Assembly: GCA_900169975.1 (NCBI GenBank) | Contig: LT827119.1 | Coordinates: forward strand, 1 to 64,000 | Length of the DNA: 64,000 bases | Origin: Pseudoflavonifractor sp. Marseille-P3106 | GTDB taxonomy: Bacteria; Bacillota; Clostridia; Oscillospirales; Oscillospiraceae | Reading direction: 5' to 3' | In this document: in pieces, positions 1-64,000 of the stretch | How the letters are laid out: each line of letters opens with the position of its first letter | Position numbering within the stretch: the first letter of the stretch is position 1 | The notes under the pieces: generated by a model | Told to the model about the DNA's origin: nothing | Seen by the model: the letters and a program-made list of their open reading frames with translations, nothing else | Database searches by the model: none | Position numbers and translations under genes: made by a program

Positions 1-79
1 TGTCAACTACTTTTTTCAGCCCTTTCGGACCCTTCCGATCCCTCGACTCGTTCCCGCCCTGCTCAACAGGTGCTCGAAT

Positions 80-108
80 AATATATCAAAACCACACCCG
101 TTTGTCAA
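80..108 (-). promoter_or_regulatory. Strong sigma-A promoter reading leftward out of the window
   Basis: On the minus strand a perfect -35 TTGACA (108-103) is followed by a 17-nt spacer and a -10 TATATT (85-80). A second TTGACA sits at 6-1, so promoters may be in tandem. The transcript would leave the window to the left. Stacked strong promoters of this kind are typical of rRNA or tRNA operons, but the transcribed gene is not visible here. The stretch 1-170 contains no gene that I can support. Confidence 0.65.
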
Positions 109-170
109 CGCTTTTTTCGCATTTTCTTCCGTTCTTTTTTACCTGCTCTTTTCCATGCTATATCTGCACT

Positions 171-1262
171 TTACTCATTGTTTTCCCCACAAGATATGGC
201 TTGTCCCTTCCCTCTGTTTCGTATTTTTTCCGTCAAAACCGCAAGGGCCGGCAGCAAAACTCCGAAAAACAAATTTCCCACCGGAGCTGCCTCCTCGCTC
301 CAAAAAAGGACGCTCCCCCGATCCGGCAGCCATCCGGCGATCAAAAAGCCAAAAAGGGCCGCCGGGTACCGCCCCCAGGTCCACTTGGGGATCAGCGTTT
401 GCCCCAGCGCGCCGCAGCTCCACTCCAGAAGTGCCAGAAGGGCCAGGTCCCCCAGGGCGATCACCGCCGCCAGCGCCGCCTCTCCCCTCTGGAACGCTCC
501 GGGCAGGCCGACTCCCCTTAATAAATAGAGGATGGGCTCATCCATCTCTCCCACCAGCGCGGGCCCAAAGGCCCCCACCACCGCCAGCAGCAGTGCGGCC
601 AGCGCAGCGCTGGCCCAGACAGTCCACGCCCCTCCCCGCAGACCGCTTTCCTTTCTCAGGGGCAGGCACAGCGCATAAACGCCATATCCGGCCAGAGACA
701 GCACGGCCAGCGCAGCCGCCGGCAGCCCGGAGGCATCCTCTCCCCGGGCGGGCCACAGGTTCTGCCACCGCAGTGAGGAGAGCGCCAGCAGGAGGACCGC
801 TCCCATCACGGCCGTCACCGCCAGGAAAAAAATCCGCCCGGTCCGGGCAAAGGATGCCCCGTCTCCCCGGCTCAGCCACAGAGTCACCACCAGAGTGGCC
901 GCCAGAAAAAGCCACCGGCTGCCCCCTTCTCCCACCGTGGCCGTCAGCCGGTCGGCATACCGCCGGGCGCTGACGGCCAGCAGAAAGATCCCCCACAGCA
1001 GGTAGCCGCCCACGATCCCCTTTCCCAGCCATCGGCCAAAGGACGCGTTCAACCCCCGGGGGAGGCTCTCCGCCCCCAGGGTCCGCCACAGCCGGCACAG
1101 GACCAGACCAACGGGCAGGGCCAGCACCGGCGCCAGCCAGGCCAGCCGCCCGGCAGCGGCAACCGGTACCGTCACCAGCCCCAGCGCCGCGGGCGCCAGC
1201 GACGCCATCGTCAACTCCAGCCGCTCCCGCTGAGACCGACCCTTTTCAGCTCCTCCGTTCAT
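171..1262 (-). CDS. GerAB-like spore germination permease subunit
   Basis: Predicted 363-residue integral membrane protein with about ten hydrophobic segments, matching the size and layout of the GerAB family (APC-superfamily subunit B of nutrient germinant receptors in the spore inner membrane). It is the last gene of a three-gene ger operon on the minus strand and overlaps the upstream gerC gene by 17 nt, so the two are probably translationally coupled. GerAB proteins sense small germinants such as amino acids; the ligand cannot be read from the sequence. The N-terminus is unusually charged before the first membrane segment. Family assignment is supported mainly by operon context plus topology. 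Confidence 0.8.
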   Translation of the reverse strand: MNGGAEKGRSQRERLELTMASLAPAALGLVTVPVAAAGRLAWLAPVLALPVGLVLCRLWRTLGAESLPRGLNASFGRWLGKGIVGGYLLWGIFLLAVSARRYADRLTATVGEGGSRWLFLAATLVVTLWLSRGDGASFARTGRIFFLAVTAVMGAVLLLALSSLRWQNLWPARGEDASGLPAAALAVLSLAGYGVYALCLPLRKESGLRGGAWTVWASAALAALLLAVVGAFGPALVGEMDEPILYLLRGVGLPGAFQRGEAALAAVIALGDLALLALLEWSCGALGQTLIPKWTWGRYPAALFGFLIAGWLPDRGSVLFWSEEAAPVGNLFFGVLLPALAVLTEKIRNRGKGQAISCGENNE

Positions 1263-2208
1263 AGCTGCCCTCGATCCTCCCTGTCACTTTGACCGCCAGC
1301 TCCTCCACCGGCGCGTTTTCTATGTGCCCCCACGCCCAGGGGCGCAGCGCTCCCCGCTCCCGGTCCAGGCCCCAGCAGTCCAGCCGGTCGGACAGGACCG
1401 CCCGGATCTGACGCTCTCCCCAGACCTCCAAAGCCGCCTCCTGTGCCTCTCCCCGAACGCTTTGTGCGGTCAGGGTGCACCTCACCTCTCCGTCCTTGGC
1501 CCAGGTCCGCACCCCGGTGAGGGCGGCGGCAGAGCCGTCGGGCAGGGGGACCACCGTCCCCTTGCCCAGTCCGGCCAGCAGCTCGGCCCCCTGGGCAGCC
1601 TCTCCCGTCCAGAGGCGCACCAGCCCCTCCGGCCCTACCGCTGCCCAGCCCGCGGGCTCCAGCGCTCCATCCCCGTCCGGCTCCAGCACGGGGACCGGGG
1701 CGTACTCCCCCTCCGCCAGACGGGAGAGGGTCTCCCCCACCGTCCGGCCCCGGGGGTCTTCCGTTCCGCCTTCTTTGGCCGCCTGGGCGGCGGCATCGGA
1801 CAGAGCCGCCCCGGCGGAGCCTCTTACAATATATAATAAAGTATCCAACCTCAGCTCCCGGTCTGTCAACACAAAGTCCAGGGTCTCCCACAGTCCCGTG
1901 CGGGCCAGGTCCTCCCCCACCAGAAGGCGGTCGGCCTGCCCCAGATAAGGGACGGCACTGCCCTTTTTCCCCAGTCCGCGGCACGCCTCAGCCAGCGACT
2001 GCCCCTTTCCCGTCAGTACCTGTGGCTCCTCATCCTGAGAGGCCCGCACTCCCGTCACCGCGGTCACGGCCACCGCGGCGCCCGCTCGATCCGCCGCCAG
2101 GGCGGACACCAGCGTCAGCTCCTCCATCTCCCGGCCCCGGGGCAGCAGTCCCACACCCCGGGCCGCAAGCACCACCGCCAGAAGCAGGGCCCATCCGTTT
2201 CCCTTCAT
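1246..2208 (-). CDS. Ger(x)C family germination protein, no lipobox cysteine
   Basis: Predicted 320-residue subunit C of a spore germinant receptor. After one N-terminal hydrophobic segment comes the Ger(x)C N-terminal pattern (REMEELTLVSALAAD, then VTGV and a later DFVLTDREL region). Family members are normally lipoproteins with a GC-W-[DN] lipobox just after the signal peptide; here the matching stretch reads ARGVGLLPRGRE with no cysteine, so lipidation seems lost and the protein may be membrane-anchored or released. GGAGG sits 8 nt before the ATG. The start overlaps the gerA stop by 4 nt and the 3' end overlaps gerB. At 320 residues it is somewhat shorter than typical members (about 370-400). 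Confidence 0.8.
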   Translation of the reverse strand: MKGNGWALLLAVVLAARGVGLLPRGREMEELTLVSALAADRAGAAVAVTAVTGVRASQDEEPQVLTGKGQSLAEACRGLGKKGSAVPYLGQADRLLVGEDLARTGLWETLDFVLTDRELRLDTLLYIVRGSAGAALSDAAAQAAKEGGTEDPRGRTVGETLSRLAEGEYAPVPVLEPDGDGALEPAGWAAVGPEGLVRLWTGEAAQGAELLAGLGKGTVVPLPDGSAAALTGVRTWAKDGEVRCTLTAQSVRGEAQEAALEVWGERQIRAVLSDRLDCWGLDRERGALRPWAWGHIENAPVEELAVKVTGRIEGSYERRS

Positions 2209-3722
2209 TGCTGCTTCCTCCGATTTTCCGGCTTCAGGTAGCCCGGTCTCAGTTTGTCCCGGGGCAGGGGCTGCCGCAGGACAGTCTCACCCTCCACCTG
2301 CTCCCCGGAGTTGGCTGCAAAGGGAGTGAGATAGGCCGCGCCAAAGCTCTCCAGCCCGGCCAGATGCCCCACCAGAAAAGCCGTGCCCATCAGTACACCG
2401 AACAGACCGGCCAGACCGGCCAGCACCGTCAGCAGGAACCGCCACAGCCGCAGCGCCCCGGCCAGATCCTGACTGGGCATGGTGTACCCGGCGATGCCGG
2501 CCACCGCCACCACCACCAGCACCGCCGGGGAGATGAGCTTGGCCTCCACCGCCGCCGAGCCCACCACCAGGCCGCCCAGGATGGACACGGTCTGACCGAT
2601 GGATTGGGGCAGGCGGAGCCCCGCTTCCTGAAGCACCTCGAAAGCCAGCAGCAAAAGCAGCGTCTCAAAGAGCGCGGAGAAGGGCACATCCCGCCGGGCG
2701 GCCATAATGGACAGGGCCAGGCGGGTGGGGATCATCTCGGGATGGAAGTTCACCATGGCCACATAGACCGCCGGCAGGTAGAGCGTCCCCAGCAGGCACA
2801 CCCAGCGCAGCACGGTGAGCGCGGAGGCCACCATCCAGTTCTCCGACCGGTCCTGAGGGGTCCGGAGAAAATCCCCGATCACCGCCGGGGCCAGATACCC
2901 CAGGGGCAGCCCCTCCACCAGAATGCCCACCCGGCCCTGGGCCAGTCCGTAGCAGAACCGGTCGGGCCGTTCGGTATGCTGCACCAAAGGGAAGGGGGTA
3001 TTCAGCCGGTCGGCGATATATTCCTCCAGGTTTCCGGTGGCCAGCAGCGCGTCGATGTCGATCCGCTCCACCCGCCGCTTCAGATCCTCCACCGTCTCCG
3101 GGTTGGCGATCCCGTCCAGCCACACCAGATCCACCGGGGTCAGGGACTGCCGTCCCACGATCTGCTCCTCGATCCGCAGCTCTGGAGCCCGGAGGTGCCG
3201 CCGGGTGAGAGAGGTGTTGGTCCTCAGATTCTCTACAAAGGAGTCCTTGGGGCCTTTGACTGAGACCTCGTTTTCCGGATCCCCGATGCTCCGCTTTTCC
3301 TCGGTGCCCGTATTAAAGGAGAGGGCCTTGGGCCGGTCGGGAAAGAGCAGCAGGCAGTTTCCCCCGATGAGCGCGTCGGCCGCCTCGTCCAGCGTCTCCA
3401 CTTCGCTCACCGACAGGTTGTATAGCGCGCCGGAGCGCATCCGCTCCCAGGCCATGGCCTGGCTGCCCTCCCCCAGAGCCCGGTCCTGAGCCAGAGGCCG
3501 GAGGATATAGTCGCTCACCCGCTCCATCTTTACCATGCCGGAGAGAAAAATGAGGTCGGCCCGCAGGGCCTCGTTGCCCCCCCCCGCCACACCCCGGCGG
3601 TTGTAGTCCACGCAGCGGTCAAACACCTGGCCCAGCCGCTCGGCGGTCAGGGGGCCCTCCAGCCGGGGCTCCCGCCGGGGATGGGGAGGATCGGGACGTT
3701 TTTTCCGTCCGAAAAATCCCAT
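2205..3722 (-). CDS. gerA: GerA family spore germination protein (subunit A)
   Basis: Predicted 505-residue subunit A of a nutrient germinant receptor, first gene of the operon. The N-terminal soluble half carries the conserved GerA region (a VENLRTNTSLTRRHLR stretch, then LTPVDLVWLDGIANPE), and the C-terminal half has several membrane helices around residues 300-430. The ATG at 3722 was chosen because AAAGGAGGAGG lies 4 nt upstream; longer upstream reading frames lack a ribosome site. Together with GerC and GerB it should form the spore inner-membrane complex that starts germination. Operon order is A-C-B, as in many clostridia. No convincing sigma-G promoter was identified upstream. Confidence 0.93.
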   Translation of the reverse strand: MGFFGRKKRPDPPHPRREPRLEGPLTAERLGQVFDRCVDYNRRGVAGGGNEALRADLIFLSGMVKMERVSDYILRPLAQDRALGEGSQAMAWERMRSGALYNLSVSEVETLDEAADALIGGNCLLLFPDRPKALSFNTGTEEKRSIGDPENEVSVKGPKDSFVENLRTNTSLTRRHLRAPELRIEEQIVGRQSLTPVDLVWLDGIANPETVEDLKRRVERIDIDALLATGNLEEYIADRLNTPFPLVQHTERPDRFCYGLAQGRVGILVEGLPLGYLAPAVIGDFLRTPQDRSENWMVASALTVLRWVCLLGTLYLPAVYVAMVNFHPEMIPTRLALSIMAARRDVPFSALFETLLLLLAFEVLQEAGLRLPQSIGQTVSILGGLVVGSAAVEAKLISPAVLVVVAVAGIAGYTMPSQDLAGALRLWRFLLTVLAGLAGLFGVLMGTAFLVGHLAGLESFGAAYLTPFAANSGEQVEGETVLRQPLPRDKLRPGYLKPENRRKQQ

Positions 3723-4013
3723 GCGCCTCCTCCTTTCACCGTTTTTTCCAGTGTGCCCCACCGTTGGATTTGTTATCCCTTTTTTGCGGGTGGCCGCGCT
3801 TGGTGGGGGCGTAATTGCTCCCCTGCATGGGTGCCCTGGAATGCCGTTCTTTTCGATCTGGACCACAGGCGGTGCCGTCTGGCAGGCATGTGGTTTTTTG
3901 TTCCGCGTGCGTGCTCTGAACGGCCATTCCTTTTTAGAAAAAGGCCAGCCTCTCGAACCACCCGCCCAAAGGGCCGCAATCACACCGCAGCCAAACGGCA
4001 CCGCCCCCCAGCT
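3723..4013. other. Intergenic region without a recognisable gene
   Basis: Non-coding stretch between the gerA start and the terminator of the CofE-like gene. Small open frames here have no ribosome-binding site and no recognisable product. The ger promoter must lie here or the operon reads through from upstream; I could not find a clear forespore sigma-G type -35/-10 pair. Confidence 0.5.
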
Positions 4014-4049
4014 AAAAAACAGACGCGCCGCTTTTTGCGGCGCGTCTGT
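4014..4049 (-). terminator. Intrinsic terminator of the CofE-like gene
   Basis: A perfect 13-bp stem (ACAGACGCGCCGC with its complement) and 5-nt loop, followed on the minus strand by a TTTTTT run. It lies 13 nt past the stop codon of the minus-strand gene 4062-4766. T-rich sequence on the other side could also stop plus-strand transcription. Confidence 0.85.
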
Positions 4050-4061
4050 CACAATGTTTTT

Positions 4062-4766
4062 TTACTCCTTGATTTCCCGAATCAGCACAAAGGGGGTCAG
4101 CTGCCGGTCCTGACCGGCCGGATTATCCCGAATGAGGTCCAGAAGTCCCTCCTCGCTCCAGCCCTTGAGCTGTTCCCCCCGGCCCAGCAGCTCCACGTTC
4201 AGATCGTTGGCATCCACGATCATCATCACCACGCCGGTCTTGTCGTAGACCTCGTCGCACACCTTGTCCGGATCGCTGGGGACCCGCACGCCCATGTGCT
4301 CATACTCGGGGATGTCATGGCCGTAGAAGCCGTCCAGGCCGGACACCTCGGTGCCCAGCATCTTGTAAAACGTCCCGTGGACACCCCGGAGCTTGTCGAC
4401 GGCGGCACAGACGGCAGCCCACAGCACCTTCCCCAGGCCGCAGACGTTGATGGCAAACTGCATCTTCACCGGCAGTCCCATCCCCGGTCCGGCTTCGGTC
4501 TGGTGGACAAAGCGGGAGAGGAGCCTGGCCCAGAACCCGGGCTTCACCTCATCCTCGGTGACGATCCGGCCCTGGCACAGGGCGATGACCTTCTCGCTGG
4601 AGGAGACGATGTCCCCCGGCTCATAGTGCGGCAGTACGTATTGACGAATCAGGTCGAGGTAGCTCTCCCCCACCTGAACAAAATGGGTCGTAATGGCATG
4701 GCGGGCATATTTTTTGCCCCCCGCCTCAATGACGACGTTCTTTCCCTCATTTGCGTAAAAATCCAT
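4062..4766 (-). CDS. CofE-like F420-0:gamma-glutamyl ligase family protein
   Basis: Predicted 234-residue cytosolic protein of the F420_ligase fold (CofE family). Characteristic stretches are EPGDIVSSSEKVIALCQGR near residue 50, RFVHQTEAGPGMGLP, and a late VVMMIVDANDLNVELLG. CofE adds glutamate to coenzyme F420-0, but no other F420 gene is visible and most Bacillota lack F420, so the substrate is unknown; a gamma-glutamyl ligase on another acceptor is a reasonable inference. The ATG at 4766 has GGGAG 9 nt upstream; an upstream ATG at 4826 lacks one. It is monocistronic with its own terminator. Confidence 0.75.
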   Translation of the reverse strand: MDFYANEGKNVVIEAGGKKYARHAITTHFVQVGESYLDLIRQYVLPHYEPGDIVSSSEKVIALCQGRIVTEDEVKPGFWARLLSRFVHQTEAGPGMGLPVKMQFAINVCGLGKVLWAAVCAAVDKLRGVHGTFYKMLGTEVSGLDGFYGHDIPEYEHMGVRVPSDPDKVCDEVYDKTGVVMMIVDANDLNVELLGRGEQLKGWSEEGLLDLIRDNPAGQDRQLTPFVLIREIKE

Positions 4767-4848
4767 TTGAACGGCTCCCTTTCGTGCAAGTATTCCTATT
4801 ATATCCATATTGGAAGCCGCGCGCAACCTTTAATCTGTTTTTCTTTTT

Positions 4849-7494
4849 CTATCCCACCGCGGTGGGCGTGGGCCGGGCCGACCGGCCGGTCTCCTCCCGG
4901 GGCCTCCGGTTTCGCCGCCGGCCCCAAGCCTTAGTCGCCTCGCACACCGCCACCGGCGCCGCCGCCAGGGCCAGCACCACCAGCCACTGGGTCGGATCCA
5001 TGGCCACCGTCTGGAACACCGCCTGCAGCGGCGGCAGGCAGAGCACCGCCACCTGCATGGCCGCGCCCACCAGAAAGGCCCGGTTCATGGCCGGGTTGGA
5101 GAACACCCCGATGTGAAACACCGACTGCTCCTCACTCCGGGCGTCAAAGGCGTGAAAGAGCTGGCAGAGCGTGAGGGTGGCGAAGGCCATGGTGTTGGCC
5201 GCCGCGCTGGCCTCCCCGGGATCGGAGAGCACATACTCCCCCAGCCAGTAGGCCCCCAGAGTGAGCAGCCCCACCATGGCCCCCTGCCAGGCCAGCCGCA
5301 GGGAAAAGGCCCGGGTGAAAAGGCTTTCGTGGGCATTTCGGGGCCGCTGGTCCATGACCCCCTCCTCCACCGGCTCCACCCCAAGGGCCAGGGCCGGGAG
5401 GGCGTCGGTCACCAGGTTGAGCCACAGCAGCTGCACCGGCACCAGCGGCATCTGGTGGAACCCCAGCACCGTGGCCAGAAAGATGGTCAGGATCTCTCCG
5501 ATATTGCAGGAGAGCAGATAGTGGATGGCCTTTTTGATGTTGGCGTAGATTCCCCTTCCCTCAGCCACGGCGGAGACGATGGTAGCAAAGTTGTCGTCGG
5601 TGAGGATCATGTCGGCGGCCTCCTTGGCCACATCGGTGCCCGCCTTCCCCATGGCACAGCCGATGTGGGCGGCCTTGAGAGCGGGCGCGTCGTTCACACC
5701 GTCCCCCGTCATGGCCACCACCTGTCCCTTTTTCCTCCAGGCGTTGACGATGCGGCTCTTGTGCTCCGGGGAGACCCGGGCGTAAACGGCGAAGCGCTCC
5801 ACGTCCTCCTCCAGCGCCTCCTGGGGCATAAAGTCCAGGTCGGACCCTGTGACCACCAGATCCCCGCTCCGGCAGATCCCCAGGCTGCGGGCGATGGCGG
5901 CGGCGGTGAGCTTGTGATCTCCCGTGATCATCACCGGCCGGATCCCCGCCCTCCAGCACTGCTCCACCGCGGCCCCGGCCTCGGGCCGGGGCGGGTCGAT
6001 CATCCCCACCAGGCCCAGGAAGGTCAGGTCTTTTTCCACCGCCGACGGAGTGAGCTTCCCCGGCATCCGATCCAGCTCCCGGACCGCCACACCCAGCACC
6101 CGCAGGGCTCCGGTGGCCATGCGGTCGTTGGCGGCCAACGCCGCCCTTTTTGCCGCGGCGGAGAGCAGGCACCGCTCCAGCAGCACGTCGGGCGCGCCCT
6201 TGACATAGACCCGGCAGCCCCCGCCGGGCTTTGAATATACGGTGGACATGAGCTTGCGTCCCGCGTCAAAGGGCACCTCTCCCCGCCGGGGATTCTCCCG
6301 CTCCAGCCCGGCCTTGTTTACCCCCTCTTTCCGGGCGGCCTCCACCAGGGCGGCCTCGGTGGGGTCCCCCGTCACCCGCCCCCGCTCGTCCACGGAGGCG
6401 TCGCAGCAGAGGGCGGCCGCGGTGAGCAGGGCCGTCCGGTCCTTTCCCGCCGCCATCCACGTTTCCGTTACAGTCATTTTATTCTGGGTGAGGGTCCCCG
6501 TCTTGTCTGAGCAGATCACTCCGGCGCAGCCCAGGGTCTCCACCGCGGGCAGCTTTTTGACGATGGCGCCCTGCCTGGCCATCCGCTGCACGCCCAGCGC
6601 CAGCACGATGGTGACAATGGCGGGCAGGCCCTCGGGGATGGCGGCCACCGCCAGAGACACCGCCGTCATGAACATCTCCAGAATGCCCCGCCCCTGGAGC
6701 AGCCCCACTCCGAACATCACCGCGCACACGCACAGGCAGAGGAACGACAGGGTCTTGGAGATCTCTCCCATCTTCCGCTGGAGGGGGGTCTCGGTCTCCT
6801 CCTGATTCAGCAGGAGCCCGGCCACCTTCCCCACCTCGCTGTTCATGCCGGTGGAGGTGACCGCGCAGACGCCCCGCCCCGCCGTGATGACCGTAGAGCC
6901 GATGACCATGTTGTGCCGGTCGGCCAGGCCGGTCTCCGGAGGCAGGCCCTCCCCCACGCACTTCTCCACCGGGACCGACTCCCCTGTCATGGCGCTCTCA
7001 TCGGCCTTCAGACCCGCGCAGTCCAAAATGCGGGCGTCGGCGGGCACCAGGTCCCCCGCCTCCAGGCGGATCAGGTCTCCCGGAACCAGCTCGGCGGCTC
7101 CCAGCCGCAGCTCTTTCCCGTCCCGGGTCACCCGGGCGAGGGGTGCCGACATCTGCTTCAGGGCCTCCAGCGCCCGCTCGGCGCTGCTCTCCTGGGAGAT
7201 GGAGATCACGGCGTTGACCACCACGATGAGCAGGATAATGGCGGCGTCCAGCCAGTCCTCCCCGCCGCTGGACAGGAAGGACAGCCCCGCCGCCGCCAGC
7301 AGCACCAGGATCATGGGATCCTTCAGCTGCTGAAACAACCGCTCCGCCATGCTCTCCCGGGGCCGCCCGGTCAGAGCGTTGGGTCCGTAAATCCCCAGCC
7401 TCCGCTTTGCCTCTTCCGCCGACAGGCCCCGCCTCCGGTCGGTCTCCAGATCCGACAGGGTCTCCCCAATGCTTTTGCTGTGCCAGGCGCTCAT
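4849..7494 (-). CDS. Calcium-transporting P-type ATPase (type IIA/IIB)
   Basis: Predicted 881-residue cation pump. Domain order is complete: N-terminal cation ATPase domain, actuator domain with TGES (MTGESVPVEK), the PEGLP membrane motif (AIPEGLPAIVT) in helix M4, the phosphorylation site CSDKTGTLT with Asp330, a nucleotide-binding domain with KGAPD, the hinge TGDGVNDAPALK, and a C-terminal four-helix transporter domain. PEGLP plus an N/D-rich M6 (WLNLVTDALPALALG) points to a SERCA/PMR1-like Ca2+ (possibly Mn2+) exporter. The ATG at 7494 was chosen because AAAGGA lies 9 nt upstream; a GTG in frame at 7518 is less likely. Monocistronic on the minus strand. Confidence 0.93.
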   Translation of the reverse strand: MSAWHSKSIGETLSDLETDRRRGLSAEEAKRRLGIYGPNALTGRPRESMAERLFQQLKDPMILVLLAAAGLSFLSSGGEDWLDAAIILLIVVVNAVISISQESSAERALEALKQMSAPLARVTRDGKELRLGAAELVPGDLIRLEAGDLVPADARILDCAGLKADESAMTGESVPVEKCVGEGLPPETGLADRHNMVIGSTVITAGRGVCAVTSTGMNSEVGKVAGLLLNQEETETPLQRKMGEISKTLSFLCLCVCAVMFGVGLLQGRGILEMFMTAVSLAVAAIPEGLPAIVTIVLALGVQRMARQGAIVKKLPAVETLGCAGVICSDKTGTLTQNKMTVTETWMAAGKDRTALLTAAALCCDASVDERGRVTGDPTEAALVEAARKEGVNKAGLERENPRRGEVPFDAGRKLMSTVYSKPGGGCRVYVKGAPDVLLERCLLSAAAKRAALAANDRMATGALRVLGVAVRELDRMPGKLTPSAVEKDLTFLGLVGMIDPPRPEAGAAVEQCWRAGIRPVMITGDHKLTAAAIARSLGICRSGDLVVTGSDLDFMPQEALEEDVERFAVYARVSPEHKSRIVNAWRKKGQVVAMTGDGVNDAPALKAAHIGCAMGKAGTDVAKEAADMILTDDNFATIVSAVAEGRGIYANIKKAIHYLLSCNIGEILTIFLATVLGFHQMPLVPVQLLWLNLVTDALPALALGVEPVEEGVMDQRPRNAHESLFTRAFSLRLAWQGAMVGLLTLGAYWLGEYVLSDPGEASAAANTMAFATLTLCQLFHAFDARSEEQSVFHIGVFSNPAMNRAFLVGAAMQVAVLCLPPLQAVFQTVAMDPTQWLVVLALAAAPVAVCEATKAWGRRRNRRPREETGRSARPTPTAVG

Positions 7495-7553
7495 GGCTTC
7501 CATTCCTTTCATTTCCACTTTCTGGAAACCATGATACGCCCACGCTTGTCCGA

Positions 7554-8618
7554 TTACAAGGGAAACTTGGCGGAGGCCAGTAAAGCCCGAAGGAAATCTC
7601 CGTTGGCGGGCGGGCGGTCTGTCTCAGAGCATCCGGTCAGCTTCCGATAGGGCTTGCTGCCGGTCTGGTGGATCTGGCGGATGAGAGAGCGGATATTCTT
7701 TTCCACGCAGGCGTAGGTGCTCCGGCTCTCGGACGCCACCTGCAAATAGGCCTCCTTCATCAGCTCCACCCGACCGCTGCCCAGGATCTCCAGAGCCCGG
7801 ATGGCCTGCCGGTAGCCCAGGCACTTTGGCTTCGCCCCCATCTGCTGGAGCAGGGTCTCAAACTGCTGCCGCCGGTCGCCGCAGAGGGAGCGGATATCCT
7901 CCGCCAGCTCCTGAAACAGCACCGGTTTGGCCAGAAAAAAATCCGCTCCCGCGCTGAGCGCCGCAGCGCTGACGGCCGGACCCGCCGCCCGGGTGACCAC
8001 CAGGATCTTGGACCGGCCGCCCTCTCTCCGGTAGCGGCGCAGCAGTTCCATCCCGCTGATGCCGGGGAGGATCAGGTCCAGCAGAATCAGATCGGCCTCC
8101 TCCCGGCGGGCCAGCTCCAGGCCGGTCAATCCGTCCGCGGCCTGGCCGCAGGGCTCCAGTCCTTCGGTATTCTCCAGAAAATCCAGCAGCAGCCATCTCT
8201 GTGTCGGATCATCCTCCACCACCAGCACTCGGATCGGCCCCATATAATGTTCCTCCTCAGGCCGCATGGCCTCCAGCATCTCCTGAAGGCGGATGACGAC
8301 TTGGGACAGCATGTCCCGTTCCACGACGTTCAGCCCGGCCATGTATTCCGCAGCCAGCGCCGCACAGCCCACCATCTCATCGCGGCCGAACAGCAGATAG
8401 TCGCTGGTGACTCCCAGCGCTTTGACCAGCTTAGAAAATTTTCCCACAGTCATGCTCTGCTGACCCTTCTCCACTTTGGCAAGAAACTGCGTTGAGATAT
8501 CTGCGGCCTCGGCCAGCTGTTCCGCCGTCATCCGCCGCCCTTTTCGGGCCATCCGGATCCTCGCACCGACGGCCGCCGCCGCCGGGTCCACTCCGTTTTC
8601 TCTCATTTCCTGTCTCAT
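7554..8618 (-). CDS. Three-domain regulator: XRE-type HTH, receiver domain, Spo0A C-terminal domain
   Basis: Predicted 354-residue fusion. Residues about 16-75 form an XRE/Cro-CI helix-turn-helix (GARIRMARKGRRMTAEQLAE, KVEKGQQSMTVGKF). Residues 126-245 are a response-regulator receiver with the acid pair Asp136/Asp137, phosphoacceptor Asp181, Thr209 and Lys231 all in place. The C-terminal part (about 250-350) matches the Spo0A DNA-binding domain: a Gly-Tyr start, a YLQVASESRSTYACVEKNIR recognition region, and a RPPANGDFL end corresponding to the usual KPTNSEFI. Spo0A itself is normally REC plus this domain only. The start at 8618 follows AAGGTGAGG. A strong internal ribosome site precedes residue Met126, so a shorter REC-Spo0A_C protein is possible. 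Target genes are unknown; a sporulation-linked or stationary-phase role is inferred. Confidence 0.85.
   Translation of the reverse strand: MRQEMRENGVDPAAAAVGARIRMARKGRRMTAEQLAEAADISTQFLAKVEKGQQSMTVGKFSKLVKALGVTSDYLLFGRDEMVGCAALAAEYMAGLNVVERDMLSQVVIRLQEMLEAMRPEEEHYMGPIRVLVVEDDPTQRWLLLDFLENTEGLEPCGQAADGLTGLELARREEADLILLDLILPGISGMELLRRYRREGGRSKILVVTRAAGPAVSAAALSAGADFFLAKPVLFQELAEDIRSLCGDRRQQFETLLQQMGAKPKCLGYRQAIRALEILGSGRVELMKEAYLQVASESRSTYACVEKNIRSLIRQIHQTGSKPYRKLTGCSETDRPPANGDFLRALLASAKFPL
8241..8258 (-). promoter_or_regulatory. Internal ribosome-binding site inside the fusion regulator
   Basis: AGGAGG (8257-8252) lies 8 nt before an in-frame ATG at 8243, exactly at the start of the receiver domain. 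Initiation here would give a 229-residue REC-Spo0A_C protein without the XRE domain. Spacing and sequence are near-ideal, better than those of the annotated upstream start. Confidence 0.6.
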
Positions 8619-8735
8619 GGCTGTCCCTCACCTTTTAACTGATAGGTATAGATTGCCACAATTATCGAAGAATTGAATCATCTATTGTTTTGTTCTATAT
8701 CAATTATAATTTCATTTTATTGGGCCGCACTGCTC

Positions 8736-8772
8736 AAAAAAGACCGGCGGGACGTAGTTTTGTCCCGCCGGT
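8736..8772 (-). terminator. Intrinsic terminator of prsA
   Basis: On the minus strand an 11-bp stem (ACCGGCGGGAC and its complement) is followed by CTTTTTTG. It sits 24 nt past the prsA stop codon. The rest of 8619-8795 is AT-rich and probably holds the promoter of the fusion regulator. Confidence 0.9.
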
Positions 8773-8795
8773 TTTGCTCTTTGATTTCTTTTCGA

Positions 8796-10004
8796 TCAGC
8801 TGCCGGAAGCCGTTTCCGCAGGTGCCGGGCTCTCCTCCGCCGGTGCGCCGGTCTCCGGAACGGGGCTCTCGCTCACCGCCGGGCTGGCGCTGGCCTTGGC
8901 CGCGGCTTTGGCCTCCATCACAGTCTGGAGCTTGTCGTAGAAAGTCTTGGGATCCAGCGTATCGTAGGCTTTGGTGGTCTTTACCTCGGCCTCGTCCAGC
9001 CACTGCTGGGTGAGCTGGCTGAACTTGTAGTCCGTAGTGCAGTTCTGCTTGACCTGCTCCTGATCCACGTCCAGCCGAAGAATGACGTGATAGCCGAACC
9101 GGCTCTCCACGGGGTCGCTGATCTCCCCCACCTTCAGGGCCTTCGTGGCATCCTCAAACTCGCTGACCATCTGCCCGGTATAAATATAGGTGTAGCCGTC
9201 GGGATAGGCCAGTGTTCCGTCGTCATTGCGCCCGTCCTCGCTATACTGGTTCATCAGCTCGTCAAACTTTTCCACGGTATCGCCGGCGTCCCGGAGCTGC
9301 TGCCGCAGGTCCTGTGCCTTCTGGAGGGCCTGGGCCTTCTCCTCGTCGGTGAACTCCTCATAGGACTGCCCGTCCTCGCTGACCTTCCGGGTGGAGATCA
9401 GAATGTGCTTGGCTGCGTAGATGCCGTTATCCGCAACAAACTGCTCATAGTCCGCATCGGTAACGGCGAGCGAACCGTCTCCCTCCAGCTTCTCCTTGAG
9501 TCCCTGATTGAGGTAGTAGACAGTATTCAGCTTCACAAACCCGTCCCGGGAAATACAGCGGCTGTCCAGCCACTCCTGCAAAGCCTCTTCGCCGCCCAGC
9601 TGTTCGGCCACCTTCGCCATTTCGTCATTGATCTCTTTGTTCTGCTCCTCGGTGAGGGTGATCCCCGCCTCGGCGGCCTTGGTCTCAATGACCCGATAGA
9701 GCTTGGCGGTCTCCAGCGCGTCGGACTTCAGTACTTCGGCCGTGGCGGTTCCGTCCTCTCCCAGAGTCTCCTCCCAGGCGTCGTCGTTGGCCAGGCTGCC
9801 ATACTGCTTTTCCTGGGAAATCGCGCTCAGGAGCCAGAAGAGATATTCCTCCGCCGGAATCGCCTGTCCGTCCACCGTGAGGATCTCACTGTCCCGCTTG
9901 AGGTTGGCGGCCTGGTAGGCCATATCGTCAGGATCGGCGGCAGCCCCACAGCTGGCCAGAAGGCACAGGGCCAGCGTCCCGGCGATCAATCGACTCTTCT
10001 TCAT
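8796..10004 (-). CDS. prsA: PrsA/SurA-like parvulin peptidyl-prolyl isomerase lipoprotein
   Basis: Predicted 402-residue extracytoplasmic foldase. The N-terminus is a lipoprotein signal peptide with lipobox LLAS-C at about residue 19. A SurA_N/trigger-factor-like helical region follows, then a parvulin (rotamase) domain at about 190-310 including AAKHILIS, FDELMNQYSED and FGYHVILRLD. The last 45 residues are a low-complexity Ala/Ser/Pro/Glu tail. PrsA helps secreted proteins fold at the membrane-wall interface. The gene is monocistronic, with its own terminator downstream and an AT-rich repeat region upstream. Confidence 0.9.
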   Translation of the reverse strand: MKKSRLIAGTLALCLLASCGAAADPDDMAYQAANLKRDSEILTVDGQAIPAEEYLFWLLSAISQEKQYGSLANDDAWEETLGEDGTATAEVLKSDALETAKLYRVIETKAAEAGITLTEEQNKEINDEMAKVAEQLGGEEALQEWLDSRCISRDGFVKLNTVYYLNQGLKEKLEGDGSLAVTDADYEQFVADNGIYAAKHILISTRKVSEDGQSYEEFTDEEKAQALQKAQDLRQQLRDAGDTVEKFDELMNQYSEDGRNDDGTLAYPDGYTYIYTGQMVSEFEDATKALKVGEISDPVESRFGYHVILRLDVDQEQVKQNCTTDYKFSQLTQQWLDEAEVKTTKAYDTLDPKTFYDKLQTVMEAKAAAKASASPAVSESPVPETGAPAEESPAPAETASGS

Positions 10005-10109
10005 GTATATCCTCCTTCGTGATGTAGCGTCACGGTAGCCATTGTACCACCCTTTTCCTGTCGAGACAATGAAAACCGAAGTTCCTTTCCGAATTGTTTA
10101 CAAATTTAA

Positions 10110-10269
10110 GAAACTACTGATTCAAACCAAGTATGTGGATCGGTGAGCAGATTTTCCGCCTGACTGCGTTAAAAAATCTTGAAATACACAAAGTATTCCT
10201 GCGATTTTTTGTCTTGCCAGACGAAAAATCTGCCGCTGAGACACGTGCGGGGATTGATTCAGTGGTTCC
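10110..10269 (+). repeat. 160-bp palindromic repeat R2, copy 1
   Basis: Non-coding element with imperfect terminal inverted repeats related to GGAACCACTGAATCA, nested inside which is an 85-bp core (10148-10232) bounded by CAGATTTT and AAAATCTG. A second copy lies at 58393-58552. The core has the same orientation in both copies on the plus strand, but the 37-38 nt flanks are exchanged and reverse-complemented, so core and flanks are inverted relative to each other. No coding capacity is apparent. It abuts the R1 repeat and the IS element. Confidence 0.85.
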
Positions 10270-10278
10270 TTAAGAAAA

Positions 10279-10310
10279 GACGGCGGTGCAGCATAAGCCG
10301 CACTGCCGTC
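10279..10310. other. GC-rich hairpin on the left side of repeat R1 copy A
   Basis: Near-perfect 14-bp stem with loop ATAA (GACGGCGGTGCAGC against GCCGCACTGCCGTC). It is clearly related in sequence to the hairpin on the other side of the R1 repeat (10516-10529 plus 12215-12228), suggesting one ancestral hairpin present on both sides of the repeat. Confidence 0.7.
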
Positions 10311-10311
10311 C

Positions 10312-10515
10312 GAGACTGTCGAAAAAGTGGCTGCGCCACTTTTTCGGGCAGGATGCAGCCCGTCGCGCGCACGCATGGTCCGCCGAAGGCGGACCATGCG
10401 CACACTGACGGGCTGAGAGGTGTTTTCTGCCACGTACACGCCGCGGCAGGAAACGGATCCCACCTCTTTCGCGCCTGCGGGCGCGAAACTCTGCGAGGCT
10501 TTTTCCACAAGCTGA
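10312..10515 (+). repeat. 204-bp structured repeat R1, copy A
   Basis: Starts GAGACTGTCGAAAAAG and ends GCTTTTTCCACAAGCTGA, giving short imperfect terminal inverted repeats (TGTCGAAAAAG). Internal hairpins: GAAAAAGTGGC against GCCACTTTTTC, a long one around CATGGTCCGCC-gaa-GGCGGACCATG closed by GCCCGTC/GACGGGC, and CGCGCC/GGCGCG near the end. Copy B (50069-50272) has the same length and very high identity; a shortened variant is at 62271-62359. It encodes no transposase, so it looks like a MITE-type or structured-RNA repeat mobilised in trans. An open minus-strand frame through it is shared by both copies but is not supported as a gene. Confidence 0.85.
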
Positions 10516-10532
10516 GACGGCGGCGCGGCATC
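10516..10532. other. Left half of a hairpin split by the IS element, plus target duplication ATC
   Basis: GACGGCGGCGCGGC (10516-10529) followed by ATC (10530-10532). The complementary arm GCCGCGCCGCCGTC lies at 12215-12228 on the far side of the IS, preceded by the second ATC copy (12211-12213). With the IS removed the two arms form a perfect 14-bp hairpin with loop ATCC, probably the former terminator of the minus-strand thiolase gene. Confidence 0.85.
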
Positions 10533-10598
10533 TGATATGCTCCCTTTCAAGTAGACAGTGGAAAAAATAAAACTGTCGAAACGGAGGGAGCAATTATC

Positions 10599-11282
10599 AT
10601 GAGCTTAAAAGGCAAAATACCACCGGAGCTAAAGATTCAGGCCGTAGAGGATTATCAGGCAACTCGCAAGGGTTCTACTGAGATAATCAAGGAATTAGGG
10701 ATTCGCAGAAGCACCTTTCAATCCTGGGTGCGGAAATATCAGATGGAGGGTCGCAGCGGGCTGTATCCGAAAAAGAAGTTTACCAGTTACTCATCATCAC
10801 TCAAACTGGCGGCCGTGGAGGACTATTTAAACGGAGGAGGGTCGCTGGACGCCGTGTGCCGCAAATACGGGATTTCCTCCCATGCGGTTTTACAGCAATG
10901 GATTACGTTGTATAATCAAGGCCATAGGGATTTCAAGACACGCAGAGCACGGGAGGAAACAGATATGGCCGAGAAAGAAAAATTATCGCAGGAGGAAAAG
11001 CTGCAGGCAGTACTATACTGCTTAGAACATCAACTGGACTACCGGCAGACCAGCGAGCAGTACAAGATCACCTATCAGCAGATGTATAGCTGGCTCAAAA
11101 AATATCAAGAGAAGTGAGAAGCCGGGTTGCTTGACCGCCGGGGCAAACGCCGCCCTCTTTCCGAATACAGCGAGGAGGAAAAAGCTGCAGCAAAGCTGCG
11201 GCAGCTGGAGGCGGAAAACAGAAGGCTTCAAATGGAGAACGATTTCTTAAAAAAATTGAACGAACTCGAGGGGAGGCGGTAA
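10599..11282 (+). pseudogene. IS150-type orfA (HTH protein) interrupted by an in-frame TGA
   Basis: The open part (10599-11114) encodes 172 residues with two winged HTH units of the IS150 OrfA/InsJ type (GSTEIIKELGIRRSTFQSWV and SLDAVCRKYGISSHAVLQQW) and the start of a third (YRQTSEQYKITYQQMYSWLKKY). A TGA at 11115-11117 stops it after KYQEK. The same frame then continues without a stop to TAA at 11282 and encodes exactly what the family has next: EAGLLDRRGKRR and a leucine-zipper-like stretch LRQLEAENRRLQMENDFLKK. A single G-to-T change (GGA to TGA) explains the break. The start has a good GGAGGGAG ribosome site. Confidence 0.88.
11249..11255 (+). promoter_or_regulatory. Likely -1 programmed frameshift site of the IS
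   Basis: Heptamer A-AAA-AAA in the orfA frame (TTA AAA AAA TTG) just before orfA ends. Slipping by -1 joins orfA directly to the orfB frame, the usual way the IS3 family makes the OrfAB transposase. Downstream stimulatory structure was not verified. Confidence 0.75.
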
Positions 11283-12169
11283 GCAGGCTCACACGTCGCA
11301 GGAAGGTCTATGAGGCGATCCATACGCTTCATCGGGAAAAAGGATATGAAATTGCATCGTTATGCGCGTTATCCGGGATTCCCCGCTGTTCTTACTACAA
11401 ATGGCTTCACCGGGAAGAAAGTGCCTCAGAAAAAGAAAATACCCTCTTGCTGGAAGAGATCATCCGTTTGTACAGCGAAGTAAAAGGCATCTACGGTTAT
11501 CGCCGTATGACGCTGAATGTGAACAGCCGGCTCAAAAGGAACTACAACCACAAACGGATTTACCGCCTGATGAAAAGCGTGCACATGCAGGCCGTGATAC
11601 GCCGAAAGAAGAAGCATTATGTCATGTTGGGACCGCGTATTACCGCTGAAAACGTATTGAACAGAGCATTTACGGCAAATAGGCCCAATGAAAAATGGCT
11701 GACAGATGTCACAGAATTCAAACTTCTCAACGGGAAGAAAGCATACCTGAGTGCGATCCTTGATCTCCATGACAAAAGCATCGTTGCGTATGCACTGGGC
11801 CAATCCAACAACAATCAGCTTGTTTTTGACACCTTTGACAGAGCGGTGAGAGCCAACCCCAACGCCCATCCTCTGTTTCACAGTGACAGAGGCTACCAAT
11901 ACACCAACCGGCAGTTCAAAGCAAAGCTGGACGGTATCCGTGCAACGCAGAGTATGTCCCGGCCCGGCCGCTGCATCGACAACGGCCCTATGGAGGGCTT
12001 CTGGGGGATTCTCAAATCTGAAATGTACTACCTCCAGCAATTTCATACCTTTGAGGAATTGAAGAAAGCCATCGACGAATACATGGACTTTTACAATACA
12101 AGGCGGCTTCAAGCTAAGTTAAAGGGCCTGGCTCCCCTTGCTTACAGGAACCAGACCCTCGTGGCGTAA
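11255..12169 (+). CDS. IS150-type orfB, DDE integrase-like transposase
   Basis: About 304 residues from the frameshift region; the first in-frame ATG is at 11447, but conserved sequence (RRRKVYEAIHTLHREKGYEI, GIPRCSYYKWLHRE) lies upstream, so expression by frameshift from orfA is expected. An HTH_21-like region (IYGYRRMTLNVN) precedes the integrase core. The DDE residues are visible: Asp in WLTDVTEF, Asp in FHSDRGYQY, and Glu in NGPMEGFWGILKSE. OrfB alone is intact. Because orfA has a stop upstream of the slip site, full OrfAB can form only by readthrough of that TGA. Confidence 0.9.
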   Translation: MERTRGEAVSRLTRRRKVYEAIHTLHREKGYEIASLCALSGIPRCSYYKWLHREESASEKENTLLLEEIIRLYSEVKGIYGYRRMTLNVNSRLKRNYNHKRIYRLMKSVHMQAVIRRKKKHYVMLGPRITAENVLNRAFTANRPNEKWLTDVTEFKLLNGKKAYLSAILDLHDKSIVAYALGQSNNNQLVFDTFDRAVRANPNAHPLFHSDRGYQYTNRQFKAKLDGIRATQSMSRPGRCIDNGPMEGFWGILKSEMYYLQQFHTFEELKKAIDEYMDFYNTRRLQAKLKGLAPLAYRNQTLVA

Positions 12170-12253
12170 TCTTTCTTTTTTTACCTGTCTACTTGACAGG
12201 GGGCGGTTCAATCCGCCGCGCCGCCGTCCGGTTTTCCGTTCAGATATCTGTAC

Positions 12254-13513
12254 TCAGCACTTCTCGAAGATGGTGGCCACGCCCTGGCCGCCGCCGATGC
12301 ACAGAGTGGCCAGGCCCCGCTTGGCCTCGGGCCGCTTCTGCATCTCGTGGAGCAGGGTGACGATGATCCGTGCGCCGGAAGCGCCCACCGGGTGGCCGAT
12401 GGAGATGGCGCCCCCGTTGACGTTGACCTTGCTCATATCGAAGTGCAGCTCCCGGGCCACCGCGATGGACTGGGCCGCGAAGGCCTCATTGGCCTCCACC
12501 AGGTCGATGTTCTCGATGGTCAGCCCGGCCTTCTTCATGGCCTCACGGGAAGCGGGCACCGGGCCCACGCCCATGATCTTCGGATCCACGCCGCCGTGGC
12601 CCCAGCTCACCAGCTTGGCCATGGGCTTCAGGCCGTACTTCTCCACCGCCTCGCCGGAGGCCAGCAGAATGGCGGCCGCGCCGTCGTTGATGCCGGAGGC
12701 GTTGGCGGCGGTCACCCGCTGCACGTGCTTGTGAGCGTCGGCCTCGTGGATCTCCTTGGGCTCAAAGGTGTGGACGACCTCGTCCTCCACGCCCTCGGGA
12801 CCCACGGGGAAGGCCCCCTTCAGCTTGGCGATGCCCTCGGCGGTCACCCCGGCCTTGGGGAACTCGTCCGCCTTGAACTCCACCATTTCCTTCTTTTTCT
12901 TCACCATGATGGGCACGATCTCGTCGTCGAACTTCCCGGCCTTCTGGGCAGCCTCGGTCTTCTGCTGGGAAGAGGCGCCGAAAGCGTCCAGCTCTTCCCG
13001 GGTGATGCCCCACACGTCGCAGATGTTCTCGGCGGTGGTGCCCATGTGGTAGTTGTTGTAAGCGTCCCACAGGCCGTCCTTGATCATGGTGTCCACGACC
13101 TTCTTGTCACCCATCCGGGCGCCCCACCGCTCATTGGGAAGGGCAAAGGGGGCGGCGGACATGTTCTCGGTGCCGCCGGCCACGATCACGTCGGCGTCTC
13201 CGCACAGAATGGCACGGGCGCCCTCGATGACAGACTTCATGCCCGAGCCGCACACCATGCCCACGGTGTAGGCGGGGACGGAGTAGGGCAGGCCGGCCTT
13301 GATGCCCACCTGACGGGCCACGTTCTGGCCCTGAGCCGCAGTGAGGATGCAGCCGAACATCAGCTCGTCCACCTGCTCGGGCTTCACGTTGCCACGCTTG
13401 AGGACTTCCTTGACCACAGCCGCGCCCAGATCGGCGGCGGGAACGTCTTTCAGGCTGCCGCCAAAAGAACCGACGGCGGTCCGGCAGCAATTTACTACGT
13501 AGACTTCCTTCAT
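12254..13513 (-). CDS. thlA: Acetyl-CoA C-acetyltransferase (thiolase)
   Basis: Predicted 419-residue biosynthetic thiolase joining two acetyl-CoA into acetoacetyl-CoA, the first step to butyrate. Catalytic features are present: nucleophile Cys88 in GMVCGSGMKSV, the NEAFA motif (VEANEAFAAQ), His in GGAISIGHPVGASGAR, and the second Cys in LCIGGGQG. The protein is longer than the usual about 392 residues because of an acidic/His-rich insert (around VHTFEPKEIHEADAHKHVQR) just before TAANASGINDGAAA. The ATG at 13513 has GGAGGG 7-8 nt upstream; a longer frame lacks one. No other butyrate-pathway gene is adjacent. Its former terminator hairpin downstream is split by the IS. Confidence 0.93.
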   Translation of the reverse strand: MKEVYVVNCCRTAVGSFGGSLKDVPAADLGAAVVKEVLKRGNVKPEQVDELMFGCILTAAQGQNVARQVGIKAGLPYSVPAYTVGMVCGSGMKSVIEGARAILCGDADVIVAGGTENMSAAPFALPNERWGARMGDKKVVDTMIKDGLWDAYNNYHMGTTAENICDVWGITREELDAFGASSQQKTEAAQKAGKFDDEIVPIMVKKKKEMVEFKADEFPKAGVTAEGIAKLKGAFPVGPEGVEDEVVHTFEPKEIHEADAHKHVQRVTAANASGINDGAAAILLASGEAVEKYGLKPMAKLVSWGHGGVDPKIMGVGPVPASREAMKKAGLTIENIDLVEANEAFAAQSIAVARELHFDMSKVNVNGGAISIGHPVGASGARIIVTLLHEMQKRPEAKRGLATLCIGGGQGVATIFEKC

Positions 13514-13662
13514 AGAATGACCCTCCACAATGATTATGATATAGGTTTCCTTCGGGCTCCCTGCCCTTTGCGGATTCCCTTTAATTATAAACTCCCCATC
13601 TAGAAAAATCAACAGAAACTTTGTGAAAACTTTAACACGTTCAAAAGCCTTCCGGCAAAATA

Positions 13663-13695
13663 CCGGCAGGCAGTGATATGATCCCTGTCTGCCGG
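13663..13695. other. Hairpin in the thiolase upstream region
   Basis: CCGGCAGGCAG and CTGTCTGCCGG form an 11-bp stem with one mismatch in the gap between the small gene 13781-13963 and the thiolase. No T-run follows, so a terminator role is uncertain. Otherwise 13514-13780 shows AT-rich promoter-like sequence and no gene. Confidence 0.4.
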
Positions 13696-13780
13696 TCAAA
13701 TGCTGTAAAAAATCATGGGCTCCACGCCGCAGAAGCCTGCGCTGCGAGGCAGTGCGGCTTTCCTTCTGCCAAAATTCGAC

Positions 13781-13963
13781 TCACTGCCCCTCTTTGCCTT
13801 TTTTTGGGGTCAGGGCGCTGTCTACCAGCTTGATGAGCTCCAGCGCGCTGCGGAAGGCCTGGGTTTTCTCCCCCTCCAGCCAGCTGATGGTCCCCTGCCA
13901 GGTGGCGTCCTGCGTATTGAGCACCTTTACTACAAACGTCCCTTTTCCCTTTTCTCCTGTCAT
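13781..13963 (-). CDS. Small conserved protein of unknown function (60 aa)
   Basis: Starts MTGEKGKGTFVVKVLNTQD and contains ATWQGTISWLEGEK and FRSALELIKLVDSAL. This pattern (a short beta-rich stretch with Trp-Gln-Gly then an amphipathic ALELI helix) resembles small uncharacterised clostridial proteins, but I cannot name a function. The ATG at 13963 follows GGAAGGTGA at good spacing; a longer 85-residue frame from 14038 has no ribosome site. It has no signal peptide and stands alone between the ABC operon and the thiolase. Confidence 0.7.
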   Translation of the reverse strand: MTGEKGKGTFVVKVLNTQDATWQGTISWLEGEKTQAFRSALELIKLVDSALTPKKGKEGQ

Positions 13964-14120
13964 TGTTTCACCTTCCTGTCCCTGCCTGCACTTTAACTTG
14001 TACTTTAGTTTATCCGGCGGCAGATACATTTTGGTCACATTTTAAAAAAGCCGTCGTGTTTTTTACCTTGCAACAGACAAAACATTTTTAAAAAACCCAA
14101 AATTCTCCATTCAAGTGCAG

Positions 14121-14150
14121 AAAAGCGCCTGCCCCGACGGGGCAGGCGCT
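14121..14150 (-). terminator. Intrinsic terminator of the GntR-ABC operon
   Basis: Perfect 12-bp stem AGCGCCTGCCCC with loop GTC, followed on the minus strand by a short T-run (TTTT). Lies just past the permease stop codon. Confidence 0.8.
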
Positions 14151-14156
14151 CTCGGT

Positions 14157-16076
14157 TCAGCTGTCGGCGCGGCCCCGAAGCAGTTCCCGCAGGCCCAGCT
14201 CCTCCAGTGCGCGGAGGGTAGAGGTCGAGGTCACTTGCGGAGTAAAGAAAATGCTGGTGCTGTTGAACACCTTTTCTCCATCCACTTCCACAACGGGCCA
14301 GGAGAAGTAGAGCTCGATGTCGGAAACAAAGCAGTTCTCCTGCCTCTCCCGGTCATCCAGCAGATACCGGCGCCCGATGCGTCCGGCGTCCAGATCCTCC
14401 TGCACCGCCTTCCACAGCACCTGCGCCTGCTGGGCGCTCAAATCGTAGCTGCCGTAGCGTCCGCCCTCCTGATCGCTGTCCCGGGTGTTGGAAAGGGACC
14501 CGCCGGAGGCCTCCACCCGCCGGGCCTCGGCGCCGGAGGGCAGGTCGCTCCCATAGGCCGCCCGGATCCGCTCGGGCCTGTTGATAAAGCGTTCCAGCTT
14601 GGAGGCGTAAGAATCCGGGTCGGTGAGCGCCTCGGCACGGATGGGCAGGCTGTCGTATCGGCGGCTCACCGTCCGCCCATCCTTCAGGGCATATCTCAGC
14701 CGCAGGGAAGTGGTCGTCTCAGTCTGATAGGAGTCCCTGTCGTAGGTCCCGCTGCTTTCGCTGTTCTGCTTCAGGTCGTCCAGCCGCTGGGTGATCGCCC
14801 CGTGAAGGTCCACTACGGCGGCGATCTCCTCCGGATCGGTGATGGTATAGTTTGCATAGCTCCCGCTGTCGTAGGGGGCGCTGTTGACTCCGCTGAAACA
14901 GACGCTCTCCACCGCATCAGCCTCCGGCGTCCAGATCTGATAGCCCATCAGATCCAGGCGGGCGCCTGCCAGAACGAGGAGCAGGACGCCCGCCAGAACG
15001 GCGCAGCCCTTCCAGCCGTCGGCAAAGACCCGCAGGGTCTTTTTCAGCAGCATCCGCCCGGCAAAGGCGCACACCACGGCGCAGATCACCACCAGCAGGA
15101 TAAAGCTCCAGGCCCCGAACCGGTCAAAAAAGTTCATGTAGAGTAGGATCCCCAGCGCCACGCCGCCGCAGACACCCAGTCCGTACTGGAACACGGGCCG
15201 CACCCAGCCCACAGTCACCAGATCTCCGGCGCGCTCCAGCTGTCGGCAGCGATAGACCGCCAGCGCCACGAGCGTGAATATGGCCCCCAGCACCACGCAG
15301 TAGCCCAGGGCGGCGGCGGTGCTGACGCTGCTGAAGCTCTGCATCTCCAGCGTCTCATCGTAAAAGGTGTCGTAACGGAGCAGATTGTTCAGCTGCAGCG
15401 CGGGCGTACACCACCGCCCCAGGCTGGAGCCGCTGAGGGTGCCCACATCAAACCCAACCAGCAAAATTTCCATAGCTGTGTCGATCAGGACGAAGATCCC
15501 CATCACCAGCGCGTTGATGATGCCGTAGAAAACCGGCAGGGCCAGGATGTGTCCGGTGAACATGGCGCAGAATACCGCCAGGCAGAAAAAGAACATGGAC
15601 ACCGACGTCTGGACCAAAAACCACCGCAGCACCGGCATCGCCGAGCCCGCTCCCACCGCGGCCTCGGCAGCCAGGGTGATCAGGGTGATCACCAGATCGG
15701 GCACCAAAAAAAAGCACAGCCCGGATACCCAGTTGGTGAGGAACAGCCCCTCCCTCCGGATGGGCAGCGCATGGAGCATCCCCGCGGAGCGGCTGTTCAT
15801 CAGATAGGAGAAGAGGGCCATAGCCGTCAGAAGTCCGAAAATCACCCCCACTGGTATGGAGGCGCTGGTGGCGCTAAAGACCTGTCCGGTCACCGCGGAG
15901 ATCAGCCGGCTCCGGGTGTATTCCCTTCCCCCGTCCAGAATGATCTCCATGGGCAGCAGGAAAAACAGGACGGCGGTATATACTGCCCAGATGGGCCAGA
16001 ATCTGGTCAGGTTTTTTTGGAACAGCGTGAGGTTGAACCACCCCTTGCCCTTAGAGGATAACGTCCCGGACGGCAT
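14157..16076 (-). CDS. ABC-2 type transporter permease of a GntR-controlled system
   Basis: Predicted 639-residue membrane protein. The first half has about eight hydrophobic segments, including MALFSYLMNSRSAGMLHALPIRRE, a motif of the YtrC/YtrD-like permeases that partner BcrA-type ATPases. A further pair of helices near residues 320-370 is followed by a large extracytoplasmic domain of about 270 residues. The ATG at 16076 was preferred because GGGAGGTGA lies just upstream; it overlaps the ATPase gene by 26 nt. Context (GntR/YtrA regulator, ATPase, permease) suggests a cell-envelope-stress or antimicrobial-export role as for YtrABCDEF; the substrate is unknown. Confidence 0.82.
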   Translation of the reverse strand: MPSGTLSSKGKGWFNLTLFQKNLTRFWPIWAVYTAVLFFLLPMEIILDGGREYTRSRLISAVTGQVFSATSASIPVGVIFGLLTAMALFSYLMNSRSAGMLHALPIRREGLFLTNWVSGLCFFLVPDLVITLITLAAEAAVGAGSAMPVLRWFLVQTSVSMFFFCLAVFCAMFTGHILALPVFYGIINALVMGIFVLIDTAMEILLVGFDVGTLSGSSLGRWCTPALQLNNLLRYDTFYDETLEMQSFSSVSTAAALGYCVVLGAIFTLVALAVYRCRQLERAGDLVTVGWVRPVFQYGLGVCGGVALGILLYMNFFDRFGAWSFILLVVICAVVCAFAGRMLLKKTLRVFADGWKGCAVLAGVLLLVLAGARLDLMGYQIWTPEADAVESVCFSGVNSAPYDSGSYANYTITDPEEIAAVVDLHGAITQRLDDLKQNSESSGTYDRDSYQTETTTSLRLRYALKDGRTVSRRYDSLPIRAEALTDPDSYASKLERFINRPERIRAAYGSDLPSGAEARRVEASGGSLSNTRDSDQEGGRYGSYDLSAQQAQVLWKAVQEDLDAGRIGRRYLLDDRERQENCFVSDIELYFSWPVVEVDGEKVFNSTSIFFTPQVTSTSTLRALEELGLRELLRGRADS

Positions 16077-16953
16077 AGTCCTCACCTCCCAGCTCATAAA
16101 TAAAGATCTCCTCCAGCGTCAGAGGAAGGGCGTCCATCAGGATGGGGGCGTAGGCCGCCAGCCGGTTGGTCACCTCGTCGGCCTTTCCCCGGACGATCAG
16201 CGTGTGGATGCGCCCCACCTGAGATACGTTGAGCACCTCCATGTCGTCGGGCAGCACCGGCAGCTTCTTCTCCTGAAACACCACCTGCATCTTCACCAGG
16301 TTTTCCTGGAGGTCGGACAGGCTCCGCTCGATGAGCACCTTTCCCCGGGAGAGGATCCCCACGTGGTCGCACACATCCTCCAGCTCCCGAAGATTGTGGG
16401 AGGAGACCAGAACCGTGGTCCCGTCCTGCGCCACATCGGACATCAGCAGCGACCAGACCTGGCGGCGCATCACCGGATCCAGTCCGTCCACCGGCTCATC
16501 CAGCACCAGGACCTCCGGCCGGGCGCACAGGGCCAGCCAGAAAGCGGTCTGCTTCTGCATTCCCTTGGACAGACGGCGGATGGGCCGGGTCTCGTCCACG
16601 CTCCGAAAGACTTCCTTCAGCGCCTCGTACCGCTTCTGGTCGAACCGGGGATAAAAGCCGCGGTAGAATCGGGCCATGTCCCGGGTGGAAGCCGAGCCGA
16701 AATAGTAGAGCTCGTCGGGAATATCCACCATCTTCTCTTTCACCGCCGGGTTTTCATACACCGGCTGCCCATCCACCAGCACCAGGCCGCTGTCCTGCTG
16801 GTAGACGCCGGTGATATGCCGCAAAATGGTGGACTTTCCCGCCCCGTTGGGGCCCACCAGGCCGTAAATGGCCCCGTCCGGCACCGTCATGGTCAGCCCG
16901 TCCAGCGCACAGAATCCGTCAAAGCTCTTGACCACATTCTGGACCTCGATCAT
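16051..16953 (-). CDS. ABC transporter ATP-binding protein
   Basis: Predicted 300-residue ATPase with Walker A GPNGAGKST (about residue 35), the Q-loop, signature LSKGMQKQ, Walker B VLVLDEPVDGLDP and the switch His in LVSSHNLRELEDV. The C-terminal 80 residues match the extension of BcrA/YtrB-like ATPases that drive ABC-2 permeases. It starts 4 nt inside the GntR gene (ATGA overlap) and overlaps the permease gene downstream, so all three are translationally coupled. Confidence 0.92.
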   Translation of the reverse strand: MIEVQNVVKSFDGFCALDGLTMTVPDGAIYGLVGPNGAGKSTILRHITGVYQQDSGLVLVDGQPVYENPAVKEKMVDIPDELYYFGSASTRDMARFYRGFYPRFDQKRYEALKEVFRSVDETRPIRRLSKGMQKQTAFWLALCARPEVLVLDEPVDGLDPVMRRQVWSLLMSDVAQDGTTVLVSSHNLRELEDVCDHVGILSRGKVLIERSLSDLQENLVKMQVVFQEKKLPVLPDDMEVLNVSQVGRIHTLIVRGKADEVTNRLAAYAPILMDALPLTLEEIFIYELGGEDYAVRDVIL

Positions 16954-17330
16954 TCCGCTCCCCCCTCTCTGTTCTCCTCCGCCCGGTTGACTCTCTGTGC
17001 CAGCTCCTGGGCGGTCATCCCCAAAAACAACAGTTCCGTACTCAGTGCGTCGAACTGCCGCAGCAGCTCCCCCCGCCGGGGCGTCTCCCCGCCCGAGTCC
17101 CGGACCACAAAGGCCCCCTTGCCCGGGGTCGTACTCACATAGCCCTCTTCCTCCAGCGCCGCATAGGCCCGCTGAATGGTGTTGGGATTGATGGCCAGAC
17201 TGGCCGCCATCGCCCGCACGGAGGGCAGCTTTTCCCCCACGGCGATGGCCCCTGTGACCACCAGATGTCTCAGTCCGTCCCGCACCTGCTCATAGATGGG
17301 CCGGGCGTCCCGATAATTGAGGCTGATCAT
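16950..17330 (-). CDS. GntR family regulator, YtrA subfamily
   Basis: Predicted 126-residue repressor with an N-terminal GntR winged HTH (IYEQVRDGLRHLVVTGAI, KLPSVRAMAASLAINPNTIQ, AYAALEEEGYVSTTPGKGAFV) and only a short C-terminal helical tail, as in the YtrA subfamily. First gene of an operon with the ABC ATPase and permease. A perfect ACTGTAC-n11-GTACAGT inverted repeat lies just downstream of its -10 box and is the probable autoregulatory operator. Confidence 0.92.
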   Translation of the reverse strand: MISLNYRDARPIYEQVRDGLRHLVVTGAIAVGEKLPSVRAMAASLAINPNTIQRAYAALEEEGYVSTTPGKGAFVVRDSGGETPRRGELLRQFDALSTELLFLGMTAQELAQRVNRAEENREGGAE

Positions 17331-17360
17331 GGCCCCACTCCCTTCCTGCCCTGCGGCAAA

Positions 17361-17415
17361 ACTGTACTGCGCCGCTTGGTACAGTCAGTATATCCAAAGT
17401 CTTCCGCCGATACAA
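17361..17415 (-). promoter_or_regulatory. Promoter and GntR operator of the ABC operon
   Basis: On the minus strand: -35 TTGTAT (17415-17410), 17-nt spacer, -10 TATACT (17392-17387). The perfect inverted repeat ACTGTAC (17361-17367) / GTACAGT (17379-17385) begins one base past the -10, covering the transcription start, where a YtrA-type repressor would block initiation. Confidence 0.8.
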
Positions 17416-17468
17416 GTGGGGAAGCCTTACGAAAGTCTTACGTTTTCAAATCGATTTTCTTTTTTTGC

Positions 17469-17497
17469 GTGACATCTGATCAAAAAGCGGCTATAAT
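17469..17497 (+). promoter_or_regulatory. Sigma-A promoter of the HD-domain gene
   Basis: -35 GTGACA (17469-17474), 17-nt spacer, -10 TATAAT (17492-17497), 42 nt before the start codon. Confidence 0.75.
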
Positions 17498-17538
17498 GGC
17501 GGCGAATGATCCGATCAACCGGAAAGGAGCCGATGGAT

Positions 17539-18024
17539 ATGGTCACGATCAACCTCGCCAACTGGAACGCATTTTTGGACTGTCTGGACGGCCTGCTCTA
17601 CACCCCTGAGGTCCAATCCATGCGCCGCCTGCCCCACCACCCCGGGGTCAACTGCTATGAGCATTCGGTCTTTGTGGCCTACGTGGCCTTCCGCATCGGA
17701 CGCCGCTATGGGCTGGACTACCGCGCCTGCGCCCGGGGCGGTCTGCTCCATGACCTCTACCTCTATGACTGCCGGGACGCCTCGGCTCACCCGGGCAACC
17801 AGTGTCTGGACCACCCCGAGTTCGCCCTGCGCAATGCCGCCGCCCTCACCGCACTGTCTCAGAAGGAACGCAACATCATTCAGTCCCACATGTGGCCGCT
17901 GGCCGTCCACCTGCCCCGGAGCCGGGAGGCCTGGGCCGTCAGCTCCGCCGACAAGATCTGTGCCACCCTGGAGGTGCTGGGCGTCTGGAAACGCCTGCGG
18001 ATGCGCGCGGTGCTGGCGGCCTGA
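17539..18024 (+). CDS. HD domain-containing phosphohydrolase
   Basis: Predicted 161-residue cytosolic metal-dependent phosphohydrolase. It has the HD signature: an upstream His (CYEHSVFVAYVAF), the His-Asp pair in GGLLHDLYLYD, then HPEFALRNA and a downstream IIQSHMWP His and SSADKICA Asp. Length fits small stand-alone HD proteins. The substrate is unknown (nucleotide or phospho-ester). The ATG at 17539 is 9 nt after AAAGGAG; an ATG two codons earlier (17533) is only 3 nt from it. Monocistronic, with its own promoter and a short terminator-like hairpin. Confidence 0.85.
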   Translation: MVTINLANWNAFLDCLDGLLYTPEVQSMRRLPHHPGVNCYEHSVFVAYVAFRIGRRYGLDYRACARGGLLHDLYLYDCRDASAHPGNQCLDHPEFALRNAAALTALSQKERNIIQSHMWPLAVHLPRSREAWAVSSADKICATLEVLGVWKRLRMRAVLAA

Positions 18025-18106
18025 CGGGCTGCCCGTCCGCCTGCCGTGCACACAAGCCCCCTTGATTTCCTCCCTTTCCTCCTGTTTCCCGTCAAATCCG
18101 CCAAAA

Positions 18107-18134
18107 AGAGGCCCGCTTTCTGCGGGTCTTTTTC
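18107..18134 (+). terminator. Weak intrinsic terminator after the HD gene
   Basis: CCCGC/GCGGG stem extended by AGA/TCT with a 2-nt bulge, then TTTTTCTTT. It lies immediately upstream of the glmU promoter. Confidence 0.6.
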
Positions 18135-18135
18135 T

Positions 18136-18164
18136 TTGCATTTCAGTTCCGCATTTGTTATAAT
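18136..18164 (+). promoter_or_regulatory. Sigma-A promoter of glmU-prs
   Basis: -35 TTGCAT (18136-18141), 17-nt spacer, -10 TATAAT (18159-18164), 30 nt before the GTG start. Confidence 0.8.
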
Positions 18165-18193
18165 ATAGCTGAAAATCGACAGAATGGGAGTGT

Positions 18194-19363
18194 GTGCCTG
18201 TGGAAGCGCTGGGCGCCATTGTATTTTTGCCCCGGGATGAGCGCGGCTCCTCCCTGTTCCTGGACGACATTCTCTTCGATCCGGCGGCCCTCTGGCTGAC
18301 CGAGACCCTCCGCCGGGAGGGTGTGGAGCGCTTTCTGGTGATCTGCGGCGAGGACCTCCGGGATGCCGCCGCCCCCTGCTTTCCCGCCGGAGCCTCTTTT
18401 GCCGCTCCGGACGCCCCCGATTTTACCGCCCGGGTCCTGGACTTCCTCGCCCAGGTCCCCGGCCCCGTGATCGTGGTCACCCGGCCTGTTTTGCTCGCTC
18501 CGGCGGGCACCGGCTTTGCCCGTTCGGGCAAGGAGCCGCCCAAAAGCCTCTTTACCCTCCGGGGCGCGGCTCTGGCCGCGGCGCTTCAGGACGGCCGCAG
18601 TCTGGATGAGACCCTCTCCGCGCTGGGAGACGCCCGGCCCTGGCAGGGCCGCTTCCTCCCCCTGACCCCGGATCCCATCCACCGGGCCACCGAAGTGGAA
18701 CCCCTGGCCAGAGGCCTGGGTGTGGAACGGATGCTCTCCTGCGGTGTGCGGGTCATCGACACCGAGAGCACCTTCGTCGGTCCCGCCGTCACCGTGGGCG
18801 CGGGCGCCGCTCTGCTCCCCGGCTCCATTCTCCGGGGCCGCACCTCTGCCGGCACGGGCTGCGTCATCGGTCCCAACACCATGATCCGGGACTGCCAGCT
18901 GGGGGAGCGGGTCACCGTCAATTCCTCTCAGCTCAATGAGTCTGTGGTGGACGACGACACCACAGTGGGGCCCTTTGCCTACATTCGCCCCCACTGCCAT
19001 GTGGGCAAGCACGTCAAGGTGGGCGATTTTGTGGAGCTGAAGAACTCCACCGTGGGGGACGGCACCAAGATCTCTCACCTGACCTACGTGGGGGACACCG
19101 ACGCCGGCGCCCACATCAACTTCGGCTGCGGCACGGTCACCGTCAACTACGACGGGACAAAGAAATTCCGCACCACCATCGGCGATCACGCCTTCATCGG
19201 CTGCAACACCAATCTGGTGGCCCCGGTCACGGTGGGAGAGGGCGCCTATACCGCCGCCGGCTCCACCATCACCGGCGAAGTGCCTGCCGACGCCCTGGGG
19301 ATTGCCCGGGCCCGCCAAGTGAACAAGGAGGGCTGGGCCACCCGCCGCCGAAAGGCGGACTGA
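18194..19363 (+). CDS. glmU: GlmU-like protein with intact acetyltransferase and degenerate uridylyltransferase domain
   Basis: 389 residues, shorter than the usual about 455. The C-terminal half is a clear GlmU left-handed beta-helix acetyltransferase: FAYIRPHCHVG, VGDFVELKNS, SHLTYVGD with the catalytic His, INFGCGTVTVNYDGTKKF, FIGCNTNLVAPV and a C-terminal QVNKEGW. The N-terminal half keeps the start of a nucleotidyltransferase fold (ALGAIVFLPRDERG) but lacks the LAAGxGTRM glycine loop and later catalytic residues. It should acetylate glucosamine-1-phosphate but probably cannot make UDP-GlcNAc from UTP. The start is GTG at 18194 (or GTG 18200, better spaced from GGGAG). Co-transcribed with prs. 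Confidence 0.85.
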   Translation: MPVEALGAIVFLPRDERGSSLFLDDILFDPAALWLTETLRREGVERFLVICGEDLRDAAAPCFPAGASFAAPDAPDFTARVLDFLAQVPGPVIVVTRPVLLAPAGTGFARSGKEPPKSLFTLRGAALAAALQDGRSLDETLSALGDARPWQGRFLPLTPDPIHRATEVEPLARGLGVERMLSCGVRVIDTESTFVGPAVTVGAGAALLPGSILRGRTSAGTGCVIGPNTMIRDCQLGERVTVNSSQLNESVVDDDTTVGPFAYIRPHCHVGKHVKVGDFVELKNSTVGDGTKISHLTYVGDTDAGAHINFGCGTVTVNYDGTKKFRTTIGDHAFIGCNTNLVAPVTVGEGAYTAAGSTITGEVPADALGIARARQVNKEGWATRRRKAD

Positions 19364-19426
19364 CCGCGCAAATCGCACCCCGTGGGGGTAATGATATATA
19401 AATATGAGATTGAGAGGATGTATCAC

Positions 19427-20386
19427 ATGATCGCGCATGGAAAGGACATCAAAATTTTCTCCGGTAATTCAAACCGGGGTCTGGCTCAGGAGATCTGTCG
19501 GAAGATCGGCACCGAGCTGGGCAACGCCGAGACCGGCAGCTTCTCCGACGGAGAGAATTTCGTCTCCATCTACGAGACCGTCCGCGGCTCCGACGTATTC
19601 GTGGTCCAGTCCACCTGCTCCCCCGTCAACGACAACCTGATGGAGCTCCTGATCATGATCGACGCCTTCAAGCGGGCCTCCGCCGGGCGCATCACCGCCG
19701 TGATCCCCTACTTCGGCTACGCCCGTCAGGACCGCAAGACCAAGCCCCGCGACCCCATCTCCGCCAAGCTGGTGGCCAACCTCATCACCCGCGCCGGCGC
19801 CGACCGGGTGCTGACCATGGACCTCCACGCTTCCCAGATCCAAGGCTTCTTTGACATCCCCGTGGACAACCTGCTGGGCAACCCCATTTTCGTCCACCAC
19901 TTCCACGACCGCTTCCTGGGTCAGGAGGATCGGACCGTGGTGGTCTCCCCCGACGTGGGCAGCGTGGCCCGCGCCCGGGCCTTCGCCCAGAAGCTGGGCA
20001 TGCCTCTGGCCATTGTGGACAAGCGCCGCCAGAAGGCCAACTCCTCCGAGGTCATGAACATCATCGGCGACGTGAAGGGCAAGCAGGTCATCCTCTTTGA
20101 CGACATGGTGGACACCGCCGGCTCCCTGTGCGGCGCGGCCCAGGCCTTGGTCTCCATCGGCGGGGCCACCGACGTGTACGCCTGCGCCAGCCACGGCGTC
20201 CTCTCCGGCCCGGCCATCGAGCGCATTGAGCAGAGCGCCATCAAGGAGATGGTCTTCCTGGACACTGTGCCCCCCCGTCCCGGCGTGACCTGCGGCAAAA
20301 TCAGGTACCTCTCCGTGGCCGACATGTTTGCAGAGGCCATTGAGCGCATCTACCAGGAGGTCTCGGTCTCCAAGCTGTTCAACTGA
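19427..20386 (+). CDS. prs: Ribose-phosphate pyrophosphokinase
   Basis: Predicted 319-residue PRPP synthase (standard length), making the precursor of nucleotides, His and Trp. Visible motifs: KIFSGNSNRGLAQEICRKIG, the FSDGE substrate loop, RQDRKTKPRDPISAKLVANL, the MDLHASQIQGFF metal-binding site, and the PRPP-binding VILFDDMVDTAGSL. The ATG at 19427 lies 9 nt after GAGAGG; in-frame upstream starts at 19382 and 19418 would add residues absent from the family. Pairing glmU with prs is conserved in Bacillota. Confidence 0.96.
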   Translation: MIAHGKDIKIFSGNSNRGLAQEICRKIGTELGNAETGSFSDGENFVSIYETVRGSDVFVVQSTCSPVNDNLMELLIMIDAFKRASAGRITAVIPYFGYARQDRKTKPRDPISAKLVANLITRAGADRVLTMDLHASQIQGFFDIPVDNLLGNPIFVHHFHDRFLGQEDRTVVVSPDVGSVARARAFAQKLGMPLAIVDKRRQKANSSEVMNIIGDVKGKQVILFDDMVDTAGSLCGAAQALVSIGGATDVYACASHGVLSGPAIERIEQSAIKEMVFLDTVPPRPGVTCGKIRYLSVADMFAEAIERIYQEVSVSKLFN

Positions 20387-20399
20387 TCCTCTCATCCCC

Positions 20400-20435
20400 A
20401 CCGGGGCGGAGCGCACGCTCCGCCCCGGTTTTTCC
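20400..20435 (+). terminator. Terminator of the glmU-prs operon
   Basis: 12-bp stem CCGGGGCGGAGC with its complement, then TTTTT. Separates prs from pth. Confidence 0.9.
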
Positions 20436-20464
20436 ACATTTCAACGAAACGAAAAGGTGACCGT

Positions 20465-21058
20465 ATGTTTTTTTCCCGAAACAAGACTCCCGGGGTGACC
20501 TGGCTGGTGGTGGGCCTGGGCAACCTGGGCGGCGAGTATGAGCACACCCGCCACAATGTGGGCTTCGACGTGATCGACGCCCTGGCCGACACCCTGGACA
20601 TCCCGGTCCAGCGCCTGAAATTCAAGGCCCTCACCAACACCGCCGCCCTGGGAGGGGAAAAGGTGCTCCTCATGAAACCCACCACCTTCATGAACCTCTC
20701 CGGCGAGGCGGTGGAGCAGGCGGCTGATTTTTACAAGGTCCCTCCCGAGCGTATCCTCGTCCTCTCCGACGAGGTGGCCCTCCCGCCCGGCAAGCTCCGG
20801 GTGCGGCCTTCCGGTTCGGCGGGGGGGCACAACGGTCTGAAAAACATCATTCTCCACCTCCACTCCGACCTGTTTCCCCGCATTCGGGTCGGTGTGGGCC
20901 AAAAGCCGCATCCCGACTACGACATGGCCGACTGGGTCCTGGGCCGTCCCCAGGGGGCGGACCGCAAGGCCATCGACGAGGCGGTCAAGCGGGCCGCCCA
21001 GGCGGTGGAAGTCCTGATCCGGGAAGGTCCCCAGGCCGCAATGAACCGTTTCAACTGA
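20465..21058 (+). CDS. pth: Peptidyl-tRNA hydrolase
   Basis: Predicted 197-residue enzyme releasing tRNA from drop-off peptidyl-tRNA. Key residues correspond to E. coli Asn10, His20, Asp93 and Asn114: Asn20 and His30 in GLGNLGGEYEHTRHNVGF, the Asp in ILVLSDEVALPPGKL, and the Asn in GGHNGLKNI. The common GNPG is GNLG here and the usual DD/DE loop reads SDEV, both conservative. KPTTFMNLSGEAV is typical. It follows the prs terminator and ends at a terminator shared with convergent divIVA. Confidence 0.95.
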   Translation: MFFSRNKTPGVTWLVVGLGNLGGEYEHTRHNVGFDVIDALADTLDIPVQRLKFKALTNTAALGGEKVLLMKPTTFMNLSGEAVEQAADFYKVPPERILVLSDEVALPPGKLRVRPSGSAGGHNGLKNIILHLHSDLFPRIRVGVGQKPHPDYDMADWVLGRPQGADRKAIDEAVKRAAQAVEVLIREGPQAAMNRFN

Positions 21059-21077
21059 CTCAGGTTTTTAAAAAAGG

Positions 21078-21116
21078 ATCCGTCCCCGCCAGTTTTGGCG
21101 GGGACGGATATTTTAT
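21078..21116. terminator. Bidirectional terminator between pth and divIVA
   Basis: Perfect 13-bp stem ATCCGTCCCCGCC/GGCGGGGACGGAT with loop AGTTTT. T-rich sequence follows on the plus strand; CTTTTTTAAAAA follows on the minus strand. Confidence 0.9.
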
Positions 21117-21835
21117 TTGATCTCGTAATCCTTGCCGAATCTCAAATTGTTGAAATCGATGCGGCGGGTGGGGGCGGTGTCCTCAGGATCCTCCTCGGAC
21201 CCCTCCTCTTCCGGTTCCTCCTCCGCACGGCGGGCGGGGCCCTTTTTCAGCTCCGCGTACAGGCTCTCCCCCTCCAGGGATCCGGTGAATTCCCCTTCCG
21301 GGAGCTCGTCCTCCACCGCTTTTTCCACCGCGTCACCGATGTCGTCCGCAGTCTGCGCCACGGGGTCGGCCTTGGGCGGGGCGGCGGTGAGCTTGGACAG
21401 CCCCGCGAGGTAATCCATCTCGTGCTGATAGAGCTCCTTCAGTTTCGAGACGTAGGCCGCGGTGGCATTCTGAGCCGCAGTCAGGCGGAGCTGTTCATTC
21501 TCCACCTCCTGCTGAAGTCCGGCCATCTTTGCCTTGGCCGCCTGCTCGGCCTCGGCCAGCACGGACGCCTTCTTCCCCTCCGCCTCGGCCACCATCTGGT
21601 CGGCCATCTTCTGGGCGGAGAGGAGCGCCTTGCGCATGGCGTCCTCGGTGGCTCGGTATTCCTCCACCTTTTCCACCAGCACCTTCATTTTGGCCTTGAG
21701 GGCCGCGTTTTCTTTGTAGAGGGCGGTATAGTCTCCGGTAAGCAGGTCGAGGAACTCGTCCACCATGGACATGTTATACCCGCCGAAGGTCGCCTTGGAA
21801 AAGGCATGCTCCGCCACTTCCTGCGGTGTCAGCAT
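21113..21835 (-). CDS. divIVA: DivIVA domain cell-division/polarity protein
   Basis: Predicted 240 residues. The N-terminal about 60 residues are the DivIVA membrane-curvature-sensing module (LTPQEVAEHAFSKATFGGYN, MVDEFLDLLTGDY), followed by long coiled coils (about 35-150, rich in Ala/Glu/Lys heptads) and an acidic, disordered tail with Glu/Asp runs before a conserved-looking RIDFNNLRFGKDYEI end. It acts at division sites and poles. Downstream of sepF in a division cluster; the ribosome site is weak (GTGGGATGAAAG). Confidence 0.9.
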   Translation of the reverse strand: MLTPQEVAEHAFSKATFGGYNMSMVDEFLDLLTGDYTALYKENAALKAKMKVLVEKVEEYRATEDAMRKALLSAQKMADQMVAEAEGKKASVLAEAEQAAKAKMAGLQQEVENEQLRLTAAQNATAAYVSKLKELYQHEMDYLAGLSKLTAAPPKADPVAQTADDIGDAVEKAVEDELPEGEFTGSLEGESLYAELKKGPARRAEEEPEEEGSEEDPEDTAPTRRIDFNNLRFGKDYEIK

Positions 21836-21884
21836 CTTTCATCCCACGCTTTTTTATTGTATTTGGCTTTCCCGGAGGAAAACA

Positions 21885-22394
21885 TTAAAAATAGAGGCCG
21901 TTGTTCTCCAGCTCGTCGATCAGATCCCCCAGGATATCCACATTGTAGGGGGTGATGATGTACGTGGAAATGGCCACCTTCTTGATCTTGCCCTCCTGGG
22001 CGTAGGCCACGCCGGAGAGGAAGTCCAGCAGGCGCCGGGCCACATCCTTGTTGGTGGACTCCAGATTGAGCACCACCGTGCGCTTGTCCCGCAGATGGTC
22101 GGCGATCTCGGCGGCGTTTTCAAACCGGTCGGGCTTCACCAGGACCACCTGGAGTTGGGTCGTGGTGTGGATGTTGACCACCTTATTGCTCCGCCGCTCG
22201 GTGCGGTCGGTGTCAAAAAGCGGCGTCGTGTTCTCCTGCCGGGCAGTCTTGTCCTTCGCCGCCGTGCGGTCCAGGCGGCTCGCGGTCCGATCCATACGGT
22301 CGTTCCCCGCAGTCTCAAAGTCCTCGAATCCTTCGTCCTCGTCCTCATCTTCATAGGGCCGGGCGATCCGCTTCAGTTCATCCAGAAATCCCAT
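21885..22394 (-). CDS. sepF: Cell division protein SepF
   Basis: Predicted 169 residues. An N-terminal amphipathic membrane-targeting helix (MGFLDELKRIARPYEDED) is followed by a charged linker rich in Asp/Arg/Thr (about 20-80) and the SepF core (KVVNIHTTTQLQVVLVKP, VVLNLESTNKDVARRLLDFLSG, a final YIITPYNVDILGD). SepF tethers and bundles FtsZ at the membrane. Good GGAGG ribosome site. It lies between yggS and divIVA. Confidence 0.94.
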   Translation of the reverse strand: MGFLDELKRIARPYEDEDEDEGFEDFETAGNDRMDRTASRLDRTAAKDKTARQENTTPLFDTDRTERRSNKVVNIHTTTQLQVVLVKPDRFENAAEIADHLRDKRTVVLNLESTNKDVARRLLDFLSGVAYAQEGKIKKVAISTYIITPYNVDILGDLIDELENNGLYF

Positions 22395-22420
22395 TGCCGG
22401 TTCCTCCTAAAATGATATCC

Positions 22421-23131
22421 TCACTCTGCCTTCGGATGCATGGGGGGCCGTGCGCCAAACAGGGCGGTCCCCACCCGGACCAGGGTTGCCCCCTCCCGAA
22501 CTGCGTCGGGATAGTCGCCGCTCATCCCCATGGACAGGCAGTTGATTTCAGACTCATTATCTGCTATTTTCCGTCTTATGTCAACAAAAAGCTGATACAT
22601 TTCGTGAAAAAATCGGCGATTTCCCTCCGGCCCTGCCACGGGAGGGATGGACATCAGGCCCCGCAGGCGCACGTGGGGCAATTCCACGGCCTTTCTGGCC
22701 AGCGCCTCCACCTGGTCGGGCGCGATCCCGGACTTGCTCTCCTCCCCGCCCACGTTGACCTCCAGCAGGATATCCTGGACAAGGCCCAGCTTGGCCGCCT
22801 CCTTGTCGATGGCGTTCAGCAGGTGCTCCGAGCCCACCGACTCGATGAGATCCACCCGGCCCACCACCTTGTTGACCTTGTTGGTCTGAAGATGGCCGAT
22901 GAAATGGAGGGCGGAGCCGGCATAGGCGTTGGCCTCCAGATGGGCGGTCATCTCCTGGACCCGGTTTTCTCCGCAGACAGTGATCCCCGCGGCGATGGCC
23001 GCACGGATGGTGTCGTCGGTCTGGACCTTGGTGGCTGCCACCAGGGTGATCTCAGACGGGTCCCGCCCCGCTTCGCGGGCGGCGGCGGCAATGTTTTCCT
23101 TTACCTGACGGACATTTTCTTCCAGTGACAT
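22421..23131 (-). CDS. yggS: YggS/PLPBP family pyridoxal phosphate homeostasis protein
   Basis: Predicted 236 residues with a single TIM-barrel fold. The PLP-binding Lys lies in ITLVAATKVQTDD, followed by CGENRVQEM, LHFIGHLQTNKVNKVVG, VDLIESVGS, LLEVNVGGEESKSGIAP, and a phosphate-binding LSMGMSGDYPDAVREGATLVRVGTALFG. PLPBP controls free PLP and amino-acid pools. In Bacillota it is commonly encoded beside sepF (ylmE-ylmF), as here. Confidence 0.95.
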   Translation of the reverse strand: MSLEENVRQVKENIAAAAREAGRDPSEITLVAATKVQTDDTIRAAIAAGITVCGENRVQEMTAHLEANAYAGSALHFIGHLQTNKVNKVVGRVDLIESVGSEHLLNAIDKEAAKLGLVQDILLEVNVGGEESKSGIAPDQVEALARKAVELPHVRLRGLMSIPPVAGPEGNRRFFHEMYQLFVDIRRKIADNESEINCLSMGMSGDYPDAVREGATLVRVGTALFGARPPMHPKAE

Positions 23132-23218
23132 GACGGTATCCTCTCTTTCTCAGTCAAGTCCGGGGCGGTCTGCGCCCCCTGTGCTTCTCTTCTTGTACTG
23201 TCTTTTCTCCGGGGATGC

Positions 23219-24445
23219 TCAGGTCACGACCTTGCCGTCCCAGATCTCCCGGCTGGCCACAATGACCAGATCTCCGGCCCGAAGGGCCTTCTTCTGCTGC
23301 GAAGCTGCGGCATTTTCCTCCTGCCTGGGCTGCACCAGATAGTAGTCCTCCCCCTGAGCCAGGACCTCCACCGGCTTAAACTCCGCCTTGACGCCCACTT
23401 GGACATAGACGCCGGTGACCCCCTCCTCCATCCGCACCGCCTGGGCGGGGACCCGGATCCCGCTCCGGCGGGAAAAGACCAGATCCACAGTCTGCTGACG
23501 GAGAAGGGTCACGTCGGAGAGGAAGCGGCAGGAGGACAGCACCACCGCCGTCCGCCCGTCTTCCGGCGCGCCGATGCGCTCCACCGTCATCTTCACCTCT
23601 CCCGACCAGTCCCGGGAAAAACGGGCGGTCACACTGCCCCCTTCGGTGAGCCGGCCGGCCACGGCCTCGTCCAGGGAACAGACGAAATACCACTTGTTGT
23701 CTGTGATGAGCTTCCCCAGCGCCGCGGGGTCGGCGGGCGCGGCCCGGCCGGCCAGGGCCTCCAGCGCTGAGGGGGTGAGCGCCTCCAGCGCATCGGGGGT
23801 GAGGATGGTCTCATAGCCGTCCACCTCCCCGGAGAAAATGCCGCTCTGGGAGACCGTGACCCGATCGATGGCCTGCGCCGTCTGGGTTTTGAGGGTCTCG
23901 ATCTCCTGCTGGACCGAGGCCAGGGCGGCCGAGAGCTCATCGGTGCTGCCGTAGCGCTGCATCTGCCGGTAGACCACGCTGCGCAGGGCGAGCGTCTGGC
24001 TCTCCAGGCGGGTAAAATCCTCCGCCTCCACCGAGGCGCGGAGATCCGCCAGAGCGTCCGCGGCCTCCTGTCCCGACTGGCTCTGCACTTCGGCTCCGGC
24101 AATGGCGGCGGACAACTGCTCCGCCTGCGTCGTCAGTGCCTCCAGCCGGTCGGAGCGTTCCACCGAAGCCTCGTCGGCGTAGAGCATGGCCACCGTGGCC
24201 CCCACCGCCACCTTCTCCCCCTCCGCCGGGAGCAGACGGACCACGCCGCCCGAGCCAGTGAGCACCTGCTCCCGGCGCACCAGGTAACCGGTGGTCTCCG
24301 CCGTGTCGTCCACCTGATAGGAATAAGCCTGCACAGTGGGATACGGATCCCGGAAGCTCCGCCAGGCCGCCCCGCCGAAATAGAGCAGGATGGCGGCCAG
24401 GAAAAGGAGCATAACGATTCGGTTCAGGACGGCGCCCTGTTTCAT
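23219..24445 (-). CDS. HlyD-like membrane-anchored protein of the division cluster
   Basis: Predicted 408 residues: one N-terminal membrane helix (about 10-28), then a HlyD/membrane-fusion-like layout with a first half-lipoyl beta segment (AETTGYLVRREQVLTG, VVRLLPAEGEKVAVGATVAMLY), a helical hairpin (about 90-190) and a second beta-barrel part ending in GDLVIVASREIWDGKVVT. No ABC ATPase or permease partner is nearby. Genes of this type sit upstream of yggS-sepF in many clostridia, suggesting a division or envelope role rather than classical efflux; that role is inference. Confidence 0.75.
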   Translation of the reverse strand: MKQGAVLNRIVMLLFLAAILLYFGGAAWRSFRDPYPTVQAYSYQVDDTAETTGYLVRREQVLTGSGGVVRLLPAEGEKVAVGATVAMLYADEASVERSDRLEALTTQAEQLSAAIAGAEVQSQSGQEAADALADLRASVEAEDFTRLESQTLALRSVVYRQMQRYGSTDELSAALASVQQEIETLKTQTAQAIDRVTVSQSGIFSGEVDGYETILTPDALEALTPSALEALAGRAAPADPAALGKLITDNKWYFVCSLDEAVAGRLTEGGSVTARFSRDWSGEVKMTVERIGAPEDGRTAVVLSSCRFLSDVTLLRQQTVDLVFSRRSGIRVPAQAVRMEEGVTGVYVQVGVKAEFKPVEVLAQGEDYYLVQPRQEENAAASQQKKALRAGDLVIVASREIWDGKVVT

Positions 24446-24482
24446 GGGGGACCTCTCTTTCTGTCTGCGGGGGGATCAACGC

Positions 24483-24713
24483 TTATGTAGCGTCATAGGT
24501 CAGCTCCACCGGGCGCTCGGGGGCGATGGTGGAAATGGCATGTTTGTAGATCACCTGCTGCTTTCCCGCGGAATCCACTACAACCACAAAGGGATCAAAA
24601 CCGACGATCTTTCCCCGGAGCTGAAAGCCGTTCATCAAAAACAGCGTCACGGGCTCCTGGGCGCGGCGGGCGCGGGAGAGAAACAGATCCTGCAAATCAA
24701 CGGGTTTGGACAT
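24483..24713 (-). CDS. hfq: RNA chaperone Hfq
   Basis: Predicted 76 residues, typical Hfq length without a long tail. The Sm1 motif is visible as VTLFLMNGFQLRGKIVGFDPFVVVVD and Sm2 as QVIYKHAISTIAP (the KHA form of the usual YKHAIS). The N-terminal DLQDLFLSRAR resembles the RNA-contacting helix. The ATG at 24713 lies 9 nt after AAAGGA; a longer frame upstream lacks support. Adjacent to mutL, where Bacillota often have miaA-hfq; miaA is absent here. Confidence 0.95.
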   Translation of the reverse strand: MSKPVDLQDLFLSRARRAQEPVTLFLMNGFQLRGKIVGFDPFVVVVDSAGKQQVIYKHAISTIAPERPVELTYDAT

Positions 24714-24806
24714 GGAAAACATTCCTTTCTCTTTTCCGGCGGTCAAATGCCGCCTTGGAATATTTCCATAATATACCATTCTCCAGTCGAATCTTGTCGC
24801 ACCCGG

Positions 24807-26774
24807 TCAGGCCCGCTTGAACTGCTTTTCCAGTTGTGCCCTGGTCAGTTCAATGGCCACCGGCCGGCCGTGGGGGCAGTATTTCACCGCGCCGGACAGC
24901 ACCGCCCGGACCACCCGCTCCAGCTCCTCAGGGGCGCTTTTCCAGCCCCCCTTGATGGCGGCTTTGCAGGCCATGGTGTGGAGAAGCTCGTCCCGGCGCT
25001 CCGCTTCCCCGGCCGACCCGGTGGCCAGCAGCTTCCCGGCGATCTCGGTGAGGGTAGCTTCGATGTCTCCGGGGTCTACATAGTCGGGCGCCCGGCGGAC
25101 TGCCAGAGAACCGCCGCCGAAGTCGGCCACCTCAAAGCCCAGCCGGTCCAAAGTCTCCAGATGCTCCAGCAGGGCGGCCCCCTCCTCGGGTGCGGGGGTA
25201 AAGACAGCCGGGACCAGCAGCTCCTGGGACATGGGGGTATAATCCTGCGCCCGCATCCGGTCAAAGTTCATCCTCTCATGGGCGGCGTGCTTGTCGATGA
25301 GGAGCGCCTTCTCCCCCTGTTCCACCACAATGTAGGTACGGAAGAGCTCCCCGGCGACGCGCCAGGGGAGCTCCGGCCGCTCTTCCGCCGGGGCGGGCAC
25401 CTCCGCCCGGCGGGGCTCCGGATCGGCGGGATGAGGAGCACCCCCCCCGGGCGGCGGGGAAACGGGAGCGGCGACATTCTCTGTCTGCCGGAGCGTGGCC
25501 GGAGGCTCCCTCCGCTCCTCCCGGGAAGACTCGGGCATGGGCGGCGGGGGAGCCGCCGTCCCGGCGTCCCTGGAACGGGTCGGGGCGGCGCTCTGCGCCG
25601 GAGGCGTCCAGGGCCGCGCCCCGGTCCGGCCCGCGCTCCACGTCCCGCCGCCGGGCACCGTCAGCGGCGTCCGGGGGGTTCCGGACGTCCGCGGGGCGGT
25701 GAAATCGTGCAGGGGCAGCGCGGTCTGCCGCTGGGTCACCGTGTCGTGGGGCCTGGGGGCCTCCACCACCGCCGCCGGGCGGGACTGATCGGCCCCCAGC
25801 GCCGAGAGGACGGCGTAATAAACTGCCGAAAAGACCTGCCGCTCCGAGCCGAACTTCACCTCCTGCTTGGTGGGGTGGACGTTCACATCCACGGCGTTCA
25901 AACGGGTGGTGAGGTGGAGGACGCAGCCGGGGAACTTCCCCACCATCTTCTGGTTGGCATAGGCCTGCTCCATGGCGGCGGTCATGGTCTTGCTTTTGAT
26001 GTACCGGCCGTTGACAAAGAAAAACTGATAGCCCCGGGTGCCCCGGCAGCAGGTGGGCAGAGAGGCAAAGCCGGAGACCGACAGATCGTCTCCGCTGCCC
26101 TCCACCGGCAGAAAACCCAGCGCCAGATCCCGGCCCAGGACCGCGTAGAGCGCGGAGCGGAGCTTGCCGTCTCCCGGTGTGAGCAGCTCCTGTTTTCCGT
26201 CCTTGATCAGCTTAAAAGAGACCTCGGGATGGGCCAGCGCCTGCCGCTGGACGGCGGCCAGGCAGGCGGCGGACTCCACCGCGTCCTTTTTCATGAATTT
26301 CAGCCGGGCCGGGGTGTTGTAAAAGAGGTCCCGGACCAGCAGCGTGGTCCCCACGGGACAGCCCGCCTCCTCCCGGCCGGTGACCACGCCCCCCTCCAGG
26401 GTAAGCGCGGTGCCCAGGGTGTCCTCCCCCCGGCGGGTGAGCAGCTCCACCCGGGCCACCGAGGCGATGGCGGCCAGAGCCTCTCCCCGGAAGCCCAGGG
26501 TGCCGATGGCTTCCAGATCGTACTCGCTGCGGATCTTGGACGTGGCGTGGCGGAGAAAGGCGGTCTCCACCTCCCCCGGCGCGATGCCGCAGCCGTCGTC
26601 GGTGACCCGGATGAGGGCCATGCCACCGCTCTGGACCTCCACGGTGACGGTATGGGCACCGGCATCCACCGCGTTTTCCACCAGCTCCTTCACCACGGAT
26701 GCCGGGCGTTCCACCACCTCGCCGGCGGCGATAAGGTCGGCCACATGGGGGGAAAGCTGTTCAATATGGGGCAT
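24807..26774 (-). CDS. mutL: DNA mismatch repair endonuclease MutL
   Basis: Predicted 655 residues. The N-terminal GHKL ATPase (about 1-330) shows VVKELVENAVDAGA, DDGCGI and TLGFRGEAL motifs. A Pro/Ala/Arg-rich linker (about 330-470) follows, then the C-terminal dimerisation/endonuclease domain. The metal motif is DKHAAHE...D (about residue 490), a variant of DQHA(X)2E(X)4E, with further conserved ACKAAIKGG and CPHGRP. The start at 26774 follows AAGGTGA at good spacing. It is encoded in the same direction as mutS, separated by a CPBP protease gene. Confidence 0.96.
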   Translation of the reverse strand: MPHIEQLSPHVADLIAAGEVVERPASVVKELVENAVDAGAHTVTVEVQSGGMALIRVTDDGCGIAPGEVETAFLRHATSKIRSEYDLEAIGTLGFRGEALAAIASVARVELLTRRGEDTLGTALTLEGGVVTGREEAGCPVGTTLLVRDLFYNTPARLKFMKKDAVESAACLAAVQRQALAHPEVSFKLIKDGKQELLTPGDGKLRSALYAVLGRDLALGFLPVEGSGDDLSVSGFASLPTCCRGTRGYQFFFVNGRYIKSKTMTAAMEQAYANQKMVGKFPGCVLHLTTRLNAVDVNVHPTKQEVKFGSERQVFSAVYYAVLSALGADQSRPAAVVEAPRPHDTVTQRQTALPLHDFTAPRTSGTPRTPLTVPGGGTWSAGRTGARPWTPPAQSAAPTRSRDAGTAAPPPPMPESSREERREPPATLRQTENVAAPVSPPPGGGAPHPADPEPRRAEVPAPAEERPELPWRVAGELFRTYIVVEQGEKALLIDKHAAHERMNFDRMRAQDYTPMSQELLVPAVFTPAPEEGAALLEHLETLDRLGFEVADFGGGSLAVRRAPDYVDPGDIEATLTEIAGKLLATGSAGEAERRDELLHTMACKAAIKGGWKSAPEELERVVRAVLSGAVKYCPHGRPVAIELTRAQLEKQFKRA

Positions 26775-26817
26775 AAAGATCACCTTGCTTTCTCTTGAAA
26801 TGGGGCCTTTCCACCCC

Positions 26818-27510
26818 TCAGCGGAGGACCCCCATCAGGATACAGCCGTTGATGGCGGCGTGAAGGGCCACCGCGCTCCACACCGAGCCGCCGTTGTCAT
26901 AGCACCAGGTGAGGGCCGCCGATACGGGCAGGTAGAGGACCGCCAGCAGCAGATAGCGGGGATCCCCCGCCTCCACCGCGTAGCGCCACACACAGGCCAG
27001 CGCATAGCCGATCACGCTCACCCCGTAGGCCAGCGGAAGGCTGTACCGGCGAAGGCTCCCGAAGATCAGCCCCCGGTACAGGCACTCCTCCGCCACCGGG
27101 ATGAGCAGCAGGGTCAGGGCCAGGGTGGGCGCCGGCGCGATGGCCAGCTGGGCGGCGTACTGACAGGGCACGGGGTCGGTCACCGGCAGGGGGATCCGTG
27201 CAAGCACATGCCGCAGCAGCAGCGTGCCTGCCAATCCCACGGCGATCCCGAAGAGATTTTCCGGCAGCCAGTCCAGCAGATCGGCAAAATCCCGCTTCAA
27301 AAAGGTCCAGAACACCAGCAGCGCCAGTGCGAAGAGGAAGGAGTAATAGAGCACATTGGCCTCGGCCACCAGAGGTTCCCCGTCCCCCATGAGCACCCGC
27401 TGCACCCAGGCATTGAGGTAGGGGAACACCAGCAGATACAGTCCGAAAAAGACCCAGCCCCGCTGGCGTTCTGAATCGGTCATTTTTGTTTTCCAGCTTC
27501 GGCGGAACAT
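26818..27510 (-). CDS. CPBP family intramembrane metalloprotease
   Basis: Predicted 230-residue membrane protein with about seven hydrophobic segments. The CAAX-protease/bacteriocin-processing (CPBP, Abi) motifs are present: EECLYRGLIFGSLRR (Glu-Glu-x3-Arg) and the later His motif VWSAVALHAAING; the intermediate aromatic-His motif is less clear. It sits between mutL and mutS with short gaps, probably co-transcribed but functionally unrelated. The substrate is unknown. Confidence 0.82.
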   Translation of the reverse strand: MFRRSWKTKMTDSERQRGWVFFGLYLLVFPYLNAWVQRVLMGDGEPLVAEANVLYYSFLFALALLVFWTFLKRDFADLLDWLPENLFGIAVGLAGTLLLRHVLARIPLPVTDPVPCQYAAQLAIAPAPTLALTLLLIPVAEECLYRGLIFGSLRRYSLPLAYGVSVIGYALACVWRYAVEAGDPRYLLLAVLYLPVSAALTWCYDNGGSVWSAVALHAAINGCILMGVLR

Positions 27511-27550
27511 GGCAGAGCTCCTTTCCTGTGCGTGCGGACGGGGGGAACGG

Positions 27551-30142
27551 TCATCCCAGCAGTTTTTTCAGCTCATAGAGCAGATTCATGGCCTCAATGG
27601 GGGTGAGGGTGTCCACGTCGGTGCCCCGCAGCCGCTCGGCCACCGACTGGGCCCCCAGATCCTCCAGAGAGAACTGTTCCTCGGCCTGCCCCGCCGGGGC
27701 GGCGGGAACTGCGGGGCCTCCCGACTCCAGCTCGGCCAGGAGGACCTTTGCCCGGGAGATCACCTTGTCGGGCACTCCTGCCAGCTTGGCCACTTCAATG
27801 CCGTAACTGGCGGCGGCGGGGCCCCGGACGATCTTTCGGAGGAACAGGACCTCGTCCTTCTTCTTTTTGGCGGCAATATTGTAATTCTTCACCCCCGGGA
27901 TCTCCCCCTCCACGGCAGTGAGCTCGTGATAGTGGGTGGCGAAGAGCGTCTTGGCCCCCAGCCGCTTTTTATCGGCGCAGAACTCCAGCACCGCCCGGGC
28001 GATGGCCATGCCGTCGTAGGTGGAGGTGCCCCGTCCGATCTCGTCCAGAATGAGCAGGCTCTTGGCGGTGGCGTTTTTCAAAAGCTCCGCCACCTCGGTC
28101 ATCTCCACCATAAACGTGGAGGCTCCGGCGGAGAGGTCGTCGCTGGCCCCGATCCGGGTGAACACCCGGTCCACGATGCCCACCCGGGCGGAGCGGGCGG
28201 GGACAAAGGAGCCCATCTGCGCCATGAGGACGATGAGGGCGGTCTGGCGCATGTAGGTGGATTTGCCCGCCATGTTGGGGCCGGTGATGATGCTCACCAG
28301 GTCGTCCCGGCCGTCCATGTGGGTGTCGTTGGGGACAAAGAGATTCCCGCGGCCGGTCTTTTCCACCACCGGATGGCGGCCCTCGGTGATGTCGATGACA
28401 TCGGACAGATCCACCTGGGGCATGCAGTAACCGTTCTCGGCGGCCACCCGGGCAAAGGAGCACAGCACGTCCACCTGGGCCACCGCGGCGGCCGAGCGCT
28501 GGATGTCGGCCACCCGCTCCGCCGCCTGCTGACGCACTTGACAGAAAAGCTGATACTCCAGCGCGGTGATCTGGTCCTGGGCCGTGAGGATCGTGTGCTC
28601 CATCTCCTTGAGCTCCGGAGTGATGTAGCGCTCGCAGTTGACCAGGGTCTGCTTGCGGATGTACGTGTCGGGCACCAGGGCCGAGTTGACCTTGGAGACC
28701 TCGATGTAGTAGCCGAACACCTTGTTGAAGCCCACCTTCAGGCTCTTGATGCCGGTCTTTTCCTTCTCCTGGGCCTCCATGGCGGCCACCATGTCCTTCC
28801 CGCCGGTGAGGATCCCCCTGAGGCGGTCCACCTCGGGGTGGTAACCCTCCCGGATCAAGCCGCCCTCCCGGACGGAGAAGGGGGGCTCGTCCACAAAGGC
28901 ACTGTCGATGAGACCTCTGAGCTCGGCCAGATCGTCCAGGCTGTCCCGCAAAACGGTGAGCAGTCCGGAGGAGAAGGGTGAGAGGAGCAGCCGCAGCTCC
29001 GGGAGCTTGCCCAGGCCGTGGGAGAGGGACACCAGATCCCGCCCGCCGGCGGTACCGTAGACCACCCGGCCGATGAGCCGCTCCAGGTCGGTGACCTCCC
29101 GCAGGGCGCGGGCCAGCTCCTGCCGGGCCACTGAGTCCCCCACCAGATCGGCCACCGCCCCCTGACGCTTGCCGATCTGCACCGGGGAGAGGAGGGGCCG
29201 CTCCAGCCAGGTGCGGATGAGCCGGTGCCCCATGGGAGTGCAGGTCTTGTCCAGCACCCAGAGGAGGCTCCCCCGCTTCTCCCCGCCCCGCAGGGTCTCG
29301 GTCAGCTCCAGATTCCGCCGGGCGGTGAGGTCCAGTTCCATAAACTCCCCGGAGGTGTAGCAGTGAAGGGCGGAGAGGTGGGAGAGGTCGGTTTTCTGGG
29401 TCTCGTAGAGATAGCCCACCAGGGCCCCCGCCGCCCGGGTGGCCGGTCCGGCGGGCAGGTCCTCCGCCCCCGCCCGGAACTGCCGCTCCACGGCTGCCGC
29501 GGTGGTCTGGGGATCAAAGCGCGCCTCGCCGCCCTCTTCCACCCGGCAGTCCAGCCGGGTCTTCAAAAATTCCCGGAGCACCGGGTCGTCCCAGGCCTGA
29601 GGAGAGAGGACGGCCTCCCGGGGGGCGAAGCGGCCCAGCTCGTTTTCCAGGTGTTCCCGCCAGGCGGGGCCGGAAAAACCGGTGGCCGACACCTCGCCGG
29701 TGGAGAGATCGGCAAAGCAAAGCCCCGCCGCCTCCCCCTCCAGGCATACGGCGCACAGGAAATTGTTCTTCCCCTCCTCCAGCATGGTCTCCTCGATGAC
29801 GGTGCCGGGGGTGACGATGCGGATGACGTCCCGGTCCACCAGGCCCTTGGCGGCGGCGGGGTCCTCCATCTGCTCGCAGATGGCCACCTTATAGCCCTTG
29901 GCGATGAGCCGGGAGAGGTAGGCCTCCACGGCGTGGTAGGGCACCCCGCACATGGGGGTGCGCTCCTCGGGGGGCCGGGTGCGGTCCCGGCTGGTGAGGG
30001 TGAGCTCCAGCTCCCGGGAGGCCACCTGGGCGTCCTCGTTGAACATCTCGTAGAAGTCCCCCAGACGGAAAAAGAGCAGGCAGTCGGGGTGATCGGCCTT
30101 GATTTTTTGATATTGGAGCATCATGGGGGTGCCTTCCGCCAT
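27551..30142 (-). CDS. mutS: DNA mismatch repair protein MutS
   Basis: Predicted 863 residues, full length. Domain I carries the mismatch-reading Phe-x-Glu (FFRLGDFYEMF). The connector, core and clamp domains are followed by the ATPase with Walker A TGPNMAGKST (about 620), STFMVEMTE, Walker B LLILDEIGRGTSTYDG and the ATHYHEL His switch, then a C-terminal HTH and short tail. Start supported by GAGGAGG 8-9 nt upstream. Probably transcribed after miaB. Confidence 0.97.
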   Translation of the reverse strand: MAEGTPMMLQYQKIKADHPDCLLFFRLGDFYEMFNEDAQVASRELELTLTSRDRTRPPEERTPMCGVPYHAVEAYLSRLIAKGYKVAICEQMEDPAAAKGLVDRDVIRIVTPGTVIEETMLEEGKNNFLCAVCLEGEAAGLCFADLSTGEVSATGFSGPAWREHLENELGRFAPREAVLSPQAWDDPVLREFLKTRLDCRVEEGGEARFDPQTTAAAVERQFRAGAEDLPAGPATRAAGALVGYLYETQKTDLSHLSALHCYTSGEFMELDLTARRNLELTETLRGGEKRGSLLWVLDKTCTPMGHRLIRTWLERPLLSPVQIGKRQGAVADLVGDSVARQELARALREVTDLERLIGRVVYGTAGGRDLVSLSHGLGKLPELRLLLSPFSSGLLTVLRDSLDDLAELRGLIDSAFVDEPPFSVREGGLIREGYHPEVDRLRGILTGGKDMVAAMEAQEKEKTGIKSLKVGFNKVFGYYIEVSKVNSALVPDTYIRKQTLVNCERYITPELKEMEHTILTAQDQITALEYQLFCQVRQQAAERVADIQRSAAAVAQVDVLCSFARVAAENGYCMPQVDLSDVIDITEGRHPVVEKTGRGNLFVPNDTHMDGRDDLVSIITGPNMAGKSTYMRQTALIVLMAQMGSFVPARSARVGIVDRVFTRIGASDDLSAGASTFMVEMTEVAELLKNATAKSLLILDEIGRGTSTYDGMAIARAVLEFCADKKRLGAKTLFATHYHELTAVEGEIPGVKNYNIAAKKKKDEVLFLRKIVRGPAAASYGIEVAKLAGVPDKVISRAKVLLAELESGGPAVPAAPAGQAEEQFSLEDLGAQSVAERLRGTDVDTLTPIEAMNLLYELKKLLG

Positions 30143-30190
30143 CTGGGTATCCTCCTCTGAATCAATTTATGGGATGCGTCGGGATACGGC

Positions 30191-31615
30191 TTACCCCTGG
30201 CCGGCCAGTTTCCCGAAGAGGGACCAGGTGTTGGCCGCAGTGATCTCCACGTCCCGGAACTGTCCCACCAGGGACGCGTCCCCGTCGGCCACCCGGACCA
30301 GCCGGTTGCCGGGGGTGCGGGCGGTGAGGGCGCTGCCGGCGTCCTCGCTTACGCCGTCGATGAGACAGCGGAGGGTCTTGCCCACATAGGCGGCGTGCTT
30401 TTCCGCCGAAATGACGTTCTGGACGTCCACCAGCCGCTGGAAGTTGGCCTGCTTCTCGGCCCGGGACATGGGGTCGGGCATGGAGGCCGCCGGGGTCCCC
30501 TCCCGGGGGGAATAGATGAAGGTGAAGAGGGCGTCGAAGCGCACCTCCTCAATGAGGGAGAGGGTCTCCTCAAATTCGGGGGTGGTCTCCCCGGGGAAGC
30601 CCACGATGACGTCGGATGTGATAACTACATCGGGCACCTGCTCCCGCAGCCGCCGCACCTTGTCCAGATAGCCCGCCCGGTCGTAGACCCGGTTCATGGC
30701 CTTCAAGATCCGGTCGCTGCCCGCCTGGAAGGGCAGGTGGAAGGCGGGAGCCACCTTTTTGCACCGGGCCATGGTCTCAAAGAGCTTCTGGGAGGCATCC
30801 TTGGGATGGCTGGTCATAAAGCGGATGAGAAAATCGCCGGGGATGGCGTCGATCCGCTCCAGAAGGTCCGCAAAGTCGATGTCCAGCCCCAGATCCTTCC
30901 CGTAGGAGTTGACGTTCTGGCCCAGGAGGGTGATGTCCCGGTACCCCTCGTCCGCCAGGGCCTTCACCTCGGCCAGCACGTCCTCGGGCTTCCGGGAGCG
31001 CTCCCGCCCCCGGACATAGGGGACGATGCAGTAGGAACAGAAGTTGTTGCAGCCGTACATGATAGAGACCCAGCCCTTGATGCCGCTCTGACGGACCACG
31101 GGAATGCCCTCGGCGATGGAGCCGGGTTCGTCGGCAATGTCAAAGACCCTGCCCCGGCGGGTGAGCACCCGGCAGAAAAGCTCGGGAAATTTCCACAGGG
31201 CGTGGGGGCCGAACACCAGATCCACGTGGCGGTAGGACTGCCGGATCTTCTCGGCCACCTGGGGCTCCTGGGCCATGCAGCCGCACAGGCAGATGATCTG
31301 CCCGGGGTGGCGGCGCTTGGCGTGGACCAGCGCCCCCACGTTGCCCAGCACCCGGTCCTCAGCGTGCTCCCGGATGGCGCAGGTGTTGATGACGATGGCG
31401 TCCGCAGCCTCCTCGGATTCGGTGAAGCCGTAGCCCATGGAGGCCAGGTAGCCCCGGATGCGCTCGGAGTCGGCCTCGTTCTGCTGACAGCCGTAGGTGT
31501 CCACAAAGGCCAGGGGCGGGGTAGGGAGCGCGGCGGAGCGCTCGTGTATCTGCTCGCAGAACTCCCTCTGGCGGTCGATGTCCGCCGGGGAGATTCGGGT
31601 CGTCTGTCGGTCCAA
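30191..31615 (-). CDS. miaB: tRNA-2-methylthio-N6-dimethylallyladenosine synthase
   Basis: Predicted 474-residue radical-SAM methylthiotransferase acting on i6A37 of tRNA. The N-terminal UPF0004 domain has its three cluster Cys (YGCQQNEADSE, INTCAIRE, LCGCMAQ), the radical SAM triad is C-x3-C-x2-C in YGCNNFCSYCIVPYVRG (about 185-195), and a C-terminal TRAM domain ends the protein. The start is a TTG at 31615, supported by AGGGAGG 7 nt upstream. Gene order miaB-mutS-mutL is conserved in Bacillota. Confidence 0.95.
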   Translation of the reverse strand: MDRQTTRISPADIDRQREFCEQIHERSAALPTPPLAFVDTYGCQQNEADSERIRGYLASMGYGFTESEEAADAIVINTCAIREHAEDRVLGNVGALVHAKRRHPGQIICLCGCMAQEPQVAEKIRQSYRHVDLVFGPHALWKFPELFCRVLTRRGRVFDIADEPGSIAEGIPVVRQSGIKGWVSIMYGCNNFCSYCIVPYVRGRERSRKPEDVLAEVKALADEGYRDITLLGQNVNSYGKDLGLDIDFADLLERIDAIPGDFLIRFMTSHPKDASQKLFETMARCKKVAPAFHLPFQAGSDRILKAMNRVYDRAGYLDKVRRLREQVPDVVITSDVIVGFPGETTPEFEETLSLIEEVRFDALFTFIYSPREGTPAASMPDPMSRAEKQANFQRLVDVQNVISAEKHAAYVGKTLRCLIDGVSEDAGSALTARTPGNRLVRVADGDASLVGQFRDVEITAANTWSLFGKLAGQG

Positions 31616-31757
31616 GTCGGTTCCTCCCTCTTTTACGGGAATAATTGATTCCGTTTAATTAAAAATCATATCATTTTTCCGGAAACATTTCAAGGCGGAG
31701 GGCCTGCCTGTCAGAAATCTTTTCTCTCTCCTTTTTTTAGGACCCTCCCCCACCGGA

Positions 31758-31786
31758 TTGACCTTTTTCCCGGAAAAGGATATAAT
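31758..31786 (+). promoter_or_regulatory. Sigma-A promoter of the dtd operon
   Basis: -35 TTGACC (31758-31763), 17-nt spacer, -10 TATAAT (31781-31786), 36 nt before the dtd start. Probably drives dtd, the MBL hydrolase, hemZ, the kinase and perhaps mrp. Confidence 0.88.
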
Positions 31787-31822
31787 AAAAGTTCAAAAAC
31801 TTTCCATACAGGAGGAACTGCC

Positions 31823-32266
31823 ATGCGGGCTGTGGTGACGCGGGTCAAAAACGCCAGGGTGGACATCGACGGGATCACCGTGGGAAAAACGGACGGGGGC
31901 TTTCTGGTGCTGCTGGGGGTGGCCCCGGCGGATACGGAGGCCCAGTGCGACAAACTGGCCGACAAGGTGTGCGGCCTGCGCGTTTTCGAAGATGAAAACG
32001 AAAAAATGAACCTCAATCTGGCCGCCGTGGGGGGCTCCCTGCTGGTGGTCTCCCAGTTTACCCTCTACGCCGACTGCAGGTCCCGGCGGCCCGGCTTTAC
32101 CGGAGCGGCCCGGCCCGAAACCGCCGTTCCCCTCTACGAGCGGTTCCTGGCCCAGTGCGAGGGGCGGGGCTTCCATGTGGAGCACGGGGAATTCGGCGCG
32201 GACATGCAGGTCTACTCTCAAAACGACGGCCCGGTGACCATTCTTTTGGACACCGACAGCCTGTAA
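31823..32266 (+). CDS. dtd: D-aminoacyl-tRNA deacylase
   Basis: Predicted 147 residues, standard DTD length. It removes D-amino acids (e.g. D-Tyr) and glycine mischarged on tRNA-Ala. The active-site SQFTLYADCRSRRPGF and the cross-subunit loop region GEFGADMQVYSQNDGPVTI are recognisable. Strong AGGAGG ribosome site. First gene of the plus-strand operon. Confidence 0.95.
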   Translation: MRAVVTRVKNARVDIDGITVGKTDGGFLVLLGVAPADTEAQCDKLADKVCGLRVFEDENEKMNLNLAAVGGSLLVVSQFTLYADCRSRRPGFTGAARPETAVPLYERFLAQCEGRGFHVEHGEFGADMQVYSQNDGPVTILLDTDSL

Positions 32267-32278
32267 GGAGAATGTCAT

Positions 32279-32887
32279 ATGGTGATCCAGCACATTTTTC
32301 TGCCCTCGGTCTACACCAACTGCTACCTGCTGGGGGACGAGAAGAGCGGCTCCGCCGCCGTCATCGACCCCGGCGCCTTTGACGAGTCCATTCTGGGAGA
32401 GGCCGAGGCCCTGGGCCTCTCCATCCGGGCCATCTTCCTCACCCACGGCCACTACGACCACACCGGCGGCGTGGCCGCGCTGCGTGAGCGTCTGGCCGGG
32501 CTCCCCGTCTACCTCCACCCGGCGGACGCGGGGAAAAACGACCAGCTCTTCCCCACCGCCGCCCTGGGAGATGTGACCCTCTGGCGGGATGGGGACGTGG
32601 TCTGCGTGGGCGGGCTCAAGGCGGAAGTTTTCCACACCCCGGGGCATTCCGGTGGATCGGTGACCCTCCGCTGTCAGAACGTCCTCTTTACCGGCGACAC
32701 CCTGTTTGCCGGGAGCATGGGCCGCACCGACCTGCCCGGCGGGAGTTACGAGGAGATCATGGCCTCCCTCAAGCGTCTGGGAGAGCTGGAGGGGGACTAT
32801 CAGGTGCTCCCCGGCCACGAAAGTTTTTCCACATTGGAGCAGGAGCGGCGTGGAAACTACTATATGCGCCAGGCTCTGGGCGAATAG
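32279..32887 (+). CDS. MBL fold metallo-hydrolase (GloB-like)
   Basis: Predicted 202-residue metallo-beta-lactamase-fold hydrolase. Metal ligands: THGHYDHTGG (HxHxDH), His in HTPGHSGGS, Asp in FTGDTLFAGSMGRTD, and His in LPGHE. It resembles hydroxyacylglutathione-hydrolase-like (YcbL/GloB2) proteins that follow dtd in many clostridia, though glutathione is unlikely here; the substrate is unknown. 12 nt after dtd. Confidence 0.92.
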   Translation: MVIQHIFLPSVYTNCYLLGDEKSGSAAVIDPGAFDESILGEAEALGLSIRAIFLTHGHYDHTGGVAALRERLAGLPVYLHPADAGKNDQLFPTAALGDVTLWRDGDVVCVGGLKAEVFHTPGHSGGSVTLRCQNVLFTGDTLFAGSMGRTDLPGGSYEEIMASLKRLGELEGDYQVLPGHESFSTLEQERRGNYYMRQALGE

Positions 32888-32924
32888 ACCGGCGTGACCG
32901 TCCGGGGACGGGTAAGGAGCAGAC

Positions 32925-34394
32925 ATGAAACTGACGCTGAAGGGACATGACTATCGATACGCCGCCGAGCAGATGATGCTCACCCTCTTTCCCGGGGAGC
33001 GGCCCGGCGCGGGGGAGAACGCGCTGACCCTCTCCCTTTTCCGGGGGGAGTCCTGGCTTACCGCCCGGGCCGAGCTGATCTGGGAGGGTGTTTCCTTCTC
33101 CGCCGTCCGGCGGGCAAGGGTCGGTGAGCTCACCGGCGGTCTGACAGACGACCGGGTGTGTCAGCGGATTTTAAAGCTGGCTTTTTACGACGCGGGCACC
33201 CGGGCTTTGGGAAAAGAGCCCCCCTGGGGAGCCCTCACCGGAGTGCGTCCCGTCAAAATCCCCGCCAAGGCCATGGAGCAGGGTCTCTCCCCTCTCCGGG
33301 CCGAACGGCTCCTGCGGGACATTTACCGGGTCTCCCCCATCCGCCGGAGGCTGGCCATGGACTGCGCCGGGGAGAGCGTGGCCGCCCGGCGCTCCCTCCG
33401 GGGAGACGAGGTCTCCCTCTATGTGGGCATCCCCTTCTGCCCCAGCCGGTGTGTCTACTGCTCCTTCATCTCCGCCGCCGTGGAGCGGTGCCTTCCCCTG
33501 GTGGAGCCCTTTGTGACGGCTTTGGAGCGGGAGATCGAGGCCACCGGGGCCCTTCTCCGGGAGACCGGCCGAACAGTCCGTACCCTCTACGTGGGCGGCG
33601 GCACCCCCACCACCCTCTCCGCCCCCCAGCTGGAGCGGGTGCTCTCGGCGCTGGAGCGCTGTCTGCCCATGGAGGGCTGCTCGGAGTTCACGGTGGAGGC
33701 CGGGCGGCCCGACACCATCACTCCGGAAAAGCTGGCTGTTCTGTCCAAGCACCGGGTGGACCGGGTCTCGGTGAACCCCCAGTCCATGGAAGACGGGGTG
33801 CTGGAGCGGATGGGCCGTCCCCACACCGGGGCGGACATCCGCCGGGCCTATGGGGAAGTCCGCCGGGCGGGGGCCTTCGCGGTGAACATGGACCTCATCG
33901 CGGGCCTGCCCGGAGACACTCCGGAGGGCTTTGCCCGTTCTTTGAGCGAAGTGCTGTCCATGGGGCCGGAAAACGTCACCGTTCACACCCTGGCCCTGAA
34001 AAAGGGTTCCCGGCTGACCGAGGAGGGGAGCTCTCTCCCCTCTGCGGAGCAGGTGGAGCAGATGCTGGACCGGGCCTGGGACGTCCTGCGGGAGGCGGGC
34101 TACGCCCCCTACTACCTCTACCGGCAGAAATATATGTCCGGCTCCTTTGAAAATGTGGGCTGGGCAAAAAGCGGCTGTGCCAGTCTCTACAACATCGCCA
34201 TGATGGAGGAATTACACACCATTCTGGCGTTGGGGGGCGGAGGTGTGACCAAGCTGGTGTGGCCGGAAAGCGGAAAGATCAAACGCGTTGCCAATCCGAA
34301 ATATCCCCAGGAATACCTGCGGGATGTGGAAAAAATATGCCGGGAAAAGGGTGCTCTGGCCCCCTTTCTCCGGGAGACAAAGGGAGTGCAGTAA
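32925..34394 (+). CDS. hemZ: Coproporphyrinogen III dehydrogenase-like radical SAM protein HemZ
   Basis: Predicted 489 residues. The HemZ-type N-terminal extension (about 165 residues, not found in HemN/HemW) is followed by the radical SAM domain with the C-x3-C-x2-C cluster in GIPFCPSRCVYCSF, YVGGGTPTTLS, a FTVEAGRPDTI stretch, and ending with YYLYRQKYMSGSFENVGWA as in the HemN family. Annotated as an anaerobic coproporphyrinogen oxidase, but no other haem genes are visible, so its real substrate here is uncertain. Stop overlaps the next start (TAATG). Confidence 0.9.
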   Translation: MKLTLKGHDYRYAAEQMMLTLFPGERPGAGENALTLSLFRGESWLTARAELIWEGVSFSAVRRARVGELTGGLTDDRVCQRILKLAFYDAGTRALGKEPPWGALTGVRPVKIPAKAMEQGLSPLRAERLLRDIYRVSPIRRRLAMDCAGESVAARRSLRGDEVSLYVGIPFCPSRCVYCSFISAAVERCLPLVEPFVTALEREIEATGALLRETGRTVRTLYVGGGTPTTLSAPQLERVLSALERCLPMEGCSEFTVEAGRPDTITPEKLAVLSKHRVDRVSVNPQSMEDGVLERMGRPHTGADIRRAYGEVRRAGAFAVNMDLIAGLPGDTPEGFARSLSEVLSMGPENVTVHTLALKKGSRLTEEGSSLPSAEQVEQMLDRAWDVLREAGYAPYYLYRQKYMSGSFENVGWAKSGCASLYNIAMMEELHTILALGGGGVTKLVWPESGKIKRVANPKYPQEYLRDVEKICREKGALAPFLRETKGVQ

Positions 34395-35332
34395 TGGCTT
34401 ATCAGCTCAATGAGATCAACGAGCGCATCCGCGCGGACGCCCCCGCTTTTCTGGCGGAGTGCGACGAGGCTTACCAAAAGCGGGTGGAGGCGGCCGCCGA
34501 CACCATCATCGGCCGGATGGAGATCTCCCCCATCGTTCTTCTCTCCGGCCCCTCCGGCTCCGGCAAGACCACCACGGCTCTGAAAATCGAAGAGGAGCTG
34601 GAGCGCCGGGGAGTCAACACCCACACCGTCTCTCTGGACAACTACTTCATGACCCCCGATCCCAAAACAGCCCCCCGGACGCCAGAGGGCGACCTGGATT
34701 TTGAATCCCCCCTGTGCCTGGACATGGAGCTGCTGGACGAGAGCTTTACCCGCCTGTCCCGGGGCGAAGAGGTCATAGTCCCCAAATTTGAGTTTTCCCG
34801 GCAGATGCGCAACGACGACCGGGGCCGTCCCCTGCGGCTGGAAAAAAACGAGATCGCCATTTTTGAGGGGATCCACGCCCTGGGCCCGGGCATTGCCGGG
34901 CCCCATCCGGAGGCCACCAAGCTCTATATCTCCGCCCGCTCCAATGTCATGGAAGAGGGGACGCTCCGCTTCAAGGGCACCTGGATGCGGCTGACCCGGC
35001 GGGCGGTGCGGGACTATAACTTCCGGGGCACCGAGGTCTCCACCACCCTGGCCATGTGGGCCAACGTCCGCCGGGGAGAAAAGCTCTATATCTCTCCCTA
35101 TAAAAATACCGCCGACGTCATTGTGGATTCCTCTCTGCCCTACGAGGTTTCCGTGATGAAGAACTACGCCCTCCCCATCCTGAAGGCGGTCCCCCAGGAA
35201 AACCAGCGGCGGGCCGAGCTGCTGGATCTCATCGCCGCCTTTGACTGGTTTGAGGCGGTGGATCCGGCCCTGGTGGCCAAAAATTCCATCCTCCGGGAGT
35301 TCATCGGCGGGGGAAGCTATCACTACAAATAA
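34394..35332 (+). CDS. Uridine kinase-like nucleoside kinase
   Basis: Predicted 312 residues, with a P-loop LLSGPSGSGKTTTALKI at about residue 50-65, the conserved SLDNYFMTPD motif of the uridine kinase/phosphoribulokinase family, and a lid-like RLTRRAVRDYNFRGTEVSTTL region. It is longer than Udk (about 210); the N-terminal 45 residues and C-terminal about 60 residues are extra. In related clostridia similar genes are called nucleoside or uridine kinase. The start was set at the ATG overlapping the hemZ stop. Confidence 0.85.
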   Translation: MAYQLNEINERIRADAPAFLAECDEAYQKRVEAAADTIIGRMEISPIVLLSGPSGSGKTTTALKIEEELERRGVNTHTVSLDNYFMTPDPKTAPRTPEGDLDFESPLCLDMELLDESFTRLSRGEEVIVPKFEFSRQMRNDDRGRPLRLEKNEIAIFEGIHALGPGIAGPHPEATKLYISARSNVMEEGTLRFKGTWMRLTRRAVRDYNFRGTEVSTTLAMWANVRRGEKLYISPYKNTADVIVDSSLPYEVSVMKNYALPILKAVPQENQRRAELLDLIAAFDWFEAVDPALVAKNSILREFIGGGSYHYK

Positions 35333-35365
35333 CCCATATCACAAATACAAAGGAGACCGATCAGC

Positions 35366-36181
35366 ATGGCAGAATGTACCCACGACTGCTCTTCCTGCGG
35401 GGAGAGCTGCTCTGAGCGGAGCGCGGACTTTGACTTCAAGGCCGCGGCCAACCCCCGCTCCCACGTAAAAAAGGTGATCGCCGTCATGAGCGGCAAGGGC
35501 GGCGTCGGCAAGAGCCTGGTCACCGCCTCCCTGGCTGCCGCCTGTCAGAAGCAGGGCAAACAGGCCGCCATTTTGGACGCCGACATCACCGGCCCTTCCA
35601 TCCCCAAGGCCTTCGGCATCCATGATCGGGCCATGGGCAACGACGAGGGCATCTTCCCCGTCTCCACCAGGACCGGCATCAAGCTCATGAGCCTCAACCT
35701 GCTGGTGGAAAACGAGAGCGATCCCGTAGTCTGGCGGGGTTCCCTCATCGCCGGCACCGTCAAACAGTTCTGGACCGACGTGCAGTGGGGCGATGTGGAC
35801 TATATGTTCGTAGACATGCCTCCCGGGACGGGCGACGTGCCCCTCACCGTCTTTCAGTCCCTGCCGGTGGACGGCATCATTATCGTGACCTCCCCCCAGG
35901 AGCTGGTGAGCATGATCGTGGAAAAGGCCGTCAAGATGGCCGAGATGATGAACATCCCCATCCTGGGCCTGGTGGAGAATTACAGCTACTTTCAGTGTCC
36001 CGACTGCGGCAAGCGCCACGCCATCTTCGGTGAGAGCCATATCGACGACATCGCCGAGCTCCACGCCCTGGAGGTGCTGGCCCGTCTCCCCATCGACCCG
36101 GCCCTGGCGGCCGCCTGCGATGCGGGCAGGGCCGAGGAGTTTTCCCCAAACTACCTGGAAAATGTGGTAAAAACCCTGTAA
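35366..36181 (+). CDS. mrp: Mrp/NBP35 family iron-sulfur cluster carrier ATPase
   Basis: Predicted 271 residues. Unusual for bacterial Mrp, the N-terminus has four Cys (CTHDCSSCGESC, residues 4-15) like the N-terminal [4Fe-4S] site of eukaryotic Nbp35. The deviant Walker A is VMSGKGGVGKSLV, followed by DADITGPSIPKAFGI, the FVDMPPGTGDVPLT switch and a CPDC pair near residue 212 that binds the bridging cluster. It should load or carry Fe-S clusters. The MTS-type DUF59 N-domain is absent. Followed by a strong terminator. Confidence 0.93.
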   Translation: MAECTHDCSSCGESCSERSADFDFKAAANPRSHVKKVIAVMSGKGGVGKSLVTASLAAACQKQGKQAAILDADITGPSIPKAFGIHDRAMGNDEGIFPVSTRTGIKLMSLNLLVENESDPVVWRGSLIAGTVKQFWTDVQWGDVDYMFVDMPPGTGDVPLTVFQSLPVDGIIIVTSPQELVSMIVEKAVKMAEMMNIPILGLVENYSYFQCPDCGKRHAIFGESHIDDIAELHALEVLARLPIDPALAAACDAGRAEEFSPNYLENVVKTL

Positions 36182-36192
36182 AAAAGCGTGAA

Positions 36193-36235
36193 GATCCCCG
36201 CTGTCGCCCAAAACAGCGGGGATCTTTCCTCATTT
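36193..36235 (+). terminator. Terminator of mrp
   Basis: Perfect 12-bp stem GATCCCCGCTGT with 8-nt loop, then TTTCCTCATTTTT. Confidence 0.88.
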
Positions 36236-36271
36236 TTCGTTTCTTTGTGGATCATTTTTTCGTTTTTCCGC

Positions 36272-36315
36272 AAAAAAGAGGACTTCCGCCCATCCCGGGC
36301 GGAAGTCCTCTTTTC
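36272..36315. terminator. Terminator of the rpmH-jag operon (bidirectional)
   Basis: 15-bp stem AGAGGACTTCCGCCC and complement, flanked by AAAAAA on the left (a T-run for the minus strand) and TTTT on the right. Sits 9 nt past the jag stop codon. Confidence 0.9.
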
Positions 36316-36323
36316 CATTTCAC

Positions 36324-37088
36324 TCAGTTCCGGTGCTCGCCCTGGCTGTAAGCCACCACGGTGCGGCGGTTGGGCTCGGTGCCGATGGAGTAAGTGGTCA
36401 CATCGGCCCGCTCCTGAAGCGCGGTATGGACCACATGGCGCTCGTAGGCATTCATGGGCTCCAAAGTCACGTTCCGGCGGTAGCGCACCACCTTGTCGGC
36501 CACCCGGTGGGCCATCCGCTCCAGGGACTCCTCCCGCTTGGCGCGGTAGTGCTCCGCGTCCACACGAACGCGGATTCGCTTGGCCTGGCCGTGATTGACA
36601 GCGTAGCCGGTGAGCTGCTGGATGGCGTCCAGCGTCTCGCCCCGGCGGCCGATGACGCCGCCCAGGTCCTTACCCACCAGATCCACCAGATAATCCCCTT
36701 CGTCGTTCCTCGTGACCTGGGGCTCGGCCTGGATCTCCATCCGCTCCAGAAGCCCGCTGAGGAAGGCTGCGATCTTCTCCGCCTGGGGGTCCTCCCCGCA
36801 CGGCGCTGCCGCAAACTCGACTTTCTCCGGCGCGGGAGCCGGGACGTCCGCAGGCTCACCCTTCGGAGCCTCCGCCACCGCCGCAGGTGCTGCGGGTGCT
36901 TCCGGTTCATCGGGAACTTCATAGGTCACCTTCACCTTGGCGGGATTTCCGCCGATCCCCAGAAAACCGGACTTGGCCAGCTCCAGAACCTCCACGGATA
37001 CCTCTTCCCGGGCGAGACCCAACTGCTTCAGGCCGGCGGCGATGGCCGCCTCCTCGGTTTTACCAGTGCACTCGATTGATTTCTGCAT
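36324..37088 (-). CDS. jag: Jag/KhpB RNA-binding protein
   Basis: Predicted 254 residues. N-terminal Jag_N (SIECTGKTEEAAIAAGLKQLG, LAKSGFLGIGGNPAKV), an Ala/Pro/Glu linker (about 65-110), a KH domain with the GxxG-type GGVIGRRGETLDAIQQL, then an R3H domain (ERMAHRVADKVV, R-x3-H of HVVHTAL and MNAYERHVVH). Binds RNA with KhpA and influences cell elongation and division. The ATG at 37088 has GGAAGGAG upstream. Last gene of the rpmH operon. Confidence 0.95.
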   Translation of the reverse strand: MQKSIECTGKTEEAAIAAGLKQLGLAREEVSVEVLELAKSGFLGIGGNPAKVKVTYEVPDEPEAPAAPAAVAEAPKGEPADVPAPAPEKVEFAAAPCGEDPQAEKIAAFLSGLLERMEIQAEPQVTRNDEGDYLVDLVGKDLGGVIGRRGETLDAIQQLTGYAVNHGQAKRIRVRVDAEHYRAKREESLERMAHRVADKVVRYRRNVTLEPMNAYERHVVHTALQERADVTTYSIGTEPNRRTVVAYSQGEHRN

Positions 37089-37117
37089 GGTTTTTATCTC
37101 CTTCCCGTAGGGATCAC

Positions 37118-38476
37118 TCAATCTTCCTTGGGGGTGCCGGTCTCCGGTTCCTCAGAAGCCTCCCCGGTGGAGATGACGGTCTCTTCCACCGGAGCCTCCA
37201 CAACAGCTTCCTCTTCCGGCGCGGGGATCTCCGCGGGAGCCTCCTCCTCGGGCAGTTCCTCGATCTTTTTCAAAATACCGGCAGCCACGTCTTCATGATA
37301 CGGAGTCACAGTGCCGTAGCGGTTGGGATCATAGGCACGGCCGCGGGCATACTGACGGATGCCCACCCGACTGGCCTCACGGACAGAAGCGGGGACCTTG
37401 TCCTCACTCTCTTCCTTTTCCTTCTTCCTGTTTTTGTTCTTCCGGGCCTCTTCCGCCTGGCGGGCGCGTTCCTCGGCCCTCTCCCGGCGCAGACGTTTCT
37501 CCTCTTCCTTTTCCTCCAGCTCCCGTTCCCGCTGCATCTGCGCGGCCTTCTCATAGTCCTTCTTCAAAACCTTGGCGCAGATGAGCTCTTGGAGCATGCC
37601 CAAAAGGTTATTGGCCACCCAGTAAACGCTCAGAGCGGCCGGCATGGAAAAGCCGATCCACAAAGAGATGATGGGGGAAATGATCATCATGGTGCGGGTG
37701 GTCGTTGCCGCCTGGGCGTTTTGGGGCTGCTGCTGATTCATGTTGTTGGTCTTGGTGGAGATGAGAGAGAAAACAAGGCTGGTCACGCCGGAGATCACGG
37801 GGATCAGGAACAGGCCGACGGCGGCCCAGCTCATCCCGTGGGCCCAGAACTTCAGCTGAGGCACCTGAGAGAGCTCGATCCCGAAGAAATTGAAGTTGAT
37901 GGAGAAAATCTCCTTGGCGGTCTCTCCCACGGCGGCCTGGATGGAGGCCAGGTTTTCAGGGGTGATGAGGGATGCCAGATAAAGCTGGTTGTAGCCGGTA
38001 TTGGAGAACACATTTCCGGCCTTCTCCACCAGCTGCTGGGTGGTCCAGCCCATATTCACCGCCACCGTGTTCCAGTCCACCGTGTTGGCAATGGTGGTGA
38101 TCTGATCCACAGAGAGTCCCATCATGTACTTCAGGGGCTGGCGGATAATGGCGTACAGGGGGAGCAGGATCGCCAGGGGGAGCATGGACCAAAGACAGCC
38201 CCCCATGGGGTTGACCTTCTCCTTGGCGTAGAGCTTCTGCACCTCTTCATTGTAGCGGGCCTGATCCTTGCCGTACTGCTTTTGCAGCTTCTGGAGCTTG
38301 CCCGAGAGCATGTTCATCTGGATCATGCTCCGCTTTCCCTTGAGGGAGAGCGGGTAAAGGATCAGCTTCACCACCAGGGCAAATAGGATCAGCGCGACAC
38401 CGTAGCTGTTGAAGAACTGATAAAAAAACATCAGCAGCCAGGTGAAGGGGGTCAGGGCATAATAGGCGAAATCCAT
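37118..38476 (-). CDS. yidC: YidC/Oxa1 family membrane protein insertase
   Basis: Predicted 452 residues. Five membrane helices of the 60KD_IMP core (PFTWLLMFFYQFFNSYGVAL; VKLILYPLSLKGKRSMIQMN; MGGCLWSMLPLAILLPLYAI; later LFLIPVISGV and LWIGFSMPAALSVYWVANNL). The conserved positively charged groove Arg is likely within KGKRSMIQ. Long charged C-terminal extension (about 310-452): an Arg/Lys/Glu coiled coil, then an acidic tail, resembling ribosome-contacting tails. ATG at 38476 chosen for the GGAGG 8 nt upstream. No signal peptide lipobox. Confidence 0.94.
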   Translation of the reverse strand: MDFAYYALTPFTWLLMFFYQFFNSYGVALILFALVVKLILYPLSLKGKRSMIQMNMLSGKLQKLQKQYGKDQARYNEEVQKLYAKEKVNPMGGCLWSMLPLAILLPLYAIIRQPLKYMMGLSVDQITTIANTVDWNTVAVNMGWTTQQLVEKAGNVFSNTGYNQLYLASLITPENLASIQAAVGETAKEIFSINFNFFGIELSQVPQLKFWAHGMSWAAVGLFLIPVISGVTSLVFSLISTKTNNMNQQQPQNAQAATTTRTMMIISPIISLWIGFSMPAALSVYWVANNLLGMLQELICAKVLKKDYEKAAQMQRERELEEKEEEKRLRRERAEERARQAEEARKNKNRKKEKEESEDKVPASVREASRVGIRQYARGRAYDPNRYGTVTPYHEDVAAGILKKIEELPEEEAPAEIPAPEEEAVVEAPVEETVISTGEASEEPETGTPKED

Positions 38477-38539
38477 AGACATGGCCTCCACAATCTTTTC
38501 ATTTGCATGTCGGAACCGCAAAGGCAATCCGGCGGCTCC

Positions 38540-38758
38540 TTATGGAACAGGATCATACTCGATGCTCTCCTGCCGGTGAAACGGCTGGCACTTCAGAACG
38601 CGGCGCACGGCCAAAAGACCGCCCTTCCACGCGCCGTATTTCTCCACCGCCTCCAGAGCATAGGCCGAGCAAGTGGGGATAAACCGGCAGCAGGAGGGTC
38701 GGGCGGGAGAAATATTGCGCTGATAAAATCGGATCAGCCACAGAAAAATACGCTTCAA
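38540..38758 (-). CDS. yidD: Membrane protein insertion efficiency factor YidD
   Basis: Predicted 72 residues with the family signature [33 protein letters not shown], including the conserved Cys cluster. Amphipathic, membrane-associated, and assists YidC insertion. Overlaps rnpA by 4 nt, so the two are coupled. Confidence 0.95.
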
Positions 38759-39105
38759 GTGGTCTCGCCCTTTCGGTAAACACCCAGCCTGTCCAGCAGG
38801 CGGAGCAGCTCCCGCTCCAATTCGGAATAAGGCGCAAATGCGGCCTTGACCCGGGCCACCACGACAATGTCCCAGCCGGGGGCCATCCGGCCTTCGTGGA
38901 TCCGATAGGCCTCCCGGATCCGGCGGCGCACCTTGTTCCGGCGCACGGCCTTCCCCACCTTGGTCCCTACGGTGAACCCCAGCCGGGTCACACCCAGGTT
39001 ATTTTTCCGCACATAGACGGCCAGACAGGGGCTGACCGCGCTTTTCCCCTTGGCGTAGAGGCGGCGAAACAGATGATTTTCCTTCATGGACCTGGTGTGC
39101 AGCAT
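38755..39105 (-). CDS. rnpA: Ribonuclease P protein component
   Basis: Predicted 116 residues. The conserved RNR-like basic motif is seen in [20 protein letters not shown], with F[19 protein letters not shown] at the N-terminus. Binds RNase P RNA for 5' tRNA maturation. The ATG at 39105 follows AAGGGGAG; an ATG at 39087 (MKENHLF) matches the usual family start and is an alternative. Downstream of rpmH as in nearly all bacteria. Confidence 0.94.
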
Positions 39106-39198
39106 CCCTCGTCTCCCCTTCTACTTCTCTCCATGCACCGCAGGGGCGGTAGAAAAAGTTCCACCGCCCCGCATAAAATGCCCTATTTGGTTGCCATC

Positions 39199-39333
39199 TC
39201 AGTGAGTCAGACGGACACGGCCTTCGCGGCGGCGCCGGGACAGCACCTTGCGGCCATTCGCAGTCGCCATGCGCTTGCGGAATCCGTGGACCTTGCTGCG
39301 CTGACGCTTTTTGGGCTGATAGGTACGAACCAT
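39199..39333 (-). CDS. rpmH: Ribosomal protein bL34
   Basis: 44-residue protein beginning [20 protein letters not shown], then [19 protein letters not shown]; unmistakable bL34, with the usual Met at position 2 changed to Val. AGGAGGTG lies 7-9 nt before the ATG. First gene of the rpmH-rnpA-yidD-yidC-jag operon, transcribed away from dnaA. A GGGGCGGT/ACCGCCCC hairpin in the 93-nt gap before rnpA (about 39142-39170) may be a processing or attenuation site. Confidence 0.96.
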
Positions 39334-39449
39334 TTTGGTACACCTCCTGTACTCATTCTGGCGGAGCAAAGCTCCCCCTTACCACAACGCCCGGCCTGCG
39401 CCGGACGCGGTCGTCAAAGTTATCATGCGCTGATGAAGGCGCAAATGGT

Positions 39450-39479
39450 ATTATACTTGATAAATAAATCCCCTGTCAA
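39450..39479 (-). promoter_or_regulatory. Promoter of the rpmH operon
   Basis: On the minus strand: perfect -35 TTGACA (39479-39474), 18-nt spacer, perfect -10 TATAAT (39455-39450). Leader of about 110 nt to rpmH. Confidence 0.88.
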
Positions 39480-39605
39480 CCTCCTTTTCCGGTTTTTTTT
39501 GTTCTTATTTTTCTATGGTCCCCAATATCTTGTGTTTTTACAAAAATGACCCACAACTTTCCTGAAAAGCGTGGAAAATTTTCAACCGGAAGCCCCGGTT
39601 TTTCG

Positions 39606-39634
39606 TTGCCAAGTGTGCGTGTGTTTGGTATAAT
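39606..39634 (+). promoter_or_regulatory. Promoter of dnaA
   Basis: -35 TTGCCA (39606-39611), 17-nt spacer, -10 TATAAT (39629-39634), 41 nt before the dnaA start. The adjacent stretch 39480-39600 has near-matches to DnaA boxes (e.g. CGTGGAAAA at about 39569), so autoregulation is possible. Confidence 0.85.
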
Positions 39635-39675
39635 AATAAAGTATATTTTGAAAACAGAAACGGGTGAGCCATAAC

Positions 39676-40989
39676 ATGAATTCCGCCGCCGAAATTTGGA
39701 CAAGGGTTTTAAAGCTGATGGAAGGCGACCTGACCGCCACCACTCTGAGCACCTGGTTCGACGACGCCGAGGCCCTCTCTCTGGATGAGGACAGCTTTGT
39801 TTTGTATACCCCCTCCAACTTCAAACGGGATATCATCATCTCCCGCTACCGCTCCGCCATTCAAAAGGCGCTGCGGGAGCTTTTTTCCGCGGATTTTGAC
39901 GTGAAGGTTCTGGGTGAGGGGGAAAAGGAATCTCTCTCCAAGCCCAAGGACAACGTTTTCCTTCCCGGGACGGAGGAGTACACCTTTGACAAATTTGTGG
40001 TGGGCTCCTCCAACAAGTTTGCCTACGCCGCAGCCAGGAGCGTGGCCGACGAGCCGGCCAAGAGCTACAATCCCCTCTTCATCTACGGCGAATCCGGCCT
40101 GGGCAAGACCCATCTGCTCTACGCCATCGCCCACTCCATCCATGAAAAATACCCGGATTACCGCATCGTCTACATCAAGGGAGACTCCTTCACCAACGAA
40201 CTCATCGCCGCCATCCGGGAGGGCCGGAACCAGGAGTTTCGGGAAAAATTCCGCTCCGCCGACATCTTCCTCATGGACGACGTACAGTTCATCGCCGGGC
40301 GGGAATCCACCCAGGAAGAGATGTTCCACACCTTCAACACCCTCTACGAGGCCGGGCGGCAGATCGTCTTTACCGCAGACCGCCCCCCGAAGGAGATGCT
40401 CCGGCTGGACGACCGGCTCAAGACCCGGTTCGAGTGGGGCCTGCCCGTGGATGTGCAGCCCCCCGACTATGAGACCCGGGTGGCCATCATCAAAAACAAG
40501 GCCATCCGCCGGGGCATGAACCTCCCCGACCCGGTGCTCCGCTACATTGCGGACAACATTACCGCCAATGTCCGGCAGATCGAGGGCACCGTCAACAAGA
40601 TCCTCGCCTTTCAGGAGCTCATGGGGGAGCAGGTGGATGTGGACACCGTCACCCGGGCCGTACGGGACATGTTCAAGGACAAGACGGAATTTTTGCCCTC
40701 GGCCGACGTCATCATCGAAGAGGTGGGCAAATTCTACAATATCGAGGCCCAGGACATCCGGGGGCAGGCCCGAAACAAAGACACCGTTCTGGCCCGCCAG
40801 ATCGCCATGTATGAGATCCGCCGCATGACCAACCTCTCTTTGAAGGAAGTGGGCCGGGAATTTGACGGAAGAGACCACACCACTGTCATGCACTCCATCG
40901 AGCGCATCGAACGGCTGACCAAGCAGTCCCCGGAAATGGCGGAAGTCATCAAGGACATCAACGCCAACATCAACGCCCGGTACGAGTGA
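39676..40989 (+). CDS. dnaA: Chromosomal replication initiator protein DnaA
   Basis: Predicted 437 residues. Domain I (IWTRVLKLMEGDL, TTLSTWFDDAEALSL), a short domain II, AAA+ domain III with Walker A GESGLGKTHLL (about 138), Walker B IFLMDDVQF (about 198) and the initiator-specific region, and domain IV with the DnaA-box-binding signature GREFDGRDHTTVMHSIERI (about 395-410). The ATG at 39676 was preferred; an upstream GTG at 39664 is in frame. The DnaA boxes lie mainly downstream of this gene. Confidence 0.97.
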   Translation: MNSAAEIWTRVLKLMEGDLTATTLSTWFDDAEALSLDEDSFVLYTPSNFKRDIIISRYRSAIQKALRELFSADFDVKVLGEGEKESLSKPKDNVFLPGTEEYTFDKFVVGSSNKFAYAAARSVADEPAKSYNPLFIYGESGLGKTHLLYAIAHSIHEKYPDYRIVYIKGDSFTNELIAAIREGRNQEFREKFRSADIFLMDDVQFIAGRESTQEEMFHTFNTLYEAGRQIVFTADRPPKEMLRLDDRLKTRFEWGLPVDVQPPDYETRVAIIKNKAIRRGMNLPDPVLRYIADNITANVRQIEGTVNKILAFQELMGEQVDVDTVTRAVRDMFKDKTEFLPSADVIIEEVGKFYNIEAQDIRGQARNKDTVLARQIAMYEIRRMTNLSLKEVGREFDGRDHTTVMHSIERIERLTKQSPEMAEVIKDINANINARYE

Positions 40990-41025
40990 TCTGTCTCTCC
41001 ACGGCGGACAGACAAGAAAATACTT

Positions 41026-41182
41026 TTTTCCACAAACACACCGTATTTTGTGGAAATGTGGACATTCCCATGTGGAAATCTTTTTTCTTTTCTCTTGGCT
41101 GTGGAAACCCTTCTGTTTTTCTCCACACGGGCTGTGGACGGTCAAACCCTTGCGGGAAAAGGAGAATTTACGGTTTTCCACA
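41026..41182. other. oriC: Replication origin oriC: cluster of DnaA boxes between dnaA and dnaN
   Basis: Eight DnaA-box-like 9-mers (consensus TTATNCACA). Plus-oriented: TTTTCCACA at 41026-41034, TTCTCCACA at 41119-41127, TTTTCCACA at 41174-41182. Minus-oriented: 41049-41057, 41057-41065, 41071-41079, 41100-41108, 41133-41141 (TGTGGAAAT-type). None is a perfect TTATCCACA; TTTTCCACA dominates. T-rich tracts (TCTTTTTTCTTTTCTC at 41079-41094) may serve as the unwinding element. Confidence 0.85.
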
Positions 41183-41264
41183 ATAATTTTCCCTACGGCT
41201 TACTATTACGACAAAAATCCTCTCCTCTCCTTGCGGAGAGAGAGACGAACGGAGGTACCGAAGC

Positions 41265-42380
41265 ATGAAATTCTCTTGTGAAAAAGCCCTGCTCCAGGCG
41301 GCGATCGCCGTCTCCGCCCGGGCGGCCGCGTCCAAAAGCTCTATCCCCGCCCTGGAAGGGATCCTGCTGGAAGCCGACAGCGAGCTGCGGCTCACCGGCT
41401 ATAATCTGGAGACCGGGATCCGTACCGTGGTCCCCGCCCAGGTGAGCGAAGGAGGATCCCTGGTCCTCTCCTCCCGCCTGTTCGGCGAGATCGTCCGCCG
41501 GCTTCCCGATGATATGGTCACCTTCTCCTCGGAAGACCTCACCGTCCACATCCAGTGTGGAATGAGTGAATTCAACATCCAGGGCATCGACCCGGAGGAA
41601 TTTCCGGAGCTCCCGGCCGTGGAACGGCAGAACGCCCTGGAGCTCCCCCAGTCCACCCTGGCCGACATGATCGGACGGACCCTGTTTGCCGTCAGCGACA
41701 ACGAAAGCCGCCCCATCCTCACCGGCTCCCTCTTTGAGGTCATCGGGGACACCCTGGCAGTGGTGTCGGTGGACGGCCAGCGGCTGGCTATCAGAAGGGA
41801 AAAACTGGAAAACAAGCCCGGGATGGACTTTTCCTTTGTGGTCCCAGGCGCGGCGCTCAACGAGGTGAAGGGGATCTGCTCCGACACCGAGGAGACTGCG
41901 CTGGTGACTACCGGCGCCCGGCATGTGCTCTTCAAGGTGGGTTCCACCCTGCTGGTGACCCGGCGTCTGGAGGGAGAGTTCCTGGATTACCGCCAGGCCA
42001 TCTCCCGGAAGAGTACGGTTTTGCTCACCGCTGACGTGCGGCAGCTCATGGCCTCCATCGACCGGGTGAGCCTGATCATCAGCGAGAAATTCAAGAGTCC
42101 CCTGCGCTGCACCATGGAGGACGGCTCCATTTTTCTTACCACCCGCACCGCCATCGGAGACGCCTCCGACCGCTGCCCCGTGGAGGGGAGCGGCGGGGAT
42201 CTGAAGATCGGCTTCAATAACCGCCTGCTGATGGACGCGTTGAAGGCGGTGCCCACCGACAGGGCCCTGCTGAAACTGGGCACCAGCTCCTCCCCCTGTG
42301 TCATTGTCCCCGTGGACGCCGAGGAGGGGGCAGAGCCCTATCTGTTCATGGTACTTCCCGTGCGGCTGAGCGCGGGCTGA
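41265..42380 (+). CDS. dnaN: DNA polymerase III beta subunit (sliding clamp)
   Basis: Predicted 371 residues, three-domain clamp. N-terminal [21 protein letters not shown] and [13 protein letters not shown] are typical, ending with a [13 protein letters not shown]-terminus that matches the usual LIMPVRL protein-binding pocket. Follows oriC. Ribosome site GGAGG. Confidence 0.97.
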
Positions 42381-42417
42381 ACCCATCGCCCTGAGGACAA
42401 AAGAAAGGAGCGGAGCT

Positions 42418-42630
42418 ATGCGGGAAGAGACCGTTAAGATCTCCACGGAGTATATCAAGCTGGAGGGACTTTTGAAGTTTGCCGCCCTGACCGGAACCGG
42501 CGGAGAGGCCAAGCAGCTCATTCAAAACGGAGAGGTCAAGGTCAATGGAGAGACCTGTACCCAGCGGGGCAAAAAAATGCGCCCGGGCGACGTGGCCGAG
42601 CTGGAGGGCGTGAGGCTCACCGTCCAATGA
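42418..42630 (+). CDS. yaaA: S4 domain protein YaaA (RlbA)
   Basis: 70-residue S4 RNA-binding protein: [34 protein letters not shown] followed by a [11 protein letters not shown]. Always found between dnaN and recF in Bacillota; thought to act in ribosome assembly. Overlaps the recF start by 4 nt. Confidence 0.94.
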
Positions 42631-43730
42631 TCGTCAAAACCCTGGAACTGGATTTTTTCCGCAATTATATCCACGCCGCGGCCGATTTTTCCCCCGGAGT
42701 CAATGTGATCTGCGGGGAGAATGCCCAGGGCAAGACCAATCTGCTGGAGGGTGTGGCCTATCTCTCTTCCGCCCGGAGCCACCGGGCCCGGTATGACCGG
42801 GAACTCATCCGCTTCGGGGTGGATTATGCCTTTTTGAAGGGAGAGGTTTCCGCCCGGGGCCGGGAATTCACGCTGGAGGCCAAACTCCACCGGGGGGAGC
42901 GGCGGCAGCTGCTCTCCAACGGGGTCAAGCTCAAGTCGGCCGCCGAGCTGTCTCAGGTGCTCAATACCATTCTCTTCTGCCCGGAGGATCTCTCTCTGAT
43001 CCGGGCGGGGGCGGCTGAGCGGCGGCGGTTCCTGGACGACGGCATCTGTCAGCTTCGGCCCCGGTACGCCGGGGCGCTGGCGGAATACCGGCGTCTCTAT
43101 GAGCAAAAGACCCGCATTCTGCGGGACTGGGAGGAAAAGCCCTCCCTGCTGGACACCCTGGACGACTTCAATCTGCGGATGGCTCAGGTGGGAGCGGTGC
43201 TGATCCATTACCGGGCCCATTTCATCAAGCGACTATCCGCGCTGGCGCCACCCATTCAAAGCAATTTTTCCGGTGGGCGGGAAAAGCTGGAACTGCGGTA
43301 TGAGACGGTCTCCACCGTCTCGGACCCGGAGGCTCCCGCCAAGATCTTGCTGGAAGAGCTGATGGAACATCAGCAGTCCCACCGGAGGGCCGAGCTGGAG
43401 GCCCGGCAGTGCCTGTCTGGACCTCATAAGGACGATCTGACTGTGGAGATTGACGGGCAGAGTGCCCGGCAGTTTGCCTCTCAGGGACAGACACGTACAG
43501 CGGCGCTCTCCCTGAAGCTGGCCTGCCGGGAGCTTTTTCGGGAGGACACCGGGGAATGGCCGGTGCTGCTGCTGGATGATGTGCTGTCTGAACTGGATCA
43601 AAGACGGCAATCCTTTGTGTTGGAGCGGATCACCGGCGGACAGGTATTCATCACCTGCTGCGAAGACGATAAAAAACTCGCCCGGGACGGCAAGCGCTTC
43701 CAGGTGCGGGGCGGAACGTTAACGGAATAA
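42627..43730 (+). CDS. recF: DNA replication and repair protein RecF
   Basis: Predicted 367-residue SMC-like ATPase that loads RecA at gaps. Walker A in [16 protein letters not shown] (about residue 30), signature-type LSGPHKDDL, and Walker [15 protein letters not shown] near the C-terminus. The start overlaps yaaA (ATGA). Confidence 0.96.
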
Positions 43731-43740
43731 AGGAGCCTGT

Positions 43741-44052
43741 ATGCCCATCCTACTCATGCTTTTTCTGGCCCCTCTGGCAGCGGGGGCGGTTTTGGAATAC
43801 GCACTCTGCCGGTTTCCCAAAAAACGGTTCTGGCGGTATCTGCCGCCCGCGATCGCGGCCGCAGGCGCAGCGGCGGTGACTCTGTTTCGTTACTTCGGCT
43901 GGAGCGAGGAGGGCGGCGGCGCGCCTCTGGAGACTTTGCTCTTTTTTCCCGGATTGCCCGCGGCGGGGCTTTTTGTGGGGATTTTCGCGGGCTGGAGGAT
44001 CTGGAAAAGGCTTTGGAAGCCCCGTGTAATCCGAAAGAAAAAGCAAACGTAA
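43741..44052 (+). CDS. Small membrane protein of unknown function (103 aa)
   Basis: Three hydrophobic segments (about 1-18, 33-50, 64-86) and a highly basic C-terminal tail (WRIWKRLWKPRVIRKKKQ) that should face the cytoplasm. Located between recF and remB, with GGAG upstream of the ATG and 10 nt from the recF stop. I do not recognise the family; proteins of this kind occur at this position in related Oscillospiraceae, but no function is known to me. Confidence 0.75.
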   Translation: MPILLMLFLAPLAAGAVLEYALCRFPKKRFWRYLPPAIAAAGAAAVTLFRYFGWSEEGGGAPLETLLFFPGLPAAGLFVGIFAGWRIWKRLWKPRVIRKKKQT

Positions 44053-44067
44053 CATGGGAGGAAAGCT

Positions 44068-44331
44068 ATGTATCTCCATCTGGGACAGTCGGTGGTGGTG
44101 CCCTATCGGGATGTGATCGGCATCTTTGATCTGGATAACTCCTCCTATTCTCACCTTACCCGTTCTTTTTTGGAGCGGGCGGAGAAGGCGGGGCGGGTGG
44201 TGAGCGTCAGCGGAGAGCTGCCCAAGTCCTTTGCCCTGTGTAAAAAGAAGGGGGAGGAACCTATGGTGTACCTCTCCCAGCTCTCTTCCGCCACCCTGAA
44301 AGGGCGGATGGAAGGCCGCGGCTTCGAGTGA
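44068..44331 (+). CDS. remB: RemB-like DUF370 extracellular matrix regulator
   Basis: Predicted 87 residues: MYLHLGQSVVVPYRDVIGIFDLD is the RemA/RemB-like (DUF370) signature, with FALCKKKGEEPMVYLSQLSSATLKGR at the C-terminus. In B. subtilis RemA/RemB are oligomeric DNA-binding regulators of matrix and osmoprotection genes; the recF-remB-gyrB order matches the yaaB (remB) position there. Confidence 0.93.
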   Translation: MYLHLGQSVVVPYRDVIGIFDLDNSSYSHLTRSFLERAEKAGRVVSVSGELPKSFALCKKKGEEPMVYLSQLSSATLKGRMEGRGFE

Positions 44332-44366
44332 GCGGACCGAGATCCCGACAACAGAAAGACAAGCGA

Positions 44367-44421
44367 TTTGCGGAGTGGAGGAAACCGTTTTGAAAAAAAA
44401 CGGTTTCCCGCACTCCGCAAA
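44367..44421 (+). promoter_or_regulatory. Long palindrome in the gyrB leader
   Basis: Outer 11-bp arms TTTGCGGAGTG / CACTCCGCAAA, a 4x4-nt internal loop (GAGG/CCCG), and inner arms AAACCGTTT / AAACGGTTT with a purine-rich loop. It ends 18 nt before the gyrB ATG, just upstream of its AGGAGG. No T-run follows, so it is not a standard terminator; it could be a leader hairpin or a protein-binding palindrome controlling gyrBA. Confidence 0.7.
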
Positions 44422-44439
44422 CGACCAGGAGGTTAATCT

Positions 44440-46389
44440 ATGACAGAAGAACATTGGGAAGACAGCGTGACGCAGACCAGTCACGAGTATGACGCCTCGG
44501 AGATCCAGGTTCTGGAGGGCCTGGAGGCCGTCCGGAAGAGACCGGGCATGTATATCGGCTCCACCTCGTCCTCCGGACTTCACCATCTCGTCTATGAGAT
44601 CGTGGACAACGCCATCGACGAGGCGCTGGCCGGCTACTGCAGGCACATCACGGTGACCATTCTGCCCGGGGACATCATCAAAGTCACAGACGACGGGCGG
44701 GGCATCCCCGTGGATATCCAGGCCCAGACCGGAAAGCCCGCCCTGGAGGTGGTCTATACCATCCTTCACGCCGGCGGCAAATTCGGCGGCGGCGGCTATA
44801 AGGTCTCGGGCGGCCTTCACGGCGTGGGCGCCAGCGTGGTCAACGCCCTGTCCGAGTGGCTGGAGGTCCGGGTACACCGGGACGGCAAAATCTATGAAAT
44901 GAAGTTTTCCCGGGGCCGCGTGACCCAGGAAATGACCGTGATCGGCGCCACCGAAAAAACCGGCACCGAGGTGGTGTTCCAACCCGATCCGGAGATGTTT
45001 ACCGACACCACCGTCTATGAGTATGACATCCTCCACACCCGGATGCGGGAGGAAGCCTTCCTCAACGCCGGGCTCCACATCACCACCGAGGACCTGCGCC
45101 CCGGCCGGGAGCAGCGGGACGAGATGTGCTATGAAGGCGGCATCCGGGAATTTGTCACCTGGCTCAACCGGACCAAGACTCCCCTGCATGAGAAGGTCAT
45201 CTACATGTCCGGCCAGCGGGAGGATTCCATGGCCGAGGTGGCCATGCAGTACAATGACAGCTACAATGAGCTGATATTGTCCTTTGCCAACAACGTGCAC
45301 ACCCCGGAAGGAGGCATGCATGAGGAGGGCTTCAAGCGGGCCCTCACCGCCGCGCTCAACAACTACGGAAAAAAGATCGGCCTTTTGAAAAACGAGGAGA
45401 AGGTCTCCGGCGAGGACTGCCGGGAGGGCCTGTGCTGCGTGATCTCCGTCAAGCTCACCAACGCCCAGTTTGAGGGCCAGACCAAGGCCAAGCTGGGCAA
45501 CTCCGAGATCCGGACCCTGGTCAATTCGGTGGTCACCGAAAAGCTCACGGAATTTCTGGAAGAGAACCCCGGTGTGGGCCGGGCCATTCTGGACAAGGCG
45601 CTCACGGCCAACCGGGCGAGAGAGGCCGCCCGAAAGGCCCGGGAATCCATCCGCCGCAAGACCGCCCTGGGCGGCGCGGCCATGCCAGACAAGCTGCGGG
45701 ACTGCAACGAGGTAAACCCAGAGCTCACCGAGCTCTACATCGTCGAGGGCGACTCCGCCGGCGGCTCGGCCACCCAGGGCCGGGACTCCCGGTTCCAGGC
45801 CATCCTCCCCCTGTGGGGCAAGATGCTCAATGTGGAGAAGGCCCGGGCCGACAAGGTCTACGGCAACGACAAGCTCCAGCCGGTCATCACGGCGCTGGGC
45901 GCGGGCATTGGGGACGAGTTCGACCTCTCCCGCCTGCGCTATCACAAGATCATCATCATGGCCGATGCCGATGTGGACGGCGCGCACATCCGCACCCTGC
46001 TGCTGACCTTCTTTTTCCGGTTCATGCGGCCCCTCATCGAGCAAGGCTACGTCTACTCCGCCGTCCCTCCCCTCTATAAGCTCAGCCGGGGCAAGCAGAC
46101 CCGGGTGGCCTACTCCGACGAGGAGCGGGATCGGGTGTCCGCCGAGCTGCGGGGGGACAACCCCGGCGCCAAGATCGACATCAGCCGGTATAAAGGTCTG
46201 GGCGAGATGAACCCCCACGAGCTGTGGGAGACCACCATGGACCCGGAGAAGCGGACCCTCCGGCGCATCGAGCTGGACGACGCCGTGGCCGCCGACGAGA
46301 CCTTCACCATCCTGATGGGGGAAAAGGTGGAGCCCCGGAAGGAGTTTATCGAAAAGAACGCCAAGTACGCCGTCAATCTGGACTACTGA
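44440..46389 (+). CDS. gyrB: DNA gyrase subunit B
   Basis: Predicted 649 residues, the short Gram-positive form. ATPase motifs [40 protein letters not shown] with [12 protein letters not shown] (about 435) and [36 protein letters not shown] lies 8 nt before the ATG. Confidence 0.97.
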
Positions 46390-46454
46390 GACACAGACGG
46401 CGGGGCACCGTGAAAATTCCCGTTCTTCTTTGAGAAAGAAAGGCTGTTTTGCAA

Positions 46455-48974
46455 ATGAGTAAGAAACCCCAATACGATCCCGAGGAGATCCGTTTCCCGG
46501 AACAGGCCATCGTCAGTTCCCCTCTGGTCCCGGAAATGGAGAAATCCTATATTGAATACGCCATGAGCGTGATCGTGGGCCGGGCCCTTCCCGACGTGCG
46601 GGACGGTCTGAAGCCCGTGCACCGGCGCATCCTGTACGCCATGTATGAGGACAACCTCACCCACGACAAGCCCTTTAAAAAGTCGGCCACCTGCGTGGGC
46701 GATGTGCTGGGCCGGTACCACCCCCACGGCGACCAGTCGGTGTACGACGCCCTGGTCCGCCTGGCTCAGGATTTCTCCATGCGCTACATGCTGGTGGACG
46801 GCCACGGCAACTTTGGTTCCGTGGATGGAGATCCCCCCGCCGCCTATCGTTATACCGAGGCCCGGCTGTCCAAAATTTCCGAAGAAATGCTCCGGGACAT
46901 CGACAAGGACACGGTGGACTGGGACCCAAACTTTGATGAGACCCGGAAAGAACCCCGGGTGCTCCCCTGCCGCTTTCCCAACCTCCTGGTGAACGGTTCC
47001 TCCGGCATCGCCGTGGGTATGGCCACCAACATCCCCCCCCACAACCTCCGGGAGGTCATCGGCGCCTGCATCAAGGTGCTGGACGACCCCGAAGCCACGC
47101 TGGCCGACCTCATGGAGCATGTCAAGGGCCCCGATTTCCCCACCCAGGGCATCATCATGGGCCGCTCGGGCATCCGGGCCGCCTACGCCACCGGCCGGGG
47201 CAAGGTCATCGTCCGGGCCCGCACCGAATTTGAGGAGTTCGGCAAGGACCGCGTCCGCATCATCGTCACCGAGCTCCCCTACCAGGTCAACAAGCGGATG
47301 CTCATCAAGAACATGGCCGAGCAGGTGGAGGACAAGCGCCTGGAGGGCATCTCCGACCTGCGGGACGAGACCGACCGCAACGGCATGCGCATCGTCATTG
47401 AGCTCAAGCGGGACGCCAATCCCCAGGTAGTGCTCAACCGGCTCTTCGCCCAGACCCAGCTCCAGAGCTCCTTTGCCATCAACATGCTGGCCCTGGTGAA
47501 CGACCAGTCCCAGCCCCGGATCCTCTCTCTGCGGCACATCATCGATGAATACCTCAAGTTCCAGGAGGAGATCATCGTCCGCAGGACCCGGTACGACCTC
47601 CGGAAAGCCCAGGAGCGGGCCCATCTGCTGGAGGGTCTGATGATCGCCCAGGACAATATTGACGAGGTCATCCGTATCATCCGCACCAGCTATGACAACG
47701 CCAAGGAAAACCTGATGGACCGCTTCCAGCTGGACGACGTGCAGGCCCAGGCCATCTGTGACATGCGCCTCATCGCCCTCCAGGGCCTCAACCGGGAGAA
47801 GCTGGAAAACGAGTACAAGGAACTGGAAGAGCGCATCGCCTACTATCAGGAATTGCTGGGCAGCGACGAGATGATCCGTCAGGTGCTCAAGGGCGAGCTT
47901 CAGGCCATCGCCGACAAGTTCGGCGACGAGCGGCGCACCGAGATCCAGGACGTGGAGGACGAGATCGACATCGAAGACCTCATCGAGGAAGAGGAGTGCG
48001 TCTTTACCCTCACTGCCGGGGGCTATATCAAGCGCGTGCCCGCCTCCACCTACCGCACCCAGAAGCGGGGCGGCAAGGGCATCACCGCCATGGCCACCAA
48101 GGAGGAGGATTATGTGGAGACGGTATTCACCTCCTCCACCCACGATTTCCTCCTGTTTTTCACCAATAAGGGCAAGGTCCACCGGAAGAAGGGCTACCAG
48201 ATCCCCGAGTCCGGCCGGACGGCCAAGGGTACGGCCATCGTCAACGTCCTGCCGCTGGAGGCCGGGGAGAAGGTCACCGCCATGATCCATCTGCGCCAGT
48301 TCCCGGAGGACCGGTATCTGGTGATGGTGACCAGGAAGGGCACAGTAAAGCGCATCCAGCTCTCCGCCATCTTCACCGCCCGGAAGGCCGGCATCCGCTG
48401 CATCACCCTGGATCCCGATGACGAGCTCATCGCCGTCCGGGAGACCGACGGCGAGCAGGCCATTCTGATCGCCACCCACAATGGGATGACCATCTGCTTT
48501 CAGGAGGACGACGTGCGCTGCATGGGCCGGGACGCCTGCGGCGTCATGGGCATCCGCCTGCGCCAGGGGGACTACGTCATCGGCGCGGCCCGGGCCAAGT
48601 ACGACCACCACGTGCTCATGGTGACGGAAAACGGCTACGGCAAGCGCACCGAGATGGATGAATATATCCGCGGCGACGGCCCACAGAAGCGGGGCGGCTA
48701 CGGCCTGAAGGGCTATCAGGTCACCGACAAGACCGGCCCCCTGGTGGGGTTGAAGGTGGTCAATGACGGAGACGACATCCTCATCATCAACGACGCCGGC
48801 GTCATCATCCGCATGGAGTGCGCCGGGATCAACAGCTACAGCCGCAGCGCCCAGGGCGTGAAGCTCATGAACCTGGACGAGGGGGTCAAGGTGATCTCCA
48901 TCGCCCGCACCGACCACGAGGAAGAGGAAAGCGCCGAGGGAGAAATTCCCGCGGACGAGGAAAAGGGGGAGTAA
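46455..48974 (+). CDS. gyrA: DNA gyrase subunit A
   Basis: Predicted 839 residues. Catalytic Tyr133 lies in [10 protein letters not shown]. The quinolone-determining region reads [19 protein letters not shown]: Gln94 occupies the position of E. coli Ser83, Asp87 is retained. The C-terminal beta-pinwheel contains the GyrA box as QKRGGKG (536-542), which separates gyrase from topoisomerase IV. A short acidic tail ends the protein. The ATG at 46455 is preferred; an in-frame TTG at 46449 is possible. Confidence 0.97.
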
Positions 48975-48977
48975 GGA

Positions 48978-49262
48978 ATGGGGTTCTTCACCAGCAGTGA
49001 AGAGGACAATACCGAAGAGGGGATCCGCGCCCGGATGAAGAAGGAAAAAATGCTTTACATCCAGCGGCTGATCACCAAAGACGAGTACAATGCCCGCATT
49101 CTGAAGCTGGAGGCCCAACTGGCCGCCCTTTCCGTGACGCCCACTCAGACGGTCAACCATGACGCCCAGCTCAAAGAACTGGACTACCTTCTGGAGAAAA
49201 AGTGGATCAGCCCGGCCGACTACGAGGCCCGCCGGAAGGAGATCCTGGGAGAGCAGACATGA
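48978..49262 (+). CDS. SHOCT-like small protein 1 (94 aa)
   Basis: Cytosolic, charged. Two SHOCT-type short helical hairpins: KEKMLYIQRLITKDEYNARILKLEAQL near residue 23 and LKELDYLLEKKWISPADYEARRKEIL at the C-terminus. SHOCT domains are short C-terminal oligomerisation helices; no catalytic domain is present. Begins 3 nt after gyrA and overlaps the next gene by 4 nt, so it is translated with it. Confidence 0.8.
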   Translation: MGFFTSSEEDNTEEGIRARMKKEKMLYIQRLITKDEYNARILKLEAQLAALSVTPTQTVNHDAQLKELDYLLEKKWISPADYEARRKEILGEQT

Positions 49263-49597
49263 GGCGGCGGGTGACCTACCGCCCCAGCAAGGCCAGCGGG
49301 GTGTTCGGCGGCGTGGTGGGTGGGATTTTTGTTCTCATCGGCCTCTTTGTGGCCATCCCGACCTTTGGAGCTTTCGGCATCCTGTGGACGCTGATCGCCG
49401 TAGGCATCACGGGGATGAATCTCTATCAGGCCTTCGGGAAGGGATATGTCGGTCCCAAGATCGACATCGAGGACGACCATGAGGCCGGGGAGGATCCCGA
49501 GGCGCGGCTGAAAAAGCTCCAGGGCCTCTATGACCAGCGGCTCATCACCACTGAGGAGTTTGAGGAAAAGCGGAAGGAAATTCTCAAAGAGCTATGA
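49259..49597 (+). CDS. SHOCT-like small membrane protein 2 (112 aa)
   Basis: Two hydrophobic helices (about 16-33 and 38-54: [14 protein letters not shown]-like and [18 protein letters not shown]) followed by an acidic linker and a C-terminal SHOCT helix pair [26 protein letters not shown], closely similar to the hairpins of the preceding gene. The ATG at 49259 overlaps the upstream stop (ATGA), and its own stop overlaps rnhA. The two SHOCT proteins probably interact at the membrane; function unknown. Confidence 0.8.
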
Positions 49598-50034
49598 AAA
49601 CTGTCACCATCTACACCGACGGAGCCTGCTCCGGAAACCCCGGCCCAGGCGGCTGGGGCGCCATTCTCCGGTACGGGGAGTTTGAAAAGGAGCTCTCCGG
49701 CGGCGAGGGGCACACCACCAACAACCGCATGGAGCTCACCGGCGTCATCACTGCGCTGGAGGCCCTGAAGGAGCCCTGCGCGGTGGAGCTCTACTCCGAT
49801 TCCAAGTACGTCATCGACGCCCTCCAAAAGGGATGGGCCAAGGGCTGGAAGGCCCGGGGCTGGATCAAATCCGATCAAAAACCGGCGCTCAACCCTGATC
49901 TGTGGGAGCGGCTGCTGGAGCTGTGCGATTATCACACCGTGAATCTGCACTGGGTGAAGGGGCACGCGGAGAACCGGTACAACAACCGCTGCGACGAGCT
50001 GGCGGTGGCCCAGAGCCGGAAATTTAAAAAATAA
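49594..50034 (+). CDS. rnhA: Ribonuclease HI
   Basis: Predicted 146 residues. Complete DEDD set: Asp9 ([17 protein letters not shown]), Glu47 (NNRMELTG), Asp69 (LYSDSKYV), Asp134 (NNRCDELA). The basic handle [14 protein letters not shown] is present as in E. coli RNase HI. Degrades RNA in RNA-DNA hybrids. The start overlaps the preceding gene by 4 nt. Confidence 0.96.
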
Positions 50035-50037
50035 AAG

Positions 50038-50068
50038 AAGGATGCCGCCCCGACGGGGCGGCATCCTT
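50038..50068. terminator. Terminator-type hairpin after rnhA, left copy
   Basis: Perfect 14-bp stem AAGGATGCCGCCCC with loop GAC. It lies directly at the left end of repeat R1 copy B; the reverse-complement copy of the whole hairpin lies at 50272-50302. No T-run follows this copy on the plus strand. Confidence 0.8.
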
Positions 50069-50272
50069 GAGACTGTCGAAAAAGTGGCTTTGCCACTTTT
50101 TCGAGCAGGATGCAGCCCGTCGCGCGCACGTATGGTCCGCCGAAGGCGGACCATACGCACACTTACGGGCTGAGATGTGTTTTCTGCCACGTACACGCCG
50201 CGGCAGAAAACGGATCCCACCTCTTTCGCGCCTGCGGGCGCGAAACTCTGTGAGGCTTTTTCGACAAGCTGA
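50069..50272 (+). repeat. 204-bp structured repeat R1, copy B
   Basis: Same length and nearly the same sequence as copy A (10312-10515), from GAGACTGTCGAAAAAG to CTTTTTCGACAAGCTGA, with TGTCGAAAAAG / CTTTTTCGACA terminal inverted repeats intact here. Differences from copy A include paired changes in the CATGGTCCGCC hairpin (CGTATGG...CCATACG against CGCATGG...CCATGCG), which preserve base pairing. It is inserted between two copies of the rnhA terminator hairpin. Confidence 0.88.
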
Positions 50273-50302
50273 AGGATGCCGCCCCGTCGGGGCGGCATCC
50301 TT
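50272..50302 (+). terminator. Terminator-type hairpin after rnhA, right copy
   Basis: Same 14-bp stem as the left copy, loop GTC, followed on the plus strand by CTTTTTCCC, so this copy is the functional-looking rnhA terminator. Shares one base with the end of repeat R1. Confidence 0.8.
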
Positions 50303-50338
50303 CTTTTTCCCTTAAAACGTGAGCTGCGGGGGGTTGTC

Positions 50339-50611
50339 TTACACCTTGTCCTCCCGCAGTGACTCCGCGGCGGATCCGGCCGCGTGAAGCTCGTCGAGGT
50401 ACTGGCTCACCAGGGGAATGGCCAGACCAGCGGAGAGGAAGGAGCAGGTCACGCCCACCAGGCGGCGGGCCATCCGGCTCTTGAGGGAAAGTCCTGCCAG
50501 AGCTCCGGTGGACAGCAGGCAGATCTTCAGGGCCGCCATATCCTCCAGATCCATCTTTTTGATGTACCGTTTGCCGGCGTCGGCCAGTTTTTCCACATTG
50601 ACTGCCATCAT
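50339..50611 (-). CDS. Small conserved protein of unknown function (90 aa)
   Basis: Starts MMAVNVEKLADAGKRYIKKM. One or two hydrophobic segments (about 27-45 ALKICLLSTGALAGLSL, and 53-70 VGVTCSFLSAGLAIPLVSQY) suggest a small membrane protein. AAGGGAG lies 8 nt before the ATG. 17 nt after the lexA stop on the same strand, so probably in the LexA regulon; SOS-associated small membrane proteins often inhibit division, but nothing in the sequence proves that here. Confidence 0.7.
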   Translation of the reverse strand: MMAVNVEKLADAGKRYIKKMDLEDMAALKICLLSTGALAGLSLKSRMARRLVGVTCSFLSAGLAIPLVSQYLDELHAAGSAAESLREDKV

Positions 50612-50628
50612 TGTGGACACTCCCTTCT

Positions 50629-51240
50629 TCAGTAGCGGCGAATGACGGCCACCACCCGGCCCAGCAGGGCGGCGCCTTCACCGTCGATGGGTTGGTAGGC
50701 GGGGTTTTCCGGCAAAAGCCAGATGTGCCCGTCCGTTCGGCTCAGGGTCTTGACTGTGGCCTCGTCCTCAAAGAGGGCCACCACGATGTCTCCGTCCCGG
50801 AAGCTCTCCTGCCGGTGGACCACCACCAGATCTCCCGGCAGAATTCCGGCGCCCAGCATGGATTCTCCCCGGACCCGGAGGGCGAAGTGTTCTCCCGTGC
50901 GTCCGCCGGTGTCGAAGGTGAGGTATTCCTCCACGCACTCCTCCGCCAGAATGGGGGATCCGGCCGCCACGTCGCCCACCAGGGGCACCTGGTCGGCCCG
51001 TGCTTCTGTCTCCTCAGGCATGGCCTCCCTGGGAAGCGTGATGGCCCGGGTCTTGCCGTCGGCCTTTTGAATGTACCCCTCAGCCTCCAGCTTTTTCATG
51101 TGAAAGTGGACGGTGGACGGGGATTTCAGGTGGACCGCCGCGCCGATCTCCCGCACAGAGGGGGGATAGCCTTGAGTCCGGGTATACTGGAGAATGAAGT
51201 CGTAGATCTCCGCCTGCTTGGGCGTCAGTGGTGCGGCCAT
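50629..51240 (-). CDS. lexA: SOS repressor LexA
   Basis: Predicted 203 residues. N-terminal winged HTH (LTPKQAEIYDFILQYTRTQG, PPSVREIGAAVHLKSPSTVH). The autocleavage site is Ala93-Gly94 (DVAAGSPILA), with catalytic Ser127 (RGESMLGAGI) and Lys164 (ATVKTL). ATG at 51240 after GAAGGAGG. A LexA box overlaps its -35 element. Confidence 0.96.
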   Translation of the reverse strand: MAAPLTPKQAEIYDFILQYTRTQGYPPSVREIGAAVHLKSPSTVHFHMKKLEAEGYIQKADGKTRAITLPREAMPEETEARADQVPLVGDVAAGSPILAEECVEEYLTFDTGGRTGEHFALRVRGESMLGAGILPGDLVVVHRQESFRDGDIVVALFEDEATVKTLSRTDGHIWLLPENPAYQPIDGEGAALLGRVVAVIRRY

Positions 51241-51268
51241 AGGCACCCCTCCTTCTTTTGTTACTGAT

Positions 51269-51308
51269 ATCTTACCATACATCTTTCCAAATGTCAAACA
51301 TCTGTTCT
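51269..51308 (-). promoter_or_regulatory. lexA promoter with overlapping LexA box
   Basis: On the minus strand: -35 TTGACA (51297-51292), 17-nt spacer, -10 TAAGAT (51274-51269). The sequence AGAACAGATGTTTG (51308-51295) fits the Bacillus-type SOS box CGAACRNRYGTTYC with two outer mismatches and overlaps the -35, giving autorepression. Confidence 0.85.
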
Positions 51309-51331
51309 AAAAACTTGTTTACAATTTGGAC

Positions 51332-51360
51332 TTGATTTTTGCGGGGGTCTGCCGTATACT
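51332..51360 (+). promoter_or_regulatory. Promoter of the MarR-ABC operon
   Basis: -35 TTGATT (51332-51337), 17-nt spacer, -10 TATACT (51355-51360). Immediately downstream TTCGTA (51359-51364) and TACGAA (51385-51390) form an inverted repeat that could be the MarR operator (weaker inference). Confidence 0.7.
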
Positions 51361-51407
51361 TCGTAAGCACGCAAACGATAAGGATACGAACGATTGGAGA
51401 TGAGACA

Positions 51408-51893
51408 ATGTACTGCGCGGATGAACCCAGCGCAATTTTTCATGGCCTGCATCAGGCTCATCGAAAGAGAGTGATGGAGGAACAGGCGGAGCGGGGGCTG
51501 GCCGATCTGGGCTCCCCCATGCTGCTGCTGGTGCTTCTCCACGGGGAAAAAGCGGGCAGGATCTATTCTCAGCGGGAGGTGGCCCATCTGCTTCGGTTGG
51601 CGCCGGCCACGGTGGCGGTCTCCCTGAAATCCCTGGAGCGCTCGGGCTATGTGGAGCGGCGGGCCGATGAAAAGGACGCCCGGAGAAACCAGGTGGGACT
51701 GACCGACAAGGGCCGCCGGGCGGTGGAGCTGTGCGGACAGTCCTTCCGGGCGGTGGATCAGCGGATGCTGGCCGGATTTTCTCCGGAGGAGCGAGAACAG
51801 CTCAACGGATTTTTCCACCGTATGATGGAGAACCTGGGAGGGATGGAGCCTCCCCCCTTCTGTCCTCGAGAGGAGTGTCACAAGGAATGGTAA
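51408..51893 (+). CDS. MarR family transcriptional regulator
   Basis: Predicted 161 residues with a MarR winged HTH: YSQREVAHLLRLAPATVAVSLKSLERSGYVERRADEKDARRNQVGLTDKGR, including the wing DEKDARR. GGAG lies 8 nt before the ATG. It overlaps the first ABC transporter gene by 7 nt and likely represses the operon until a drug-like ligand binds. Confidence 0.93.
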   Translation: MYCADEPSAIFHGLHQAHRKRVMEEQAERGLADLGSPMLLLVLLHGEKAGRIYSQREVAHLLRLAPATVAVSLKSLERSGYVERRADEKDARRNQVGLTDKGRRAVELCGQSFRAVDQRMLAGFSPEEREQLNGFFHRMMENLGGMEPPPFCPREECHKEW

Positions 51894-53626
51894 AAAAACT
51901 TTCCGTCTATATGGGTCAGTACCGGCGGTGGGCCGTCCTGGCGCCGGTGCTGGTGATCGTGGAGGTCATCTGCGAGATCATTATGCCCCGGCTGATGGCC
52001 GCCATTGTGGATGTAGGCATCGCCAACTCCGACATGGCGTATATCCTTCGGGTGGGCGGCGTCATGCTGGCGCTGGCCGCGGTGGGCATGTTCTGCGGCG
52101 TGACCTCGGCCAAGGCGGCCTCCATTGCGGGCCAGGGTTTTGGGGCCAATCTGCGGGATTCCATGTTCCGCAAGATCCAGGACTTTTCCTTCGCGGACAT
52201 CGACCGGTTCTCCTCGGGCTCCCTCATCACCCGGATGACCAACGACGTCAACGCCATTCAGCTCACCGTCACCATGGGGATGCGCATCATCACCCGGGCA
52301 CCGGTGATGCTCATTGCCGCGCTGGCCATGGCGGCCTCCATCAACGGCCGTCTGGCGCTGGTGATGCTGGTGGTCATCCCGGTGATGGTGCTGGCCATCG
52401 GCCTGATCATGAAGGTCTGCAACTACCTGTTTGAAGTGATGCAGCGGAAGATCGACAACCTCAACAGCGCGGTGCAGGAGAATCTGGTGGCGGTCCGGGT
52501 GGTGAAGGCCTTCGTCCGGGCGGGCTATGAAAAGACCAAGTTCAAAAAGGCCAACGACGAGCTCACCGACGCGGGCATCCAGGTGGCCATGCGAATCGTG
52601 ATGATCATGCCGGTGATGATGCTCTGCCTCAACCTGGCCACTCTGGCCGTCCTCTACCTGGGCGGCATTCAGGTGATGGACGGCGCCATGCGCTACGGCG
52701 ATCTGTCCTCCTTCCTCAACTATATTTTCCAGATCCTCATGAGCGTGATGATGGTGGCCATGAGCCTGCTTCAGCTCTCCCGGGCCGCCGCCTGCGCCCG
52801 CCGGATCATCGAGGTGCTGGACACGCAGCCCGACATCCAGGACCGGGCGGAGCGCGGGGCCGCGGCCCTTCCCCCCGCCCGGGGCGAGGTGGAGTTCCGG
52901 GACGTGTCCTTTAAATACCGTTCCTCGGGCAGCGGGGACGACGTATTGAGCCATTTGAGCTTCACGATGAAGCCCGGTCAGGTCACCGCCATCGTGGGGG
53001 GCACCGGCGTGGGCAAGTCCTCCCTGGTCAATCTCATCCCCCGCTTTTACGATGTCACCGGCGGCAGCGTGCGGGTGGACGGCGTGGATGTGCGGGACTA
53101 TCCCCTGGAGGAGCTGCGGAGCCGCATCGGCATGGTGCTGCAAAACAACGTCCTCTTTTCGGGGACCATCCGGGAGAACCTTCTCTGGGGCAAGGCGGAC
53201 GCCACGGAGGAGGAGCTCGTCCAGGCGGCCAGGGACGCCCAGGCCTATGACTTCATCATGTCCTTCCCCGACGGTTTTGACACCCGCATCGACCAGGGCG
53301 GCGTCAATGTCTCCGGCGGCCAGAAGCAGCGGCTGTGCATTGCCCGGGCCATGCTGAAAAAGCCTGCCGTCCTCATTCTGGACGACTCCACCTCCGCCGT
53401 GGACTCGGCCACCGAGGCCGCCATCCGGGAGTCCTTCGCCAAAAATCTGGCGGGGACCACCGTCATCATCATTGCCCAGCGGATCTCCTCGGTGCAGTCC
53501 GCCGACCAGATCCTGGTGCTGGACGACGGCACGGTGGCGGGCTCGGGCACCCATGCCGAGCTGCTGCAAAGCAACGCCGTCTATCAGGAGATCTACCAGT
53601 CTCAGCAGGAAGGGGTGAGCGAATAA
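51887..53626 (+). CDS. ABC transporter half-protein 1 (fused permease and ATPase)
   Basis: Predicted 579 residues. Six membrane helices (about 15-310, including VIVEVICEIIMPRLMAAIVDVG), then the ATPase domain with Walker A GGTGVGKSSL, signature VSGGQKQRLCIARA, Walker B AVLILDDSTSAVDSATE. The Walker-B Glu is Asp here (DDST), marking the degenerate catalytic site typical of one half of heterodimeric exporters (BmrC/LmrC type). Overlaps its partner by one base. Confidence 0.94.
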   Translation: MVKKLSVYMGQYRRWAVLAPVLVIVEVICEIIMPRLMAAIVDVGIANSDMAYILRVGGVMLALAAVGMFCGVTSAKAASIAGQGFGANLRDSMFRKIQDFSFADIDRFSSGSLITRMTNDVNAIQLTVTMGMRIITRAPVMLIAALAMAASINGRLALVMLVVIPVMVLAIGLIMKVCNYLFEVMQRKIDNLNSAVQENLVAVRVVKAFVRAGYEKTKFKKANDELTDAGIQVAMRIVMIMPVMMLCLNLATLAVLYLGGIQVMDGAMRYGDLSSFLNYIFQILMSVMMVAMSLLQLSRAAACARRIIEVLDTQPDIQDRAERGAAALPPARGEVEFRDVSFKYRSSGSGDDVLSHLSFTMKPGQVTAIVGGTGVGKSSLVNLIPRFYDVTGGSVRVDGVDVRDYPLEELRSRIGMVLQNNVLFSGTIRENLLWGKADATEEELVQAARDAQAYDFIMSFPDGFDTRIDQGGVNVSGGQKQRLCIARAMLKKPAVLILDDSTSAVDSATEAAIRESFAKNLAGTTVIIIAQRISSVQSADQILVLDDGTVAGSGTHAELLQSNAVYQEIYQSQQEGVSE

Positions 53627-55656
53627 TGGCGGGACACAATCGCAATGGCGGCTTCGCCAAGCCCAAGGACGCGAAAAAGACCGTCAAACGGCTGCTGGGC
53701 TATCTCTCTCAGAGCAAGCTCCCTCTGGCGGGGGTGTTTCTCTGCCTGATCCTCTCGGTCTGCTCCAACGTGGGCGGCTCCTACTACATGCGCCCGGTCA
53801 TCAACAATCTGGTGGGCGGGGTCTACGCGGGGCCGAAGGATCTGCTTCTGGCCCTGGCGCCTCTGCTGGGCATCTACCTGGTGGGTGTGGCCGCCTCTTA
53901 CGTGCAGTCGGCCACCATGGCCCGGCTGGCCCAGAAGGGCACCAACAGGCTGCGGAAGGATCTGTTCGACCGGCTTCAGGATCTGCCTGTGTCCTACTAC
54001 GATCGGCACACCCACGGGGAGCTCATGAGCCGGTTCACCAACGATGCCGACAACGTCCAGATGGCGCTGGAGCAGTCGGTGGTCTCCCTCTTCTCCTCCG
54101 CCCTCATGTTTGTAGGCATCGTGGGGATGATGATCGTGGTCAGCCCTATCCTCTTCCTCATCACGCTGGTGATCCTGGGAGTCACCATGCTCGTTTTCCG
54201 GAGCATGGGCGGAAAATCCCGGAAATACTACCGGGAGCAGCAGGCCAACCTGGGCAGGGTCAACGGCAACATCCAGGAGATGATCGAGGGGCTGAAGGTG
54301 GTCAAGGCCTTCACCCATGAGGAGCAGGCCAAGGAGGCGTTTTCCAGGCTCAACGACGACTACCGCCGGGCGGCGGCCAAGGCCAACTTCTACTCCACCG
54401 CCATCATGCCTGTGGCCATGAATCTGAACAACGTGGGCTACGCCCTCACTGCCGCGGTGGGCGGCCTGCTGGCCATCTTCGGCGGCTTCGACCTGGGCGG
54501 CTTCACCGTCTACCTCCAGTATTCCCGGCAGGTCAGCCAGCCCCTGAACCAGATCTCCCAGCAGCTCACCACCATTCTCTCCGCTCTGGCGGGCGCCGAG
54601 CGCATTTTTGAGGTGATGGATACCCAGCCGGAGACCGATGAGGGCAAGGTGACGCTGGAGGCGGTGAACAAGGCCCCCGACGGGACCCTCTCCCCTGCCG
54701 CAGCCGGCCGGGGCACCGGCCACTGGGCGTGGCGGGTGCCCAACCGGGGCCGCATGACCCTGGTTCCCTGTGTGAAGGACGGCGAAGGCAATCTGGTCCG
54801 GTGTCCGGAGAACACCCCGGATCACCTGTGGGCCTGGAGCTATCCGGAGGGCGACCCGGCCCAGGGGCTCCACCGCATCCGGGGCGCGGTGACCCGGGAG
54901 AAGGACTGTGTCCTGGCGGAGCTCACCGGCGCGGTGCGGTTCCGGGACGTGGATTTCTCCTACGTCCCTGGCAAGCAGATCCTCCACAACGTATCGGTGT
55001 ATGCCAACCCGGGCCAGAAGATCGCCTTTGTGGGCTCCACCGGCGCGGGCAAGACCACCATCACAAACCTCATCAACCGCTTCTACGAGATCCAGGACGG
55101 CGTCATCACTTACGACGGCATCGACGTCAAGGAGATCCGGAAGGACGACCTGAGAAGGTCTCTGGGCGCGGTGCTTCAGGATACCCACCTCTTCACCGGC
55201 ACCGTCATGGAGAATATCCGCTACGGCAGGCTGGACGCTACCGACGACGAGTGTATCGCCGCCGCCAGGACCGCGGGGGCCCACTCCTTTATCCGGCGGC
55301 TTCCGGACGGATACCGCACCATGGTCACGGGGGACGGCTCCAACCTCTCCCAGGGCCAGCGGCAGCTGCTGGCCATCGCCCGGGCCGCCGTGGCCGATCC
55401 CCCGGTGATGATCCTGGATGAGGCCACCTCCTCCATCGACACCCGCACCGAGGCCCAGATCCAGAAGGGCATGGACGCCCTCATGGAGGGCCGGACGGTG
55501 TTTGTCATCGCCCACCGCCTCTCCACTGTGCGCAATGCCGACTGCATCGTGGTCATCGAAGGCGGGCGCATCCAGGAGAAGGGAAGCCACGCAGAGCTTC
55601 TCGAGCAGCAGGGGCGTTACTATCAGCTTTACACCGGGCAGTTCCAGCTGGACTGA
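53626..55656 (+). CDS. ABC transporter half-protein 2 with an inserted segment before the ATPase
   Basis: Predicted 676 residues. Six membrane helices, then an approximately 80-residue insert (about 340-425, ending near REKDCVLAELTG; contains GTGHWAWRVPNRGR and PENTPDHLWAWSYPEG) before the ATPase. ATPase motifs are canonical: Walker A GSTGAGKTTI, signature LSQGQRQLLAIARA, Walker B VMILDEATSSID with catalytic Glu. Thus this half carries the consensus site of the heterodimer. A multidrug-exporter role is inferred from MarR control. Confidence 0.94.
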   Translation: MAGHNRNGGFAKPKDAKKTVKRLLGYLSQSKLPLAGVFLCLILSVCSNVGGSYYMRPVINNLVGGVYAGPKDLLLALAPLLGIYLVGVAASYVQSATMARLAQKGTNRLRKDLFDRLQDLPVSYYDRHTHGELMSRFTNDADNVQMALEQSVVSLFSSALMFVGIVGMMIVVSPILFLITLVILGVTMLVFRSMGGKSRKYYREQQANLGRVNGNIQEMIEGLKVVKAFTHEEQAKEAFSRLNDDYRRAAAKANFYSTAIMPVAMNLNNVGYALTAAVGGLLAIFGGFDLGGFTVYLQYSRQVSQPLNQISQQLTTILSALAGAERIFEVMDTQPETDEGKVTLEAVNKAPDGTLSPAAAGRGTGHWAWRVPNRGRMTLVPCVKDGEGNLVRCPENTPDHLWAWSYPEGDPAQGLHRIRGAVTREKDCVLAELTGAVRFRDVDFSYVPGKQILHNVSVYANPGQKIAFVGSTGAGKTTITNLINRFYEIQDGVITYDGIDVKEIRKDDLRRSLGAVLQDTHLFTGTVMENIRYGRLDATDDECIAAARTAGAHSFIRRLPDGYRTMVTGDGSNLSQGQRQLLAIARAAVADPPVMILDEATSSIDTRTEAQIQKGMDALMEGRTVFVIAHRLSTVRNADCIVVIEGGRIQEKGSHAELLEQQGRYYQLYTGQFQLD

Positions 55657-55675
55657 CCTGGGACGGATCAAAGGG

Positions 55676-55720
55676 AGCGGACGGAGGCTTGGAAGAGCCT
55701 CCGTCCGCTTTCCTGCTTTT
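55676..55720 (+). terminator. Terminator of the MarR-ABC operon
   Basis: 14-bp stem AGCGGACGGAGGCT with 6-nt loop, then TTCCTGCTTTT. Confidence 0.88.
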
Positions 55721-55740
55721 GAAAAATCAGAGAGGAAGGC

Positions 55741-55769
55741 TTGCCCTTCCTGCCGGTTTTTGCTATAAT
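55741..55769 (+). promoter_or_regulatory. Promoter of the AroK-like gene
   Basis: -35 TTGCCC (55741-55746), 17-nt spacer, -10 TATAAT (55764-55769), 34 nt before the start codon. Confidence 0.8.
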
Positions 55770-55802
55770 CAACACGATTTTGAAATCGGGGAGATGGAAC
55801 GC

Positions 55803-56306
55803 ATGCGCAACGTCAGCCTCATCGGGATGCCCGGCTCGGGCAAATCCACCGTGGGCGTTCTGCTGGCCAAGGAGCTGGGATTTTCTTTTGTGGATACCGA
55901 CCTGCTCATCCAGCGGCAGGAGGGCGGGCTGCTGCAGGCGGTGCTGGACCGGCTGGGGACCGAGCGGTTTTTGGATACCGAGGCGGAGGTGATCGCCTCT
56001 CTGGACTGCCAGCGCACCGTGATCGCCCCCGGCGGCTCCGTGGTGCTTCGGGATCTGGGAGCCAGACACCTCAAAGAGCTGGGGCCGGTGCTCTATCTCA
56101 GCCTCCCCTGCCCCGTGCTGGAAAAGCGGCTGGGGAACCTGGCCACCCGGGGGGTCACCCTGGCCCCCGGCCAGACGCTCCAGGATCTCTACGACTACCG
56201 TGCGCCCTTTTATGCCAGATACGCCGACATCACCATCAACGCCGACCAGCCCACCATTGAGGACACCGTGGCTCTGGCGGTGAAGGCCCTGCGGGAGCAC
56301 TTTTAA
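55803..56306 (+). CDS. aroK: Shikimate kinase-like protein
   Basis: Predicted 167 residues. P-loop LIGMPGSGKSTVG (6-18), substrate Asp31/Asp33 (VDTDLLI), a GG pair in APGGSVVL, and the lid/adenine region ending YRAPFYARYADI with the late Arg that binds shikimate. The usual FR-x-x-E signature is FLDTE (56-60), so the second shikimate-binding Arg is missing. It may still be AroK or may have a different small substrate. No other aro gene is adjacent. ATG at 55803 is 9 nt after GGGGAG. Confidence 0.72.
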   Translation: MRNVSLIGMPGSGKSTVGVLLAKELGFSFVDTDLLIQRQEGGLLQAVLDRLGTERFLDTEAEVIASLDCQRTVIAPGGSVVLRDLGARHLKELGPVLYLSLPCPVLEKRLGNLATRGVTLAPGQTLQDLYDYRAPFYARYADITINADQPTIEDTVALAVKALREHF

Positions 56307-56326
56307 ACACGCTTTTCTCTCTGAAA

Positions 56327-56371
56327 AACCGCAGGCCGCGGCTTGCCAAGCCGCGGCCTGCGGTTGATTTT
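56327..56371 (+). terminator. Terminator after the AroK-like gene
   Basis: Long stem AACCGCAGGCCGCGGCTTG with 1-2 nt loop and perfect complement, followed by GATTTT. Confidence 0.85.
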
Positions 56372-56381
56372 CCGCCCGCAG

Positions 56382-56584
56382 TTGTAATTTGCTTCAAAAA
56401 ATGGTATACTACCGTCACTGGATAGTTTCACGGCCTCTCGGCCGTGTTTGTGCTTCCCTCCAGCGGAAGGAGGGGGCCCGGCGCCCGCGCCGCTATAATC
56501 TGCTTCCGCTCTCCCGCCCGGGCGTGCCGATGCGTACGCCTTTCTTTTGCTGTGCGCGGGATATTTGAAAAAAGGAACGCGACT
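56382..56584 (+). promoter_or_regulatory. Promoter and structured 5' leader of the DEAD-box helicase gene
   Basis: -35 TTGTAA (56382-56387), 17-nt spacer, -10 TATACT (56405-56410), then a leader of about 165 nt. It contains the hairpin CACGGCC-tctc-GGCCGTG (56429-56446) and a second one pairing CTTCC/GGAAG or CCCTCC/GGAGGG (56453-56474). Long structured leaders are common on cold-induced helicase genes; a regulatory role here is inference. Confidence 0.55.
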
Positions 56585-58392
56585 ATGACCTTTGAATCCC
56601 TGGGCCTCTGCGCCCCGATCCTTTCCGCTCTCTCCGACCTGGACTACCGCGCCCCCTCCCCCATCCAGGCCAAGGCCTGGCCGGGCGGGACGTGCTGGGC
56701 TGCGCCCAGACCGGCACCGGCAAGACCTGTGCCTTCGCCGCCCCCATCCTTCAGCGGCTCAGCGAGCGCCCGGTGAAGGGCCGCCCCGTCCGCGCCCTCA
56801 TCCTCACCCCCACCCGGGAGCTGGCCCTCCAGATCCAGGAGAGCTTTGAGGCCTACGGCAAAAATCTCCCCCTCCGCTCCGCCGTCATCTTCGGCGGGGT
56901 GGGACAGCAGCCCCAGGTGGACAAGCTGAAAGCGGGCGTGGACATTCTGGTGGCCACCCCCGGCCGGCTGGAGGATCTCCACAATCAGGGGTATATCCAT
57001 GTGGAAAAACTGGAGATCTTCGTTTTGGACGAGGCCGACCGGATGCTGGACATGGGCTTTATCCACGATGTGAAGAAGATCCTGGAGTGGCTGCCCCGGA
57101 GGAAACAGACCCTCTTCTTCTCCGCCACCATGCCTCCCGAGGTGCAGGGACTGGTGGACTCCCTGCTCACCGATCCCGTGAAGGTGGCGGTGGATCCGGT
57201 GTCCTCCCCGGTGGAGGTCATCGACCAGAAGCTTTACTATGTAGACCGGAGCAACAAATCCAGGCTCCTGGCCTCTCTCATCCTGCGGCCCGAGGTGAAG
57301 AACGCCCTGATCTTCACCCGCACCAAGCACGGGGCCAACAAGGTGGCGGGGGACCTGCAAAAGGCGGGGGTGACCGCCGCGGCCATCCACGGAAACAAGA
57401 GCCAGACGGCCCGCCAGCAGGCGCTGGCCGATTTTAAGGAGGGCCGGGTCAAGGCCCTGGTGGCCACCGACATCGCCGCCCGGGGCATCGACATCGAAGA
57501 GCTCTCCCATGTGTTCAACTACAATCTTCCCGACGTGCCCGAGACCTATGTCCACCGCATCGGCCGGACCGGCCGGGCGGGCCGGGGCGGCACCGCCGTG
57601 TCCTTCTGCGAGTTCGGGGAGAAGCCTCTGCTCAGGGAGATCGAGAAGCTGCTGAAAAAGTCCATTCCGGTGGTGGAGGATCATCCCTGGCCCATGGAGG
57701 TCTTTGAGGCCCCCAAAAAGGACGCCCGGGGCCGGGAGATCAACCCAGACGACGCCGAGGCCCGGGCGGCCGCCCGGGAGCGCAGGCGTCAGCGGGAGGA
57801 GAACAAAAAGACTGCCCAGGCCGTCAAGCCGGTCAAGGGCGAGACTCCGGTGAAGGCCCGGAGGGAGGCCCCCGCCCGGGCGGAGAAGGCTGCCCAGTCC
57901 CCCGCCTCCGGCAAGCGGAAGGCGTCGGGCTACAAGCCCAGCCGCACCCTGGAGGAGGCTCTCACCGCCATGGAGCCCCACGGCAGCCCCGAGGAAAAGG
58001 CCCGTCCGGTGGAGTATTACCGGGACCCCCTGGCCGGGGAGACCATTATGGACGCCACCGCCCGGCTGCTGGCCCCCAGAAAGACGGCCCGCACCACCGA
58101 GAAAAAGCCGGCGACCCGGCAGGCGCAGCCCAAGGAGGGCGGCCGCCAGAAAAAAGGGGCTGAGCCGAAGCAGGAGCCGTTCCCCCCCGCCAAGGTGCAG
58201 AACGCGCCCCGCCGGGAAAAGAAGGCCAAAGCCCCCGCCGAACAGGGCGGAAAGCGCCGGGGGGGCCGTGGAAACGGCGGCCGCCGGGGCGGGCCCATGG
58301 AGGTCACCCTGCGGCTGGGGAGCCAGAAGGACTCCACGGAGCAGCAGGGCAGCCTGATGAAGCCCTATTATTTCAACCCCAACGAGGATTAA
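56585..58392 (+). pseudogene. DEAD-box RNA helicase (RhlE-like) with a frameshift near residue 31
   Basis: The start codon at 56585 has AAAAGGA upstream and encodes the N-terminus and Q-motif ([28 protein letters not shown]). The frame is lost at about 56675-56677; the following [17 protein letters not shown] with Walker A is in another frame. Compared with the family, about 13 nt (encoding roughly IPPL) are missing there. From GTG 56692 an uninterrupted 566-codon frame carries all later motifs: [12 protein letters not shown] ([13 protein letters not shown]), SAT, then the helicase C domain with [10 protein letters not shown] and [10 protein letters not shown], and a 200-residue basic Lys/Arg/Pro/Gln tail. 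Either a real mutation or a sequencing/assembly error. Confidence 0.85.
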
Positions 58393-58552
58393 GGAACCAC
58401 TGAATCAATCCCCGCATGTGTCTTGGCGGCAGATTTTCCGCCTGACTGCGTTAAAAAGTCCTGAAATACACAAAGTATTTCTGCGATTTTTTGCCTTGCC
58501 AGACGAAAAATCTGCTCACCGATCCACATACTTGGTTTTAATCAGTGGTTCC
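58393..58552 (+). repeat. 160-bp palindromic repeat R2, copy 2
   Basis: Begins with the base after the helicase stop codon: GGAACCACTGAATCA ... TGATTAAAACCAAG-type arms end at GTGGTTCC, giving terminal inverted repeats. Core 58430-58514 matches core 10148-10232 in the same plus-strand orientation, while the flanks match the opposite flanks of copy 1 in reverse complement. No coding content. Confidence 0.85.
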
Positions 58553-58555
58553 TGA

Positions 58556-58603
58556 AACAAAAAAGACCGCGGGAGTCCCCAGTCAGGGGACTTCCGCGGT
58601 CTT
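58556..58603 (-). terminator. Terminator of mfd
   Basis: On the minus strand a stem AAGACCGCGGAAGTCCCC / GGGGACTCCCGCGGTCTT (one mismatch) is followed by TTTTTGTTTC. It abuts the mfd stop codon. Confidence 0.88.
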
Positions 58604-58604
58604 G

Positions 58605-61600
58605 TCATGTTCCGGTCTTTCCGTAGTCTTCGATGAGGATGCGGGCCAGCTTCAGAGGGTCCTCCCCCTTTTTGAGCTTGAGGGTGAGGGCGGGCTTCTC
58701 CCCGGCCGAGAACAGAAGGCGGCCCTGGCAGCGGCTTTGGGCGCAGAGGGCCGAGACCCGCCGGAGCTCGAAGGAGGAGAGGGAGAACAGGAGACTGTTT
58801 CCCTTCTGACTGATCTCAGACACCCCGCACCGGGCGGCGTCGGCGCGGAGAAGGGCCACGGCGATGAGGTTGTTCACCGGCCGGGGGGGATCGCCGTAAC
58901 GGTCGATGAGCTCGTCGGTGAGGTCGTCGGCGTCGGCCTCGCTGCGGATGAGGGCGATGCGGCGGTAGAGATCCATCCGCTGTTCCGGGGAGGGGACGTA
59001 CCGGTCGGGGATGGAGGCCGAGACCGTGAGGTCGGCAGAGCACTCGGCGGGGCGCTCGGCCTTCTCCCCCCGCTCCGCGAGGACGGCCTCCTCCAGGAGC
59101 TTCAGGTACATATCGTAGCCCACGCTGAGGAGGAAGCCCGACTGCTCGGGGCCCAGCACATTGCCCGCCCCCCGGATCTCCAGGTCCCGCATGGCGATCT
59201 TAAAGCCGGAGCCGAATTCGGCGAACTCCCGGATGGCCCCCAGCCGCTTGGAGGCCACCTCGCTGAGCACCTTGCCCCGGCGGAAGGTGAGGTAGGCAAA
59301 GGCCCGGCGGCTGGAGCGGCCCACCCGCCCCCGGATCTGGTGGAGCTGGGCCAGCCCCATCTTGTCCGCGTCCTCGATGATGAGGGTGTTGGCGTTGGAG
59401 ATGTCGATGCCGGTTTCGATGATGGTGGTGCACACCAGCACGTTGACCTCCCCCTCCGACATCCGGGTCATCACATCGTTGAGTTCCTCCTGGGTCATCT
59501 TGCCGTGGGCGATGCCGACGGTCACATCGTCCCCCAGAAGGGTCTTGATGTGGGCTGCCGTGCGGGAGATGGTTTCCACACGGTTGTGGAGATAGTAGAC
59601 CTGTCCCCCCCGCTCCAGCTCCCGGCGCATGGCGTCGGAGAGCACCGACCAGTCGTGCTCCATGACGTAGGTCTGCACCGGCTGGCGGTCCTGGGGCGGC
59701 TCTTCCAGGGTGGACATGTCCCGGATGCCCGAAAGGGCCATGTTCAGGGTCCGGGGAATGGGGGTGGCCGAGAGGGTAAGCACGTCCACCTGGCGGGAGA
59801 TCTCCTTGAGCTTTTCCTTGTGGGTGACGCCGAAGCGCTGCTCCTCATCCACCACCAGCAGGCCCAGATCTTTGAATTTGACGTCCTTTTGCAGGAGCCG
59901 GTGGGTGCCGATGAGCAGATCCACCTGCCCCGCCTCCAACCGGCGGAGGGTCTCCTTCATCTGGGCGGGGGTGCGGAAGCGGGAGATGACGTCGATCTCC
60001 ACCGGGTACTTGGAAAAGCGCTGCTTGGCCGAGAGGAAGTGCTGCCGGGCCAGAACGGTGGTGGGCACCAGGATGGCGGCCTGCTTGCCGTCCAGCACGC
60101 ACTTCATGATGGCCCGGAAGGCCACCTCGGTCTTGCCGTAGCCCACGTCGCCGCAGAGGAGCCGGTCCATGGGCCGGGGGGCCTCCATGTCCCGCTTGAT
60201 CTCGGCTACGCACCGGAGCTGGTCGTCGGTCTCGGTGTACTCAAACTCGTCCTCGAACTCCTTCATCCAGGGGGAGTCGGGGGAAAAGGCGAAGCCGGGC
60301 TGGCGCTGGCGCTGGGCGTAGAGCTGGATGAGGCCCTTGGCCAGGTCCTGCACCGCCTTTTTGGCCCTGGACTTCTGCTTTTCCCAGTCCGTCCCCCCCA
60401 GCCGGGAGAGCTTTTTCGTCTCATTGGCGTCCTCGCCGCCGCCGATGTATTTGCTCACCTGGTCCAGTTGGGTGGCGGGGACGTAGAGGGCGTCCGCCCC
60501 GGCGTAGGAAATTTTTACATAGTCCTTCTCTATCCCGTCCACCGGGAGCTTCACCATGCCCGCGTAGCGGCCGATGCCGTGCTGCTGATGGACCACCAGG
60601 TCCCCCGGAGAGAGGTCGGCGTAGGACTTGAGCTTTTCCCGGTTGGTGGGGGCCTTGGCTTTGGCCTTCTTCCCCGGCGCGGCCTGTCCCTCGGTGAGAA
60701 TGGCCAGCTTGGCGGCGGGGTACTCCATGCCGGAGGAGAGCCCGCCGCAGGCGATGACCGCCTTGCCCGGCTCGGGGAGGGCGTGGAGCTGAAAATCCAC
60801 CCCCGCCCGGAGCTTCTGCTCCCGGAGGAGGGACTGGAGGTTCAGACACCGCTGCTCCGTCCCCGCCAGCACCACCGCGGAGTAGCCCGCGCTCAGGTAG
60901 TGGGAGAGGTCGGAGACCGCCGTCTCCAGGCTGACGCCGTAGGAGGGGAGCTGCTTGGCGGTGACGGTGAGGAGGGTGCGGGGGCGCTGGGGGTACTGGG
61001 AGGAGGGGAAGGAGTCCAGATAGGCCACCGGCCAGTCGCTCAGCCGGGCGGAGAGCTCCTCCGGCGTGCGGGCGTACACCCCCAGCTCGGCCAGAAGGGT
61101 CCCGTTTTCCGACAGGGCGGCGACGTCCTCATTCAGCTGCCAGAGGTAGTTTTTCCCCCGCTCCGCGAACCGGGGGCTCTCGCTGAGAAAGACGGCGGCG
61201 TCCGGGGGCAGGTAGTCGGCCGCCGTGGCCATCTGGGGATAGATGAGGGCCAGATAGCGGTCCACGGCGGGAAAGAGCACGCCGTTTTCCAGCTTTTCCA
61301 CATCTTCGTCCAGGGTGGGGACAAGGCCGTCGGGCCCGCCCCGGCGCCGGGCCCCGTCCCGCTTTTTTTTGAGTGTCCGCACCAGCCCGGGCAGCCCCCC
61401 GGGGGCCAGATGGGGCAGCACCTCGGCGGCGGGCAGGATGCAGCACTCCTCCAGCTGCCGGGTGCGGCGCTGGGTGGAAGGGTCGAACAGGCCCATGGAG
61501 TCCGGTTCGTCCCCGAAAAACTCCACCCGCACCGGCTGGGGATGGGCGGGGGAGAAAAAGTCCAGGATGCCGCCCCGGAGGGCGAACTGCCCCACTCCCT

Positions 61601-62102
61601 CCACCTGGTCGCACCGGCGGTAGCCCGCCGCCGTCAGGGCCTCGGCCAACTCCCCCAGGTCGCAGACCGCCCCCATTTTCAGCACCCGGGCGGACCGGGC
61701 GAGGCAGTCGGGAGGCAGGGTGCGCTGGAGCATGGCCTCCGCCGAGGCCACCAGGAAGGGCACCCGCCCCTCGGTGAGCGCCCACAGCACCTCCAGGCGG
61801 CGCTGCTCCCACTGCCGGGAGACCACGGCGGCGTTGTGGAAAAGGAACTCCCGGGCGGGAAGGGTGAAGACCTCTTCCCCGGAAAAGGCCCGGAGGTCGG
61901 CGGCCATGCGGCGGCACTCGGCGTCGTCGGCGCAGAGCACCGCCACCGGCCGCCCGGTGGCCTCCCGCACGGCGGCGGACATGTGGGCCCGATGGACGGG
62001 AGAGAGCCCGGACACCGCCGCCGGACAGGCCCCCCCGTCCAGGGCGGCCAGGAGAGATCGGAATTCAGGGACCGCGCTGAGCGCGGAGAGCAGCAGCTTC
62101 AT
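58605..62102 (-). CDS. mfd: Transcription-repair coupling factor Mfd
   Basis: Predicted 1165 residues. N-terminal UvrB-like modules (about 1-340: LPAREFLFHNAAVVSRQWEQRR, QVEGVGQFALRGGILDFFSP), the RNA-polymerase-interacting domain (SPGDLVVHQQHGIGRYAGM, about 490), the RecG-like helicase with Walker A CGDVGYGKTEVA and LLVVDEEQRFGV, the translocation TRG motif and the C-terminal TRCF domain. It removes stalled RNA polymerase and recruits UvrA. The ATG at 62102 has GGGAGGTG close upstream; a longer frame to 62123 is possible. Confidence 0.96.
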   Translation of the reverse strand: MKLLLSALSAVPEFRSLLAALDGGACPAAVSGLSPVHRAHMSAAVREATGRPVAVLCADDAECRRMAADLRAFSGEEVFTLPAREFLFHNAAVVSRQWEQRRLEVLWALTEGRVPFLVASAEAMLQRTLPPDCLARSARVLKMGAVCDLGELAEALTAAGYRRCDQVEGVGQFALRGGILDFFSPAHPQPVRVEFFGDEPDSMGLFDPSTQRRTRQLEECCILPAAEVLPHLAPGGLPGLVRTLKKKRDGARRRGGPDGLVPTLDEDVEKLENGVLFPAVDRYLALIYPQMATAADYLPPDAAVFLSESPRFAERGKNYLWQLNEDVAALSENGTLLAELGVYARTPEELSARLSDWPVAYLDSFPSSQYPQRPRTLLTVTAKQLPSYGVSLETAVSDLSHYLSAGYSAVVLAGTEQRCLNLQSLLREQKLRAGVDFQLHALPEPGKAVIACGGLSSGMEYPAAKLAILTEGQAAPGKKAKAKAPTNREKLKSYADLSPGDLVVHQQHGIGRYAGMVKLPVDGIEKDYVKISYAGADALYVPATQLDQVSKYIGGGEDANETKKLSRLGGTDWEKQKSRAKKAVQDLAKGLIQLYAQRQRQPGFAFSPDSPWMKEFEDEFEYTETDDQLRCVAEIKRDMEAPRPMDRLLCGDVGYGKTEVAFRAIMKCVLDGKQAAILVPTTVLARQHFLSAKQRFSKYPVEIDVISRFRTPAQMKETLRRLEAGQVDLLIGTHRLLQKDVKFKDLGLLVVDEEQRFGVTHKEKLKEISRQVDVLTLSATPIPRTLNMALSGIRDMSTLEEPPQDRQPVQTYVMEHDWSVLSDAMRRELERGGQVYYLHNRVETISRTAAHIKTLLGDDVTVGIAHGKMTQEELNDVMTRMSEGEVNVLVCTTIIETGIDISNANTLIIEDADKMGLAQLHQIRGRVGRSSRRAFAYLTFRRGKVLSEVASKRLGAIREFAEFGSGFKIAMRDLEIRGAGNVLGPEQSGFLLSVGYDMYLKLLEEAVLAERGEKAERPAECSADLTVSASIPDRYVPSPEQRMDLYRRIALIRSEADADDLTDELIDRYGDPPRPVNNLIAVALLRADAARCGVSEISQKGNSLLFSLSSFELRRVSALCAQSRCQGRLLFSAGEKPALTLKLKKGEDPLKLARILIEDYGKTGT

Positions 62103-62183
62103 GGGCACCTCCCGGACAGACATCGATGGTTATGGAAACGGCGAAAGCCCCCGCTCCGGGGAGGAGGGGGGTGTTGTGAAGGT

Positions 62184-62212
62184 AGTATATCCCTTTTTGG
62201 GGGGAGGGTCAA
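62184..62212 (-). promoter_or_regulatory. Promoter of mfd
   Basis: On the minus strand: -35 TTGACC (62212-62207), 17-nt spacer, -10 TATACT (62189-62184), about 82 nt before the start codon. Confidence 0.82.
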
Positions 62213-62270
62213 GGGAAAGGCGGCGAGCGTGGGGGAAAATGTCCGCAAAGATCCACATCAATGTGGATCT

Positions 62271-62359
62271 GAGACGGTCGAAAAAGTGGCGCAGCCACTT
62301 TTTCGAGATGGATGGCGGGCAGGCGGCCGGAAAAGGCAGCGGCCTTTTGGACAGCTTGA
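62271..62359 (+). repeat. Short variant (89 bp) of repeat R1, copy C
   Basis: Starts GAGACGGTCGAAAAAGTGGC with the same first hairpin (AAAAAGTGGC-gca-GCCACTTTTT) as copies A and B, then the central part is replaced by unrelated GC-rich sequence, ending CCTTTTGGACAGCTTGA, similar to their right end. Flanked on the left by AGATCCACAT/ATGTGGATCT (62249-62270) and on the right by the hairpin CCGGCGGCC/GGCCGCCGG (62365-62385), which may be the xdhC terminator. The whole 62103-62403 gap contains no gene. Confidence 0.75.
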
Positions 62360-62403
62360 GATACCCGGCGGCCACTGGCCGCCGGATATCCCCATTTCCA
62401 CAT

Positions 62404-62888
<485 letters not shown>

Positions 62889-62892
<4 letters not shown>

Positions 62893-63770
62893 ATCTGCGC
62901 GCCCCCTTTCCGCGCCGCCTCAGCCAGCGCCCGGCCGGACAGCTCCCGGGCCAGCTGGATGCGGAACGCCTTGGAGGCCCGCCAGCTGTCCCGGGGATGG
63001 ATCTCTTTCAGCGCCGAGGCCCCGATCTGTTTGACGGCTTCCCCGATGGGCAGCCCTGTCATGGCCTTTTCGGTCTCCAGGCAGCGGAAGGGCACCGGCC
63101 CGGCCACGCCGAAGGCCAGCCGCAGGTCCTCCACCACGGTCTTGTCGGCGGAGAGCTTTACCAGGCAGCTCACGCCCAGAGTGGCGATGTCCATGGCGCT
63201 GCGCATGGCGTACTTGATATAGTGGCCGCTCCAGCCCTCGTAGTGGGATTTGGGAATGACGATCTTCACCAGCAGCTCGTCATGCGCCAGAGCCACCTTG
63301 CCCACGCCCCGATACCAGTCGTTGATGGAGATCTCCCGCTCCCCTTCCGGCCCCCGCACCCGGAGGATGGCCCCGAAGGCCATCTGGGTGGAGGCGGTGT
63401 CGGCGGAGGTGATGCCGTTGCAGAGGTTGCCTCCCAGCGTCCCCGCCGCCCGGAGCTGGGGCCCGCCCGCCATGTCGGCGGCCTCCCCCAGCACCGGGAC
63501 CGTGGCGCGGATCACATCGCTGAAGGTGCAGCCCCGGAAGGTGGTGAGCGGCCCGATCTCCACGTCGCCGTTGGGAGCCAGGGCCACGCCCTCCAGCTCC
63601 TCCCGCAGCTCATGGATGGAGACCAGACGGCACCCGGCGTCTTTCCCCTCCCGGATCTTGATGAGCACGTCGGTGCCCCCGGCAATGACCAGGGCCTCAG
63701 GATCGCTTTTCAGGGCCGAAATGGCGTCGTCTACGCTCCGGGCCTGATAAATAGATGTAATATCGTACAC
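62889..63770 (-). CDS. xdhB: Molybdenum hydroxylase FAD-binding subunit
   Basis: Predicted 293 residues. FAD-binding loops ALVIAGGTDVLIKIREGK and QLRAAGTLGGNLCNGITSAD of the CO dehydrogenase flavoprotein/XdhB family, with a CO_deh_flav_C C-terminal domain. The start is GTG at 63770, after AAAGGGG. Lies between xdhA and xdhC in one operon. Confidence 0.93.
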
Positions 63771-63825
63771 GATAACACCCCTTTGTAATCAAAGTTGCGG
63801 TTCCAAACCCCGGATCTTCTCTGTT

Positions 63826-64000
63826 TCAGGAGAGAAGCCCGGCCCTGGCAAATGCCTCCACCAGCTTTTGAGGGCTCAGGGGAAGCGTGTTGACGGCCAC
63901 ACCGGTGGCGTGGAGCAGCGCGTTGCGCACTGCCGGAGCCACCGGGATCGCGGGAGGCTCGCCCAGGGCCTTGTTGCCGAAGGGGGCGGAGGGATCTTCA
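63826..64000 (-). CDS. xdhA: Molybdopterin-binding subunit of the xanthine dehydrogenase-like enzyme, 3' end only
   Basis: 58 codons before the TGA at 63826, running off the right edge. The sequence GNKALGEPPAIPVAPAVRNAL, then TLPLSPQKLVEAF, is the C-terminal signature of the large Mo-cofactor subunit, including the catalytic-site Glu region (GEPP). 55 nt upstream of xdhB on the same strand. Confidence 0.88.
   Translation of the reverse strand, partial: EDPSAPFGNKALGEPPAIPVAPAVRNALLHATGVAVNTLPLSPQKLVEAFARAGLLS

Follow-up and report, generated by a model that had tools for sequence, protein, structure and literature searches.

A 204-bp structured repeat of Oscillospirales flanked by duplicated terminator hairpins, probably a miniature element mobilised by an IS1182 subgroup

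Several mobile elements that insert into stem-loops have been described. The EFAR repeats of Enterococcus faecalis are structured miniature elements of about 170 bp which, like the repeat described here (R1), are found in stem-loops; they insert into stem-loops of 24–37 bp, the target hairpin is mostly lost, and we know of no link between them and the IS1182 family. Members of the IS1182 family have a size range of about 1.3–2 kb, and direct repeats of 0 to 60 bp are recorded for the family in ISfinder; whole-hairpin cases may be among them. Insertion sequences (IS) that enter REP palindromes also use palindromic targets, which are REP sequences, whereas the targets of R1 are alike in structure only (PMC1525189, available text). 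In the available portions of two further reports, palindrome targeting by some IS1182 members is cited (PMC5678879, PMC4923244). As described there, IS1272 and TnSha1 of staphylococci resemble the present elements in belonging to the IS1182 family, in using stem-loop targets, often terminators, without a sequence consensus, and in having 16-bp ends, but they delete or replace the hairpin without duplication, whereas R1 and its IS duplicate the whole hairpin. In the same portions, IS1272 replaces or deletes its stem-loop target, whole-hairpin duplication figures as the hypothetical pathway b, where 5'-foot joining may duplicate the entire stem-loop (PMC5678879), and partial deletion of target hairpins is reported (PMC4923244). 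The duplication outcome, only a drawn model in the available text of PMC5678879, is common here. A literature search revealed no recognised description of whole-terminator duplications beyond that text, and absence from print is not claimed. Stem-loop replacement of the IS1272 type was considered for R1 and rejected, the target hairpin being duplicated rather than deleted.

The window analysed was a stretch of 64,000 nucleotides of Pseudoflavonifractor sp. Marseille-P3106 (contig LT827119.1), and all its features are given on the + strand. It contained two full copies of R1, copy A at 10312-10515 (ends uncertain by about 3 bp) and copy B at 50069-50272. Their coordinates and equal length of 204 bp had been correctly given in an earlier note made from the sequence alone, and the two copies were 95% identical. 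The short terminal inverted repeats noticed there were present, but their length had been understated and the real repeats were longer (GAGACTGTCGAAAAAG / CTTTTTCGACAAGCTGA, with CTTTTTCCACAAGCTGA instead in copy A). A transposase gene was absent from R1, for which 204 bp is too short. Copy B, with a covarying structured core at 50109-50260 (10352-10503 in copy A), was located 3' of an ORF (49594-50034) which, from its sequence, we take to be rnhA. Its left terminator hairpin (50038-50068) and its right one (50272-50302), which retained the T-run, were 31 bp each and had an identical stem, as had been claimed, with reverse-complementary loops (GAC/GTC). The left hairpin of copy A (10279-10310) was a diverged direct repeat of the right one, a resemblance that was also borne out (score 12 between the left flank and the left arm of the right hairpin, against a 99% control value of 10). 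This right hairpin was interrupted, and consisted of a left arm (10516-10529), ATC, an IS3-family insertion sequence in the loop (10533-12210; NF033516, 284 bits, cut-off 160), ATC, and a right arm (12215-12228). The ends of the IS3-family element and its 3-bp ATC duplication were read by eye, and its insertion is a later, separate event. A third element with ends of the R1 type, about 90 bp long and lacking the core, could be located by eye at 62271-62360; the hairpins beside it (62249-62271 and 62360-62390, also by eye) differed from each other.

The flanks of R1 were evaluated in a larger copy set, in which 232 profile matches yielded 121 full copies, 105 of them non-redundant and 102 with 60 bp on either side, most found through a scan demanding an intact right end. 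In 80 of the 102 copies, the flanks shared a direct repeat that scored above the 99% quantile of mismatched pairs; these copies were distributed over 35 of at most 39 assemblies, as some records may stand for the same genome. The best left-right local match had a median score of 23 compared to 6 for randomly paired flanks, and 55% of the copies scored above the random maximum of 21.5 (random 99% value, 10). The duplication had a median length of 28 nt, reached at least 20 nt in 75 of the 80 repeat-bearing copies, and was completely identical over the aligned stretch in 32 of them. These flank repeats were typically entire terminator hairpins whose sequence varied between loci, in agreement with the claim of the earlier note that the hairpin is local to its site and that insertion duplicates a whole terminator, which is not a standard MITE footprint. 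The opposite case, namely most copies lacking hairpin pairs, did not apply to full-length copies.

With the shuffled 95% level as threshold, hairpins were detected on the left of 91, on the right of 85, and on both sides of 79 of the 102 copies, almost always no more than 3 bp away from R1. The 8 nt 3' of the hairpin contained on average more T on the right (4.2 compared to 2.4 on the left), while A before the hairpin was more frequent on the left (4.3 compared to 2.6), as would be expected of two copies derived from a single bidirectional terminator. Loops could be classified in 70 pairs, the remainder being below the hairpin or repeat threshold: 39 were identical, 12 nearer to direct, 11 ties, 5 exact reverse complements, copy B among them, and 3 nearer to the reverse complement. 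The inversions (5 exact and 3 nearer) were taken as later flipping and not as part of the insertion mechanism. In diverged pairs, e.g., L108 and L158, pairing was preserved through compensating changes, as judged by eye. A matching hairpin pair was lacking in 22 of the 102 R1 copies and in 7 of the 20 complete IS elements described below; recombination or decay is assumed to account for both. According to longest-ORF calls, probably blurred by shadow ORFs, the neighbouring ORFs pointed at R1 from either side in 43 of 91 cases.

Orthologous sites without R1 were also compared. The R1 site at C13:107963 was aligned with 12 genomes of the same genus, seven of which (G001, G006, G008, G009, G010, G013, and G014) had both flanking genes adjacent on one locus; all seven had, by eye, a single hairpin and no R1. 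In G004 a further gene separated the flanks, which were 1.1 kb apart, and R1 was absent; in the remaining four genomes the two flanks were not on one locus. None of 15 orthologues of the rnhA site of copy B carried R1 downstream of rnhA; six had a single hairpin 3' of the gene (G005, G006, G007, G010, G012, and G013, with the downstream gene also syntenic in G013), and nine had no comparable hairpin. The other finding that would have spoken against whole-terminator duplication, namely relatives with two hairpins but no R1, was contradicted by the single hairpins in all seven genomes at the first site and in six of the 15 orthologues at the second. These R1-free sites are not identical empty sites because the hairpin sequences have diverged. 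Downstream of rnhA at L227 (G003:C8) and L229 (G004:C122), a related inserted repeat was found next to a partial duplicate of the rnhA 3'-end, of up to about 78 bp; it may be a further element that makes long target duplications.

The autonomous partner was sought among IS1182-family transposases, a family not named in the earlier note. A PF13751 search of 18 R1-bearing genomes gave two matches. The host genome contained two IS1182-type transposases (PF13751), 28–29% identical to the query; their elements had other ends (GGGGCTGTTGACAAAG for the copy on C20) and neither showed a hairpin duplication, and both were rejected as R1 partners. The cognate subgroup was not found in the host genome, where only a distant IS1182 subgroup was present. 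MITEs can outlive their autonomous partner. In each of G118, G168, and G319, the cognate-type IS and core copies occurred together. Starting from a relative in G026, the search was widened to the family, with matches in 81 of 300 genomes at E 0.001 when weak and partial ones are counted, and to the order, with 15 of 394 genomes at E 1e-60. Five of five tested transposases passed the IS1182 model NF033551 (377–402 bits, cut-off 270), and the domains detected in the IS1182-type transposases were PF13751, PF05598, and PF01609.

Twenty complete IS elements of 1496–1738 bp could be read, each with a transposase gene and terminal inverted repeats at both ends. Their ends were of the type CAGnCTGTCGAAAAA, with variants that included CAGTTTGTCAAAAAA (L197) and CAGACTGAAGACAAA (L344), and the ends of R1 were nearly identical to them (15 of 16 bases against the end of L335). 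A hairpin was located directly at both ends in 19 of the 20 (L197-L201, L203, L334-L341, L343, L344, L347, L349, and L350), and L195 had one on the right and none on the left. The footprint of R1 was found in 13 of the 20, with the same hairpin of 20–39 bp at both ends: 12 duplications were exact (31, 30, 29, 34, 28, 20, 23, 30, 29, 27, 39, and 30 bp; 0.70–0.97 self-complementary), and the thirteenth pair, at L198, had an inverted loop. The two end hairpins were unlike each other in L200, L203, L335, L337, L341, and L344, as recombination between copies would give. Elements of which a single end was visible (L194, L196, L202, L204, and L207-L209), fragments (L205, L206, L210, L217, L219-L223, L345, and L348), and repeats of one place (L075 = L195, L333 = L198, and L342 = L199) were not counted among the 20. 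Eight copies from other IS1182 subgroups (L073, L074, L212, L213, L215, L216, L218, and L346) revealed no hairpin repeat within 400 bp of the gene, and the transposase tree placed the hairpin-duplicating elements outside the clade of L211-L213, L215, L216, and L218.

R1 is therefore very probably a non-autonomous element (MITE) mobilised in trans by a terminator-targeting IS1182 subgroup, with the whole hairpin as its target duplication. The DDE transposase of this subgroup would recognise ends of the type (C/G)AGnCTGTCGAAAAA and would choose its target by structure and not by sequence, namely the palindrome of an intrinsic terminator. The duplication coincides with the hairpin and its length tracks that of the hairpin, which suggests that the feet of the folded target determine where the two strand transfers take place. 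The target may be extruded as a cruciform and attacked at its 5' feet; strand transfer at both feet followed by gap filling would then leave the whole hairpin (about 20–39 bp) as the duplication. The right copy would retain the T-run and the left copy the A-run. Transcripts from either side would traverse R1 before reaching a working terminator, and the insertion would be mild. The duplicated-terminator reading holds for full-length elements with intact ends.

These copies provide natural, replicated evidence for structure-guided transposition with a whole hairpin as target duplication, and naming the enzyme group makes hairpin recognition by a DDE transposase testable. They also suggest a route by which an element can settle at the ends of genes while termination is preserved, and a dispersed covarying core that matches no Rfam family has been brought to light.

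The R1 core is about 150 nt long. In an alignment of 37 of 41 diverse representatives chosen from 114 copies, 94.5% of the cells could pair and 29 of the 37 predicted pairs showed two-sided change, which confirmed the pair-preserving changes noticed earlier in the internal hairpins. The covariation score was 0.381 compared to 0.136 for shuffled alignments and was reached by none of 500 shuffles, and slid structures scored 0.109 at most. In helix 6 (columns 197-215), which is doubtful, none of the pairs changed on both sides. When 197 genomes sampled from the order were searched with a covariance model of the core, 24 were matched, the host among them, in families f1, f3, f7, and f13, with one weak match each in f15 and f19; G118 and G168 contained 50 and 49 matches, some of them partial. 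Such covariation and spread would also be expected if R1 were chiefly a functional non-coding RNA that has spread to gene 3' ends and is kept for its product, with mobility secondary, but this explanation is considered unlikely, as its abundance and patchy distribution look selfish and the plus strand showed no G-U excess. The mismatches over 165 core copies comprised 75 G-T and 101 A-C cells (binomial p 0.06, the copies not being independent), 27 of the G-T cells coming from a single core pair (columns 70-95), and the terminal DNA hairpin had a similar ratio (13 G-T compared to 22 A-C). More G-T would be expected of a plus-strand RNA, which these wobble counts do not favour, although they are not decisive; the data fit a DNA structure or a minus-strand RNA. 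Also against a functional RNA, nothing in the whole window reached the gathering score of an Rfam family. A permissive Rfam scan of 50030-50310 gave sub-threshold matches only.

The core also occurred without R1 ends, which the earlier note had not foreseen. In four genomes of f7 (G066, G089, G356, and G398), all 10 copies read (L293-L302) had neither R1 ends nor a hairpin pair and were preceded, by eye, by a long hairpin, almost perfect and different in sequence from copy to copy; this may be another way of spreading. Five core copies in G116 had other ends, GTGTCGAA...TTCGACAC on the left and GACAGnCTGA on the right, between duplicated terminators. The core looks modular because it was found without R1 ends in f7 and with other ends in G116. 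The flank repeat, common in full-length copies, was found in only a minority of copies picked by the core. Among 40 copies picked by the core alone in eleven genomes, 11 exceeded the 99% control, all of them hairpins (G116, 5/5; G101, 5/5; G232, 1/7; others 0/23, including 0/10 in f7). Among 29 core copies in G118, G168, and G319, seven exceeded the 95% control, two of these repeats not being palindromic; some of the G118 copies are also in the set of 40. Core elements with direct repeats of 19 bp and 16 bp that were not palindromic were observed at L368 (G319) and L376 (G118), respectively.

A structured core with conserved loops, its occurrence without R1-type ends in those 10 f7 copies, and the five exactly inverted loops, as template switching would give, could be accommodated by a REP/HUH-type or RNA-templated element that is not moved by a DDE transposase, in which single-stranded hairpins pair with terminators and the flanks are copied by template switching. 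The probability of such an element is judged to be low, since the inverted repeats of R1 are nearly those of IS1182 elements with the same footprint and the loops were identical in 39 of 70 pairs. That the two hairpins are merely independent terminators of two convergent genes with R1 between them is hardly credible, for although terminators are often bidirectional and paired and some pairs differ (L017, L029, and L147), the pairs are locus-specific direct repeats far above mismatched flanks, 32 of 80 identical, most full copies already contradict it, and orthologous loci have a single hairpin.

With R1 read as a MITE of the IS1182 subgroup, the core is a conserved structured passenger. It is possible, though doubtful on balance, that the core is an independent, long-conserved structured module, acting as a single-stranded DNA signal or a minus-strand RNA, which has been taken up by several IS1182-type end pairs and is delivered by terminator-duplicating insertion to the 3' untranslated region of the gene on either side while the terminators of both genes are kept.

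The host genome contained seven full R1 copies, 90–100% identical to the query, in addition to fragments, and the flank repeat was retained at five of the seven. The full copies at C16:224295 (L003) and C20:73645 (L007) had a hairpin on the right side only; at L003 the stop codon of the upstream reading frame is apparently supplied by the R1 end, as read by eye. A search of the host genome and 98 relatives gave R1 matches, many partial, in 18 of the 98, and relatives of R1 were also present in other Oscillospirales. A right-end pattern scan of genome contigs returned at least 117 stretches, and the taxa among the matches listed included Flavonifractor, Papillibacter, Oscillibacter, Dysosmobacter, Pseudoflavonifractor, uncultured Oscillospiraceae, and others. 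When a plasmid collection was searched with R1, one record was matched, and only partially, from Vescimonas fastidiosa (NZ_AP023416.1, 861 kb), with 33 partial R1 matches in this single replicon.
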